Source: Prostheceraeus crozeri (Eukaryota; Platyhelminthes; Polycladida; Euryleptidae). From it: a DNA stretch of 64,000 nt. The notes below the pieces were generated by a model that was not told the origin of the DNA, searched no databases, and saw only the letters and a list, made by a program, of their open reading frames with translations. The position numbers and the translations under genes are program-made. Below, piece after piece: positions 1 to 64,000 of this stretch. The stretch lies in NCBI GenBank assembly GCA_907163375.1, contig CAJQUW010006799.1, positions 37,011 to 101,010 on the forward strand. The letters are read 5' to 3'. Each line of letters starts with the position of its first letter. The stretch's first letter is position 1.

Positions 1-101
1 GTTTCTCCAAAATTAATATATGCTAATTAACATTCAATTGAATGTTCAATAAACAATAAATTTGCACATATTCTTGCACGATTTATTAATTTGCATTACA
101 G

Positions 102-166
102 ACTAAGCGCACGAGACAATAAGCCACTTGCTCTCGCAACTATTGGATTCTTGTTCGGAATTCTGG
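102..166 (+). CDS. OATP/SLCO-type transporter, internal exon (second to last)
   Basis: This 65-nt exon lies between a TTGCATTACAG acceptor and a GTAAGC donor. It encodes 21 whole codons, LSARDNKPLALATIGFLFGI plus L, and ends in phase 1. Joined to the exon at 2634 it reads ...FGILG-MILPPLSGMLIDTTC. This matches the region of organic anion transporting polypeptides where a 'K.LALG' segment leads into the last membrane helices and an 'IDTTC' motif. OATPs are plasma-membrane 12-helix carriers that exchange organic anions. Earlier exons must lie left of the window. The assignment depends on both exons together; this exon alone would be too short. Confidence 0.7.
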
Positions 167-1033
167 GTAAGCATGCGAAGCTCTTATTTCATTTTTTGTC
201 TAGGTAAGCTCTTTTTTTCATATTCTACTTATTCTTTAATTTCTGTCTATTCTGTCTATTCAAGTTTCTATTGATAATTCTTTGAGATACCGACAATATT
301 AGCTAAATTAGGATGTGAAATAGTACTAGGAATGAATAGAATAACTGTGGGACTTAGGAAATAGTCTTAACATTTACGATCAAACACACAAGATCGATAA
401 CGGGTGCAAAAGTCCTCATCGCAAATCAAATGTAATCAGCGATATTTGAAGACATAGAAAAGGCTACACATACGCACACGCAGATGAACATGTCACTTCC
501 TTATAAATTTTGGTAATCGTCTGTTGCAGAGTTATCGGTATATTAAAGCAACAAAAATTGCAATCGTATCTCTTCAGAGTTACTATTCACTTGATAATTA
601 AAATCTTGTTGAATTGAAGGGACTTTTTCATATACGTTGGATTGTTAAATATCCTTGATATCTTACCACAAATTTTTTGATTATATACTAAACCACATGA
701 AGAAATCACAGTGATAATCATTCCGTTTCAAAGGTAATGAGAGAGCGGAGAGAGCATATCGTTTGCCTAGAAATCAAGCAAAGGAACCTATTGCGTTCGA
801 GGGCTCCTATCGGTGCAACAATGTTGCGGAAACACTGAGCATTCATACACTCGTGCATGTAAAGTAAATGAAAAACTCATTTACTTTACATAACGATATA
901 ACTTATCTCAATGCCAAAGATAATCATTTTCAGATAATTCAAAGCAAAGTTCCAATTCAGGCTCTTCTTCTTACAGCTGTTTTTGAATGATAACTAAAAT
1001 CATCAACGTGCAGAATATACTCGTAATACCGAA

Positions 1034-1800
1034 GTGCTTTTCCAGGAGCATCTATGTATGTTACCGCCTCCTACGCCGACTGACGCAAAGATCCTTAGTG
1101 AAATTTCTTCATGCGTTTCTGTCCTGAGCTCGTCTATCGATGTTCTCCCAACACTCTGCAGCTTCCTTCTTCATCGTCTGCAGCCAAGTGGGCTTAGGTC
1201 GATCTCTTTTCCTTGGTTTCCACTTATATGTTGTCCGTAGTATGCTGTGTGACTCCCGTCTGAAGGTGTGTCCGAGCCATCGCCATCTCCAGTTCATTAG
1301 CACTTCATCCAACCATGGCACTTTCTTTGTTTCATGGATATTAACATTTGTTACTTTGTCCTGCCATTTCACTCCCAGGATCCTCCGTAAGGCTTTATTC
1401 TCGAACACATTGAAACGTCGGGGAATGGTCTCATTGTCGTACCAACTTTCACAGCCATTTGTTAGTACAGGTCACACGTCTTGTACAGACACTTTTGTAT
1501 TGATCATCAATCTGCGTGACCGCATACTTTTCCTAACATACCCATAACTTGATTTGCTTTCATGAGGCAGGCCGAAAGTTTCTGAGCAACAGAGCCAAGA
1601 TACTTAAATGTGTCGAACTCCTTGATGTGTTTATCATTCAAATTCACATGTCCGTTACATGCTTTTTCAATTCGCATTACTTTCGTCTTCCTGAGGTTGA
1701 TCTTCAGTCCAATACTCTTTCCATCTGTACTTTCCAATACTCCTTTCGTTATGTATAGCTTACAAAAATATTTTTTAAAGCGTTTCTTCATGCGCTTCAC
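1034..1800 (-). mobile_element. Degenerate non-LTR retrotransposon (RTE/L2-like) RT C-terminus inside the transporter intron
   Basis: On the minus strand two open pieces (1507-1800 and 1109-1408) read as the C-terminal half of a LINE reverse transcriptase. The first has 'LKINLRKTKVM' followed by 'FKYLGS'. The second has 'FENKALRRILGVKWQDKVTN' followed by 'WRWRWLGHTFRRE' and 'KRDRPKPTW', the usual post-RT region of RTE/L2-type elements. About 100 bases of frameshifted sequence separate them, corresponding to the normally conserved 'YGCESW' segment. The 5' part and the endonuclease are absent. It is a dead 5'-truncated copy, antisense to the host gene. The rest of the intron (167-1030 and 1810-2633) shows nothing I recognise. 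Confidence 0.75.
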
Positions 1801-2633
1801 TTACTGATTCCGAAATATTGCACAACCGGTTGGATACACATCGGTAGTGAACGATGCACTCTGATTGCCTATAGGCAAAGTTGCACTTTTATTCTCAAGA
1901 TGAATTAATCCTTGTAATTAACTCTCCCGTTAATAAAAATCCTTAACGTTATATGCTACTTTCATCGATAAAAACAATATGTAGCGCAATGTCTTTCTAA
2001 ATTAAAGTTCAATGCTTCTACATCTCGAAATCATTTCAAGTAATCCTCATCTAATTATGTTTTGCTATCGACTCTATTCTACATCCATCCTTTGTGGAAC
2101 TACTCTCATTCAATTGATCAGACTGCACAACTTGCAATTCGATTAACTTTGACAATAGAAGGTGAATTGCACTCAAATGCACAGAATCCTGATTTCATAG
2201 ATATGAATATGAATACACACAGAAGCAGACATATCGTTTTCAGATTTGTGATCTTTTGTCATTCATCCACAGGATATCATTTTCTAAATTGACGGCCAAC
2301 TTTGTGTATATAGCGTTGCAAGCATGATTTATGACATCTTACTTAAAAATAAATGAATTGCTTGCGACACCAATATAAAAATCAAAAAATCATGCTCTCA
2401 TTTTTGATATTATTTATGTATTGATCATTAAATTTGTGGAATTTTGACCAACGCGTGTATCACACATATGCACTCCACTGATAAATCTGACCAGCAAGCA
2501 ACTTTCTGTTGATATTTTCCTTATCACGTTGGCGGTCTGCAATTTACATTGCACTTCCCGTCACAAGTAGAGAAATAACATTGTTCACACAGTTCATGAC
2601 AAAGATCTAACATTTTATGTTATGCATTTTCAG

Positions 2634-2959
2634 GAATGATTCTGCCTCCTTTGAGTGGTATGTTGATAGATACCACTTGCAAACTGCATTTTCCTTCGTC
2701 AAATGGCAAGAGCTTTTGTCTACTTTATGACACTCAAAAACTTGGTTATCTTCTGCATGGGATTGGTGCCGTTGCAATGATTCCAGCTTGTATTTGCTAC
2801 TTCATATCGTGGCATTGTACAAAAGATGATACACCTCCTCCACCACCGAAGAAGATATTGGGTAGGAAAAAGCGTGAAAATCCTCCGACTTTGGCTACAA
2901 CACTAGATGAAGCCGCACAATTTAGAGGTTCTACGACTGTCTTGAATACTATAACATAA
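2634..2959 (+). CDS. OATP/SLCO-type transporter, terminal exon
   Basis: The exon begins after the acceptor TTATGCATTTTCAG and completes the glycine codon split with the exon ending at 166. It encodes 108 residues. 'LPPLSGMLIDTTC' precedes a short cysteine-containing extracellular loop ending in 'CLLYDTQ', which corresponds to the OATP 'C.LYD' motif. One membrane helix (about GYLLHGIGAVAMIPACICYF) then leads into a short basic cytoplasmic tail with a run of five prolines and 'GRKKRE'. Loop and helix order fit the C-terminus of SLCO carriers. The loop is shorter than in the vertebrate proteins I know. A possible poly(A) signal AATAAA lies at 3155-3160. Confidence 0.75.
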
Positions 2960-3351
2960 TTATTTCAATGCATATATTTAAAGAAGATAGAAGCATTGAC
3001 ATAATTATGCAGCTTTCTATGTATTTCATGAATACATATTTTTCAAACCATTTTTTCATTAACTTGCTGCGTTTTTGCTTCATTTTAACGTTTCAAACAT
3101 ATAGCAAATTTTGAAAATGAATAAGAATCGCACAAATCAAAATGCTTCAAAGTAAATAAACAACAGAAAAAGCATCAATCAGTAAAAGTCTGATCACCAC
3201 GATTCCTTGAATATTAATTACAGATTTAAAACCTTTTATTGTTGTGTGTCGACAAAATTTTTGTTTATCAAAGTTTTGTCGATAAAATACACCTGTTCGA
3301 TCGACAAAAGACATCTGTACCACTAATGATCCAGTCAACCTGCTGAATCAT

Positions 3352-3369
3352 CCTGATGCCGGCATCAGG
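3352..3369. repeat. Perfect 18-bp palindrome
   Basis: CCTGATGCCGGCATCAGG is a perfect inverted repeat with no spacer. It lies just upstream of the LINE endonuclease remnant at 3430. I see no partner copy in the window and no known factor site, so its role is unknown. Confidence 0.6.
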
Positions 3370-3903
3370 CAGTCAACAGTCAATCCACCAACAACTCAGC
3401 TGAGGCTGATAACTTCATTAACTTTGGACTGGCTATCCGAATTCTTACAATCAACGTTGAATGTCTCACTTACGCGAAAAGACAAATACTGGCTTCAATC
3501 TGCGATTCACACAAAATCGACGTCCTCTGCCTTCAAGAAGCACAAATCGGAAAAGACATCACCTAAACATCACTAACTACGACCTCATCGCTCTCTCAGG
3601 ACATTAGAAACACGCTAGGGCAACATACGTTTACTGTTCCATTGCAGGCGTCGGAAAGATAGAAAATGGACTTTCAGCGACACCATTCGGGTTGGCAGTT
3701 ATCGTGTCACCAATGTTTACAAGTCTCCAGCTGCCCAATGGTCAACAGCTCCCCTACCTTCACATCAACATCCAGCAATCTATGTGGGCGATTTCAACAG
3801 CCACCATGCAACCTGGGGCTACGACTCCGAGGACGGGAATGGTGACTTGTTGCTGAACTGGGCTTCACAAACCAACCTTGGTCTCGTAATTGATCTCACG
3901 CAG

Positions 3904-3916
3904 CATTGCACCTTTC
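3904..3916. repeat. Target-site duplication of the Penelope-like insertion (second copy 5222-5234)
   Basis: CATTGCACCTTTC occurs exactly at 3904-3916 and 5222-5234. Joining the LINE at one copy reads LTQHCTFHSDRWNKYYN without interruption, so this 13-bp repeat is the target duplication of the intervening element. Confidence 0.85.
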
Positions 3917-3923
3917 TGTAGAT

Positions 3924-4092
3924 TAAAAAACAACACCAAGTTATGATCGAATATTTTCGCCGCTTCTATTCATGATCAACACCGGAATCAATCAGATAAA
4001 GCATTACAACACAGTTTGAACACAATCGTTGCATAGATCAATACACATTTACAAGACAACCTCCAAAGAAAATTCAACACAAGATATAATAC
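3924..4092 (+). repeat. Left pseudo-LTR of the Penelope-like element
   Basis: It runs from an A-rich start just before ACAACACCAAGTTAT to AACACAAGATATAATAC. It is the reverse complement of 5002-5184 with a few small indels. Penelope-like elements characteristically carry terminal repeats in direct or inverted orientation. Confidence 0.8.
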
Positions 4093-5001
4093 TGAAGGCT
4101 AAATATAAGTAAACACTGAATAAAGTAGATTCAAGGAAGAGCAAAATAATTACCATGGTAAAATTACATTTACAGCTGTCTCTTTCTGAGTACATAAGTC
4201 AGGTTGAGTACGTTTTATTAGAATGCCTTCATACACACTCAGGTGCACCTTACTTCTGCACCTTCGAAGGATCTGGGAGGCTTCGTTAGGACACAATCGT
4301 GATAGCACTCGGTGCCTTAAACTGACGGCGGGAATCTCCATTTAACAGTCAGCGTGGGACATGCTCAGCTATACGTTGAGACAGCCAGCGCTCAGTTCTA
4401 CCGATATACCGGCTACCGCAGGTACAATTGAATTCAAAGATAATTTTTGATTCGGCATCAAGAGCCGGACTGTCCTTCAAATTAAAGTGCCATTGAGGTC
4501 TCGTGATGGGCATCACTCGAAGCTGCACCGTTGCGCACACCGAGGCGACTTCGTGACGAAGCTTACGTGCAATCCGGTCGTGTAAAGTATCTCCTTTGAA
4601 GGGAATGCGTAAAAGGATAACCTTTTTCTGAGGCCCGAGCAGAGGATCAGCTTTGTTGCACTTGCAGTGTCGTTCAATGAATTCACACGGATATCCATTG
4701 CTGATCAGTAAAAGTTCATGCTCATCTGTTAAAGTGTTCGGTGAGCAAATCCTGCTTGCCCGTGTGAACAAAATCTTAATGAGCGCTACCTTGAGACAGA
4801 TAGGCACAAAACTCTTGAAGTGAGTTTATATCCCAGACCAAGTTGGCTTTCGGTATACAGACAAAGACGTACCACCAACATTACGCTTCACCTGCACATC
4901 AAGGAATGCAAGACAATTGTCCTTCTCCAACTCACATGGTAATTGTTTTGCTCTTCCTTGGATTTTATGTTATTCAGTGTTTACTTATACTTGGCCTTCC
5001 G

Positions 5002-5184
5002 TATTATATCTTGTGTTGAATGTTCTTTGGAGGTTGTCTTGTAAATGTGTATTGATGATTGTGTTAATCTATGCAACGATTGTGTTAACGATGTTCAAAC
5101 TGTGTTGTAATGCTTTATCTGATTCATTCATGAATAGAACCGGCAAAAATATTTGATCATGATGAATAACTTGGTGTTGTTTTT
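5002..5184 (-). repeat. Right pseudo-LTR of the Penelope-like element (inverted)
   Basis: It starts GTATTATATCTTGTGTTGAA and ends at GGTGTTGTTTTT, mirroring 3924-4092. It contains a roughly 13-bp stretch near GTGTTAATCTATG that the left copy lacks. Confidence 0.8.
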
Positions 5185-5971
5185 ATCAACAGAATTTCTA
5201 AGATCGACGGAGTATTTAGAACATTGCACCTTTCACTCCGACCGATGGAACAAGTACTACAACCCTGACATGTGTTGGGTTTCAGAAGAAAACGGAGAGC
5301 CACTTCCATAGGTCTGACTCGACAGGTTCCCAAAAAGCCAACATTGTCCAGTATTATTGCACGCTGGAGCACGGATACCACTCATAAAATCCCTGCCGAA
5401 ACCTAGATGGCCCCATGTGAAAAGCATAAATAAATATATATAATTATATATACATATATTCTCAACTGGAAAATATTTGAAGAACTACTCTACAGATCAT
5501 GTGTTTGTATCCCATATAGCATCCCTCTGTCCGAAGCATATGATCGCTTTTGTAAGGCAATTTTTTCGGCCGCAAAAAGAAGCATCCCGCGAGGCTTCAG
5601 GCCGCTATACACGTTTTGCTCGCCGCAGCTTGCAAAGTCCTCCTTGAAGAGTACAATCGATCCGAAGACGGAGATGTTGCCGACCACTTAATAGGGGCTC
5701 TGAACAACTCCCATGGAGCTCACTGGGAAGAAGCCACGTCAGACTTCGACCTCATACACTCAAGCCACAGAAGCTGGCACCTTATTCGCCAACTAACTAT
5801 AACAACGGGCAACACACCCCAGGCGAGCATGATTTGGTGAATTTGGATAAAGCTCCGCATATGCATAAACACTAAAGAACGATCAACAAACAATGGCGTG
5901 CTTACTACCGCAACACAGAGACCACTGATAACGAATCCACAGACATCACCACTGATGAACTATTAGTCCGG

Positions 5972-6689
5972 GAGCCAGCGTGAAGTTCTGCAGGTAACGA
6001 GGTAGTACTTTCACATAGCATAGTACACCTCTAACCTACTGCAAAACTTCGCGTCTGCCGGATCAGATCATTTGCTTTTCAGAAATAGAGAGGATAACAC
6101 AATCCTATGTATTTCCAGCGGTAAAATTGTGACATTTAAGGTGTTGACTCCATTTTTTCGAATTTTTGCTCATAAAAGTTACACAAATTGGTATTTTGTT
6201 GAACTGGTTATTAAAGAAATCATCTACAGATCATGATCTTTCAAATGAGCTATCATTCAGTGACAGAGGATGAAGTAAAGTGTGCAAACAGACACTTTTC
6301 GTTGGTGTAACTGCAAATTTTAACATGGAAATTTCAGGAAAATTGTTGATATACTTTAACGAAAAGTGTCTGTTTGTACACTTTACTTCATCCTCTGTCA
6401 CTGAATGATAACTCATTTGAAAGATCATGATCTGTAGATGATTTCTTTAATAACCAGTTCAACAAAATACCAATTTGTGTAACTTTTATGAGCAAAAATT
6501 CGAAAAAATGGAGTCAACACCTTAAATGTCACAATTTTACCGCTGGAAATACATAGGATTGTGTTATCCTCTCTATTTCTGAAAAGCAAATGATCTGATC
6601 CGGCAGACGCGAAGTTTTGCAGTAGGTTAGAGGTGTACTATGCTATGTGAAAGTACTACCTCGTTCCCTGCACAACTTCACGCTGGCTC
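5972..6689. mobile_element. Foldback (long-TIR) element, 718 bp, CCGG target duplication
   Basis: Two near-perfect inverted arms of about 335 bp (to about 6303 and from about 6358) surround a unique centre of about 54 bp. The outer ends are GAGCCAGCGTGAAGTT and its complement. CCGG is present at 5968-5971 and again at 6690-6693. Removing the element and one CCGG rebuilds the LINE frame as TDELLV-RTISKAIKEL. There is no transposase, so it is non-autonomous. The arms differ at only a few positions (for example CAGGTAACG against CAGGGAACG), suggesting a young insertion or arm homogenisation. Confidence 0.85.
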
Positions 6690-7230
6690 CCGGACAATAT
6701 CCAAAGCCATTAAAGAACTCAGATGTTGGAAAGCAGCAGGTTATGACAATATTTTCCCTGAATTTTATTTAAGAATCTCGGCCTCGCAGCAGTCACGTAG
6801 CTCTCTCGATTTTTAACACGCTGTGTCAACGAAATGAATATCCCGAAGCATGTTGGAAAGGCGAAAGTGCTTGTAATCCCCAAACCTGGAAAAGATGCCA
6901 CCTGTCCATCTAGCTACCGTCCTATCTCCCTACTGTCTGTCACCAGCAAACCTCTTGAAAGAATTATCCTCCATCGCATTAGCCCAATCGTCGAAGAGAC
7001 TCTATACGTCGCACAAGCTGGGTTCAGAAACCACATAAGCACTCAAGACCAGATTCTGGCCGTGACAACTTTCATTAACCATGGCTACAAAAAGAAACTA
7101 AAAGCTGTCGCTGTTTTCCTAGATTTAACGACGGTCTATAACACCATCTGGCAGAAACGACTTTTAGCGAAAATATCGAAAATCCTACCTAACTGGGTGG
7201 TTAGCATTATATCTACATTCGTGCTGTAGA

Positions 7231-7960
7231 TATCTCTGCCGAAACATTCCTACATATTTCTAAAACATATTCTACAAAACATTTTATAGGTTCCTCTGCC
7301 TTCTTATCATTCAAATATACATTTGCAGTTTCATGGTCGCGAATGAATGGTCATCACTTAGACATAAAGTTATCAAACAGTAAAAATTCCTGGTGTTGCA
7401 GGTCTGAATTTACTCACTCACACAATTTAACTCCCCTTAAATTTGTTTGGAAGATAGTTTATACTCTCTGGAACTGCGTCACTTCTTTGTGCTCGGTTTG
7501 AGAATGTGCAAAATCCGTCTATCTCCGCTTTACAATACAACGCATGGAAAGCAGGGCTACAAGCAAGCTGTTGTCATAGAAGAGATTTTATCCGAGTATA
7601 TTTAGCAAAACTCCATGCAATTCAGTCCGGTTGCGACTAGCCATTCACAAGCAAACAAACTTATTAGCTGAAATGTCAATTTTGTTTTCTTTTGGACCAT
7701 ATGTCATCTATCTATTGTCTCTTTGGAGCAATAAATCAATGCTGTATAAAAAAGCAAACCACAATAAGTTTCCATTCATCATTAAAACTGTGAAACTAGA
7801 TATTGTCAAACACGTTCACATAATGATGGCTCTTAGCCTTTTTCGTGTCTTATCGTTGTTTATTATTGATGAGGTAGGACAATGCGCCAATGAGAGTGAA
7901 TCCATTTCTTTAATTGTTCAGCTCACGTTCCGCTCATAACATCGCAAAGGTGAAAGTATT
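7231..7960. other. Spacer upstream of the first kinase-like gene
   Basis: No gene is recognisable here. A 102-codon open frame at 7631-7939 is hydrophobic and AT-rich with no family features, and I do not call it. A CCAAT pentamer occurs near 7890. Confidence 0.5.
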
Positions 7961-7964
7961 TGTG

Positions 7965-7970
7965 TATAAA
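7965..7970 (+). promoter_or_regulatory. TATA-like element of the first kinase-like gene
   Basis: TATAAA sits 43 bp before the ATG at 8013. The surrounding block (TGTATAAATTGAG..., then TGCTGTTGATG) resembles the block upstream of the second paralogue (TACATAAAATGAG..., then TGCTGATGATG). This is the only upstream similarity I could align, so it is a candidate core promoter. An intron acceptor at ACTGTAG just before the ATG cannot be excluded. Confidence 0.4.
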
Positions 7971-8012
7971 TTGAGTATACTGCTGTTGATGGAGAGGATG
8001 ATACTGTAGATA

Positions 8013-9170
8013 ATGTCGTCCTCTGCACTCTCGTACGAGACATTTCTCGTTCGTCGATCCCACTTATCAAAATCTGCTGTATGGGCTTCGTTTGACAAAG
8101 GCACTTCTATAATTAAGGTTTGTCTTATCAGAAAAGAGGATGCTTTGCGCAAATCGTCAGGAGATGAATTGGTTACAGCCCATTGCTATCTTTTTGAAAT
8201 CAATGACAGCATGTCTGCAATCAAATTAATTGAAGAAGAAGCACATATTCCGAAGAGCAACGCAATCTTTCACGGGACTGGCGTTGGATTCCTTGGTCTT
8301 CAAGAAACTTTCGAAAAAGTTCTTGGAGTAAAGACTGTTTTTGTGGATGAGTTTGAATCGCAAGCCATCGGATTTCGCTTCCTATTTCAAAGCAACAAAG
8401 AATGTGACGTTTCATACCCGCCACCAAGAAATGTAAAACCAAGGCTTTTTGATGGCGGCGCTTTCATGGGCCGTTACTATCCAGTCCTTCAAAGGCAAAT
8501 GACAAGAAATAATCATGAAGGGTTATTACCTGCGATGTTCATGCAGGCTGGTTCTGGGCTAGGAACAACTGAAATTGATAGCAACGGGAAAATATCACCG
8601 CTTGGTGCTCATTTTACTGCTGGAGTGACTTTCTTGGGTCTTGCACAATGTCTTCTTGGTACTAGAAATTATGATGAAATAATAGCTCTTGCTGAGCAAG
8701 GAGATCTCTCCAACACTAATTTCCAAATCAAAGACAATCTCCCAGAGGAGATAACTGCCTATGGAGATATGGATGGAGAAATGACGTATTATAACTTTGG
8801 TCGTTTAAGTCGAGAATGGAAAGAGAACAGAACCGTAAGGAAGGAAGACTTGGCATTGTGTTTAATAACAATGTTTGCTGAGATTCTGCACATTGAGGCT
8901 ATGCATGCTTCATACAAGAGTGGACTAACCAAAGTGTTTGTCACTGGCAACTGGATTCGTTCGGAGTTAGTGAGGCGAGTTATCTGTGAACAATTTGCCT
9001 TTAACTTTCCTGATATATTAGAGTATAAATTTGTCAGATGTGGATTTTTGGCAACATTGGGAGCGATGATGATGGAAACTGATGAACTAGGAAAAACATT
9101 CAAAGATGTTTCCGCGGTCGCTCCAGGCAACGAACCATCCTCCGTCGCTTGCTTTTGCAGTGTGCTCTAG
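8013..9170 (+). CDS. Pantothenate-kinase-like protein A (probable pseudoenzyme, intronless, C-terminal CaaX-type motif)
   Basis: The 385-residue frame follows the eukaryotic (type II) pantothenate kinase fold. A nucleotide-binding strand 'SFDKGTSIIKV' (26-36) is followed by a glycine loop 'HGTGVG' (87-92), 'VDEFE' (111-115), 'AGSG' (179-182), 'GVTFLGL' (204-210), 'VRKEDLA' (275-281), 'VFVTGNWIRSE' (308-318) and 'GFLATLGA' (344-351). In active enzymes the glycine loop leads into F-E-(E/K)-D-F, whose glutamate is catalytic. Here the run is L-Q-E-T-F, placing Gln97 at that position. The arginine before the 'GGGTFLGL' motif is also absent, so a coenzyme A synthesis role is doubtful. The protein ends CSVL, a possible prenylation box. 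The ATG is supported by the paralogue, whose N-terminus begins identically. Confidence 0.8.
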   Translation: MSSSALSYETFLVRRSHLSKSAVWASFDKGTSIIKVCLIRKEDALRKSSGDELVTAHCYLFEINDSMSAIKLIEEEAHIPKSNAIFHGTGVGFLGLQETFEKVLGVKTVFVDEFESQAIGFRFLFQSNKECDVSYPPPRNVKPRLFDGGAFMGRYYPVLQRQMTRNNHEGLLPAMFMQAGSGLGTTEIDSNGKISPLGAHFTAGVTFLGLAQCLLGTRNYDEIIALAEQGDLSNTNFQIKDNLPEEITAYGDMDGEMTYYNFGRLSREWKENRTVRKEDLALCLITMFAEILHIEAMHASYKSGLTKVFVTGNWIRSELVRRVICEQFAFNFPDILEYKFVRCGFLATLGAMMMETDELGKTFKDVSAVAPGNEPSSVACFCSVL

Positions 9171-9206
9171 CAGCTTGCATAATCATGATATTCATTACCA
9201 TTCATC

Positions 9207-9212
9207 AATAAA
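9207..9212 (+). terminator. Poly(A) signal of kinase-like gene A
   Basis: AATAAA lies 37 bp after the stop codon within TTCATCAATAAAAACTTG. The second paralogue has TTCATCAAATAGC in the corresponding place, so the context is shared but its signal is not canonical. Confidence 0.6.
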
Positions 9213-9221
9213 AACTTGAAA

Positions 9222-9584
9222 ACGTGCGCATCTTTGAGATCAATCTTTTCGAGTGCACATCTTTGAAATCAGATCACAAGGTGACGAGCATACTTGCACT
9301 ACTGAGGGATAATGGTGTACAGAGGTATAAAAGTGTAGGCCTACTTCATGTTGGTGATTGAAGCAGAATATTCCGATCTTCAGCAGTTTTTCTGTCAGTT
9401 TACCACGATTGACATTTCAATTCAATTGTTCTGCACTACAACAAAAAGGACACTTTTAATTTTTTTATTATTTTGATTTTGATTTTATCATGATTTAACT
9501 CGGCTAATTATTAGATTGCGTAGAACTTTGATGCTTCATAAACGAGTGCGCATCTTTAAAATCTCATTACAAAGTGATCACCCT
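9222..9584. repeat. Short direct repeats and an isolated TATA box downstream of kinase-like gene A
   Basis: A motif of the form CGAGTGCGCATCTTTGAAAT followed by a CACAAGGTGA-like tail occurs at about 9222-9240, 9250-9285 and 9541-9584. Between the copies, GGTATAAAAG (TATA at 9326-9333) is a strong TATA box by sequence. No gene with a recognisable product follows it. I do not know whether it is used. Confidence 0.4.
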
Positions 9585-9589
9585 TGTAC

Positions 9590-12500
9590 AGTCGAGGACA
9601 AAATAATAGCGAGTAGACAATATTTCCTAATGATTGTTGTTTTCAATTATGCAAAATTGACCATTGTATATATCACCGACAGGGAAATACAACAGGGACT
9701 CAAATAGTACAATAGATAAAGTAGGGACCTGCGAATCGGCAAATTTAGAGCCGAATGTGATTCGTGAAACCAATCAATTGCGGAAAGCTTAAAATACATA
9801 CCAACCAGCTACTTAAACTTGTGTTTGATGTGCGATTTACTTAGTCAGCTATGCCTTAAGCCAATACGGAAATAGGTCCACCAATTAGAGACCTAACAAT
9901 CATGTGTTTTACATGCCTATTGAAAGATATAGTGGCACGTTGGCACTCATAATAAAAGTAAGCAGTCAAATTATAGTATGTTCATATTAATGAGATAATT
10001 GATGTCTACTACGATTTTTATGCTTGATAGTGCATGTTGTTTTGACATGCGACTTCCCATTGACGTTGCTGCCGAAACAGGTAGTTTGATAACAAGAACT
10101 GGGCTTGCATTCTCGAGCTTGCAGTTTTCAAGAAAGTCCTTTGAATCTCAGCAGGACTGGCAATGTACCTACATCAATCACTTTCATGCTTAAATTCTGA
10201 TAAGCATACCTAGAACCAAAAATCAACAGATTCCATCATTTCTCTCTTAATTGTCAGAGAGCTAGAATAATATTTTTAATGATGCCTATAACGTCCATTC
10301 GTATAGATGTCTGAAATTATTCAGACTGAATATTTTCAGTACATCAAATAACCTACCTATGTGCACTTCTACGTCAATTCGTCACTCAAGGTCGTGCAAG
10401 TGCGTACACACAAGACTTTGAGTACCTCGATGTGTGACTAATTATTGCAACTACCCGGTATGCTATGCATGCCTTGGATTACCCCGACCTTCGAAATGGA
10501 ACATCAAAGCAAGGATTCAGCTATGAACAGCGGACTCACACTCATTTGAAGCCTACCAAGTCAGCAAAGTCCATCTTAATTTTTTACTATTGCCAACATG
10601 GACGCCAGCAAGGTGTTGCAGGCGTTGCTTGTGTGCCCTCTTCATAAATTACGGAAATACTCCTTAATAAGCTGCAGTTTCACGGATTTCATATCAGTGC
10701 TGACTGTTGACTCTGGGCTCCAGGCTGATTTGGGGTTCTTTCTCATTTGCGTGTCTGACCAACCTTTGCGTTCTTGCGATGAATAGTAGTGTATTTGTCA
10801 TTCTGATTCGCCATAATAAAGACATGATAAAGTTATGCTTGTCATATAGACTTAAGCATATTATAAAGTTAAGCTTGCCAATGGTGTGCAGAAATCACCT
10901 TCGAGATCATCCATCGTTTGTAACTTCTCTCTCCCAAAGGACAGCCAAAGTGTTATGATAATACTGACTTTTGTAGCATGTTTTTGTATTGAACAAAGAA
11001 GCTCCATGATCTTATTCAAAGATAGAGAATCATGCTCATTTCAGATGCAGAGATGAATCATCAAGCGAAGGATTTGAATTGTTTTACAGATCGTTATGTT
11101 GTATACACAAAAGCAATATAATGATCTCCTTTTGTTCCAAAACAAAGAATAGAAGTAAAAAGTATTGCATCGAATTTTTAAATTGTGATTTGTTTTCTAG
11201 GATCTACCACAATTAATACATAAAATAGCATTACGATGTTTGCAACAATTAAGCAAAAGTTGCAATTATTTCAGAACAAGCATTGTAGTTAAAATTGCTG
11301 CAAACAGACCATTAATTTTACAAGCTTAATGGCAAAGAAATACAGAAGTTATGGTGTAGTTTCCAGTGGATAAATGAAAGCCATTTCCAAGCAAAAAAGA
11401 AAACATGCTGCCTAATATGAGATCCAGTCAAATAGAATAATACTTATTTTTGTTTGTCTTGCAGTATAAGGATGTGACGTATATTTCTGCATTTTGTAGT
11501 ATATTTACAGAATTTAACTTGTTGCATTATTTGACTTGTTGTATTAGTCTTAGGCTGACATTGACTAAGTAATTTTTACTCATTCGATTTTCACACTCAA
11601 TCATACCAGAAATGTTTGTTGTCCGATGAGTATGGAACTATAGTTAAATTTAACTACATATAGTTATTAATTGAAATTAACAGGTGCAAAACTTATATGC
11701 AAAACTATATTCAAAACCTTAATAGGGTAATAACGAAAGCTGAAATGTTGATTTGGGGCTTGCTAAGATGGGGGTATCCTGTGCCCTCCATGAGGCCGAT
11801 GCAACATCAACCCTAAACACGTGCCGGCATCCCTGATCGTCAATAATGGGATAATCAATACAGCATACGATGCAGTGGAGTCCAACCTAGCACACTAGCA
11901 AATCTTACAGAATATCAAAGTGGTATTTATGACAGAAAAACCTGTGGGTATCCCCACAGAATCCCCACACACCAAAGGATAAGCACCTGATTAATATGTT
12001 GCTATTGTTCCTATAGAATGATTGATGTCCGATATCTCCATCTCAGTGAAACTTCTGCACAGCATTCAACGATCCGAAGGCCGTATTTGACTCCAGAGAT
12101 GCGGAATGGGAGTCCTTGAAGAAAGTCACCGACTGCGTGTTGTAACTTTTATGACTTTTCCTTGCTATCTTCGGTATAGGTCTATTGCTCTTTAAAATTG
12201 TAGTAGCCTATTTTCTATCATCATTGAGCCTTCATTTTGACTTGCCACCTAGAAATTATTGTACCGAAAATTAACTAAATGCTCGTTCAAGTAAGGAATA
12301 GAGCCTGCTATGCATACGTATTTGACTTACAAATTTGCATTGCTTAAATCATTTGGTTGCATTAGCAGATAGGCGTTCTTTATCTATTTCTACTGATTCG
12401 TAAGTTTTTGTCGTCTGCTGCCAACTTACACGTACACACTTTACATAGGTTCTTCTCATTCCGCTCTTAATTCTTTAATGATTCATGAGACATGACACTT

Positions 12501-14510
12501 TTTCCCATAAAACTACCATAAATGTAGTTTACAGTAAACGTAATTCTATCTCGAAATGTTTCTTTTTAATAGTATGACGACATTGTCTTTATTTCTTTGC
12601 TTTTATAACATGTCGGTTATTGATCAGCTTGTGTTTTTCAAACTTCATCTTTTACTCTCTTTGGAATTTTGGATCACTTAAACTGCTTATTGACCATATC
12701 GATCCTACTTCATTTTGCTACAGAATTATTTTTAGGGTACAATTTTTGCATTAATGTTCCCTTAAAGGAAACACATTTGTATAAAAATTCAACAACTGCA
12801 TGTAGACTGAAGGAAACATGACCTTATCAAAATGTTGAGATGAAATATTAATACGAGTATGTACTTAGTTCAGCACAGCACTCGAGCATTGCATAGCACG
12901 CTATTTTGAAATATCGCTGTTTCTTATGTTAGCCTTTTACCGTTCGCTGTTTTAAGATTCGCTGTTATAACACAAAGCAGCCAGTCTACATCAAGTAAAA
13001 TCAAACCTAAGCTTACATTGTTTCATGTATACATGCTATGCAGAGCACTCTCAGGAAATATACACACATTCATTTCAAAAGAAGTATGCTTAAATTCCTT
13101 GCCGTAGACAATCGTGATTAAGTACAGTATGTTTCACAAAAGCAATCAAGAGTATCTATCAATATATATATTAAAATTTTAACTGTTTGTTTAAGTCCTG
13201 AAGGACCTTAATGTCCCCACAATATTCTCTGTCAACAACTTTTCGTGAATACTCGATTTTTACTGCAAATAACTTTAAGTGCATGTATTTGGTTGTTTTG
13301 ACAGATTATATACGAGTTTCACGTGTTCCATTTGTGAGAATATAATGCTGGACTCTCCTGCAAGTTGGTATTTGGAGCTCATAATTTGAGGATTTTTCAT
13401 TCCTTTGGTTGCTTATAGTGGTGCTATTTTCAAACAATAGGAAGTCCATCAACATACAAAGACAAGGTTGAACATATATAAAAAATTTTCATATGTTGCT
13501 GCACTGCCAGTGCTTCAAAATGGTCACTCTGTCACAAAAATGTCACCTGTCAAAATTTCGTATGCAGGCCTTCACTATATGTTTGCGGTCTGCCAATGTG
13601 TGTTACACCCATTGTTTATTGCTCAGTGGATCATGCCATGTTCACATATGTGAATATTCCCGTTTAAAATTCGTTAATTGAATCAATGTTGCAATCATTG
13701 ATAACTCTATCTCCATTACTGCCGATAAAGAAGTAAAATATCAAGGCGAGTTTGACCTTTACGCATCTCAAGTCTAGAACTGTAGTATTGTCGCAGTAGA
13801 AATCGACTATATACACATGGTGAAGGAAGAGCTTTTCATAAATCTAATCTACTCTTAGACTTCGATGATAATTATCCAGATTTTCTCGACCACTCATGTC
13901 ACCGAATTATTGCACAAGAATTTGGAGGCTGTTGACCCATTTGTGTATGGTCATGAAATGCAGCACAATGACCCATTTATTGAGGTACGCGAAGCGTGTA
14001 GTTAAGGATGCATATCAGATGTAAATGAAAGTTCTGACAAGTCGTGGACAAGTGAAAATCTGAACTTTCATTATAACTATGACTGCAATGCGAGTTGATG
14101 ACTTATAGTTCAATGCTGTGGTGTGAGAAATCTTTAGCACACTGCACATGTATCCGACGAAAATCATTCAACATTTTCATGTGTCTTGCTTTGTGGGCTG
14201 GACCCAACAGGTCGCCTATATCGCAATTAGTTTCAAATCTAGGTTAATAATGATTAGTCGCATTTATCACGCAAGCTTAAGTACATCACAAATAATTTTA
14301 TCTGAGCTATTGACATGTATACTATTAGGGCTAATATTTGTAAGTCTCTATTTGGCTCTGCAGTTAAGGAGACTTGCAGAATTCTTCCATTTCAGACGTC
14401 CGTGACACAGCTACTCGTAGAACTATCATTATAAGTCATTCAAAATTACTGAACGTGTGTTGCTAATGTGAAAATGATCAGCATTGATATTTCATGCATT
14501 CTGAAGGTCT
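9590..14510. other. Long AT-rich spacer without recognisable genes
   Basis: Only short open frames occur. None shows a family motif, and none is clearly bounded by splice sites. I see no long inverted repeats or RT remnants. Confidence 0.5.
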
Positions 14511-14600
14511 ATTCACACCGGACGCGGCGCGTCCAGCCAAAATGCCTGTTTTCACCTAGCCGCGTGGCGAGGGGCGGGAGATGGAAATGGAGAGGGGCTA
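14507..14600. other. GC-rich island, possibly a transposon end
   Basis: CTATTCACACCGGACGCGGC and the GC-rich run after it stand out sharply from the AT-rich surroundings. Words of the type TTCACACCGGACGCG occur at ends of some animal DNA transposons. I find no inverted partner, so this could be a truncated end or a local composition anomaly. Confidence 0.25.
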
Positions 14601-15900
14601 ACTACAAATACCATATCATTATGGACACTTCTTATTGTTAAATAATTAACATATTCACATTCCTTGTTTTACATGCATTCGAATGAGCCCAAACATTGCA
14701 CATGTATAAGCAGGACAACACGATTTGTGCGCATGATAGTTCCACAATCAACAGCTTGGTTGGTTTAGCACCGCTATATTAACAAGCTTTTGCAGTAGCC
14801 AACACGCATTTCAACAGCATTTTCCTAGCCACACCACCACAGATGCCTATAAAATCAGAAGTAGGTTTCGATCCCGGATACCATTACTGAAACGGTTCTG
14901 TCATAAAATAAGGAGTACCGGAACTGGCTCCTCGTGAGTTATAGCACCGATTCTGGCTCCGTTGCCGTACTGCCTTATACGAGAAATGAGCTTGAAGGCC
15001 AAGTTCAAAACACAAAAATACAAAATATGAAATAGACCGTTTCTCGTATAAGCGCTTACTAAGGATGTCAACGGTCCTACTCGGCCATCAAACATGTCTT
15101 CCACGACTGTAAAAGACTTAAAATGCAGGCAAATGTGATGTCAACCTCCGAGGATTATGTAAAACTATTGATGCAAAGCTTAAGCATTCTGCTGTCACAA
15201 TGCTGAGGCTGGCATGATGAAAGACAGTCGCATTACATTCCGCGCTCTGTTCTAGTTTAGTCCTTTGTCTAACAATTTCCTCAATAAATCCTGACTGCAA
15301 AAGCCAACATCGAAAGACTATAAGCGGTGCTTCTCAGCAGCTGGTAATTTCTGTAGAAAGATAATTTCAAGACTGGATGACCAATCGTTGGATGCGCCTG
15401 CAAAACAAAAGTTCATCTGAGCGATGATGACTGTATGCTTGGGCCTATAAAGCAATGATTTGTGAGTCCTCTTTAGATAATTTGTGATGTTCATGTTAAT
15501 TTGTGTTTTCTTTGCTAAATAAGTAATCTTTATGATGAAAAATGCATTCTCATTCATGTAATTCTTGTAATTATTGTACTAATGCAATGCACATGACAAT
15601 TACACTCTCAGTACTTACACAGTTAATGACTGGGCATGTCAGTCATGGTACAGATGGCAATTTGCCACGAAATCTGATGTATTCTTTCGTTCCCTCCAAA
15701 CATCGATACCGGAGCCGGCTCTATGAAATTCGGTAAACCTCGGTAAAAACCCTGATCAGGAGAAGCCATCTGACAGAGTAGCCGATAAGGAAGTAAGAGA
15801 TGTACTTTTTCATCTTGCTATTTGATGAATAAGTATCACATGTCTAATTTCATAAATTGTCTTAACATTGCCCAAAACTTGGAGACTGCTCGACAAGCAT
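14600..15900. other. Spacer between the paralogues with a small inverted repeat
   Basis: CTTATACGAGAAA (about 14975) and TTTCTCGTATAAG (about 15038) form a separated inverted repeat. No gene is recognised. The segment near 14868 (GGTTTCGATCCC) resembles a tRNA B box, but no cloverleaf surrounds it. Confidence 0.35.
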
Positions 15901-15930
15901 ACAGTAGTATAGGTGATTTTCGACGGTCAC

Positions 15931-17031
15931 CTACCAAATTTCTTTGAAAGTTTTTCCTTGCTGATCCTTTTCCGTCATTATCGCACCCAAGGTTGCCAAA
16001 AATCCACAATTGATGAATTTGTATTCTAATATATCAGGAAAACAGTAGCTGTATTGCTCAAGGATAACTCTTCTCACAACTTCTGATCGAGTCCAGTTTC
16101 CAGTAACATACACTTTAGTTAATCCACTTTTTAATGATGCGTGAAGAGCTTCAATGTGGAAAATCTCAGCGAACATTGCTATTAAACACAATGCTAAATC
16201 TTCTTTCCGTACAGAGGCACCATCCTTCCGCTCTCGACTTAAACGACTGAAGTTGAAATATGCCAGTTCTCCGTCAAACTGTCCGTAGTCAGTATCAGTT
16301 GGTAGGTTGTCTTTGATTTGAAAATTAGTGTTGGAGAGATCTCCTTTCTCTGCAAGCGCTGCAATTTCATCGAAGTTTCTAGTACCAAGAAGACATTGTG
16401 CAAGACCCAAGAAAGTCACTCCAGCAGTAAAATGAACTCCGATAGGTGATATTTTCCCGTTGCTATCAACCTCTGTGATCGATAAACCAGAACCAGCCTG
16501 CATAAAAATCGCAGGCAGCAGTCCTTCATGATCATTTCTCCTCATTTGCTTTTCATGGCTTGGATAATAACGGGCAAAAAAGTTACCGCCATCAACACGC
16601 TGCGGTCTTACATTTCTGGGTGGAGGATAGGAGATGTCACTTTCCTTGTTGCTTTGAAGAAGGTAGCGAAATCCAATGCCTTGTGTTTCTAATTCATCCA
16701 CAAAGACAGCCTTAACTCCAAGAATCTTTTTGAAAGTTTCTTGTTGGTGAAAAAATCCACCTCCTGTTGCATGAAGGGTAGCTCCATTCTCCGGAATATG
16801 AGCTTCTTCTTTTATCAATTGGATAGCTGAGATGTTGTCATCAATATTAAAAAGATAACAATGGGCTGTAAGCAATTCATCCTCTGTGGGATTGCGTAAA
16901 GCATCTTCTTTTTTGATAAGACAGACTTTGATAATTGAATGTCCCTTGTCAAAGGAAGCCCATACAGCAGACTTTGATAAAGCAGATCGTGGAACGAGAT
17001 ATGTCTGGTATGAGATTGCAGAAGACGACAT
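15931..17031 (-). CDS. Pantothenate-kinase-like protein B (366 aa, intronless, shortened C-terminus)
   Basis: This paralogue of the protein at 8013 begins MSSSAISYQTYLVPRSALSK and stays collinear along its length. It keeps a more canonical glycine loop (HATGGG, 87-92) and AGSGLS (179-184, second serine retained), plus 'GVTFLGL' (204-210) and 'VYVTGNWTRSE'. The run after the glycine loop is F-F-H-Q-Q-E-T-F, again placing glutamine (Gln97) where active pantothenate kinases have the catalytic glutamate. The arginine before 'GVTFLGL' is absent too. It ends at KTFKEIW, 19 residues before the end of protein A, so it lacks the CSVL tail. The stop overlaps a donor-like GGTAGGTGA. The two genes converge and neither has introns, suggesting retroposition before or with local inverted duplication. 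Confidence 0.78.
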   Translation of the reverse strand: MSSSAISYQTYLVPRSALSKSAVWASFDKGHSIIKVCLIKKEDALRNPTEDELLTAHCYLFNIDDNISAIQLIKEEAHIPENGATLHATGGGFFHQQETFKKILGVKAVFVDELETQGIGFRYLLQSNKESDISYPPPRNVRPQRVDGGNFFARYYPSHEKQMRRNDHEGLLPAIFMQAGSGLSITEVDSNGKISPIGVHFTAGVTFLGLAQCLLGTRNFDEIAALAEKGDLSNTNFQIKDNLPTDTDYGQFDGELAYFNFSRLSRERKDGASVRKEDLALCLIAMFAEIFHIEALHASLKSGLTKVYVTGNWTRSEVVRRVILEQYSYCFPDILEYKFINCGFLATLGAIMTEKDQQGKTFKEIW

Positions 17032-17059
17032 CGCTGCTATCTAGAATTCCGTGATTTAC

Positions 17060-17092
17060 AAGCACATCATCAGCAACATGCTCATTTTATGT
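17060..17092 (-). promoter_or_regulatory. Candidate core promoter of kinase-like gene B
   Basis: On the minus strand TACATAAAATGAG followed by TGCTGATGATG lies 30-60 bp before the ATG. It aligns with the TATA-containing block upstream of gene A. The TATA core here is the weaker CATAAAA. Confidence 0.35.
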
Positions 17093-17099
17093 ACTCAGG

Positions 17100-18060
17100 G
17101 TTTGATCTTTGAGACTTTGACCTCAACACGAGATAACTAGATGAATGGCTCTGGATTCGCATGTGTGTCGTTATATCATAATAAAAAACTATTTCATTCA
17201 TATGCAGCGATAAGACACGCAAAATGCCATGTGATCGTATTTGATGGATGTCCTGGTTGAACTCGAATTGTGACATTTTCAAGTTTTTTAGTGTCATTGA
17301 ATTTTTACTACAACCCAGCATAACTGGATTTGACAAGCATTGCATGAATGTTAAGTCTCGTAGGTCACCCATTTTTCTCAGACCCAACTTGACGCATTTC
17401 GTTGAAAAACAACCACCCTTGAAAAGTGATGAAAGAGCTGATCCATTCTGTAATTCGAATATGACATCATAGGCAAGTGAGTAGATAAGCTAGTAAGTAC
17501 TTTATTGCTTCACTTTGCTAATTCGGTGAACATCGTGAGTTTCGTTGACAGTATATGAAAGCAAAGGGCAAGGTGCATACAATGGTCAACCAATGAAAAT
17601 GCATTGTTTTGATTAATATAATGAAAGCAGTTTACAAAGTTTCATGGAGTTGCTGCATGTAGCGAACTGTGAGATATGCACATTTATGCAGCTTTGCTTC
17701 TATACTGGAAGACACAGTGGATGAAGGTCCACATGTAATATACTATCCATGTGATTTACGTGATCCCATTATTCATAAAATAACGAAAATAGTAATCAAT
17801 ACTTCATCAGATATTCATTCACAACATGGCATGTCAATTTTTTGAAACCGTACCTCAATGAAACAGCTGTAACTCTCAATTTTTTTAGTTACAGTGGCGT
17901 AATCTGATATACAAAATATCAAATGCAACAAGAATGTAAATGAAGCAAACGGAGGTGAGTACTGTCAATTTTCTTTAAAACTAGTATTTGTTGAATACTG
18001 AAAACGAACAATTACATTGGAATATTGTATTTTCAGTGTCTTCTAAGTGTTTGTAATGCT
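17100..18060. other. Spacer, no gene recognised
   Basis: Short frames at 17082-17387 (-) and 17248-17472 (+) overlap each other and carry no family features. Confidence 0.4.
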
Positions 18061-18223
18061 TTGATGAAAAGAAAAAAACCAAGTTACTTGGTGCCTCCGT
18101 ACAAGTATATTTTTTATCTATTAATTAATTACTACTTCAGTGTAAATATTCTTTATTTTAAATAGATCAAAAAAATATACTTATACGGAGGTACCAAGTA
18201 ACTTGGTTTTTTCTTTTCATCAA
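18061..18223. mobile_element. MITE-like hairpin element, 163 bp
   Basis: Arms of about 60 bp beginning TTGATGAAAAG and containing ACCAAGTTACTTGG (itself palindromic) are inverted around an AT-rich centre. No coding capacity is present and I could not define a target duplication. Confidence 0.6.
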
Positions 18224-19541
18224 TGGATTTGAACCTCCTGAAAAATTTGATCAATTATATGTGTAATGCTCAGTAGCGTCTTCTCCGTACCTGCGAGGCC
18301 TCCGGCGTATCCTCAAAAATAATTTTCCAACAATTATAAAAATGAAAAGTGTCATCATTCACTTCATTACTTCTCGTGATAGCTGTGCACAGCTTTCCGT
18401 CTCAAAATCAGACACTTAATCTCAGAGCTAACAGTTTTGCAGCACGTGCTCGAATCACAGCTGTTTTCTTCGAACAATTAGACACACAAGCTAGTCGTGT
18501 GTCCAGACGGAGCACTGATGTTCAGACAGCGAAAGAGAGTTGTGTGTGTGTTTGTGAGGCAGTAAGCGCACGCGCCCGCGACAATATTGACTTTCCCGAT
18601 AGACATAATGCTTTGCCTTCTCCAATTTTTGCAATGAAATTCTACACGATTCTTGATCTAGGCGCGGTACCTAAATATAGTAAGGGAAGTGCAACCCAAT
18701 TGTTCCTGGATTCGCTTAATGTCAGAGAGGCACTACGTCGACAGTAGCAGATGGCTGACGTTCAGACAAGACTGTGATCAGATGATGAGCGTTCTCCAAT
18801 GAATGCAGAGTAATGCATCTGACTCGAAAACCCAGATTCGGTAGAATTCCATAATTTGTTTTTACATGATTGATGTGACGCTATGTTGAGTACTGCAGAT
18901 GAGATCATAACCACGCCTTTCGTCCGAAGGGAATATACTGAAAAGATGACAGTCGTCGAGCAAGGTAAGCCAACAACTGACATAAAATGAAAGCAGTCAC
19001 TGAGAAAGAAATAAGAAGCACTACACAAGACATTTTAATGCATCAAAATTTCAAACATGTGAGTGGCTGACCGGCCGTGAGAAACACAGGAAACTGTTGA
19101 CCTTGCCTCCTTTTTTCTCGAGATAATGTGGTCTCAGCTCCTTGAATAAGGCGGTTTAGCGACATGAGCAATCACTTCTCATGTGCACATTCACTTGGCC
19201 TTAAATAATGTTCGGGATGCTGTTATTAAAAATTCATTTAAATTCATGAAAAATAATGTTGTAACATAAAAGTGTTTGGTATAGAAATAGTATTCCAATG
19301 CCGAGTGAAGGCCTATGGTCTGGGAGCACGCGACGCCACTGGTAATGCTCGTTGCTATTTTTTTGCCTATGGCATTCCCGTCACAAAACCAACCAAAGTC
19401 CATTGCCATAGCACGTTCCTCAACATTAGACTTGTCGGCTCATGTACGAACGAACGTCAAAGAGAGATCACAAGCATTTCTACTTATAGCTTAATCATAA
19501 ACATTGCAGGGTTCCAGTTCGCCTGAGCACAGAATAAAAAG
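18224..19541. other. Spacer with an open but unidentified frame
   Basis: An open stretch at 18349-18747 (+) lacks an ATG start and has no recognisable domain. It contains a short GT run and a few CG-rich codons. It might be an exon of an unknown gene, but nothing supports that beyond openness. Confidence 0.25.
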
Positions 19542-20195
19542 ATGTCCTCCGACTCGAAAAATTTCAATGCAAAACTTCATTGGCGTGGATGGTGCGTCTC
19601 ACCCTACAAGGGCACGCCAGCGGCTCGAGATAGCCCAAACTGGTTTAAAATATCGGTAAAGGCTAAACTTGATTATATCAACCTCAGGGATATCTGGAGC
19701 ATCCCTGATCAACCTATGTAGCTATCTGAAGACAATACCCAAGCTGTTGCTTACTATGGACTGAAATATGCAATAGTGCCGACGATGACTCTGACTGTTG
19801 ACACAAAACCTCCAGAGGTAAATGCTTCATCAGAGTTTTGAGGATGATGAGTTGAAGATGAGTATATGTGTCTCAAACGATGTCTCAGAGGTTAGTGAAA
19901 TCGTAGGGCAGTGTGGGATTGCAACGAAATATGACCAGAATGATCCTTTCAGTAACCAGAAATAGCAGTCAATAATATGGCAAATATCGGTGATTCTCAT
20001 CTTCGCAAATAGGACAAACATTCTCTGGGTGCATTTCAAGGCAAGAATCTTTATGAGATGCTTGATAAGCATGCTGATGGTCTTATCAATCTCCTTGTGG
20101 CAGAAACCAATGACTACCCGGGACAAAAGAATTGTTTAGGCCTACATAATGCTGAACAATCTCAAATGCGTTCACTTCTTAGTATTCTCTATTGA
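19542..20195 (+). pseudogene. Unidentified degenerate protein-coding gene
   Basis: An ATG at 19542 opens a coding-like frame, MSSDSKNFNAKLHWRGWCVS... , interrupted by TAG at 19719 but continuing in the same frame (LSEDNTQAVAYYGLKYAIVP...) to 19841. A +1 shift gives EDDELKMSICVSNDVSEVSE and onward to a stop at 19965. A shift back to the first frame reads AVNNMANIGDSHLRK, a stop, then GAFQGKNLYEMLDKHADGLI and onward to about 20195. Composition is mixed and protein-like rather than AT-driven, and successive fragments use only two frames. I do not recognise the family. It may be a decayed retrocopy, a TE-encoded protein or a host gene. Confidence 0.4.
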
Positions 20196-20872
20196 TGTGG
20201 ACATTGCGAATTACCGAGGCGTCTCCAACTCTAACTTGACTTAGCAGTCGACGCAGTAAGAGAATCAATTTCTCGGCAGGAATTTCGAAATATATAAACT
20301 TATTTTCATTTCAACGATAACGATTTCACAGCAAGCAGCAACGACAAGTTGAATAAAGCAGGCCTTTGATTAAAGTTGCTAAATCATAGTTTCGACAAAT
20401 ACCTCTGAAATTTGATGGAGAGCTTTTATGATGATACATTACCTTGACAGTAATTGTTGGAGGAATTCGCAAACTACATTTGAAAAAGTATGCCTTTGTA
20501 TATTTTGACATCATATGACGCCATCGTAGCGAAATCGCTACGGCTCCAATTTCTAAGAAATGGTTATTGTAGTGCACTGGTCATCATATATGTATTATTC
20601 AAAATTGTAACATTCTGAAATACTTACCACCACTTGTATAGAAATTATATAGGCGGCCTTAAATGGGCTAAAATCGAAAGTGTACTCATATTGTTTGGAG
20701 AAGGATGAGCGATTTTCCTGCCTGCCTGGTAGAGACTGGAGAAAAACCGTGTGAAGCACACACCCTATGCACACATCGTCAAGTGATGTACAGAGTTGGT
20801 AAACTTTAATAGAAAATGATTGATTTTATACAGCAATATTCACTAAAATCAGGATCAGATAAGCCTATGATC

Positions 20873-21320
20873 ATAGAGTAGGGATATATACGTAGTGTGT
20901 CGACTCAAACAAGTATCTGCGTACAATGAAAATTTTAATATGAAAAGATTCAGGCTTTTGCGGTGATTGCGCTCCCGTGATCCAAAAAATTATTTGAACA
21001 CTTTTAAAAAAGTCAAAATTTGCCAAATTATATACTACCGAGATGACTTTCCTATATAAGTAGTATAAAACAAGTTGGATATCAAAAGCAATTAATATTT
21101 GATAATAAGCATAATATAGGAGAGTCATCTCGGTAGTATATAAATTGGCAAATTTTGACTTTTTTCAAAAGTGCTCAAATAATGTTTTGGACCACGGGAA
21201 CGTAATCTCAGCAACAAAAATGAATCTTCATACAAAAATTTTCACTGTATACATAGAGTAAGTATGTTAGGTAGAGTGGTAACTCCGCATTTATTTCATC
21301 TCCAATGTGTATACACCAAA
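20873..21320. repeat. Inverted repeat module B/B' plus module C
   Basis: Module B (20873-21113, from TAGGGATATATA through TACTACCGAGATGACTTTCC to TTGATAATAAGCAT) is followed at once by a partial inverted copy (21121-21250, AGAGTCATCTCGGTAGTATA). Module C follows (21270-21320, GTAGAGTGGTAACTCCGCAT and TCCAATGTGTATACAC). The same modules recur at 23868, 25138 and 25905. No transposase is present. Confidence 0.7.
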
Positions 21321-21329
21321 GATATTTAA

Positions 21330-22490
21330 TTGTTTAATAGGGCTAGATGAGAAATAGATGCCTAAATTTGAACCCATTTTAGTACGGTCCTTATCGTAGC
21401 AAAAAAAGCATTACGGCTATGGGGCGAAATTGCTGTTTTGTCGGCTGTGCGGTGTGCAATGCGACAAAAATCCTTGGAAATGGCACATGATGTAAAGCAC
21501 AATTCTCTGATATTATATGATAAGTTTCAAGAATATTCGTTTAGCAGTTTCTCTGAAAAAATTGTTAAAGATGAGAGCGGTGATACCTGTACAGCAATTT
21601 AATGTAGTACTATCAATTTGGAAGAAAAAATATTCAGATAAAGACTGATGGGGTGTTGATGAACCATGAACACTCAACTCCCTCTGTAGAATTCATGACC
21701 ATTAGCAAATTCAGTGAGAATCCGAATATTATACTGAGGAATTGGCTATTAATAAGGCTCAGCTATGTCAACAACGCTCTTCGAGATATTCACTAGGCTG
21801 AACTACAATATGGATCCATGTATTGCAAATAATTAACAGAGGGCATTTTACGGCCAACTGGAATCGATCTTCCCATGTCTTTCAATGTTAAAGATATTGT
21901 CAGTGTGCATTGTATAACATACGCAGTATATGTTGTTTGTTTTTATTTGCTTAAGCCAATTTTATATCAAATTTTCTGATAGTTCATGTCTATTTTTTCT
22001 GTTGTATCATGTAATATCATACCACAAAATTACATATACACGTTAGATTATTGCCAAACTTGGCAATCGCGTTTAGCGTGGCGGGGCAACGGTGGGCACA
22101 GAAACGATGTACAACCATGGCCAGACTTCGTACTCATTACAAAGAAACAATCTGCATGATCAAAAGTAAAGACGCGGCTCATTTTTCTATTCAGAAAAGT
22201 CATTTAGTCAAGTATTTGGTGAATTGTAAGTGAACTTGACTCTGCTTTTAATGAAACAATTGGTTTTCATTTGTGCTATTCCTATATAACATGCACTCCT
22301 CAGGTTTAATAATCAACCGACATAAAAAATGCAATGAAGTCTAATTGAAAGAATTGTATCAACAGGATGCTCTTATTTACAAGTGCGTTTTGCAAAACAT
22401 CTGAAAAAGTAGAATAGACTATTAATTATTGCAATTTGGACGCTGTATTTAGACATAAAGGTCTATAAAAATATCTTGATTTATTATTAA
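21330..22490. other. Spacer, no gene recognised
   Basis: No convincing frame. A short stretch near 22051-22233 (+) is open for 60 codons without family features. Confidence 0.4.
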
Positions 22491-22498
22491 AATGCGTT

Positions 22499-23129
22499 TT
22501 ATATATATATACGTTTATTTCTTCGGAATGGCAATCAATATAGCAGTTGAATACAAGAGAAGATACAAAATAAAATAGTCAAAGAAGTTTCAGAAAAAGA
22601 TCAATCAGTTCAAAAGTAGCTAATAAATTAGCAAACAGTCGGATGCGCGTCAGAACATCAAATTGTTATAAAGAATTGTACAATACGGTACGAATGTAGA
22701 CGAGCGGCGGGCTGTGGAGCAAAAAGGGATCGTTAAATGTTTTGAGTATGGAAGTGGTTTCGGGACAATGTCATGAAGTTGGTGATGGGGATTCAGCATC
22801 TGACAAAACGTTTTCATTACAAGCCTCTGTCGTCTACCCGTCAGCGCAGGCATGATCTGGCACTTGCATTCGTAGTCACAAATGAGTCGGTGGCATCTTT
22901 TACGGATAAGTTCTAGCCGTCTTGAGTTCTTCAAATTCAGACCAACGAAGAGTGGACAATTGAACTCAAGTATACTTCTAATGTGTGCGTCGTAAACTTT
23001 TATCAGTTCGTCTTTCGTAACACCAGATGATCGAAGTTGTTTCAGCAAAAAGATTCTTCGCGATGCCAGCTTCCAAATATGATTAATGTGATTATCCCAG
23101 GATAAGGTCTCACTAAATACAATCCACAA
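22499..23129 (-). mobile_element. CR1-like LINE, 5'-truncated, with an AATAAA and (TA)n tail
   Basis: The minus strand encodes the end of a CR1/Rex-type RT and its C-terminal region: 'SWDNHINHIWKLASRRIFLL' followed by 'KQLRSSGVTKDELIKVYDAH', 'IRSILEFNCPLFVGL' and 'SRRLELIRKRCHRLI'. The open frame has no ATG because the element is truncated. On the coding strand the 3' end reads GAAGAAATAAACG followed by (TA)n at 22499-22512, the expected poly(A)-signal-plus-microsatellite terminus of such LINEs. Confidence 0.8.
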
Positions 23130-23394
23130 AAAATCTTCATTTCCGTTTTAGTTCTGTAATTACTAAAAAGAGGCAATGAAAAGGAATATTTGTTGCTCGC
23201 TTACAAATATTTTCAAATTCATGCAAAATCAACTTATTTTCACTAGTTTCGTTGCACACAAGGTAAAAACACGTCTATTTCCTATCTAACCCTTTATAAT
23301 ATTAAAGATATTTAATATACACCTTCGATTTTATTAAATGAATTCAAGGGAGATACAGGTGGTATTGTCACCAAATGTGAGATATGCAAATTTT

Positions 23395-24113
23395 TTGCGG
23401 TTTTGCAGAAATTACAACGGAATTGAGTGATCATGATTGTAAGCCAGAAGGAATGATGGTATTTCACAGATTCTCATGAGAGCCTTGGATATTTAATATG
23501 TTTGTTAAAATAGCAATTCGATGGGTTCCTATATACTTTCATGCTCAATCTCAGGAGTATCTTCTTAAGCGAGATCATTTGTCATAACCAACCTGCCACT
23601 GCGATGGTAGAGCAAAATCACATAATGAAAGACAATGATTTCAATTAACTTTGAAAGATGCAAATGTGTCCACATCACTATTCAAATCCAAGAAAAGAAA
23701 CATGAATCTAGTGAATCATAAAATCATGCCGGTGAAAATTGAATTAAAAACCTGAAATTTCAGACAATAAAAAGCACGAATAATATCGCGACTTTTTCAT
23801 GAAGACTTTCACTGTAATACAATTCATGAAATTCCCTTAGTAATCAGCGTGATTTCTCTTTGTTGGGATGCTTATTATCGAATATTAATTGCTTTCGATA
23901 TCCAACTTGTTTCATACTACTTATATAAGAGAGTCATCTCGGTAGTATATAATTTGGTAAATTTTGACTTTTTTAAAAAGTGTTCAAATAATTTTTTGGA
24001 TCACGGGAGCGCAATCTCCTCAAAAAACTTAATCTTGTGATATAAAAATTTTCAATGTACGAGTATACAGATACTTTTTTGAGTCGACACTCATACATCC
24101 CTACTCTATGACT
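23395..24113 (-). repeat. Repeat unit A'-B' (inverted relative to 25138-25850)
   Basis: The left half (23395-23867) is the reverse complement of 25383-25850. It includes CATGCCGGTGAAAATTGAAT, ATCGCGACTTTTTCATGAAG and a Lys/Glu-free AT-rich filler. The right half (23868-24113) is module B in inverted orientation. Similarity is visibly high but broken by small indels. Confidence 0.7.
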
Positions 24114-24144
24114 GTATACATATACTTTTTTCAATCATCGATAA

Positions 24145-24745
24145 GTGTGCCTCCAGACGTCTTTACGCCTTACGAATCTTGCGTCCCTTCCTTTGTGCCA
24201 ACGAACTTGTAAGTGTCTATTGTGGACTTATACGATCTTTACTTGAATATTGCTCCCCCCTTTTAGTGGGAATGTCTCAGCGCAATGTCACGGTGCTTGA
24301 CAAAATTCAAAGGAGAGCCCATCGGATCATATGTTCCAGGGATTGTTCTTGCCAAATTCTTAGTGACCTAACTGATCGACGGAACAACGCAGCTGTTAAA
24401 CTGTTGCAACAGATATCATCCTACACCGATCATCCTCTGCATAATATGTGTCCTCCTAAATCAGCTCGCTCGGGCAAATTTCTGCAAATTCCTTCACGTA
24501 CCTCACGACGACGGAACTCATTTTTCCCGACTTCCATCATCCTTTCAAATGGTACTTGGTGTGAGTGATTTTCCTTTCGCATCGGCTAAATCTTTATGGT
24601 GATTGATGTCATCAGCGACTCAACATTGTGCTATTGATATGCTGTGCTCAGCTCCTTTCCAAATACTGCGAGTGAAATGTCGTAACTTTTGTAACTTATG
24701 ATTTTCATTTATTTCAAATACATACACTACTACTACTATCAAGGG
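24145..24745 (+). mobile_element. CR1-like LINE, 5'-truncated, inside the repeat cluster
   Basis: From 24145 the frame reads 'CASRRLYALRILRPFLCANE' then 'LVSVYCGLIRSLLEYCSPLL', followed by 'LDKIQRRAHRIICSRDCSCQ', equivalent to the LINE at 22650-23129. The copy runs into an AT-rich 3' end with a short ACTACTACTACTA tail near 24727-24738. It separates repeat units A'-B' and A, so it inserted after they formed or marks the junction between them. Confidence 0.75.
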
Positions 24746-24748
24746 AAT

Positions 24749-25135
24749 TTCATGAACCGCATTATAGTGGATGTTTTCATGAAATAGTCGCGATATTATT
24801 CGCGCTTTTTATTGGCTGAAATTTCAAGTTTTTAATTCAACTTTTACCGGCATGATTTCATGATTCACTAAATTCATGGTCCATTTCTTGAATCTGAATA
24901 GTGATATGCACCTATATTTGCATCTTTCAAAGTTAATTGAAATCATTGTCATTGATTATGTGATTTTGCTCTGCCAGTGGCAGGTTGGCTGTGATGATCA
25001 CGCTTAAGAAAAGACTCTTCAGGTTGAGCAAGAAAGTAATGGGAACCCATCGAATTCCTAATTTAACTAACATTAAATTTCCAAGGCTGTCATGATAATC
25101 TGTAAAATATGATTATTCCTTCTGCATTACAACCA
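24749..25135 (+). repeat. Repeat module A
   Basis: This is an inverted copy of 23395-23867 (AAGGGAATTTCATGAA..., TAGTCGCGATATTATTCGCG, ACCGGCATGATTTCATGATT). It is directly repeated at 25383-25850. Confidence 0.65.
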
Positions 25136-25137
25136 TG

Positions 25138-25850
25138 ATCATAAAGTAGGGATATATAGGTAGAGTGTCGACTCAAAAAAGTATCTGTGTACAGTGAACA
25201 TTTTTATATCAAAAGACTCAGTTTTTTGCGGAGATTACGCTCCCTTGGTCCAAAACATTATTTGAGCACTTTTGAAAAAGTCAAAATTTGCCCATTTATA
25301 TACTACCGAGATGACTTTCCTATATAAGTAGTATGAAACAAGTTGGATATCAAAAGGAATGAATATTTGATAATGAGCATCCCAACAAAGCGGAAATTAA
25401 GCTGATTATCAAGGAAATCTAATGATCGGCATTATAATGGAAGTCTTCATGAAAAAGTCGAGATGTTATCCGTGTTTTCTTGGCTGAAATTTTAAGTTTT
25501 CAATTCAATTTTCACCGGCATGATTTCATGATTCACTATAAATTCATGTCTCATTTCTTGAATCCGCATAATTATGTGGACCCATATGCATCTTTCAAAG
25601 TTGATTGAAATCATTGTCTTTGAATCTAGATTTTGCTCTACCAGTGGCAGGTTGCTTTGTGATCACGCTTTAGAAGATTCTCTTGAGGTTGAGCACGAAA
25701 GCAAGCAGGTCATCGAGTTGCTTATTTTAAAAACATTACCTACCTCTCCAAGGCTGTCATGACACGGAGGATCTGTAAAATAATATCATTTCCTTCTGCT
25801 ATGCTATCATGATCAGTCAATTCCGTTGTAATTTCTTTCAAAACTGCATA
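25138..25850 (+). repeat. Repeat unit B-A
   Basis: Module B (25138-25382) is followed by module A (25383-25850). Module C is present inverted at 25905-25970 (GTGTATACACATTGGGG... AACTCCGC), and a fragment of module A lies inverted at 26056-26130. A (CAA)n microsatellite sits at about 26003-26022. No coding region is associated. Confidence 0.65.
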
Positions 25851-26130
25851 AATGTGCATGTCACATCTGGAACAAATTCAGACTGTATGTCCTTTGAGTT
25901 CATTTAATAAATTCGAGTGTATACACATTGGGGATTTAATAAATGCGGAGTTGCCACTCTACCATCTACTATATGGCCATGACTGCACGAATCCTAGACA
26001 TCGAACAACAACAACAACAACAACTAGGCCTTTATGATTAATGTTCGATGTCTGTGGCACGAATGATATCGCGACTTTTTCATGAAGACTTCCATTATAA
26101 TACGGATCATAAATCTCCCTTTTTAATCTG

Positions 26131-27800
26131 CTTGATTTCAACTAAGCTAGTTTGATACCACAGGACAATGAGTAAACTATACCTGAGAGTACATGTCGAT
26201 TAAAATTAGCATTAGGGAAAAAATGAATGGAAGTCTTTTGTTTATCTACTGCAGTTTATATATAATACAACTTTGTGCAATTTCAAAATTGCGAATTCAA
26301 TCAGCTGATGCCATTTACGAGAAGAACTCACTGTCTGCTATATGTAGTGTTTTCCTTCAATTGGGCGTGACAAATGCGACCTTCTCCATATAGAGTTGTT
26401 TCATATGTTTCCATTTGCAACCGTGAGTACCTCATATGTGCCAGCTGTCTGCAAGATAGCCCAAAGAATAGTGAAATAAGTAAATGTTGAAACTTAATTG
26501 TCGCAATATCACAAACGAAGTTTTGATACTATTCCTTATACTATTTCTTATATCATATTACATCAGCGAACTTTAAACCTTTGAATCTATTCGGTTTTGC
26601 AGTGTCGGAGAACATAATGTCAGTTTTACAAGCATCAAGTCATATGATTGATATCAAGTCAAAACTCCGTTGTATGTACTCGATGAATGAAATGCGAAAT
26701 TGCTCAGAAGTGAAGCTGGTTACCGTCTCTTAAATTGTTGATGACTATTTCCTTCAAAGTCATTCCATTTCTTTCAACATTTTCTCTTGGTTATTGATCA
26801 ACTTTCTACTATTTAATGAACTGTTCTCCCTTCAAAGTTCAAACATGCAAGTAAAATCAGAGTGAATATGAGGATCATGAATATAGAAGGTCATATATTT
26901 CACTTTAATTTATTGAAGTCTTTATTTATGTCTGCGATGCAGGATCGTAAAAAAGATAAGCTCCTAATTTGTAAAAGAATAAACCGGTGGAGTGAAACAT
27001 GTTTGCCCGATCTACTTATCTTGTTTTAAGTGAGATTTCTTTTCTTGGATTTCGTTACAGCTAAATCACTACATGATAAAACATACTTTAGCGATTAATA
27101 GCCATGACAAGTCTTTTATGTCTGTCTCAATTAGCTTGTATCGGTAGACTTGCCAATTATATCTGTAGGGAATCGATGAAGAAATATATTTTTGATAAAT
27201 TCCACACAGTCCATGGAATGAACATCAAGCAAACATGACTACATTACATAAAGCAATACTGATTTATTTGCCTTGACTTATTTACGTTACCTAAATTTAA
27301 GAAGTACGTCGAGAAGAACAACTGACCAGTTTTATCTCATTTTAATCCAGTTATTATATGTTCAAAGTATTCAAAATATGTTGAAAGGAATTTTTATCAT
27401 GCATTTTAAATATTTTTGAATCCGTATGTGATTATGAACAACTTCACATCTTGTACATCGAGCAGTGAAATGTCACATCTCATTCAACGAGTCGTACTCG
27501 ATGAGTGGACACTTCCTATTGTCGATGTGATGCCAGCGTTGAGAAACCAAATTAAGCAGAATGTCTAATTACTAGGATAACTGGTGTGTAATATGCATGA
27601 ATAGAATAAAGTTTTAGCAATGACGGCTTAAAAAGGATCACAAGAATCGCAAGTGCTGTTTTACATATGCGTCAACAATGGTATCAGATTTAGTCGCTAC
27701 GCAATTAGTCACTACCTTCATGATTCAGTAGAATCAACAAATCTTTATGAATAGTGCGCGGCAGCAAGTTGTCATACAACGTAAAAAGTCGTTAGATATG
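26131..27800. other. Spacer, no gene recognised
   Basis: AT-rich sequence with one 66-codon hydrophobic frame at 26193-26393 that I cannot assign. No repeats are evident. Confidence 0.4.
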
Positions 27801-27801
27801 A

Positions 27802-27845
27802 ATATCCAATCTTCATGAACATGTTATAGTTAGAACATGTATATA
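27802..27845. repeat. 44-bp direct repeat flanking the Tc1-like element (left copy)
   Basis: The copy from ATATCCAATCTTCATGAACA to ...GTATATA matches 29792-29835 with a single C/T difference. The left copy abuts the transposon's CAGT end at a TA. Each copy contains the short inverted repeat ACATGTT / AACATGT. Confidence 0.85.
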
Positions 27846-28001
27846 CAGTCCGTTTCATAAAAAGTGGATCATCCTAAAATTTGACTAAATAAAACATAAG
27901 TATGATACAGAAAGCATTTTCATGTTATTTCATGTCCCTAATATATTTAAATGTCTTTATATAATCTGATAAGCTATGATACAGTAACGGTTCTAAAGAA
28001 G

Positions 28002-28997
28002 CTAATATTTTGTGGCCCTACCCTTATTGTCAATGACATTACCAATTCGTCTAGGCATTGATTCGATGATGTCGTTGATTTTTGACTGATCTAACTTTCT
28101 CCACTCTCTTTTTAACAGTGACGTAAGTTGTGATACGCCATCTGTAGGTAGCAGTGAACGACGAACGCTACGTTTTAGAATACTCAATACATTTTCTATG
28201 GGATTCAGATCAGGAGAACGAGCTGGCCAAGATAATGTCCTAAGCCCTAATTGAGACTTGCATAAGTTGACTCTACTACTCCTGTGACACGTAGCATTAT
28301 CATCCATAAATAACCAAGTCGATGGATCACCAAGTTGATCTGTCATTTGGCCAATGTTCATTCGTAAAACATTCACATAGCGTTCAGAATTCATGGTTCC
28401 TTGCTGTATGTGAAGTTCAGAGCGGCCATTGGTCCAAATGCCAGCCCAAATCAGTAGAATCGCACCACCTTGTACCCGGGGACGATGTAAATGTCTCGGA
28501 ATTTCCTGATCAGATTTTATCCATAATCTCAATCGACCATCACTATCCTTTAGACGGACTGATGCCTCATCAGACCAGACAACCCGATCCCATTGATTTC
28601 GCCAGTGACAATGACTCATTGCCCATCTGAGACCTCTTTTTGTATGCTGATCTGATAATTCGATCTGAGAGGGCCTCTTACAGCTCTTGAAATTCGACTC
28701 AATAAGTCTTCTACGAATAGTGGACTTAGAAATAGACGAGTCTAGTGCAGCCATCTCAGTTAACGAGAGACTTGGATCAACTTTAGCAAATCTCAAAATT
28801 AGGCGGTCTCTACGTTTGGATGTTTTGCGTGGACGGCCAGAGCCCTCTTTACGACAGAATCGAAAATCATCATTATGCCATCGATGCACATTTGTGCAAG
28901 GGACATTTAGTCGCTTGCTTGTAGCTCGCAAAGAAAACCCTAGTTCTAGCAAGGCTGACACTTTGCCTTTTGTGAATGCGATCTCATTATTGTTCAT
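28002..28997 (-). CDS. Tc1-like transposase, intact DD34E
   Basis: This 331-residue protein has the usual Tc1 length. An N-terminal helix-turn-helix (residues about 10-45) is followed by the 'GSGRPRK' linker (52-58) and a second helix-turn-helix ('SLTEMAAL...SKSTIRRRL', about 77-100). The RNase H-like catalytic core follows, with Asp143 in 'WSDEAS', Asp233 in 'MDDNATCH' and Glu268 in 'SPDLNPIEN', a spacing of 34. The ATG at 28997 precedes the HTH directly. No stop or frameshift interrupts it, so the protein could be functional even though one transposon end is shortened. It would bind the inverted ends and cut and paste at TA. Confidence 0.92.
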   Translation of the reverse strand: MNNNEIAFTKGKVSALLELGFSLRATSKRLNVPCTNVHRWHNDDFRFCRKEGSGRPRKTSKRRDRLILRFAKVDPSLSLTEMAALDSSISKSTIRRRLIESNFKSCKRPSQIELSDQHTKRGLRWAMSHCHWRNQWDRVVWSDEASVRLKDSDGRLRLWIKSDQEIPRHLHRPRVQGGAILLIWAGIWTNGRSELHIQQGTMNSERYVNVLRMNIGQMTDQLGDPSTWLFMDDNATCHRSSRVNLCKSQLGLRTLSWPARSPDLNPIENVLSILKRSVRRSLLPTDGVSQLTSLLKREWRKLDQSKINDIIESMPRRIGNVIDNKGRATKY

Positions 28998-29339
28998 TTG
29001 TGCTTTGTATTGTTTTCAACCGGTAAGAGATAGATTTCTAGCTGAAAGCAATCAGGAGTGCTGCCAACACCACCGCAACGAAGTCAGGAAGCTATGGAAC
29101 ATGAAGTCCATTTAATCACATGTAGCAGTTACATTATTGTTGATGAATAATGGTACTATACTGGCTCTGATTGACCGATTTTCTTTATTTTTGTTTTGCT
29201 TGATAGCTTTTGGCTTGTAGAACAACATATTACATAACAAAGGAAGCAAATGTAATTTTATAAGAGTGAGGTATGATTTTGTGTAACATTGCTAAATGAA
29301 GATCAAATTATCTAATACTTTTTATCTATAACAGGAAAA

Positions 29340-29664
29340 CAACTCAATATTCATGCTTGAAGTATTTTTCTGATTATGAGTTTTGTACCTTTGAAGATGC
29401 CACCAATCGTATTTGTAACAGACTGTTTGACAACATCGTAAAGTCGTGTGACCATCCACTTCGTGTTATTTTTGAAGAAAGATTCCCGACGTCGCTCAAT
29501 ACTTGTGTATTAAGAGCACCCTTTGCGAAGACAAGCAGATATTCGAACTCTTTTATTCGCTATGGACGTTTTTAATTGTTAATTGTCTTGATTTGTATGC
29601 TATGTAATGATTTCACCGCACTTGTGAAACAATAAAGAGCCTATTCTATTCTATTCTATTCTTG
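29340..29664 (+). mobile_element. CR1-like LINE 3' end with a (TATTC)n tail
   Basis: A 72-codon frame (29357-29575) ends 'HPLRVIFEERFPTSLNTCVL' then 'RAPFAKTSRYSNSFIRYGRF', matching the extreme C-terminus of CR1/Rex-type polyproteins. A short UTR follows with AATAAA (29630) and a TATTC pentamer repeat (29643-29663). It is 5'-truncated and lies inside the Tc1-like element. Confidence 0.7.
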
Positions 29665-29791
29665 AAATTTCCAACAATGATATTAGTAAGCACAACTGAC
29701 ATATCTTCTAAATTTCAGAGAAATTCGTTCAAGTTTGGCGGAGTTAGACAAAGTTGAAGTTAAGGCGATGTTTAAGGGTGATCCATTTTTT

Positions 29792-29835
29792 ATATCCAAT
29801 CTTTATGAACATGTTATAGTTAGAACATGTATATA
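29792..29835. repeat. 44-bp direct repeat flanking the Tc1-like element (right copy)
   Basis: See 27802-27845. Host-like sequence TTTATTCATGCAGG continues after this copy, so the left copy appears to be the added one. Confidence 0.85.
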
Positions 29836-29989
29836 TTTATTCATGCAGGCCTATGTATCTCACAAAAAGTTGGATTTAAAAGAATGATAGTGACCTACTT
29901 ACCGGGTGCCTTGCTATGGATGTGATTAGGACCTAGGATATGACGAGCTGACCAGTTACATGCACATCTGCAAGATGCCTTAATGCAGG

Positions 29990-30915
29990 GGTCGGCACCC
30001 TGCGTCCCGGGAACCCTTCTGACAGGCACGCGGGAACAGAGGGAGATATGTATTCATATGCGGAAGACGTAGGTGGAGACTAGGATGAGCCTGGAAGCAA
30101 ACTTCAATACGCCAGCTCTATATCCTCCCACTTTAAGGGGAGGTCCTGACTTCGATTCGTCCATTACTTAAGTCCAGACCATGTCACATCCTCTGCTCTT
30201 TGGTACGGCTTCACACCGGGGAGCTTCGACACTCCACGCCTACTGACTAGGAAGCTGTACATCAAGGCTTAAACACTTCACCGATTTCGGACGAGGATAT
30301 CAGTTTTTCAATTAACAGTTTCTTCATCATTCACCGTCCTTGCTTCGAGGGTTGAGCTCACTGTCACAAGCCGTCTCCAAACGGACACGTTACTCGCGTG
30401 CCGAGTCAAACTGACAAACGATTGTCCCGTCCAACGCTCACATCCCGAATGCCAATTGATCCTTGTGCTCCAGCCAGTCTCTTCTTTAGCGAAATCGGAT
30501 TGAGTGTGACTCCCAAATAGGGGCCAAATTGCCCAGGATTGCTGTGATCTCCGTTTTTCTCAGGCGTATATCGGTCGTACATCGTGCGTCAACTGTGTTA
30601 TCGCTACCTACGCACGTAAAGGCATTTGCACTATGGAGTTGGTCTCCATCGACTGTGACATTAGCTGCCTGCCCATCAGTCGACATGACTCTTGAGGTGA
30701 AGTCCGCACTACCGGCTCGTCTTCACAACCCTACATGCATGTCTTGCAACTCGGTTTTTGTCTTACATATCAGAACCACTTCGTCTGCGTATCGTAAGTT
30801 TGTCAGTAGCGAACCGTTGAACATCAGTAATGGCATATTAACGGATTTAGCATTTAGAGAGTTTATACACATAGTACGCCATTTCCAATCGGTCGCTCAA
30901 ACACTACTTAGTTAA
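29990..30915 (-). mobile_element. Degenerate LINE fragment (RTE-like)
   Basis: On the minus strand 30486-30686 reads 'VTVDGDQLHSANAFTCVGSD' then 'ARCTTDIRLRKTEITAILG', which fits the RT C-terminal stretch where functional copies have 'F.YLGS' and 'DI..RI'. Neighbouring sequence is more GC-rich than the background and full of stops. The exact ends are not visible. Confidence 0.5.
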
Positions 30916-31030
30916 TCGACCGTGCTGTAGGATAAATGCGCATAATAGATAAGATAAATTTTATTTCAGCAGCATTTCATCAAAACACGAGAAAATGTAA
31001 AGAAGCTCTACGCTGCAACTTTCATTTTAT

Positions 31031-31068
31031 TGACCTATATTTCGATTTCTCAGCCAGCATCAGGGTCA
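31031..31068 (-). ncRNA. Hammerhead-ribozyme-like motif, Penelope copy 1 (decayed)
   Basis: On the minus strand TGACC precedes CTGATGC, a short stem, CGAAA, TATA and then GGTCA. The outer TGACC/GGTCA can pair. The core matches CUGANGA...GAAA except for C in place of the last A. It lies about 130 bases past the GIY-YIG frame of the element at 31198-32391. Penelope-like elements are known to carry hammerhead motifs in their terminal repeats. Confidence 0.4.
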
Positions 31069-31197
31069 GATGGCATTAAAAAGACGGTAACGTTAACTTG
31101 AGGGGAAATTTAAAATTCAAGAGTGGGATTCACAGAGGAATGAAGGTATTGATGTACAATACTAGGATAATTATATTATGGTCACAGAAATAAAAAG

Positions 31198-32391
31198 TCA
31201 CGCAACACCTCCCTCTCCCCCCTTGAGTTCATTGCTGGACGCAGATATAATGAAAATTGCGTCTCTAATTCTGAGATTGGCAGTATCAATGTCTTTGGCC
31301 AATACTTTTGTGCTCACTGAGTTGTTGTGACAGAGTTGTAAATGTTTGAATACTGATGACTCCGGTCGGGTAGGATGTTCTTTCACTCTGATATGCAGAG
31401 GTCTTATTGAAGACCCGACGTATGTGGCAAAACACTCTGTGCACTGAAGTTGGTCTAGTGTTATTTTTGTGACAGTTGATGTTATTGAGAAGACAATTGT
31501 TAAGGCTTCAGATGTTCGATTCATTTCTGTATTTGTTTTGAAGTGCGTGACATAGTGTTGTTGTTCTATGAGCTACCTGGCTTTGATTTCTTCGCGTTTG
31601 AAGATACGCGTTATTCTTCTATCGCCACGATCTAACAAGTATGGTAGTTTCAGGTACATGTAGTCATATTGCGTTCTATTTCTTCGTTTATTGCGTCTCA
31701 ATTGTTTAATAAATTTATATGGATATTCGCAGTTTCTGAGGATCCTGACAAACTCTTGTGTTTCCCGTATTTTGTTTTCTATGTTCGTTCACCTTTCATT
31801 AATTCTTGTTCTTTCATTTGCATTAATTGCGAACTTTGAGTGCTTTGACATGAACGGTCTGTGGTAAATGAAAATGTTCATTTTAGCAGGTTTCTTGCAG
31901 AAACGGAATTCAGGTTGCTCATTGGGTATCACTTTCACCTTGAAGTTCAGAAGACTTAAGTGCTTGTCCATCTTCTGAGAGTTCGATCTCTAATTTGATA
32001 TTGAGATGTTGTTGATTTGAGAAATCACCAAGAGAATGCGTTTCGTTAGCGTCTGATACCAAAACGAAGCAATCGTCCACGTATCGTTCGAAGAGGGAAA
32101 CTGGTCCGAAATATCTTAAAGCCTCTTGCTCAATTGTGTCCAAGAGTAAAATTGCCAAGAGACGGACAAGCCCATGGGTAAGCCACTAATCTGTTGGTAT
32201 ACACGTATGTTGCCTTGAAATGGAAAGTAAGTGTCGGACAGAATGACATGTAATAACTTGCCAATATCTCCTGGTGAAAACAGTCCAAGTCTTTCGATGT
32301 GATGTTGGTTAAGTTTTTGTACGTTCTGTATAGCGCAAAGTAAGTATATAAAAGAACATTTTTGTGCATTCTGATTCTCACATGCCAACAA
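31198..32391 (-). mobile_element. Penelope-like element, copy 1 (RT and GIY-YIG, frameshifted)
   Basis: From right to left on the minus strand, 'SDTYFPFQGNIRVYQQISGL' then 'PMGL' and 'ERYVDDCFVLVSD' (RT motifs with the YVDD active site) occupy 31919-32391. 'KVIPNEQPEFRFCKKPAKMN' lies at 31789-31971. The GIY-YIG domain at 31198-31524 reads 'LDQLQCTECFATYVGSSIRP' then 'LHIRVKEH' and 'SSVFKHLQ'. Frames shift several times, so it is inactive. It is 5'-truncated at about 32391, where the opposite-strand copy begins. Confidence 0.85.
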
Positions 32392-33106
32392 AGACCAAAA
32401 TGAATTTCATAATAAATGAAAAGAAGAGAATTTCTGATCGGTGTTCAGATGAATCATCACGCATGAAACACGAAAAAGATTTTGACAACCGTCTACGCAT
32501 AGATGGCTATAACGAACAAATTATAAAATCCTCGAATACAAAAATACAACAGCACTAGAAAAGAACAAAACGAAAAATACGAGTAGATAACAATCAATGG
32601 ATGAATAAAAATGTTCTATATTTTCCTTTCCCATACATTTCAGACAACATTGACTCACGGATAAGACGTGTTTTCCAACGGCATAGACTTAATGTTCGAC
32701 TAACAAGACGCAATAAAAGACTTCGTCAACAACTGAAACGAAATAAAACAAGTAAAACTCTATCATGTTCTCTTGCAAACTGCAAAATAAAAAACAAAAA
32801 ATTATGCAACCGAAGAAACATTATCTACAAAATCAACTTCAACAAGTGTGATGAATTTTATATTGGCAGTACCATGTGACCTCTTCACGTCCGCTTCAAA
32901 GAACATACCACAAATCCTTCATCTTCCGTATTTAAGCATATTAGAACGTCTCAAGTACAACATTCCGACCTCAATATTGACATTCTGGCTCACGATCATG
33001 ACAATACAAATTTAAGACTACGTGAAGCATTCATTATTAATAAACATAAACCTAAAATAAATAATAGAGCTGAACTTGACAGTTACCGTGATTTCCTTTT
33101 TTACTA
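32380..33106 (+). mobile_element. Penelope-like element, copy 2 (pre-GIY linker and GIY-YIG)
   Basis: The plus strand carries 'FDNRLRIDGYNEQIIKS' (32480-32530) and the linker 'SDNIDSRIRRVFQRHRLNVR'. The GIY-YIG domain follows: 'NIIYKINFNKCDEFYIGSTM', a TGA at 32877, then in frame 'PLHVRFKEHTTNPSSSVFKH' to 'LRLREAFIINKHKPKINNR' and a stop at 33104-33106. It is collinear with, but well diverged from, copy 1. Its 5'-truncated end abuts that of copy 1, giving a back-to-back arrangement. Confidence 0.85.
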
Positions 33107-33313
33107 ATGATGACTTTTCACTTTTTCACTGCCTCATCTACCATAGAATTCATCAATCGTGTCAGGTCAATTTTTGCTACTGATAAAGATATGTAATCCA
33201 GTACAACCTGCTCATATCTACATCCTATCATATCATTGTAAATCATCATCATCTCTTTGTAAATATCATTTTCAAATTCCTTATATTTCAAGCTTCTAGT
33301 AACCCTAGTCTTT

Positions 33314-33359
33314 TGTACCTGAAGATGATCACTGGATGGTAATCGAAAAATTTTGTACA
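33314..33359 (+). ncRNA. Hammerhead-ribozyme-like motif, Penelope copy 2
   Basis: TGTAC is followed by CTGAAGA (matching CUGANGA), a weak stem-loop, then CGAAA, a short T-run and GTACA. TGTAC/GTACA pair to close the fold and the base before GTACA satisfies the NUH rule. The motif lies about 210 bases after the GIY-YIG stop, like the motif behind copy 1. Stem II is only about 3 bp, so activity is uncertain. Confidence 0.45.
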
Positions 33360-33419
33360 TTATAACTTATAATTATAATTAACATTTAAAAAATTCCTGG
33401 CTCTTTCCAACTCAAAAAT

Positions 33420-34170
33420 ATCATATCATGACTAGCCAGGGCATCTTCCAAAAGCTGCATAGGGATAAAGACCGAGTTTGATTCGCATTAAATACATTCG
33501 TTATCGATTCAATGAGCCCCGTGCTATTTTGGAGATGTGATGGGACTTTTTTGAGAAGAGGAGACAACAGAGAAGTCATTAGCCAAGAGATATTTTTCGA
33601 ACGACCGTTTCAATTGGACACTATTGGTCGCACTCGTAGTTGTTCTCCTGGTTTGTGAGTTTTATTAGATGATAAAACTTTGGATGATCCGTATGTGCTG
33701 GGATGTAACTCCTGTTAATGTAATTTGGTACGTATCTTGATGAGACAACGGATTTTTATGGGTCATTCATTCGCTTTTCGACTGTAAGAAGACGAAGAAG
33801 TTCGCTGATATTTTGATGAATCCGAGAGATCCAAATGTCCTGCTTGATTATAGTTATCGGTCCTCACTACGCATAACTCTGATCCTTTATCTCTCAGGAG
33901 AAGCACTAAAGATTTACTTTTCAAGCTTACTGAAGCTGCTTTTCCGCTTCTGAAAGATTTGAAGACCGCAGTCTGGTTGGCTCATGCTTTATGACATCTT
34001 TGATGAAGTAAGATTAAGCTTGCTTCCTATTTCCTGGTTTCTGTTTGGCACTGTTGACCAAGTATCTTAATGATATTTCTTGATTTAAGACTCTGTATTT
34101 TCCGTTTCATTATTTCGCAAAACTTTGTTTCCACCGATACTGATGGGAAAATCTGCACATAATGGAGGTG
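33420..34170. other. Spacer with weakly coding-like sequence
   Basis: The plus strand near 33790-33960 reads KKFADILMNPRDPNVLLDYS in a short open run, but with stops on either side. No family is recognised. Confidence 0.2.
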
Positions 34171-34175
34171 CGCAG

Positions 34176-36054
34176 GGGCCGTATGCTAGAACAACTCCTA
34201 ACTTAGGCTTTGCCTAAGTTAGGGGAAAAATCCTAAGTGGTATGCTTGAACGTCACCCCTAAGTCACTTAGGAAAAAAATCTTGGGGGATCGCTGGGGAT
34301 ACCTAATTTAGGGTTAGGGGGTGTTGGTATGCTGAAACAAAGTTAGGAAAAAAATCCTAGGAATTAAATCACAAAATCTTGACGAAATCTAGGAGAACTT
34401 AGACCCGCCCCTAAGTCAGGAAATATATATCAATTCTTCAACAAATTTTCTGTATGCACTAAATCAGTTAAACCTATTCAATAGTGGTTTAGATTCACCT
34501 TTTTTTAACAGGCATGTAGTGCCTATGTTCATTTCCTAACAATTTTTTGACGATTTACCCTGTATGCAAAGGTTTTTGATTACGATGACACTATCTGTCA
34601 GATAATTATTGTAGGCTATCAACGACCAATATAATATTGTAGCTCGACGACTTCCAACTCCTGAAGAAATCGTGCTGAAGAAAGAAACAAAGAAGATCAG
34701 AAATATGACCATTATGCAGGAAAATGATCCGAATGATCAATTCCCGGAAACATCAGCGAACGATGGAAAGGAACGCCAGCGAGAAATAATAAATAGATAC
34801 TTTCTTTAATTTCCTTATTTCTAAGTTGGACCTTGAATTTCTAGTAATTTTCGTATACACAATATTATTTGCATTGTCACTCTAGTGAATTAAGTCGTTT
34901 TCAAAAATTATCATCTACATTGGAAAATGGAAGGTTGTATTTGACATTATCTTGAATTAAGTTGACTAATCTCAATTCACGAGGAAGACTTTGTGTTGAG
35001 TTTATGAGAATATAAGAGCTTACATGTAATTATAGCATTATGAAAAGTGAAGCATGCAATAGTGATTACTTTAAATTTGCATTATTTTCAGCTCAAGGTA
35101 TAAGATTGTATTGCCAAAGTATTCCAATATCAATAACACAGTTTATCTTTTTAATTCATGGTTTTTAATTATTTTTCACTCTTCCTATCTATAGATATTT
35201 TGACCATATTCTTTGATCATAGGTTACTCTTGAACATTAGCAAATGCAAGTATTATATTTAACATTTGAACTAACGATAAATTCAACCAAATGTTAACAG
35301 TTTTTGCAGTGAAAGTTCGTAAAAAATAAAGATCTTTGATGGAAGCGGATACGTCCTGTTATATTCATCATTAGCATGATAAGATTGAATCTACAATATT
35401 TGCTGTGCGCTCCATTCTGATTGGTTGTTGAAATCTACCAGTACAATGTCAACTCATGTAATAATATGCTGGTAAAACATTTTCTGTATCTATGTTAGCA
35501 ACTGGTGGCACCATCTTCTCGATCATGAGATGACGATTATAATGCAGTCTATTTTGTTTAATTTGATGCAGTATTAGCTGAGCTATCGCCAATTTCATGT
35601 TTCGACAATTTTTGTGTTGACGATAAGTCCACGGTATTCACTCATTAGTTGAGTAATTAAGACGTGCACACTTTGAGGATAAATGTATTATTCCACATAA
35701 CTTTGGAACTACTGCATCGATTTTGATAAACGAAACGTGGTCTTCATCGTAACAACAAGATGAATACAACTGCAGTTCCAGTTTGTCGGTAACTGATATT
35801 TTTTCAAATTGTTTTTTTCACCGTCAATCAATCGCCAACTGCAAACGTTTGTGAGACAATTCGCTGTCAGGGTGTGAAAATAAACACAGCTGCAGCAGTC
35901 CGGTGATCTGCCAATCAAGTGAACTTAGGGAGAGTCCCCTAACTTAGGTAATTGCTAGGGAACGTTCAAGCATACCGACTAGGATTTCACCTAGCGAATC
36001 CCTAAGTTAGGATTCTAAGATAAAAATCTTAGGAATTGTTCTAGCATACGGCCC
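34176..36054. mobile_element. Non-autonomous PIF/Harbinger-type element, 1879 bp, CAG target duplication
   Basis: The ends are inverted repeats GGGCCGTATGCTAGAACAA and GGGCCGTATGCTAGAACAAT (read inward), flanked on both sides by CAG (34173-34175 and 36055-36057). Subterminal regions are packed with CCTAAGTTAGG-like words in both orientations. Three-bp duplications with GGG-type ends fit PIF/Harbinger. The interior has no transposase. One open stretch (34639-34809, +) ending 'SANDGKERQREIINRYF' resembles the tail of the Myb/SANT-like protein of such elements and may be a coding remnant. Confidence 0.75.
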
Positions 36055-36057
36055 CAG

Positions 36058-38480
36058 CACCTTATCCACAGCTAATAATGTGGATAATGGTGCGGCCTAT
36101 TTTTGAAGCGCAGTCCTTATGACAAGTTGATGGAGAATAAAGAGACGCCCAGACAACTGTGTATAGTTTATTAGTTGCTTTTAATGCACAGTGCTAGCTG
36201 AACTATTCATTTCATACAATCGACCATTGTATGTCGCCTATTCGCTCCCTTCCATTGGAAGTTCAGTTCCCAAGGCATTCGCACATCCCAAAAGTCATGG
36301 AGTGAATACCATTGATGATTGGATAAAATTACCAGAGTACAAAAATAGGTTGAAAGGAGGAGACACAGTCACTTCACATCGTTTTTGTCTTGAACTTCAT
36401 GCTCAAGCATATTCCTCGAATTATATTTTGTTCTTTAAGAAATTAATTCTTTATTAATTACTACTATACACCATGAATTTGCACCATGCTCTTTCCAGAG
36501 GAAAGGAAACATTGAGACATTGTTCGCATGTACATACTCCCATTTGTGTTCAATATTGAATATTAACTTTTCGTTAATCTCAGCAAGTTTCCTGTGGGTG
36601 ATATACAATTCCAAATTGTTTATGTGACACCTATCTCAGATTTGTGGAATGCTGGTTTACAATACAGACTTGACTTAAATAACGAAATGCAGTTTGTCTC
36701 CGTGTCATACTTCTACCAATTGTGTTTCGTAAAATGCATTACATACCACAACTGACAATTGGCGTGCGACAACTTTATTCATCGAATGAAATCTGTGTGC
36801 ACTGTGAAGCTTGATGACGAGACTTCTTCAGATCTGTGGCAGCTCCTGTATTTCCTACATTCCATTGCTTCTTTCAACAACTTCTTTCCTTTTTCTGATG
36901 ATCAAGATGCAAAGAATGAATTCTATGCATTCATTCCTCCAGTGCAATTCTCTCCAAGGGCTCTCTCCCCATACGTGAGATGCACAAAATACTTTGTCCT
37001 CCACCAAGTGGAACGTAGGATCCACGCACGGACATGAACTGCTCCTGAGGGCATCATTCTGGTGCGCTAGGTTGCCTTGTACAGCTACAGTTGCAACTCA
37101 TGCGAAGGAATCAATGATGCTTTCAAATAGGCACATATGTTATCTGATAGCAATATAGCCCGTGATTTTCAGATGCAGCGTGAAGAAATTTTTGTGATGT
37201 TTTTTGCGCGGGTTACGGCATCATCTGCATGACCTGCAGTATTATTAATTAAGTTAAGAATGACGATCGTTTTATCAGGTCAGATGTTGATGAAGCTTCA
37301 AATTCCCCTATAGAAAAACAGCAAAATAGTTTATTGGTAAATAATTCACCATACTGTCCGTCAAAATTGCTCATTTCATGAATATGTTGATGAGATCAGA
37401 TATTCTTTATGTTGGTAATTAAGGAGGAAATAATTTCAAAATAATTGAATAAAATATGACTCAACATTTTTGGCATCAAAATTCTACTGTATACTATTGA
37501 ATCTATGCTACTACTAAAGTATTTGTCCACCTACTGATAATTAATTCCTGACTTTAACTTTTATCCTTCTCTCCTACTTTTGTTATGATTGCTCTTTATC
37601 AATATAATATTTTAATAAATAAGTTAATTCAGATCACAAGCATTGCGTGAACACGTGAAAGTTATAATGCAGTCATGCGCAAATTGGTTGTGAGCTTGTT
37701 GACAATCAGATTGACGAAATAATGATCATCACTATTTTCTTTTATTAAATGAACATGTTTCTTACATGATATAACATACTGTAGGCCTATCTTAATTTTT
37801 AAGTATGTTTTCACTCTTAAATGTTGGCTTCAGACTTGCAGTAATAATGAAAAATGGATATTTTATGCACAACTTCTTGCATATGAGTGTCAAGATTTAC
37901 CACCAAACGTGCAATTTTACAGTTACTATGTAAATCTGTAAATTGATATTGGATGTTGATAATCAATCCCATAAAATTTAAATCGATATCGCCTAGGAAT
38001 GACGTTTTCATTTCATGTACCAGTGACCAGAGCTATAAACTGATCGATTACTATGCGTTTACTAGCATTTACTTTTCTGTCAGATATCTTATCGTCATTT
38101 TGTACTTTTTGTAGTTTTACATCTATTTTAGTCATAGAAATTAACAGTACCATAGAAAGTACCACACTTCTATGATTTTTTTAGTGAAAGTCATTTGTTT
38201 TAGAAATCGCTACTTTTACTTCATTGGCATATAAACGTTGTGTCTAGAAGTCTCCATTATCGTGTAAAGAATGTCCAGAAGAAATTGCTTTTGCAATTGG
38301 TTTTAACCTTATTCAATTATTTGTGAAGCTAGTATTAATTTTGCGTTTGGATTGCATTTCAAGGTATCCAATATTATTAGATTTTCTCAACTGAAATTAC
38401 TCCTTAATGATGTTGCGCATAAAGATGATAATATTGCTATCTATCAAATGCACTTTCATTCACTTCGACTCGCATTCTTT
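36058..38480. other. Spacer with two unassigned coding-like stretches
   Basis: Plus-strand stretches 36191-36457 (RPLYVAYSLPSIGSSVPKAF...) and 36759-37037 (TVKLDDETSSDLWQLLYFLH...) look less AT-driven than other frames. They lack starts or clear splice sites and match nothing I know. They could be relics of one gene. The rest is featureless. Confidence 0.2.
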
Positions 38481-38484
38481 GCAG

Positions 38485-38587
38485 ATGACAGAGGATTTAG
38501 AAATCAAACCGCCCATTGAACTTCTTCAATGCTTAGCGACTGGGATAGAGACGAAGCCATTAATAGAACTGTTTGAAACCAAACCTG
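38485..38587 (+). CDS. Candidate internal exon of an unknown gene
   Basis: A pyrimidine-rich acceptor (CATTCTTTGCAG) precedes 103 open nucleotides, MTEDLEIKPPIELLQCLATG then IETKPLIELFETKP, and a consensus donor GTAAGAG follows. The peptide is acidic with a repeated 'ETKP/E(I)KPPIELL' flavour. No neighbouring exon was found with confidence, so this rests on splice signals and composition only. Confidence 0.35.
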
Positions 38588-39447
38588 GTAAGAGTGAAAA
38601 AGCATTCATTTTTTTCATTTTCAGATCATTTTTCAGCAGAATATATAGTCGATTTTAAGATTAATATTGCTATAAGATATACTTCAGTGATGACTTACGA
38701 TGAAAATCCTGAAATTTCTGCCAGTAGCACAAATTCCATGCAATTTGAACATGCACGAAAGTACTTTTTGAAGCATAGGTGTTGGTTTAAAGCACAAGCA
38801 TGACTATCTTTCTAATGTGTCAAGCGTGCATGTATGCATTGTTTTGTCATGTGTATGATTTCATCAGCTGCTAACAGCATCATCAAGAACACAGTTGGTG
38901 TGATTGGTCATGGTTGGAGAGAATAGCATTTATTGTTGCACCTCATTCAGGCTATAACTGACGATCACCTACGCCGTTTATTCCTTAAGTCCTAATCTAC
39001 ATTATATTTTGCATGCATACTTATTCTAAAGGAATGTAGTGATTAATCACGCATCATAGGTCATCGAGGAATTTTAATATGTCGGTGAGATTACCTTAAG
39101 TTTCCTCAAAGGGATGTTCTAATGTGCGACAATTACATGTTTAAAGTGGGTTGGATGTAATGATAATCGCGTCAATAAAAGCTTCAAGAACTTCTTGCTA
39201 TTTTCTGTGAAATGTTTAATTGAATGAAAACTTTCGAATAGATTTCAGAAAGCTGATAAGCGACAAGATTTATCACAATTTAATATGTACCTGATGGTAT
39301 GTAAATTGAAATAATTTTATTGGTTAATGATTATTGAAGTGATAATTGTAATGACCTAATGTCCAGTCTCCTTGTCGGCTGATTGTAAAATGTAGACTAA
39401 TTGAGGACATTAAGTGATTCTTATAAAACCCTACCCAAGACCAGTCA

Positions 39448-39488
39448 AGTAAGGTAAGGTAAGGGAATTAGGTAAGGTAAGGTAAGGT
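39448..39488. repeat. (GGTAA)n microsatellite
   Basis: Imperfect tandem AAGGT/GGTAA repeats, interrupted once by GAATTA. Confidence 0.8.
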
Positions 39489-39794
39489 CTGCACCATAAT
39501 TGCCATTAACATATGAGTTAGTATGCGAATAATTCCTGAATTTCTAATTTTTTAATTTGAAATCTCCCTGGAATCGACATTCGGAATTATCGAAAATTCC
39601 AGGGCATTCTGGTGTTCAGTCCAAATGTCATGAGTATTAAGTATTTCATGATCTTTTAATAAATTCTACACTTCACAGAAATTTGTTGCAGTTGCATAGC
39701 TTTCATGAAACATGTTATTCAGTTCATGAACTGTTTTTTTAACTGCCATTTTAGCGGAAAAGCATTTCAGCAGAACAATTATTCATTATGCGTA

Positions 39795-39871
39795 GTGAGG
39801 AAAACAACATAGATTGCTCGGCGCTTCGTCCGTTTTCTATTGGAGCGTACACGGAACTGAATGAATTGGAA
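39795..39871 (+). repeat. Coding-like block repeated in inverted orientation at about 45980-46050
   Basis: About 77 bp including GCGTAGTGAGGAAAAC and GGAGCGTACACGGAACTGAA recurs at about 90% identity on the opposite strand near 46050. The second copy lies in an open frame (45890-46105, -) reading 'DCSALRLFSIGAYTELNEIT' then 'RWTVANTVMTKTQNWLTL'. The first copy sits just before the Harbinger transposase remnant. It probably comes from a TE-encoded protein that I cannot name. Confidence 0.45.
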
Positions 39872-39934
39872 TTAAATGCTACTGGAAATTCCAGTAGCAA
39901 ATCAATTCATTTGTAAGAAACTCGACTGCTCGCA

Positions 39935-41810
39935 TTGATCATGTGTGCCCTCGATGCTTTGGACGTCCACGACAGTGTCGTCGGACAGCGACATCGATCC
40001 CTTCGAAGTCGAGTTAACCCTCAATTATTTTACAGCGACGAAGAAGTTAGAAACCGTTATAGAATGACTAAGGAGTTGCTTTTAAAATTCGAGGATCTCA
40101 CCGTACCAGAGCTGGAAAAATTCCACTGGAATTCTTTAATTCCAATTCCAATTCCGGAGCAGAAATTTCAATTCCAAATCCAATTCCAGTCGAAACAGTT
40201 CAATTCAATTCCAATTCCATAATAAGATTCAATTCCGACAATTGCAAGTCGCGTATAGTATCTATGTTAATGTATCCAACGTTTGTTCCTTTCAATCTAA
40301 CCCATGTGCCCTTATCCTATCCTCGTTGTTCCTGTGTGCCGTTCCCTGCGTCGTTCCTATGTGCGTTTTCATGTTAATAGCTCATATATTCTTGTGTACA
40401 TGTATATATGTAACCGGTCAGCCCACGCCATTTTCGTTTCGTAAACGAGATATTCAATATCTCGTGAAAAAAAGAAAGTTAACGGTCAGCAAAGAATCAA
40501 ACGCTGAGAGAGAGAGAGAGATGAGATGCTAGTAAATCTATTACTAAATTGACAGATAAAAGAAATTCAGTGTGTGAATAACGTGATTGTTGATGAAAGA
40601 AAAAACGACGATAGAAATGATATCATGAAATTTGATTAACGGTTTATGTTAAAAAACGAGATTAAAAAATCCGTGATAAGAGCGAAATGTGGTCGAGTCG
40701 AAAGCTAACGAGCAGATATTAAAGGAAATTCTTTCAATTTTCAAAAAGATGGTGGGTTTTATCGTCAAGTCTCAAAAATTTGTATAAATTAGAAATGATG
40801 AGAAATTGACACAACAACAACACATACGACATCTTCAGTAGCTGTTAGAAGAACTCCGGGCTCTCGCGGTGCAACATAACTACAGAAGTAACAACAACAA
40901 CTGCCTACCAGCGAACAACACAGCAGGGTATACGGCAACACATCAGCGAGCGCGATTGAAGATTGACGGTATAAGTGACACTGATATTTATGATATTATT
41001 TTGATATAAGTGAGTCCGATCGAATTGAAGTGAATTCAACATTAAGAAGTGAACTGTAAGTGTAAATTTGTTCTTTTATCGTTGCTTATCGTGTCTATAT
41101 AACTAGTCTTTAAAATTAATATTGTTAATTGTTGTGATTGGAAATTGAATGATAATTCATGTAATTTAACAATTAATTATTAGAATAATCTGTTGACACT
41201 GTTTATATTATGATTTGAACTGACAGGGTTGCTGCCCTTTAATGCAGCGTTAATTTTTCTCTTTCCAAACCAATTGTTTTTCGCGTGTACAACAATTAAG
41301 GTAATCTCCAATTTTTGTGCTTATCCTATCAAGAACTAAATTCAGCAATTGCTTTATTTTGATTAATTGTCTTGCTAAATAAATAACTAAGTAACAGATT
41401 GAACAAATATGATTGTCTGCTTAATGACTGAAATAACATTGTCCGTGCTGTAGGCCCATCGAAGTCACAAAAATATCCTTTATTCAAAAATAGAATAAAG
41501 CTACCTCTATCGATCTATCTCTCTCTTATCTCTGCGTGCAGTTAACACAGCGGCCGAGTGCTGTGATTTCAATTTTTGTACAAATAGATTTATCACAGGT
41601 CTATCTTAAAAGTGGAATTGAGGTTTATCAAGGTCAATTCCAGTTCCAATTCCAGTAGATTTAAATACCGTCGATTCCAATTCCAATAACGACTTTTCCA
41701 ACTCTGCACCGTACATGGAAGAGAGGAAGACGACTTGTGATCTTTCGAGACAATAAAAGCTTCTGACCACTTTGAGATATTACGCGACTGGCAGTATTCA
41801 GACCGTTTTA
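39935..41810 (+). pseudogene. Harbinger transposase remnant, split by a hAT-like insertion
   Basis: The first part (39935-40106) reads 'RSRVNPQLFYSDEEVRNRYR' then 'MTKELLLKFEDLTV', the N-terminal region of PIF/Harbinger nucleases. The part after the insertion (41715 onward) contains, out of frame, 'KLLTTLRYYATGSIQTVLSD', the next conserved block. The catalytic DDE core is absent. The remnant converges on a Myb-like gene (41811-42344, -), matching the two-gene layout of Harbinger transposons. Confidence 0.7.
40107..41706. mobile_element. Non-autonomous hAT-like element, 1600 bp, 8-bp target duplication
   Basis: CACCGTAC occurs at 40099-40106 and 41707-41714. The ends read inward CAGAGCTGGAAAAATTCC and CAGAGTTGGAAAAGTCG. 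Both subterminal regions consist of degenerate AATTCC/GGAATT repeats. Eight-bp duplications and CAG-starting short TIRs fit hAT. The interior holds a short (GA)n at 40506-40522 and no transposase. Confidence 0.8.
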
Positions 41811-42344
41811 TCAGATTTTCACAATGTACATATGATAGGGTTTTAAACCATCAAATAACAATCGCGAATTGTAATCTTCGAGGTCCTTATTATCTTGATT
41901 CCTTTCCGAGTCTGAGAAATGTGAAGTAGCGCTAAGCTGAGATGTAGAACTCTCATGCATCGTAAAGTCAGAGTCATTTATACCAACTACAGGTTCTAGC
42001 TGATGCTGAGGCAATATATCAATTACAGCCTGACAAATCAGATCGATTTCGATGATGCATTTTCCTCCACCCGTCTTCAAACGTTCTTGTTTCTGTTTTT
42101 GTGAATCTCTCCTTAGCGCGAGATTTCAAATCGCGCCAAAGAACTTGCAGCTGCTTCAATGTTCTACTGCTAGAACTTTGCGTGGAAAATGATAGAAGAA
42201 TTTCCTCCCATGCGTCCTCTCTTCATTATTGACTTCTCATCATTCTTTTTCAACTGTAGTGTCAACGAGGTTCTCATACTTAATTGCCTCCTGATCAGTG
42301 AAATTTTTGCTTCGACTCGTATTGGTTTTCTTCTTACTCGCCAT
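41811..42344 (-). pseudogene. Harbinger Myb/SANT-like DNA-binding protein remnant
   Basis: From an ATG at 42344 the minus strand reads MASKKKTNTSRSKNFTDQEA then stops. A shifted frame continues 'EDAWEEILLSFSTQSSSS' and 'LKQLQVLWRDLKSRAKE', and a further shift gives 'KTGGGK' and an acidic tail (41811-42080). F-T-x-x-E-A, W-x-x-I, KQL...W..LK..AK and KTGGG are the landmarks of the Myb/SANT proteins carried by Harbinger transposons (NAIF1-like). At least two frameshifts disable it. Confidence 0.65.
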
Positions 42345-42488
42345 TATGTGGAGATAGACACAACTGAGTGACGCACACAATGTGATTACAAGTTTGATAT
42401 ATGATGTTCGTAGATGTCACGTGCTGCAGCAATGCATATCATTGGTTAATGTATTGCTACCGACTTTTACGTTTGACGTTGTTGCTAC

Positions 42489-44801
42489 CAGGGCTGTGGA
42501 GCCGATGCGTTATCTCATCGGCTCCGGCTCCACGACACTGATGTGAAAGGCTCCGGCTCGGCTCCGGCTCCGACTTCAAATTCAGGTTCTATCTATGCTG
42601 GTTATCCTGGATCCGTTGAACGGGGTTTTTGGATAACGGTGTGGCCTTTAGAGGCTTGCTACAATCATCAAATTAGTTTTCATTAACAAGCAACGACTTA
42701 AGTTAATAATAAAAATGATAATTGCCTAAATAGCATACTTGTCATATATTTTTGCATGAATTGACTATCTCTGAAAGATAAAATGAAGTTATAGCCTGGA
42801 TTGGTTAAATTAGATAAAGATCTCCCGCACTGGTTAAATATAAATTGGCCTAGCCTGCAACCAGTCTACTACGAGGCTACATTAAATAAGACCACATGAG
42901 TGATGATGATATACCTAATTAGCCGTCACAGGGTCCGAATAGTATACGCTTTTTAACAAAGCTTGAACATGAAACTGGATAGCGTATGCCTCTAAATAGC
43001 TTATAGGGCCTGTATCTACTCGAACATGGAAAGGGTATAGGCTATATAGCCAAATATACCGTATCAATAAAGATATCAATTGCTTTATTGAATACTAAAG
43101 TGTATACAGGCTAGCTTAGGTTGTTATTGCTATTTGTTATTGCCTTTATCCAATAGTCTGTTGGTCCATGAATAATATGATCGGTGGGTAGTCCACGACT
43201 CATCATCTGTAGAAATTGTAATTTAGAAAATCTCATTGCAGTGTAGGCTAGAAATGTACAATTGAAAATTATGCTTAAAAAATTAAAAATATCTAATTTA
43301 GGACGAGTTTTGTAATTCTATGCAGCATACTTAATAAGTTAAGGCTTAGCTTACATTATGTTAATTTCATATTTTTCATTATGGCGTAAAGTTGCACTAA
43401 ATAATTCATCAATGATTCATGTATATTATTATATTCAATTTATGTATAACATGTTACCACTATTCCTCTGATGATGGTTAGGCTGATGAAACTGAACTTG
43501 GAGTATCACACAGCATGTTGCCGGGTGTGCATAATAAAAATGTGACTGCGAGCACCAAGCAGAAATCCCATCTACTTTGCTAGCTTTCGAATGCGCGTGC
43601 GGTTTAATGTCATAGACAATGGAAAAGGGAGGTCAAAAGGCGCCTTTATTGAGAGCGTCTCAGTCTTTTTTTATTGTTTACATATAAGTCAACATGATAT
43701 CAGCATAAAGTGTTGACAGACGGAAAAAATAATAATGAAAATTCTTGATATCCACAGGTCTATGACATTTGGGGAAATATTATTACACAATACGGCTCTT
43801 GTGCAGTCCTCCCCCCCCATTTTTTCTCTGGTCAAAAGATGCAGCACCATTGGATGTCCGTTTCAGCATCACCGGTTTGAGTGAAGCATTCCGTGCTGTT
43901 GTAAAAATCTACGTGGGTAATTGCGATGTCATAGTTGCAAACTTCGTCAGCAAGTCAACATTGTAATTTGCCTTCGGGTTTTTTCGCATTGAAATATACC
44001 CTTTGAATTTTGAAGTCAAAGGAAATTCATTGTGAATGAGATACCTTTAGAATAATAAGGCGCTACTAGAAGTGGCTGGGTCGCTTATTGCTATAGCCAT
44101 GCGAGGACTTGTAGTCAGGTCATTCGTGTGAGTGTGAAGAGTTATCCCTCCAATCAAAATTGATCAAATTGAATAATCGATTGTTTTGAGAAATGTAGGT
44201 GGGCGGATTGCACAAGAGCCTACAATAAAATCTAAGGAAATTGGCATTGTCACAGATGCCAGTAGCTTCTGCCAGTAGCCATACCGATAGATGGTAACCT
44301 ACATAGTATCCGTATTAGATTTAAGACATTGCGCAAGAAATGTAGCTATATTATCTTTGCTGACTGAACTGGAAATGTGTACATAAATGACTGGCGACTT
44401 GTCTCTAGGAATCTACAATCATCTAGTTAGCATGCATATAACAAGTCTTCAAATTAATGGATTTTGGAGAATACGTTGTCAATATGGAAATTAGTCTTAC
44501 GAAACATATGCAATAAAAAAATATTACACATGTGTGTAAATATATAATAAATATAATACAAAAGAAGGCGGCAACTGCAAAGAAAGATATCGTGGAGGAC
44601 AGATCATTGGCATACTTAAAAGACATATCTTTAGATTTCAAATGATTTAATTTTTTTATGATGCCAATTAATAACTTTCAAAATTCTAGATTTATATCAA
44701 AGCTCAAACTATCAGAGCCGGAGCCGGAGCCTTTGTGATAAATCGACTCCGGCTCCGACCAAAACCATCGGCTCCGGCTTGGCTCCGGCTCCACAGCCCT
44801 G
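42489..44801. mobile_element. Non-autonomous hAT-like element, 2313 bp, 8-bp target duplication
   Basis: GTTGCTAC occurs at 42481-42488 and 44802-44809. Both ends read inward CAGGGCTGTGGAGCCG, followed by many GGAGCC/GGCTCC repeats over about 100 bp. This type of terminus is widespread among animal hAT elements. The interior is AT-rich without a transposase. It contains a C-run near 43811. Confidence 0.88.
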
Positions 44802-44831
44802 GTTGCTACTAGGCTGAGAAACTCCAATGAA

Positions 44832-44851
44832 CTACCGACTCGAGTCGGTAG
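44832..44851. repeat. Perfect 20-bp palindrome
   Basis: CTACCGACTCGAGTCGGTAG is a perfect inverted repeat a few bases past the hAT-like element and just before the Penelope fragment. No partner is seen. Confidence 0.6.
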
Positions 44852-45460
44852 TAACTACGGCCGACTTATATTTTGCTACGTCGTAACTTACGACCGAGTT
44901 GAGCAACCCACCCACGAAATCGTAGGGTCCTCGCACACTTCCCCATGTAAATCGCTTTGCAACCACAAAAATAAGAATAAACCACACTGTTTTGGTAGAG
45001 AAGTGGGATGGGATTCTTTGGTACATTCGAACACAAATGAGTAGTCTTGTTAATGACACGCAGTTGGACTTGGTAATAACAGCTTTCCACCGCTTTCACA
45101 ACAGACCGGGAAATCTGCGTTGACTGTTGCCTTTAGTAGGGAAGACGACGGAATAGCTCCGTTTCTTCTCCACTGTAGGTACCTTGTCGGTTGTAGTTGA
45201 ATGCTTCCGGATAAACCAAAGCGGGTAGCCGTTCATGATCAGAATATTCTTCAAAATTCTTCTTCTGACAGGAACGGCGGTGAACAGATTCTCCGAACAC
45301 GATGAAATAAGGTCCGAATAAGATTGAACTTGCATTTCTTTGAGCAAAATGACGTCAAATGCTTGTAGATCCTGTAAAGCTGGTATTGCGATGCATTCCA
45401 GTCAGTAACCGGTTGCCCGTCTGCACTATACGAACGTGTCGAGGAAAAAGTCTCCATCAT
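44832..45460 (-). mobile_element. Penelope-like element fragment (GIY-YIG end, frameshifted)
   Basis: The minus strand at 45096-45347 reads 'RRRILKNILIMNGYPLWFIR' and 'KKRSYSVVFPTKGNSQRR', the linker before the endonuclease. The frame at 44866-45099 gives 'NSVVYSYFCGCKAIYMGKCA' then 'RTLRFRG', a GIY-YIG start. The domain is truncated soon after and frames shift, so it is inactive. The closest relative in the window is the element at 4150-4807. Confidence 0.65.
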
Positions 45461-45469
45461 CCAGAGAGT

Positions 45470-46720
45470 AGACCAAACTAGGATGCATGGCGTTGAACTG
45501 ACTAAAATTGTCCATTCAAAGATCGCATTTTCGTGTCTACTATTCTGTGATATTTTTTTATTATTTTTATTTTCCCTCTTGTATTTTCTTTCTTTCCATT
45601 TTCTTTTTGATACTTTATTAATTTCTTTTTACTTTTTTCATTCTTCCTTGCATATTTCAGTATTATAATCTTACTCAGTTATTGCATTTTATTCAATTTT
45701 TGTATTGTACTTGGGTTAGCTTCATTGTATTAGCAGTATTATTATCACATTTTTGTTATGGTGTTGAATATGATTGAATTACTTAACTGAACTTTGACTT
45801 TGATTTACGCATCTTATGCTTCCGCTAGAGTACTTTCCGTGTTTGACTTTAGCTTCACTATTTGATCCGTGATTTTTCTGACGTAGCTACTATTGTCCTC
45901 TGAATCTTGTGTGCAATGTCAGCCAGTTTTGAGTCTTTGTCATGACGGTGTTTGCAACTGTCCACCTTGTGATTTCATTCAGTTCCGTGTACGCTCCAAT
46001 GGAAAACAGACGAAGCGCCGAGCAATCTGTCGTTTTCCTCACTACGCATAATTTGTGAATGGGCACCCAAAAAGCGGACAAGTAATTATCATAAATGCTG
46101 TCCATTTCAATCTTAGAGATGAAATATCTTTAAAAAATCAAGCAAGTGTAGCAAACAGACATCTTCAATTAAGACGTACTTACTATGATGGAGGATTTTT
46201 GCTCTTACTCATAATAATAATAAGCTGCTCTTACAAAAACGTTTTGAATTTAACCGTTCAAGCCTCTGCTTCCACGATTTTTAGGAATTTTGATGAGATC
46301 CACTTGGGATCTCTGAATCGGGATAAATGTGCTACTTGAAGTAGGCCTATAGCTGTATTCACAAAATCAAATATTCTGTTGATTTCCTTTGATTCTATAC
46401 AACTATTTGTCGTATATGCGATACTACTACTTATGAATTATAAGTAAATTTACGTCAGTGTATGTTCAGCTTTGAGATAAATGATAATCAAATGAATCAC
46501 ACGACACGAACTACCGTATTTGCAGCCATATACCTTGCCGTAGAGCTTGCATCCATATACTTTCAACTACTGTTGTTTTGCTTGACGAAAAATTTTTTGT
46601 CATTTTTTGTTTTCGTCAACAAAAACGAAAACAGAAGCTGTATAAAACGAAAACGATGACGAAAACTTTTTAACATCATCGTTTTCGTTTTGTGTCGATA
46701 AACGAGATAGTAGCCTACTC
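45470..46720. other. Spacer with CGAAAAC low-complexity palindrome
   Basis: GAAAACGAAAAC-type words around 46615-46655 are mirrored by TCGTTTTCGTTTT near 46677-46690. No gene is recognised apart from the repeated block at about 45980-46050. Confidence 0.4.
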
Positions 46721-46723
46721 AAG

Positions 46724-46915
46724 CAAGGAAAATAAAAATAAGCTCATAATGATAAGTATTATCTTTATCTCTTTCTATGACTCTATTCATAAGATGGCGT
46801 CATTTAGGAAAGGATTCTAAATAATCTCGCACGGAAAGGGAATTTTTATCATCGAAAGCGCTTAAGATAATGCTTATTATTATGAGTTTATTTCAATTTT
46901 CCTTGCCTAAATTCA
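46724..46915. mobile_element. MITE-like hairpin element, 192 bp
   Basis: Arms of about 40 bp (CAAGGAAAATAAAAATAAGC ... and CTTATTATTATGAGTTTATT ... CCTTG) are inverted around a centre that includes TCTTTATCTCTTTC. It is non-coding. The flanks do not give a clean target duplication. Confidence 0.55.
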
Positions 46916-47170
46916 GTGGAAGAAAGGGCTGTCTTAAAATTTTAAGATAGTACTGAAAAGAAATGGATGGACACCATCTATGTGTAATCTTAGTTCAGGT
47001 CTCAGACTGTGACAAACTACAAGTTGCTTACTGCGGTAGACCTACATACTTTAAGGGGAACCATTTCTGGCAGCATTTCATTCTGTGAGCTTCCCGCATC
47101 ATTAGTGCTATGCATAGAATTCTAGCATATACCAGAGCATCCTAGCAATCCTTGTACTAGTATATGTACA

Positions 47171-47262
47171 GTAACCTACTGTCTACGAGGAGTTACACGG
47201 TGAGAATCTCCGAGCCGAAGGCGAGGAGATTTCTGTGTAACTCCGAGTAGACAACTAGGTTA
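47171..47262. repeat. Hairpin P1 at the left edge of the decayed Crypton-like unit
   Basis: An imperfect 92-bp palindrome has arms GTAACCTACTGTCTACGAGG... and ...GTAGACAACTAGGTTAC. Its centre forms CTC-CGAG-CC-GAA-GG-CGAG-GAG. The paired arms carry G.A/A.G mismatches inside CGAG/CGAG and close on a GAA loop. The inner half aligns with hairpin P2 (48945-49036). Confidence 0.7.
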
Positions 47263-47619
47263 CTGATATGTAACCCACGAGAAGATATGAAATATGCCTA
47301 TGCCCAATCCGAGATCCAATACCATAGATCTATGTTGCGCTCTATAGATCCATTTTTATAGCAAACTTAGATATTTCAATGAAACACAAACTTAACAATA
47401 TCTTAAATATCATAGTGATTTCAGCGGAGACATACTTGAATTTGAATTGAGCGGAGAAATACAAATGGAAGTATATGATCATGGAAATCTAAGAATTCCA
47501 CAAGATAGGTCAAATAGTCTATTCTTTTATGAAATAGGAGAGGAAGAGCACGGTCATCAACTATGCAGTAGTGGACTTTAATGATGAGCTGTTTAACTTT
47601 GACGTTGATGAAAAGCAGT

Positions 47620-47960
47620 AGAAAAAGGCTACGATCAAATAAGAAAGGAATTGAAAGAATTCCAGACTCAATACTAAGACGATAGAAAAGTCGCGCTTTA
47701 CTTCAACTGATTCAAGCGAAGGCATGAATAATGGAAAGTGGCTCGTGACTACCAGAGTAAGGTATCAAGAGCACTGAATAAGGATTGCCTATCAAAAGAT
47801 GGAGATGAACTATCTGTTTGACTGCTTCTTCATAGAGCTCAAGAAACAAAATGGCGATCTGTATCCACTTCCTACATGGAAATCTTTTATGTTTTTTAAC
47901 AATATTATCTCAACTAAACGAAAGGACGATGATCGAAGGGTTCCATCTTAAATTGACGAC
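47620..47960 (+). pseudogene. Decayed Crypton/DUF3504-type recombinase N-terminus
   Basis: In one frame the plus strand shows RKVALYFN, stop, FKRRHE, stop, WKVARDYQ.... In the next it shows 'MNYLFDCFFIELKKQNGDLY' then 'PLPTWKSFMFFNNIIS'. These follow 'KEKWAIKLFRSWHSGWKVKL' and 'LNHCLKFFVADVRKVKGGKY'-'PAKSLKILFAMIQHYLN' of the intact protein at 49261 in the same order. The rest of the catalytic domain is not recognisable. It is a dead, 3'-lost relative of the neighbouring element. Confidence 0.55.
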
Positions 47961-48944
47961 CACCTCAACAGCACAAAGTAAGTCTTCATCACATTTATTC
48001 TTGCCATTTCAATATCTAAATTCTAAACTGCTGGATGGATTAAGGTGAACACGAATTGCATTTGCTCTAATTTATTTACCTACTCAGGCTAGAATTTTTT
48101 AACCTGCAAATAGTTCATTTTTGTGACATTTAGAAATTTATATCTATGCCTACATAACAAAACACATGCAAAGTCGCATGATAGCTGGAATGTATTTATG
48201 ATTCAATGAAATCATTGGCAAACGAGCAATAGTGCTTATATGAGTATCAAGTAGCGAAAATGAAATCAGTCATGTAAATATATAAAGTATGCATGTATAT
48301 TTTGTATATGCTGCCCACACAGAGAAAATTGCCTCTTTGTATTTATGTTTCTATAATAGTCCATAAGCATTTTTCATTCAACACCAAAAGCTTGAGCTAT
48401 TCAGTATATGGTGCAAGTCATTTAAGCAATATAAACTGGCAACGGAACGTATTCCATCTTTTATTTATATGCTTATTATTTCATTCCAAAATACAAATGG
48501 TAGGATCAATGGCATCAGATTATGATAGCAAATACTGTAATATATTTCTTGACTTTACTTCAATGACTGCAAGATACCATAAATTTCTTAACAATTCTAA
48601 TTGTTCTAATTCTTATAATTCTGTTTTAATTCCAGCTCCCCTTCGAATGATTGATCAATTGTGGTTGCACCACACAGTTGCCATCAAATGCAAATTTCAA
48701 TGCCGTGGACATACTTTACGTGGACAACAAGCAACAATTTTTCTAAGCAATGAGATCCAAGAGACGTGATACAGATGACATAGTACTAAAAATATACGTT
48801 CTGATATTCTGATACTATGCCTTCTTTCCAATGTTATAAAACATTACTACTTTGACATATCTATTGTCTTTTGGCCGGAGAAATATATAGTGAGAATTTT
48901 AAGTAGATATCAGGGTAATTAATCGTCAGAGTGGGTTACATATA

Positions 48945-49036
48945 TGATAAAGCACTGATTTGAGGAGGTAAACAGTGAGAATCTACGAGTGCGAAGCACG
49001 AGTAGATATCACTGTTTACCTTCCAAAATCAGTGCT
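48945..49036. repeat. Hairpin P2 between the two Crypton-like units
   Basis: A 92-bp palindrome (left arm ATGATAAAGCACTGATTTG..., right arm ...AATCAGTGCTTTGTCAT, about 88% paired) centres on CTA-CGAG-TGC-GAA-GCA-CGAG-TAG. It contains GCGAAGC, a sequence known to form an exceptionally stable DNA mini-hairpin. Its inner half matches P1, with compensated changes in the stem. Confidence 0.75.
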
Positions 49037-49260
49037 TTGTCATGATTTCTACTACGATGTATCATGGAAATCTAAAAAGTTAGATGTCCATACTACTACT
49101 TAGATTTCCATGGAAGCATACATAATAAAATCTATGTGCATCAAATTTTGAATATCATAAAATCTATGCATACCAGGAGATCATCTGGTCAATCAAATTT
49201 TGAATGGTAACTTGGTATGATTAGCAAAATCATTCATTCTAAAGCAAAGGATATTGAAGA

Positions 49261-50529
49261 ATGGGTGAAAGCAGTAGCAGCTCCTCTCGATTCGCAAGTA
49301 CATCTGCAAAAGAAATCGAAGATCATATGAAAGACGTAATACCATCAAATACAGAAGCAAAGGAGAAGTGGGCAATCAAACTCTTCCGATCATGGCATTC
49401 AGGGTGGAAAGTTAAGTTAAACGACGGAACGTTGAAAGTATTCAATGATTTAGATGATATGAGCAAATCAGATTTGAACCACTGTCTCAAGTTTTTTGTG
49501 GCGGATGTAAGAAAAGTCAAAGGAGGGAAATATCCAGCAAAGTCCCTGAAGATTCTATTTGCGATGATTCAACACTATCTAAATTACAAACTCAAAAAGG
49601 CGTGGTCATTGTTTCTAGACAGCGAGTTTTTAGAGGCCAGGCAGGTACTTGATGCCGAAATGAAAATGAGCGCCATCGAAGGAAACGTCACAAGAACGAA
49701 GCGAGCAGAAGCGATTACTAAAGACGACGAGAACGATTTGTGGAAAAATGGCTATTTAGGAGAAGACAATGCATGGAAATTGCAAAACACTTTTATTTTC
49801 ATGTCTGGATTAATCTGTGGACTGAGAGCATCGACCGAACATTACGAGATGAAGTACGGTGTCAACTTTTACATAGGAGAAAATCTTATTTACAAAGAAA
49901 CTGTCTCCAAAAGTAAGAACTTCGGGCTGAAACAAGCGCGTGTTGAGCCTAAGCTATTGACGATTACGCCAAATGAATCCCAACCAGAAAGATGCTTGGT
50001 AAGGTTATACCGAAAGTATATTGAACATAGACCGACGCACAAAGTTGGAGATCCACTTCATCTGGCTTGCATTCTGCATCCGAAGAGTAACGTATGGTAT
50101 AAGCAGCAAAGGCTGGGAATTCACTCCATCGAGCAAGTTGTTAAAAGAGTGATGTGTGGTGGATTGGGGAAAGAAGGCTTCTATTCCAATACCAGCCTGA
50201 GAAGGACAGCCAAAACACGGATGGTGGAGGCTAATATTCCTAGGGAACTTTACAAAAAATGGATTGGACATTTGTCAGACGCAGACGAAACATATATCAA
50301 AGAGGTACTCTTTCGTGAAAGAATTCAAGATTCACTATATGGATGCGTGAAGGAGCCGGCGCGAGAGGAAACCGCGAAAAAAGATGCTGACAAGAAGGTC
50401 GTAATACAAGTAATGACAGGTGATAAGACTGTTACAATCAGAGAGACAGTATCTGTTTTCTCTTTTACTTACCTACTTCATTTACCTATTCGATTTACCT
50501 CCTTATTCCATGTTTCAGTGGTTCCATGA
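49261..50529 (+). CDS. Crypton/DUF3504-type tyrosine recombinase
   Basis: This intact 422-residue frame starts at an ATG followed by a serine-rich leader. An N-terminal helical DNA-binding region (about 35-110) has 'WHSGWKVKLNDGTLKVF' and 'GGKYPAKSLKILFAMIQHYL'. The catalytic domain has 'GLRASTEH' (187-194, Arg189), 'QPERCLVRLYRKYIEHRP' (241-258), 'WYKQQRLG' (279-286), 'NTSLRRTAKTRM' (310-321, Arg314), 'WIGH' (334-337, His337) and a candidate nucleophile Tyr345. This order is that of Crypton and DUF3504 proteins. The usual histidine of the HxxR box (NHSLR) is threonine (Thr311). After about residue 395 the sequence turns hydrophobic, so the true end may be earlier or spliced. Hairpins lie on either side. 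Confidence 0.85.
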   Translation: MGESSSSSSRFASTSAKEIEDHMKDVIPSNTEAKEKWAIKLFRSWHSGWKVKLNDGTLKVFNDLDDMSKSDLNHCLKFFVADVRKVKGGKYPAKSLKILFAMIQHYLNYKLKKAWSLFLDSEFLEARQVLDAEMKMSAIEGNVTRTKRAEAITKDDENDLWKNGYLGEDNAWKLQNTFIFMSGLICGLRASTEHYEMKYGVNFYIGENLIYKETVSKSKNFGLKQARVEPKLLTITPNESQPERCLVRLYRKYIEHRPTHKVGDPLHLACILHPKSNVWYKQQRLGIHSIEQVVKRVMCGGLGKEGFYSNTSLRRTAKTRMVEANIPRELYKKWIGHLSDADETYIKEVLFRERIQDSLYGCVKEPAREETAKKDADKKVVIQVMTGDKTVTIRETVSVFSFTYLLHLPIRFTSLFHVSVVP

Positions 50530-50565
50530 TATAAAATGTTTGTTGAAACACTATGGTAGTTTTTA

Positions 50566-50604
50566 AAGTAAACAGTAAGAATCTATTCATAAAATAGCAT
50601 TTAC
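50566..50604. repeat. Degenerate hairpin P3 right of the recombinase gene
   Basis: AGTAAACAGTAAGAATCTAT followed by TCATAAAATAGCATTTAC repeats the left arm of P2 (GTAAACAGTGAGAATCTA) and keeps a shortened complementary right arm. The GAA-loop centre is lost. Confidence 0.5.
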
Positions 50605-50817
50605 CGACTGAGCAGAGTAGTAGAAATGAAAGTAATCTTGGTATATACTCGTACATAGAAATCCTAACTTATTCGCCTTAGTGACGAGCTATTCCTACTT
50701 TTGAGAATGCAAGTGAGAAAAGCGCTGACGCTGATGTGATGACTCGTAGGTTGCCACTGCGGCATTGCCTGGCTACCATCGGTTTCCTGCTTCGTGTGAA
50801 ACGGGTAAGAGTGATAT

Positions 50818-50910
50818 GACTGAGAGATCGAAGAAGGACCCATGGGACTACTTCATCTTCAAGAATAAAGTCACGAAATGCAAATAATGTTCATTCATGA
50901 GAAAAGATCA
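50818..50910 (+). pseudogene. Possible BED zinc-finger remnant
   Basis: The plus strand reads TERSKKDPWDYFIFKNKVTK then C-K-stop-C-S-F. The W-x-Y-F followed by a CxxC pair is the start of a BED finger as found in hAT transposases. No histidines or transposase follow, and the second cysteine comes after a stop. Confidence 0.25.
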
Positions 50911-50919
50911 AAGTGGTGT

Positions 50920-52785
50920 CATTACTTTGGCAGAAGAAACATACATACGGGACCGCGCCTCGAAAGGGAGCCACTATTCCGGTTCAACAATACCTTGCTG
51001 TGACAGTTATTGCATTCACTTCTTGGCAGTAGGCTTCGGTGATTTCAATAAAGTTGGCAACATAAAGTTGGCAACAATCGATTCATTGTACATTATTTTC
51101 TTTTCATCAATTGAGATTACCTTTGTAGAATTGACAAATTTCGTTTACCGGTACAATAATCATGCTTGCTTTGTACTCTATGCATGTATAATCATTCCTT
51201 ACTCAAGCTGCAAATATTGGAAATATCATGCCAGTAACTGAGAAACATTATTTATATAATATTTGTAAACCGTAATGTAAAACGTAAATGAAGGTAATTT
51301 TTCAAATATACTTGAAACCCTACTCTATCTATGAAATATTAGAAAATGTGAAAACGAAAAGTTGTGATAAAAATTATACGATAACAAAACCTAAGCGAAC
51401 TCGAAAATGTCATACCAGATCATTCTAGCAGGTTAGCAACTTAGTTTCACGAATTTCACACGAATTTCAGAGATAAAGATATGAATGAAAGAGCGTTAAA
51501 GTCTACATGTATTTGTATAAAGGATTGGTAATCGAAATGTTCTTAACAACTAAATTAGAAACATTTATGAAGATTGTGACCATATTAAGTTTGAAGTTCA
51601 AAATCATCAGGACATGTGCAATTGTGCATACTTCGAAGGCAGCATTTTAGGAATACGAACTACTCTAATCATGAGCTCAACTGCAGATCTAGTTCAAATA
51701 TTGTGTTTGTCAATTTCATTTTTGCGTCAATTCCGTGAGTTTTTGGAGGTTAACAAATTGCTGTGGTGATAGATCTGGTTGTGCGCTGATATTGACTTAC
51801 GAATGAGTCACCTTCCCAACTTCTCGAGTATGAATTCTTCATTAATTTTGTAAACTTGTGCTCCTGTATGTATACATTAGCGTAAGAGATGCTGTTACCT
51901 TGATGTGACAGAATTTCAAGATTATCTTTCATAACCTTATGTCATAATAACCGAAGATACGTAGGCATACGCTAAATTGCATCAGCGCTTTTAAAGTCAT
52001 TCACGTATTGCACTTAGTTGTGTATCCATTTGAGTAGCAGCTTCTATAACATTATATGCAATTGATAATATACCCGTATATAAAATGATGATATGTATCC
52101 ATAGGGGAGCGAGTGTCAACAGTGCGCTCGCTTCGCACTTGAAATCGACTCTGATCTGACTAAGTCTGCTACATTCTCGATACTACATGTCTAACTTCAA
52201 AACAGACTTCGTTTTCCTCTATGTAATCATATCCATACCGCATCTCCACGCTTTCAATTATTGCTTTCCAGAGGGTTTGTTAAGTACAATGCTGTTCGAC
52301 GAACACTGATGTCTGGCTGTACTTGACGAGGTTTGACATTTCTGTTGCGATTAGTCCCTATTTTTTGCAAATATAAAATAATCAATATCTCAAATATCTT
52401 CTTGTGCCATCGAATAACATTCAGTTGCCAAAACGTGTTTATTGAATCCATCCCCCACGCCGACATCACTGTGAAATATAGGCTTCAAAATACTTCACTT
52501 TACTCTATTCATGTATAGCACCTTCACATCTATCAAAGGCAGAACAATGCGCTAAATTCAAGGTGATGACAAGTAATTTGAATTAACATTTGATGTGTAT
52601 ATCATGGTGAAACAGAAAATGCACACACCTCTGACCCCATTCTGGTGACAATGTAAAAGAAAGTAAAATTGAATAGGCACACTCTTCATGCTTAAACGAG
52701 TGAAGTTAGTTGAACTTCAGACGGTTGACGGGACTAGTTTGTATACTAAATGTTCAACATGAATGCTGAGTAGAAACATTACATC
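50920..52785. other. Spacer, no gene recognised
   Basis: Scattered short frames only. The segment 52095-52140 is locally GC-richer (GGGGAGCGAGTGTC) without an identifiable feature. Confidence 0.4.
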
Positions 52786-53197
52786 CAGTGTTGCCACCCC
52801 GGAGGGATTGTATCTCAGCGGAGATATGTTTTAGAAGATGACAAGATCACACAGACAAACCGAACACAATTGAAAATTGGCAGTATCTTGGCAAAGTTAT
52901 CAATGACTTTAAGAGCACTGTCAATATCGATGCTTGGGTACATACTGACCACATCCAACGAAAAGAAAACGAAATCATCATCACAAGAAATACTGCGTAG
53001 GTTAATGATCAAATCAGAAATGTTGTTCAAATGAGCCGCGGTATAAGAATTACAAGTTCATTTAAAATTTGACTACAAATCCAATCTATTTTTCGGTGCG
53101 TGCGTTAGTCGCAGATGCTATGGGTCTCAGAGATATTTCATATCGGAGATATTTTTTGTGGTGGAGATTTTTTCCATTTTCGAGAGTGGCAACATTG
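52786..53197. mobile_element. Short TIR element (GTTGCCAC ends) carrying a Penelope RT fragment
   Basis: The ends read inward CAGTGTTGCCACCC and CAATGTTGCCACTCTC. Both subterminal regions contain GGAGATAT words. The flanks share only TACAT, so the target duplication is uncertain. Inside, 52815-53030 on the minus strand reads 'FVFFSLDVVSMYPSIDIDSA' then 'LKVI', a Penelope-type RT segment (the F-x-x-x-D-V motif). Confidence 0.5.
52815..53030 (-). pseudogene. Penelope-like RT fragment
   Basis: About 70 codons surround 'DVVSMYPSIDID', the first catalytic-aspartate region of Penelope-type RTs. The downstream YxDD region is absent. It is isolated from other Penelope sequence and enclosed by the inverted ends at 52786 and 53197. 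Confidence 0.6.
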
Positions 53198-53199
53198 CT

Positions 53200-55242
53200 A
53201 CATGGTTAGTCGGTATTTTCATCAAAGTGTTTTTAAGATTTTTTTACGAATTTGAGATAACTTCCCTGGTTTTCGCGAGAGTGTCCTACAACTTCAAACA
53301 AGCAATATACTTATGTTTCACTGTGAGTTTTGTCTAATCTTTTTTCACAAAAGGTCGCATCTCCATGAGCAGTGATTATCGCTTCTTATAATGTTTTCAT
53401 TACCAACACTTGCTATTTGCGGAAGCAATCATTAACATACGTATATGGTGCAGTTTAAGCATACAATTTAAAAGTGCGATCGCGTAACTGGTTAATTCGC
53501 AAGTCAACTAATAATTCATTTGATCTTAGAGATGCTGTTAATAAGTTAATTTACAATATATTTTCTTCATATTTTGCCGCTCATCTTGACAATGTTTGTT
53601 AATTTCTGAAGCTGTAAAGAAATCCGGTTATTATGCAATCAGGCTACGCTACACCACAGATTCATTTGGATTCATTTGCGTGTGGGTTAGTCTAGGGCGG
53701 ACATAAACCCAGCCATGGTATGCAATGGCAGCAAGTGACATAAATGACATAGATATTCGTCTCTCTTTGGCTTGTGTGATTGGCCGAGCGTGCGCATTGA
53801 AGAAGTAGCTCGTATCGGCGAACACACGAGACTCAGCAGTGAAGATTGCAGCCACGACTGTCAAGTGAAAAGTGCATATCTTTAACTCAATTTTTCTTAG
53901 TGATAGAATTCGTCAAAAGGAAATATTATTTACACCGTTCGACTTTTCACAATATAAATTCACTGACTGCGTGCGTTTAATGTGGTGCCCATCTTCTGTT
54001 TCGTCAGAATTTAGACATGAACTTGCATTGCGTTCAATGGAAAATTGATCTTCTTGCCTCTCGAGATCAGTTCTGGTCGTGACCATCAGTATTGAAGAAA
54101 GTCATCTCCAGACCCAAACACAGCGACAAGTCAATTTATCTCTGTGCCGTAGACATAGTATTTAAAAATAAGCACCTTAAAAAGCAGGTTTTTTAACACT
54201 AGTTGTAAATATGATTGTACACTTTTATTTCTGAATATGTTTTTAAACCGTGCTTTTAAACATGGTTTTTCATAACCGTGATTTTCAGCATGTTTTAGAC
54301 AGTATTTCAGAACATCCTTTTGAATACGTCATGGCTTCGGCTTGAATACGTCAAGCACATTGATGCTCTTTTCAAAGCGACAGTAGATCAAGACTAGTGA
54401 ACTAATAATCCCACTGTCTATGCATGGCTTGCTAGAGAGGCGAATACGAAGGCTTAGATTACTTTCAAAAAATTAGTGTCTTTCAACAAGTATAAGCAGT
54501 ATGATATAAAGATATGAATAACGTGTCATCGACATTACAGTTGCTTTTATCACACATCATAGCAGCTTTCGAGTTACCGACATATTCAATAGATTATTCA
54601 ATTGAAAACAAGCGATCTCAGAAGGCTGGAAAAAGCATGAAATCTAACCCTAATCCTGATATTGTAGAGACACATTACTTTGCTTTCCATGAAAATTGGA
54701 AACTATTGCTTCAATAACGGAAGATTGAATAATAAGAACATGAAATGAATTTGTCAATGACATCAGTCTATTGGCATTAAAGTTGCGATTAAGAATCGTG
54801 CGATTATTCTATTATTAGATATTCGAAACTACACACTACACTGATCATGCGTTAGAAGTTGTTGGAATCAAATATTTTATCAATGATAATGAATGTAAGA
54901 TAGAAAACTTGTTCTCTGTACACTTCACAACCAAATCAAAAGTAGCAACTTATCTCAAATCCGCAATCAGCAATAACATGTTTCGAGACTACATCTTTTT
55001 TGTAATTGTATGATCATTCTTGGAATCACTTTGTGATACAGTTCGAAATCGTTCACTTTATTGGATTGACTGATGACATAAGGTGCTAGACACCGAAAAG
55101 CGTTGAATTCGATCAAATTCGTTTCCTTGTTAAGCAACAGAAAACGATTTGTCAATAACTGGTCACCTATGTTCACAACTGTTAATTACGAATCTATATC
55201 TGGCACTGCAACTTGTTTCATTGATGTGTTCTTTCATTTCAG
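53200..55242. other. Spacer or intron upstream of the zinc-finger exon
   Basis: It ends in the acceptor TGTTCTTTCATTTCAG at 55242. Earlier exons of the zinc-finger gene should lie here or further left. The 67-codon frame at 54514-54717 begins with an ATG but shows no donor in the right place. Confidence 0.4.
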
Positions 55243-56294
55243 ATCCAACTCGACCCTTCATATGCGACATTTGTGAGAAGACATTTAAGAAAAGATCTAA
55301 CCTTACTGATCACAAACGAAGACATCTCAATACTCGGTTTGTTACTTGTGAGTTATGCGGTAAACAATTTACGGAGAAATCCAACTTGAAGAAGCACTAC
55401 CGTCTGCACAGTGGTGAAAGACCCTTTGTATGCGAACTTTGTGGATGTACTTTCACGCAAAAAGCTCATTTGCAAGAACACATGCTATTGCACTCCGGTG
55501 AAAAACCTTTTAAGTGTGAAATATGTGGCCAACAATTTCGACGTCGCTATGTTTTGAATCAACACAGGATGAGCCATGGCGTGAACGCTCCATACTCATG
55601 TGAACTGTGTAGCAAAAAGTTCCTTTTCCGTCGATCTCTGATGCAGCACTCTCGTTTTCACAGTACAGAAAACACATATTTTTGTAAGGAATGTCATGAA
55701 GTTTTCCCTCGGTTTTCGTTACTGAGGCAACACCAGACTATCCATTCGAAAGAGCAGGGTGAGGTAGAAATCGAGCAGAAGGAAAGAAGAGAAGAGCGAA
55801 AGTTGCCTCTGCGACATAGGCCAGTCAATGAAAGAACGTATCGATGCGAACTATGTGCAAAGATGTTTACAACGTGGTCTTGGTTGCAACGACATATACA
55901 AATTCATACTAGAGTTCATCACAACAAGAAATATTCTTGTGAGTTCTGTGGCAAGGAATTTGGACATCGGCAACACTGGCGTCAGCATCTTAGAATACAT
56001 ACTAATGAGCGCCCCTATGTCTGCGAAAGTTGTGGCAAAGCATTTAATCAGAATGCTCATTTGAAACAACATTATTTATTACACACGGGAGAAAGGCCAT
56101 TTGGATGTACAATGTGTAGTAAGACGTTTACACAACGTGGACATTTGACTTTACACATGAGATCCCACACCCAAGAGAAGCCTTACGAATGTGACTTTTG
56201 TGGTCAAGCTTTCATAGATATGACAACTATGCGCAAGCATCAAGTAAAGCGACATCCGCCAAAGATAGAGTTGGAAGAAACCATGAACAGTTGA
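55243..56294 (+). CDS. C2H2 zinc-finger protein, terminal exon with 11 fingers
   Basis: The exon starts in phase 1 after a strong acceptor and encodes about 350 residues. Six tandem C2H2 fingers (first 'FICDICEKTFKKRSNLTDHK', sixth 'FCKECHEVFPRFSLLRQHQ') are followed by a charged linker of about 30 residues (EQGEVEIEQKERREERK...). Five more fingers end at 'YECDFCGQAFIDMTTMRKHQ'. Several linkers are of the TGERPF/SGEKPF type, indicating sequence-specific DNA binding in the nucleus. The N-terminal part lies on upstream exons not identified here. The stop at 56292 is followed by no close AATAAA. There are no frame breaks, so it is probably a live host gene. Confidence 0.88.
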
Positions 56295-56299
56295 GACTT

Positions 56300-56737
56300 C
56301 GTTATTATTCAAGTGCTTGGTTGGTATGACTTTGCACTTTTGAGTATTCAATTTGTTTCAATTGATGATATTTTTTTGACAAGTTAGTCCTTTTGAGGTA
56401 TTTGTTTGTTATTGTTCTTTTGACAATATACACGTTTTTCCGCATGCATTATCGACTTGTTCTAAAGACAGGAGTATAATGTTATGATATTTCACTGCGA
56501 ATTCCACCTAAATTATCAATAATTTAGCTTGACTTCCATCTGATGCATTGATTTGTTTATAAAGGGTATCGAAAGTAGCTGTTTTCTGTATGAAAGGACA
56601 ATAGAGGTATACTGATAGGGCAGATATCTGATCACTATGTTCTGTGTCTTGCACACGCCGTGTTCATCTTTGATTTCTTGGCCGCCTACGCCATTCAGGC
56701 TAGTATGCTGACATATTGAAAGACTAAAACGATAATA
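56300..56737. other. 3' flank of the zinc-finger exon
   Basis: AT-rich, probably including the 3' UTR. No other feature seen. Confidence 0.4.
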
Positions 56738-56881
56738 TACTGCCTGACATAAAAAATGCTCCACTCAAATATATGAACTTTACTCCACTCACACTAAGAT
56801 AGCATTTTATATAAAACATTATATTTGAATAAATGGGAGACATTAGTACCGAGTATGTCCTCCCCGCACTGAAATGCAGCT

Positions 56882-57917
56882 TTAAAGTCTCATCGGCATC
56901 GAGTCGCAAAGATGATCAAGCCGTTCCTGATCCAGCAATGACCATTGATCGATGAGTCTCTCTGAAAGAGGTGTCAGTGTTGATGGCGAATGATCATATG
57001 CATCTCTCACTTTCCGACCAAGTTCATCCCAAGCATGTTCGATAGGAGACAGGTCGGGGGAGCGTGAAGGCCAATGGAGGATGCGAATTCCAGATCTCAC
57101 TATCGCTGTTGTTACACAATGAACTCTGTGTAGTCGAGCGTTGTCATCCTGGAATATGAGGTTGAGTTCATTTACCGTTGGGATGACGATTGGAGATATG
57201 ATATTCGATAAATATCGCTCTCCGTTCAAGTTCCCATTCACAATGACTGCGACAGTTCGACCTCCGTACCAGATACTGGCCCAGATCATCACGCTACCAC
57301 CACCATAGCGGTCATGCTCAGATATGCAGCAGGGTGAATACCTCTTACCAACCATTCGATGCACTCTAATGCGACCATCGTGAAAATCCAAAGTGAAACG
57401 GGATTCATCCGTCCACATCAATTGACGCCATTCCTCTGTGCTCCACGACAGATGCTGCTCACACCATTCCACACGCTTTCGCTTGTGTCCGAGACCTGCG
57501 GAGAAAAAAATTGGCAGTGAAACAATGTCATTGTGTGAAATTCTCGCATTACTTACTTAGAGGAATTCTTACAGCAGGTCGGTATGACCTCAGGCCCACT
57601 TCTGCTAGACGGCGATATTCTGTTCGTATACTGCATGCAATTCCTGCTACAGCTTTCCAGCTGATGGCCAGTCGAGGAACACTCTTAAAGCGATTGCGCT
57701 TTGCTGAGGTAACCAACTTCCTATCGGTAGCATTGTTTGTCAATCTCGGTCTCCCTGATCCTTTCCTTCTTTTAACATTTCCATCATTGTTCCATCGACT
57801 CCACCACCTGCTCACAGTGGAGTGTGACACACCCAACTTCTGTCCAACAACCCTGCAACTCTTTCCACATCGTAGCATTCCAACAGCCATTCCTTTTACA
57901 AACTCTGATTGAGACAT
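56882..57917 (-). CDS. Tc1-like transposase with a 61-bp intron (exons 57557-57917 and 56882-57495)
   Basis: Exon 1 (361 nt) starts MSQSEFVKGM and contains the first helix-turn-helix and 'GSGRPRL' (53-59). A donor GTAAGT at 57556-57551 and an acceptor TTTTTTTCTCCGCAG ending at 57496 bound a 61-bp intron. Splicing joins ...VRIPL to SLGHKRKRVEWCEQHL, exactly the expected Tc1 sequence. The 975-nt coding sequence has no stops and gives 324 residues. The triad is Asp150 ('MWTDES'), Asp238 ('FQDDNA') and Glu273 ('SPDLSPIEH'), spacing 34. Without splicing the frame is broken because 61 is not a multiple of 3. The protein is probably functional. Confidence 0.88.
57496..57556 (-). other. Intron within the Tc1-like transposase gene
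   Basis: 61 bp, GT-AG, donor GTAAGT, polypyrimidine tract of eight T followed by CTCCGCAG. A branch-like TTTCAC lies upstream. Confidence 0.8.
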
Positions 57918-58069
57918 TTTTGCTTCAAAATTTAGTCAGAAAGAATTGCTTGATAGTGATAAAAGGTCGAATTTGAAATGCATCAACTATGCCAAAGATA
58001 TCGACAATGGACAGCTGATTTATATTAGCATGACAAATTTGATGCATAGACATCCTGGTCAGTGCAGTA

Positions 58070-61000
58070 TGAAATAAATGTCTACTTCCATTGAGATTTT
58101 CTATACATGTATCAAGTGGATCGTTTTTAATGTCATAGAGTATACTTTAGTAAGGGAGAGAAATAAAACAAAACTGCATCAAACGGCTGCATACGAAAGC
58201 TAGCTATCAGACAACCTCATTAATTTTGTTAACTTAACATCGCACAAATATTCTGAAAAAATATATATATTTGAAAATTTTTATATCAGACACGACAAAA
58301 GAATTGTCATCACAACAATCCAACGAGACAAAAAAGCCAACAACAAAAGCGAAGTGAATTACTTTTGCCTCTAAGTGAACATGAAAGCACTCAATACAAT
58401 TCCTGAAACAGGATTAACTTACAGACAGTGTCATAACGAGCAAACGCTGACATTCAAAAAGGGTGGCAAAATCAACTTGGACGGTCCTGAATATTCCAGT
58501 TCCACTTGCGCAATTTATGCAAATTTGCAGCTGATCAAATGTTGATGACCGCTGTTGTCCATGTATAGCTATAGCCATAGAAATCCGATGATCTATGATA
58601 ATATAAGACTAGAACGGACGTGAAGGCCATGATTGAAAAACCAGACTGCGTCGTGGACATGGGCTATCATGACAACGGAACCGAAGCAATGGCGACTCCC
58701 AGTAGTTTATAGTATCGGCTCCTTGTCAGTGTATACTTTGTAAGAGATTCACGGTTCTGTTGAAATACAAAACCCTATTGATAAAATTACTCACAAAATA
58801 GTGCAATGACTGTTTTAGCAATTAATTCTTGACCATATTCATATGGGGTTGTTGTGGCCCCCGCAAAACAAAGCCGATACGACCACCTTCGCTTTTCGGA
58901 CTTTTGTTAAAGTTTGGCATTGTTTAAGCTGATCACCAAATTGCGTGCGCTCGGTTGACTGGAATGTCAAATTTATGACACAGTCTAAAAAGTGCTTATT
59001 CAGAATGTTTGAATTGGGCCGCTTTTGCCAGCATCTTGTAAGATAGCGCATCGAATTTCAATTTAAAAGCAGTCTTTAAAAAATGTCAGTCTATATGAAT
59101 CATATCATCATCATGTGCGCGTGTCATAGACATCGAATGGAATATTGCCAGTTTCTATGTTATGCAAATAATACTCAGTAGAATTTCAAATGCTGCTCTT
59201 AAAGGTAGTCAGTCAGCTTCGAGTTGTTGCCTATCATTTGAAATTCTTGAGCATCTGCAAGTCGTCGTCTTTCTTCATAATTACATTTGAAGCTATTTAA
59301 AATAAAAATGTAGAATGACATTTTGCAGATACTTTGAAAATGTCAAAGTTGCTCAAATCAATTTTTTGTACCGTTCACTACTCCACAAACTTCATAGTGA
59401 ATTCATCAATTTTGGCATCGAAAATACCAACCGACAAGGTGATCTGTAGCCAAAATTCCGTAAAATGATCGATATTTCAAAAATCGATCAAAATTAGTGA
59501 TTTAATAATTTCAATTGGATTTCTACTTTCAACACCTTTATACCTATGCCCAGACCATGGTACTTTTTATGGTATTGTTAATTTCTGTGGCCCAGACCTA
59601 ATTTTACAAGCTCTGGCAGCAGATGGAGGCTTAAAACAAATTCAAAAAATCAGCAGCAAAACTCTCTCAGTCAATATTATCGATACCTCTTTCGAAGTTT
59701 AGTTACCCGGTATCGATATCTATATAGGCCTAATTTTGACACTAAGGTTCTTGTATTATTTTCTAACACGAGATAAAAATATTCGAGTTCCATAGTTTTC
59801 ATTTAGATATGGTTATATTATTTCATCGCTCTAAGGCTGAGTTCTAGATTGCGCTGAGGCTGTCAAGGACTCATGAATATATAGGCCTACTGTAGGTAGT
59901 CATGACTCCTTATTACTGCAGATTGCTATAAACGTGTCACGGCATTTCCCTCATTTTCCATAGAAGGCGGCATAATGTAACTTTTTCACATTCCGAAAAT
60001 CGTCATCATTAATCCCTGCAATCAATCACTCTTAAAGCATCTTTTACTATGTTTATATGCTGTCTGTAATAGCCCGCAGTCAATTTTGATAACAATTTCT
60101 GCCAAATTGAACTGTCTAACGTAAGAAATTGAAGTCATTCACGGCTACATTGTGACAAATGGCATCATTTAGTGGCAGAATTTCACACTGGAATTCTGAA
60201 ACGAAGGATTCAAGACATCCTGTGCTTAAATATGCAGACACGTTTCAAATTGTATAGTTTGATTAAATGGGTGCATATAGCGAAGCGCTATGAAAAGCCA
60301 TGAAAAATATAGTAAAACGTAAGTGGTTCTATTATTGATATTATTACGAGTCGAAACACAAATGTACACGTTGTACTTGTGAAGGCCTCTACTGCATCGT
60401 TTTAATGTTGAATCCGATTTTGAAGTTCATCGTTACATGATTCATTTACAATGAGCGTCAAAAAATGGCATTAGGCTACATTTATCTCCATTATCATGCA
60501 ACTTTCAATGACAATGGAAACGGATCGAGAATCTGACAATCTGTTAATTGTCTTTAAGGACTCTGTCAAAAAATTTTATAATATAACGTTGATAACGTAG
60601 GCCCACATGTTGTTGAAAAATGGGATGATGTAGCGTAAGTGTTTTTCAGATGCTCAACAAATAGTAACAATTGATAAAGAGACTTTTTGCTATATTTTAA
60701 GATAATCTTCCATGGTCCTAGCTTTTTGAGAAATCCAGATAGAGAATATCGAGACAGAAAATTCTTACTCAAAATGATATCATTGATACCCCGGCTATGA
60801 GCATGCAAAGAAGAGGAGGTTATCACGACAATTCTTTTGAAACATCTCGATTTTCTTTGTACAATTCTAGATGCCAGTACTCATACTTTTGTTAATTGAC
60901 AAATGAAGCCTTATGTTGTCATTGGTTGACTTAGGAAGTCATTTGTTTCTTAAAATTGTCATTGTCAAGATTTACACGCATGTCGACGGAAGCTACATAA

Positions 61001-63197
61001 ATGTAGGTGTGCCATGACGTTAAGATTAACTTGCGATTAGTATCCAAACACTGATGAACTCAGATAAAAATTCTACAATAAGAGATTTTTTAACACAGAT
61101 GCCTACTATCGACGGGAAGGCAGCTTCTCGCATTCAGTGATCACATGACTGTCAGTTTATGATCACAATGCCAGAGCTCGATACCTATGCAATTGTGTTG
61201 ATTCTTAAACACATATGCCTCGTAGGTTTTGATAGAACGTAATTTTGCAGAGATTGTCTATCAAATCATTTTTGGAATAAATTGCAGGTATTGACTCTTC
61301 TTAATGATGAAGTACCGGCATTTCAATTTCAACAGATTCAGCCGTGATAGAGTTTTAAGAAAGTTATCTTCTTGTTCGATGATAAGAACACAACGGATGA
61401 TTCGGGAAATACTAGCTATCGGTATCGCTGCTATACCATAGAAGCGCCAATTCTGACAGCTTCAGTTGGACGGAATTCTTTCGCTGTGCAAGATTAACAA
61501 ATTTTTTCATGCATCTTGATTTGCGACTTACTAATTTGTATTTCTGAGCGTTTTTGCAGTAGCAGTTGTTTTCCCCCTGTTAATTAATACATTGATTGAT
61601 GCATTGATTGCATTGTATTGCTTAGAGGATATACTTCATACAGAGTAAAATCTTTTTAACTTAATGCACATGTAAGTTGACTTATTGGTTAGCGTATAAC
61701 GTTTTAAGCTAAATACCTTGATCATTGTTGAGGTTGGGCCTACTCATTGATTGTATAGCATAATTGCAATGTACTATAAATTCTGCGACTGCAACTACAC
61801 ATTTTACATCATCAATTTACCTGCCTTCTTTTCCAAATCTTTAAAGTCATGACGCGTCAATATGATGGTCCTAGAATACTATAGCTTGTTTATATACATG
61901 TAGATGATATCTAATAAATATACCATGATATCTGCAATTGGAATTGTGGATTGTGCATTGCGTGGATTGCATCAGAAAGAAATGTATTAAAGTGCATGCA
62001 GTACGATGCGCGGTCTAAGCTGCAGCAGTTACTATTTGTGTTTCTATCTATCAATGACACAGCAGAAAATCAGAAAGTTTAATAATAATTGGAAAATTAT
62101 GTCAATAGAATTTATCACAACTGACCCCTACTGATAATGGAGCCATCAACAATCTGCTGAAAGTGATTTTTTCGGAGCTTCTTGACTCGTTCTCAAAGTG
62201 AGATTTCAAAGTCTCGAATATACATGCATGTTAACCTAGAAGCATAGACCTACAGTCGCAGCGCACAGGTATCACTGTTGATCACCACCATAATGCTGTG
62301 GTACTTAGGACCTAAATGCACGGATCCATAAAAATGTTTAAGCCAAACATGAGTCTGAATGCAGTATTTGTCATGTATAGTGTAAACCGTACAAAACTGT
62401 CATGCCAAAAGCAAACCATAGAGCATTGTCAATAGATTCTCCCTATTCACAACAACGTTTGTGTACTGATTTGTCACAGTATAGTATAGTCACCATAGCT
62501 TGGGGCATGCTGCATACGACTTTAGGTTACCCAGTTACCAGGAAACATTTGTTCCGGTGTCCCGAAAATGTCCTCCGGTGCAGATACATGTCCCGGCTTT
62601 GCAGCATCTCAGTGCATGAGCTCTGTTTCAGTTCCATTTAGCTGGAGACAGCATACTAATGTCTGTCATAAAGATCTCTGTAGGTACCTACATTGCTATT
62701 GTCAGGAAAAATACAATCGGAATGAACTCGGAGTCATGATTCTAGACAGCGATAAAATGTAATGGTATTTTCTCAAGACCAACAATGCATGGCAGAAAAA
62801 TGCAGCATCAAAAATCAATTAATATATACCTCAGGGGATAACAACAGCCCAATAATAAAATAGTATAGAATTTATGATCACACAACAATAGTGGCAAAAA
62901 TACAGATAAATGCATATACACGCAAATATTATTAATCTAATGCATGGATGAATGTGAAGTGGGATACTGTTATTGTGCGCTAATGAAGCGGAGGTAAATA
63001 ATTGCTGAAATGATAAAGGAATAAAAACATCTAAATATTAAAAACAAAGATTCCATGATTGGCACATGGATTTGACGCTCAGGAGTGCTAAACAGGGTAT
63101 TCTTCATTTCGTTGCTTGTGTTAGAGGGATAATTTTCTCAAAAAATCTGGTCACCTTGCTTTAAAGTAATTGATATTACCGATTAACGTGCTCTAGT
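58070..63197. other. Long AT-rich region without recognisable genes
   Basis: I see only short frames (58839-59051 -, 60566-60826 -, 62402-62641 +) without family features. An ATTGATTGC-like short repeat occurs near 61590-61620, and a small palindrome ATAGCG-AAG-CGCTAT at about 60277-60291. Confidence 0.5.
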
Positions 63198-63320
63198 AGT
63201 TGATCTATAGGAAGAGGCAAAATGTGTGATAATTATATAGGCCTACTAAGCCTATTCTAAGCACATTGAGTATGCTTAGCATATAAGTTTCACATTTTTA
63301 CGTCTTCCTATAGACCAGCT
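63198..63320. mobile_element. MITE-like hairpin element, about 123 bp
   Basis: AGTTGATCTATAGGAAGAGG and AGCTGGTCTATAGGAAGACG (read inward from each end) are inverted around a centre with CTTAGC/GCCTAC words. It is non-coding. The remaining sequence to 64000 shows nothing else I can name. Confidence 0.55.
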
Positions 63321-64000
63321 ACCAGAGTCGGAGTCCAATCAACATTGTAAGAATCTGCATCCATAATGCTGCGCATGACCTGTGAGATTCTATGTGGGGC
63401 CTATTGCCTTGTTAGCTGTAATGCACGAATAGCGAATTGTTAGAACAACATCGTTTATCTTTATCGAATTATTACTGTCGAGTCTGTTTATGACAAAAAC
63501 GCTGGCAAAGACTGAAGAGACATGATGACATAAATTAAACAATTGATAGGGGCCATAGACATTCATTTCAATCACATTACGATTGACAATCAAAACACTT
63601 CTTTAGGTCTTTCATATCTCATTTACTGCTACACCTTTACACAATTCAGTATGCATGACTGATGTCTGAAAGCGCTGAACCCGACGGAAAGTTGTGTCAT
63701 CATTTTTCTTCTAGAATGTGTGGCACATGTAAAGCAATGTGTAGAAACGCTGTCAACTATTATAAAAAATAATCGTGCAGAGATATTGTTGAATTAATTT
63801 GCAAAGCAGCTAACAAATATATTGTCTTTAATCAAGACTTAGAGACAACTTATGAAAAATTCAAATTATTGATTTTTGATTATCAGTTAAAAGTTGATGT
63901 TGCTCATTTTTTAGCCATTGTCACGAAACTTCATTCTTTTCTGTGGCGAATGATCATATCAGTGAACAATTATTGCATTGATGACATCAATGTAATATAC

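What the first reader, a model, noticed from the sequence alone, without database searches (positions are those of the whole stretch)
47171..50604. Covarying GAA-loop hairpins border two Crypton-type tyrosine-recombinase units
Hairpins P1 (47171-47262), P2 (48945-49036) and degenerate P3 (50566-50604) sit at the left edge, junction and right edge of a decayed and an intact recombinase unit. P1 and P2 share a core but differ by compensated changes: GTTACAC/GTGTAAC versus GTAAACA/TGTTTAC, and the pair C47210:G47226 versus A48985:T49003. Both keep the same non-Watson-Crick feature, CGAG opposite CGAG (tandem G.A pairs), and close on a GAA triloop. P2 contains GCGAAGC, a known ultra-stable DNA mini-hairpin. 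Cryptons are not known to me to have such borders. Conserved folding with changing sequence suggests the folded strand matters, perhaps as a recombination site resembling folded integron attC sites, which are also used by tyrosine recombinases. The structure is seen; the function is inference.
Basis: partly seen in the sequence, partly recalled or inferred. Interest (0 to 1): 0.8.

Follow-up and report, generated by a model that had tools for sequence, protein, structure and literature searches.

The report
Twin hairpins beside Crypton-like recombinase genes
Two related, unusually strong hairpin-forming sequences sit at the edges of two copies (one decayed, one open) of a recombinase gene from a jumping element in a eukaryotic genome; the hairpins are real and related, but that the recombinase uses them is unproven.

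Summary
P1 and P2 are real: the two most stable folds of the 64 kb, homologous over a core of about 60 nt (0 of 1000 shuffles). Of 19 homologous pairs, 14 are identical, 2 changed on one side, 3 on both, 0 broken; 5 further positions pair in only one copy. P3 is a sequence relic that does not fold. A fourth, tip-less relic R lies before P2. ORF 49261-50529 is DUF3504+QRICH1, CryptonA-type; unit 1 keeps a decayed match to roughly its first 110 residues.

New: P1 is bounded by an exact 7-bp direct repeat; a 13-bp inverted repeat joins the right edge of P1 to the left edge of P2, and an 11-bp one marks unit 2.

Against the integron-like reading: the core is conserved and the base varies, the reverse of attC (recalled); the two strands fold about equally as DNA; no other copy was reachable. 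I favour end repeats of Crypton units, bound mainly as duplex; a separate palindromic insertion is nearly as likely. Genome copies and empty sites would decide.

The parts
47162..47168 (.). left copy of the exact 7-bp direct repeat ATATGTA flanking P1
   Evidence: 7 or more at slack 0 in 4 of 20000 random placements
47169..47265 (+). P1, palindromic repeat, hairpin with GAA triloop and two GA/GA loops
47266..47278 (.). left inverted arm ATATGTAACCCAC of unit 1; its first 7 bases are the right copy of the direct repeat
47691..47939 (+). decayed, frameshifted remnant matching the N-terminal part of the recombinase ORF (limits approximate)
48850..48943 (+). R, decayed tip-less copy of the palindrome (left limit approximate)
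   Evidence: (D5); does not fold, z 0.99
48931..48943 (.). right inverted arm GTGGGTTACATAT of unit 1, ending at the P2 edge
   Evidence: 2 of 20000 random placements
48944..49043 (+). P2, palindromic repeat, hairpin with tip GCGAAGC and one GA/GA loop
49045..49055 (.). left inverted arm ATTTCTACTAC of unit 2
   Evidence: 7 of 20000 random placements
49261..50529 (+). CryptonA-type tyrosine-recombinase ORF, 422 codons (DUF3504, QRICH1)
50566..50604 (+). P3, relic related to the 5' arm of P2, not a significant hairpin
50617..50627 (.). right inverted arm GTAGTAGAAAT of unit 2

Best explanation
P1 and P2 are two diverged copies of one palindromic repeat of about 100 bp that belongs to the left (5') end of two CryptonA-type units lying head to tail; R and P3 are decayed copies near the right ends. 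The repeat, with the short inverted and direct repeats at its edge, is the attachment region of the unit. Likely working: the recombinase binds unit-specific inverted arms in double-stranded DNA, crosses over in a short A+T-rich core (ATATG-like), and excises or inserts the unit as a circle; a later unit integrated at the edge of an earlier one, which gives the array. The very stable tip may help cruciform extrusion, protein binding or transcript folding. SHOWN: homology of P1 and P2, the folds, the compensated core, the repeats at the edges, the Crypton-type ORF, the partial remnant. INFERRED: that the repeats are element ends, that the recombinase uses them, and any role of folding.
For: P1-P2 homology, 0 of 1000 shuffles. 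Compensated pairs, chance about 6e-4 if the arms changed independently. 13-bp inverted repeat at the P1 right edge and P2 left edge (2 of 20000) and 11-bp one after P2 and beyond P3 (7 of 20000). Relics near both right ends in the same orientation: R like P1 (22 of 1000; outer parts 74 and 31 of 2000), P3 like P2 (5 of 1000). CryptonA-type ORF; N-terminal remnant in unit 1. Other eukaryotic tyrosine-recombinase elements have such ends: 19 of 20 curated Starships with direct repeats of 2-12 bp, 18 of 20 with terminal inverted repeats (PMC12153272, passages).
Against: One locus; no genome held; no relative found. No terminal repeats were found in animal Cryptons (PMC3212892, passages). P2 has no exact flanking direct repeat. 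The outer parts of P3 are not like those of P2 (729 and 1529 of 2000); R is as close to P2 (30 of 1000) as to P1 over the whole copy. A 6-bp direct repeat around P1..R is met or passed by 88 of 5000 random placements, and around P2..unit 2 only 3 bp (ATG) repeat. Inverted 11-mers are common in the 5-kb region (36 rows, overlapping ones counted). Where the HxxR histidine is expected the ORF reads T (by eye, motif recalled), so activity is doubtful.
Confidence: 0.36

Rival explanations
1. P1 and P2 are short palindromic insertions (MITE or foldback type), moved by a transposase encoded elsewhere, that landed beside recombinase units; they have no part in Crypton movement.
For: P1 is flanked by an exact 7-bp direct repeat (4 of 20000 random placements reach 7 or more); of 11 palindromes examined in the window it is the only one. 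The window holds other palindromes and Tc1-like transposases.
Against: P2 has no direct repeat. The termini, which a transposase would need, are the least similar part (213 of 500). Both copies lie at unit edges and a relic of the same repeat lies near each right end. The covariance model finds no further copy in the window.
Confidence: 0.28
2. The palindromes arose and stay perfect by fold-back DNA synthesis and templated repair: a small hairpin core copied its flank, so each has its own arms, and one arm keeps correcting the other. No function is needed.
For: Outer arms differ wholly between copies yet are complementary within each. Stem-loop extension that gives inverted repeats is described for DNA polymerase theta (PMC11292364, abstract). 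Relics R and P3 have lost or shortened the tip, as unstable palindromes do (inference).
Against: The GA/GA loop below the tip is uncorrected in both copies, which correction would be expected to remove. The edge repeats are not explained.
Confidence: 0.2
3. The hairpins act as RNA: precursors of small RNAs or folded parts of the recombinase transcript, on the strand of the ORF.
For: As RNA the + strand folds better than the - strand in both (-61.9 against -55.3, -61.1 against -53.8). P2 lies about 220 bases upstream of the ORF on the same strand. Weak matches to microRNA models, best 36.8 bits (E 5e-05 in 4 kb; 2.5e-06 in 201 bases).
Against: No Rfam match at gathering score in the window; that best match is far below its cut-off of 135 bits. 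A 3-nt loop and a stem of more than 40 pairs are unusual for animal microRNA precursors (recalled).
Confidence: 0.1
4. One reading: the folded single strand is the recombination site, as with integron attC.
For: Stable folds with a conserved non-Watson-Crick loop and ultra-stable tip beside a tyrosine-recombinase gene.
Against: Conserved core and variable base, the reverse of what I recall for attC; nearly equal DNA folding of the two strands; no copies, circles or empty sites; the recombinase may lack a catalytic residue.
Confidence: 0.06

Closest known systems
CryptonA transposons (animal tyrosine-recombinase DNA transposons, DUF3504)
   Same: DUF3504 + QRICH1-type recombinase ORF, no second long ORF seen between P2 and P3, unit of about 1.7 kb
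   Different: No terminal repeats were found in animal Cryptons (PMC3212892, passages); here palindromes, inverted repeats and a 7-bp direct repeat lie at the unit edges
Fungal Starships
   Same: Recombinase gene towards one end; short direct repeats and inverted repeats at the ends (PMC12153272, passages)
   Different: Starships are about 20-700 kb with dozens of genes (same passages); these units are about 1.7 kb; hairpins are not mentioned in the passages I saw
Integron attC sites
   Same: Imperfect palindromes with unpaired bases, used by a tyrosine recombinase (PMC8946536, passages)
   Different: Here the core is conserved and the base varies; both strands fold about equally as DNA; use by the recombinase not shown
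Palindromic MITEs and foldback elements
   Same: Near-perfect palindrome of about 100 bp; P1 has a 7-bp flanking direct repeat
   Different: Termini not similar between copies; P2 without direct repeat; both at edges of recombinase units
Terminator-like hairpin repeat of one Nealsonbacteria genome (L085, L088, L091)
   Same: Same tip design, GA/GA loop and GAA triloop, inside GAATCT...AGATTC
   Different: Bacterial and short; no link to a recombinase was looked for; most likely convergence on a stable tip

Membership tests
CryptonA | DUF3504-type recombinase domain | tested here: met
   Pfam PF12012 E 1.3e-18 and PF25561 E 6.7e-10
CryptonA | complete R-H-R-Y catalytic residues | tested here: inconclusive
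   R, R and Y can be placed by eye and T stands where the first H is expected (motif partly recalled); the C-terminal 89 aa matched no recombinase among solved structures; single-sequence fold unusable, pLDDT 32.7
CryptonA | no terminal repeats, as reported for animal members | tested here: inconclusive
   13-bp and 11-bp inverted repeats at the unit edges, but that these are the true ends is inferred
CryptonA | several mobile copies and empty sites | not testable with these tools
   no genome held
Crypton, fungal and stramenopile type | 4-6 bp terminal direct repeats | tested here: inconclusive
   TATATG around P1..R at slack 3, 88 of 5000 random placements as long; 3 bp (ATG) around P2..unit 2
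Integron attC | conserved GTT/AAC boxes at the base of the hairpin (recalled) | tested here: not met
   base of P2 is ATGATAAAG/CTTTGTCAT; P1 does carry CAGTAAC/GTTACTG
Integron attC | strand-selective folding | tested here: inconclusive
   DNA energies of the two strands differ by about 2 kcal/mol in each
MITE | target-site duplication at each copy | tested here: not met
   P1 yes (7 bp), P2 no
MITE | similar termini between copies | tested here: not met
   outer 5' arms: 213 of 500 shuffles as similar
MITE | many dispersed copies in the genome | not testable with these tools
   no genome held; no third copy in the 64 kb by covariance model
microRNA gene | match to a curated family at its gathering score | tested here: not met
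   0 matches in the window

The most novel reading that the evidence does not exclude
Some animal Cryptons carry palindromic end repeats whose folded strand is the recombination substrate: a eukaryotic, self-mobilising analogue of integron attC recombination, with unit-specific stems and a shared ultra-stable tip.
Probability: 0.06. Interest if true: 0.88.

Novelty: new variant of a known kind. Interest (0 to 1): 0.42.

Why it matters
In the one survey I looked into (PMC3212892, passages) animal Cryptons showed no terminal repeats, so how they excise and insert is open. If palindromes with short inverted and direct repeats mark their ends, the borders, target site and circle junction become directly testable. 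A folded-strand substrate would bring integron-type chemistry to eukaryotes.

Tried and rejected
Own genome: none held. Relatives of the recombinase: viral contigs, 15 stretches matched a peptide pattern and 0 were confirmed; phages 0; plasmids 0; NCBIfam 0; PHROGs best E 0.068, an integrase family at 0.084. Solved structures: only QRICH1, E 0.006; the C-terminal fragment gave two chance matches, E 0.41 and 0.57.

Hairpin patterns: a 14-base pattern gave 83 viral stretches; all 83 were folded, the best at -42.1 against -52.8 and -54.3 for P1 and P2, and the 8 that I looked at are G+C-rich and unlike them by eye, so taken as chance. A 21-base pattern gave 0 viral stretches and 8 prokaryote ones; 3 of the 8 are one repeat of a Nealsonbacteria genome, taken as convergence. 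An 18-base pattern of the 5' arm gave 0 viral. Covariance model of P1 and P2: apart from the two themselves (both strands), the only window match has E 2.4.

Rfam: 0 at gathering score; weak microRNA matches not believed. AlphaFold without alignment: pLDDT 32.7, not used. DNA alignment of unit 1 with unit 2: no better than shuffles. A possible third Crypton remnant at about 17.8-18.0 kb (tile score 64) was not believed, since tiles over a zinc-finger ORF and near a reverse-transcriptase ORF reach 67 and 68. My idea that P2 and P3 share outer arms was dropped.
Full report
WHAT THE WINDOW IS. No whole genome is held for it. Longer ORFs match eukaryotic or transposon families: Fumble (pantothenate kinase), Tc1-like transposases, a reverse transcriptase, C2H2 zinc fingers. 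That the host is a eukaryote, probably an animal, is inferred; it was not identified.

THE HAIRPINS. P1 (inverted repeat 47169-47265) and P2 (48944-49043) fold with z -11.5 and -14.2 as RNA (0 of 200 shuffles each) and -8.5 and -13.2 as DNA (0 of 200 each). In a scan of 110-nt stretches every 20 bases they are first and second (-65.1, -63.7; third -45.3; mean -18.3). Their cores are homologous: local score 60 against 19.2 +/- 3.7, 0 of 1000 shuffles; 24 of 28 bases of the 5' arm are identical. Of 19 homologous pairs, 14 are unchanged, 2 changed on one side, 3 on both, 0 broken; 5 further positions of that arm (47201-47205) pair in only one of the two copies. If the arms changed independently, at least 3 of the 4 changes in the 3' arm would hit pairs changed in the 5' arm with probability 0.016, and also restore the pair with about 6e-4. 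This compares two sequences only, and copying of one arm from the other would give the same picture.

WHAT DIFFERS. The outer arms are complementary within each palindrome but not similar between them (213 of 500 shuffles; 378 and 900 of 2000 random stretches for the left and right outer parts). The conserved part is the core and tip, with CGAG/CGAG and GAA; the base is particular to each copy. GCGAAGC, the tip of P2, is an exceptionally stable DNA mini-hairpin (PMC4686876, passages). The same tip design turned up in 3 of 8 prokaryote stretches found by pattern, all one repeat of one Nealsonbacteria genome, so stability alone can bring it about. As DNA the strands fold about equally; as RNA the + strand is better by about 7 kcal/mol in both.

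RELICS. P3 does not fold, but its 5' arm is related to P2 (5 of 1000). A further relic, R (about 48850-48943), has lost the tip and does not fold (z 0.99). R resembles P1 (22 of 1000) and P2 (30 of 1000); its outer parts resemble those of P1 (74 and 31 of 2000 random stretches) but not P2 (1235 and 1949). The outer parts of P3 resemble neither P2 (729 and 1529) nor P1 (1109 and 605). P3 with P1 (367 of 1000) and R with P3 (279 of 1000) are not similar as wholes.

THE UNITS. Unit 2 has an ORF of 422 codons with DUF3504 and QRICH1, the domains of animal Cryptons and of genes derived from them (PMC3212892, abstract and passages). Its first catalytic histidine seems to be a threonine (by eye, motif partly recalled). 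Unit 1 holds a frameshifted remnant matching the N-terminal part: score 82; 200 shuffles 38.3 +/- 4.8, highest 55; best of 147 overlapping tiles, next 68. In the rest of unit 1 I found nothing recognisable; one 163-codon ORF there has no Pfam match. The units do not align as DNA.

THE EDGES. P1 is flanked exactly by ATATGTA (47162-47168, 47266-47272); 4 of 20000 random placements reach 7 or more. Of 11 palindromes examined in the window, P1 alone has such a repeat. The 13 bases after P1 (ATATGTAACCCAC) are the reverse complement of the 13 before P2; 2 of 20000 random placements do as well. After P2, ATTTCTACTAC is mirrored at 50617-50627, beyond P3; 7 of 20000. These repeats were found by looking, inverted 11-mers are common here (36 rows), and the counts are guides rather than strict tests.

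READING. The edges look like ends of tyrosine-recombinase elements: short direct repeat, inverted arms, recombinase gene. Starships have such ends (PMC12153272, passages); for animal Cryptons none were found by Kojima and Jurka (PMC3212892, passages). I favour end repeats of two Crypton-type units, the second placed at the edge of the first, with duplex arms as binding sites (0.36). A separate palindromic insertion is close behind (0.28): it explains the 7-bp repeat of P1 but not P2 or the variable termini. Palindromes made and kept by templated repair follow (0.20), then an RNA role (0.10) and a folded-strand site as in integrons (0.06).

PRIOR WORK. Searches for Crypton with tyrosine recombinase and hairpin (10 papers), with palindrom (23 papers, 15 listed) and with terminal direct repeats (2 papers) gave titles and starts of abstracts in which I saw no report of hairpin borders for Cryptons; most of these papers were not opened. 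PMC3212892 has 0 occurrences of hairpin in its main text. Most subscription papers are not held.

VERDICT. A real, well-placed and unusual structure at one locus, function open. A new variant of a known kind if the borders hold up.

Noticed in passing
L085 497-521, L088, L091: Three contigs of one Nealsonbacteria genome carry the same terminator-like hairpin GAATCTGCGAGCGAAGCGAGCAGATTC, with the GA/GA loop and GAA triloop of P1/P2.
   Followed up: partly
window 49063-49112 and 47480-47493: A second small palindrome (CATGGAAATCTAA...TTAGATTTCCATG) lies between P2 and the ORF; the same motif occurs in unit 1.
   Followed up: no
window 8013-9106 and 15941-17031: Inverted pair of 78% identity over 1094 bp, each with a long ORF; the first matches Fumble (pantothenate kinase), the second was not scanned.
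   Followed up: no
window 5961-6699: Large palindrome: 743-column alignment to its own reverse complement at 95% identity.
   Followed up: no
window 18055-18229: Palindrome, about 83% self-complementary, with no flanking direct repeat beyond 4 bp.
   Followed up: partly
window 28005-29015 (-): Open Tc1-like transposase frame of 337 codons (DDE_3, HTH_Tnp_Tc3_2).
   Followed up: no
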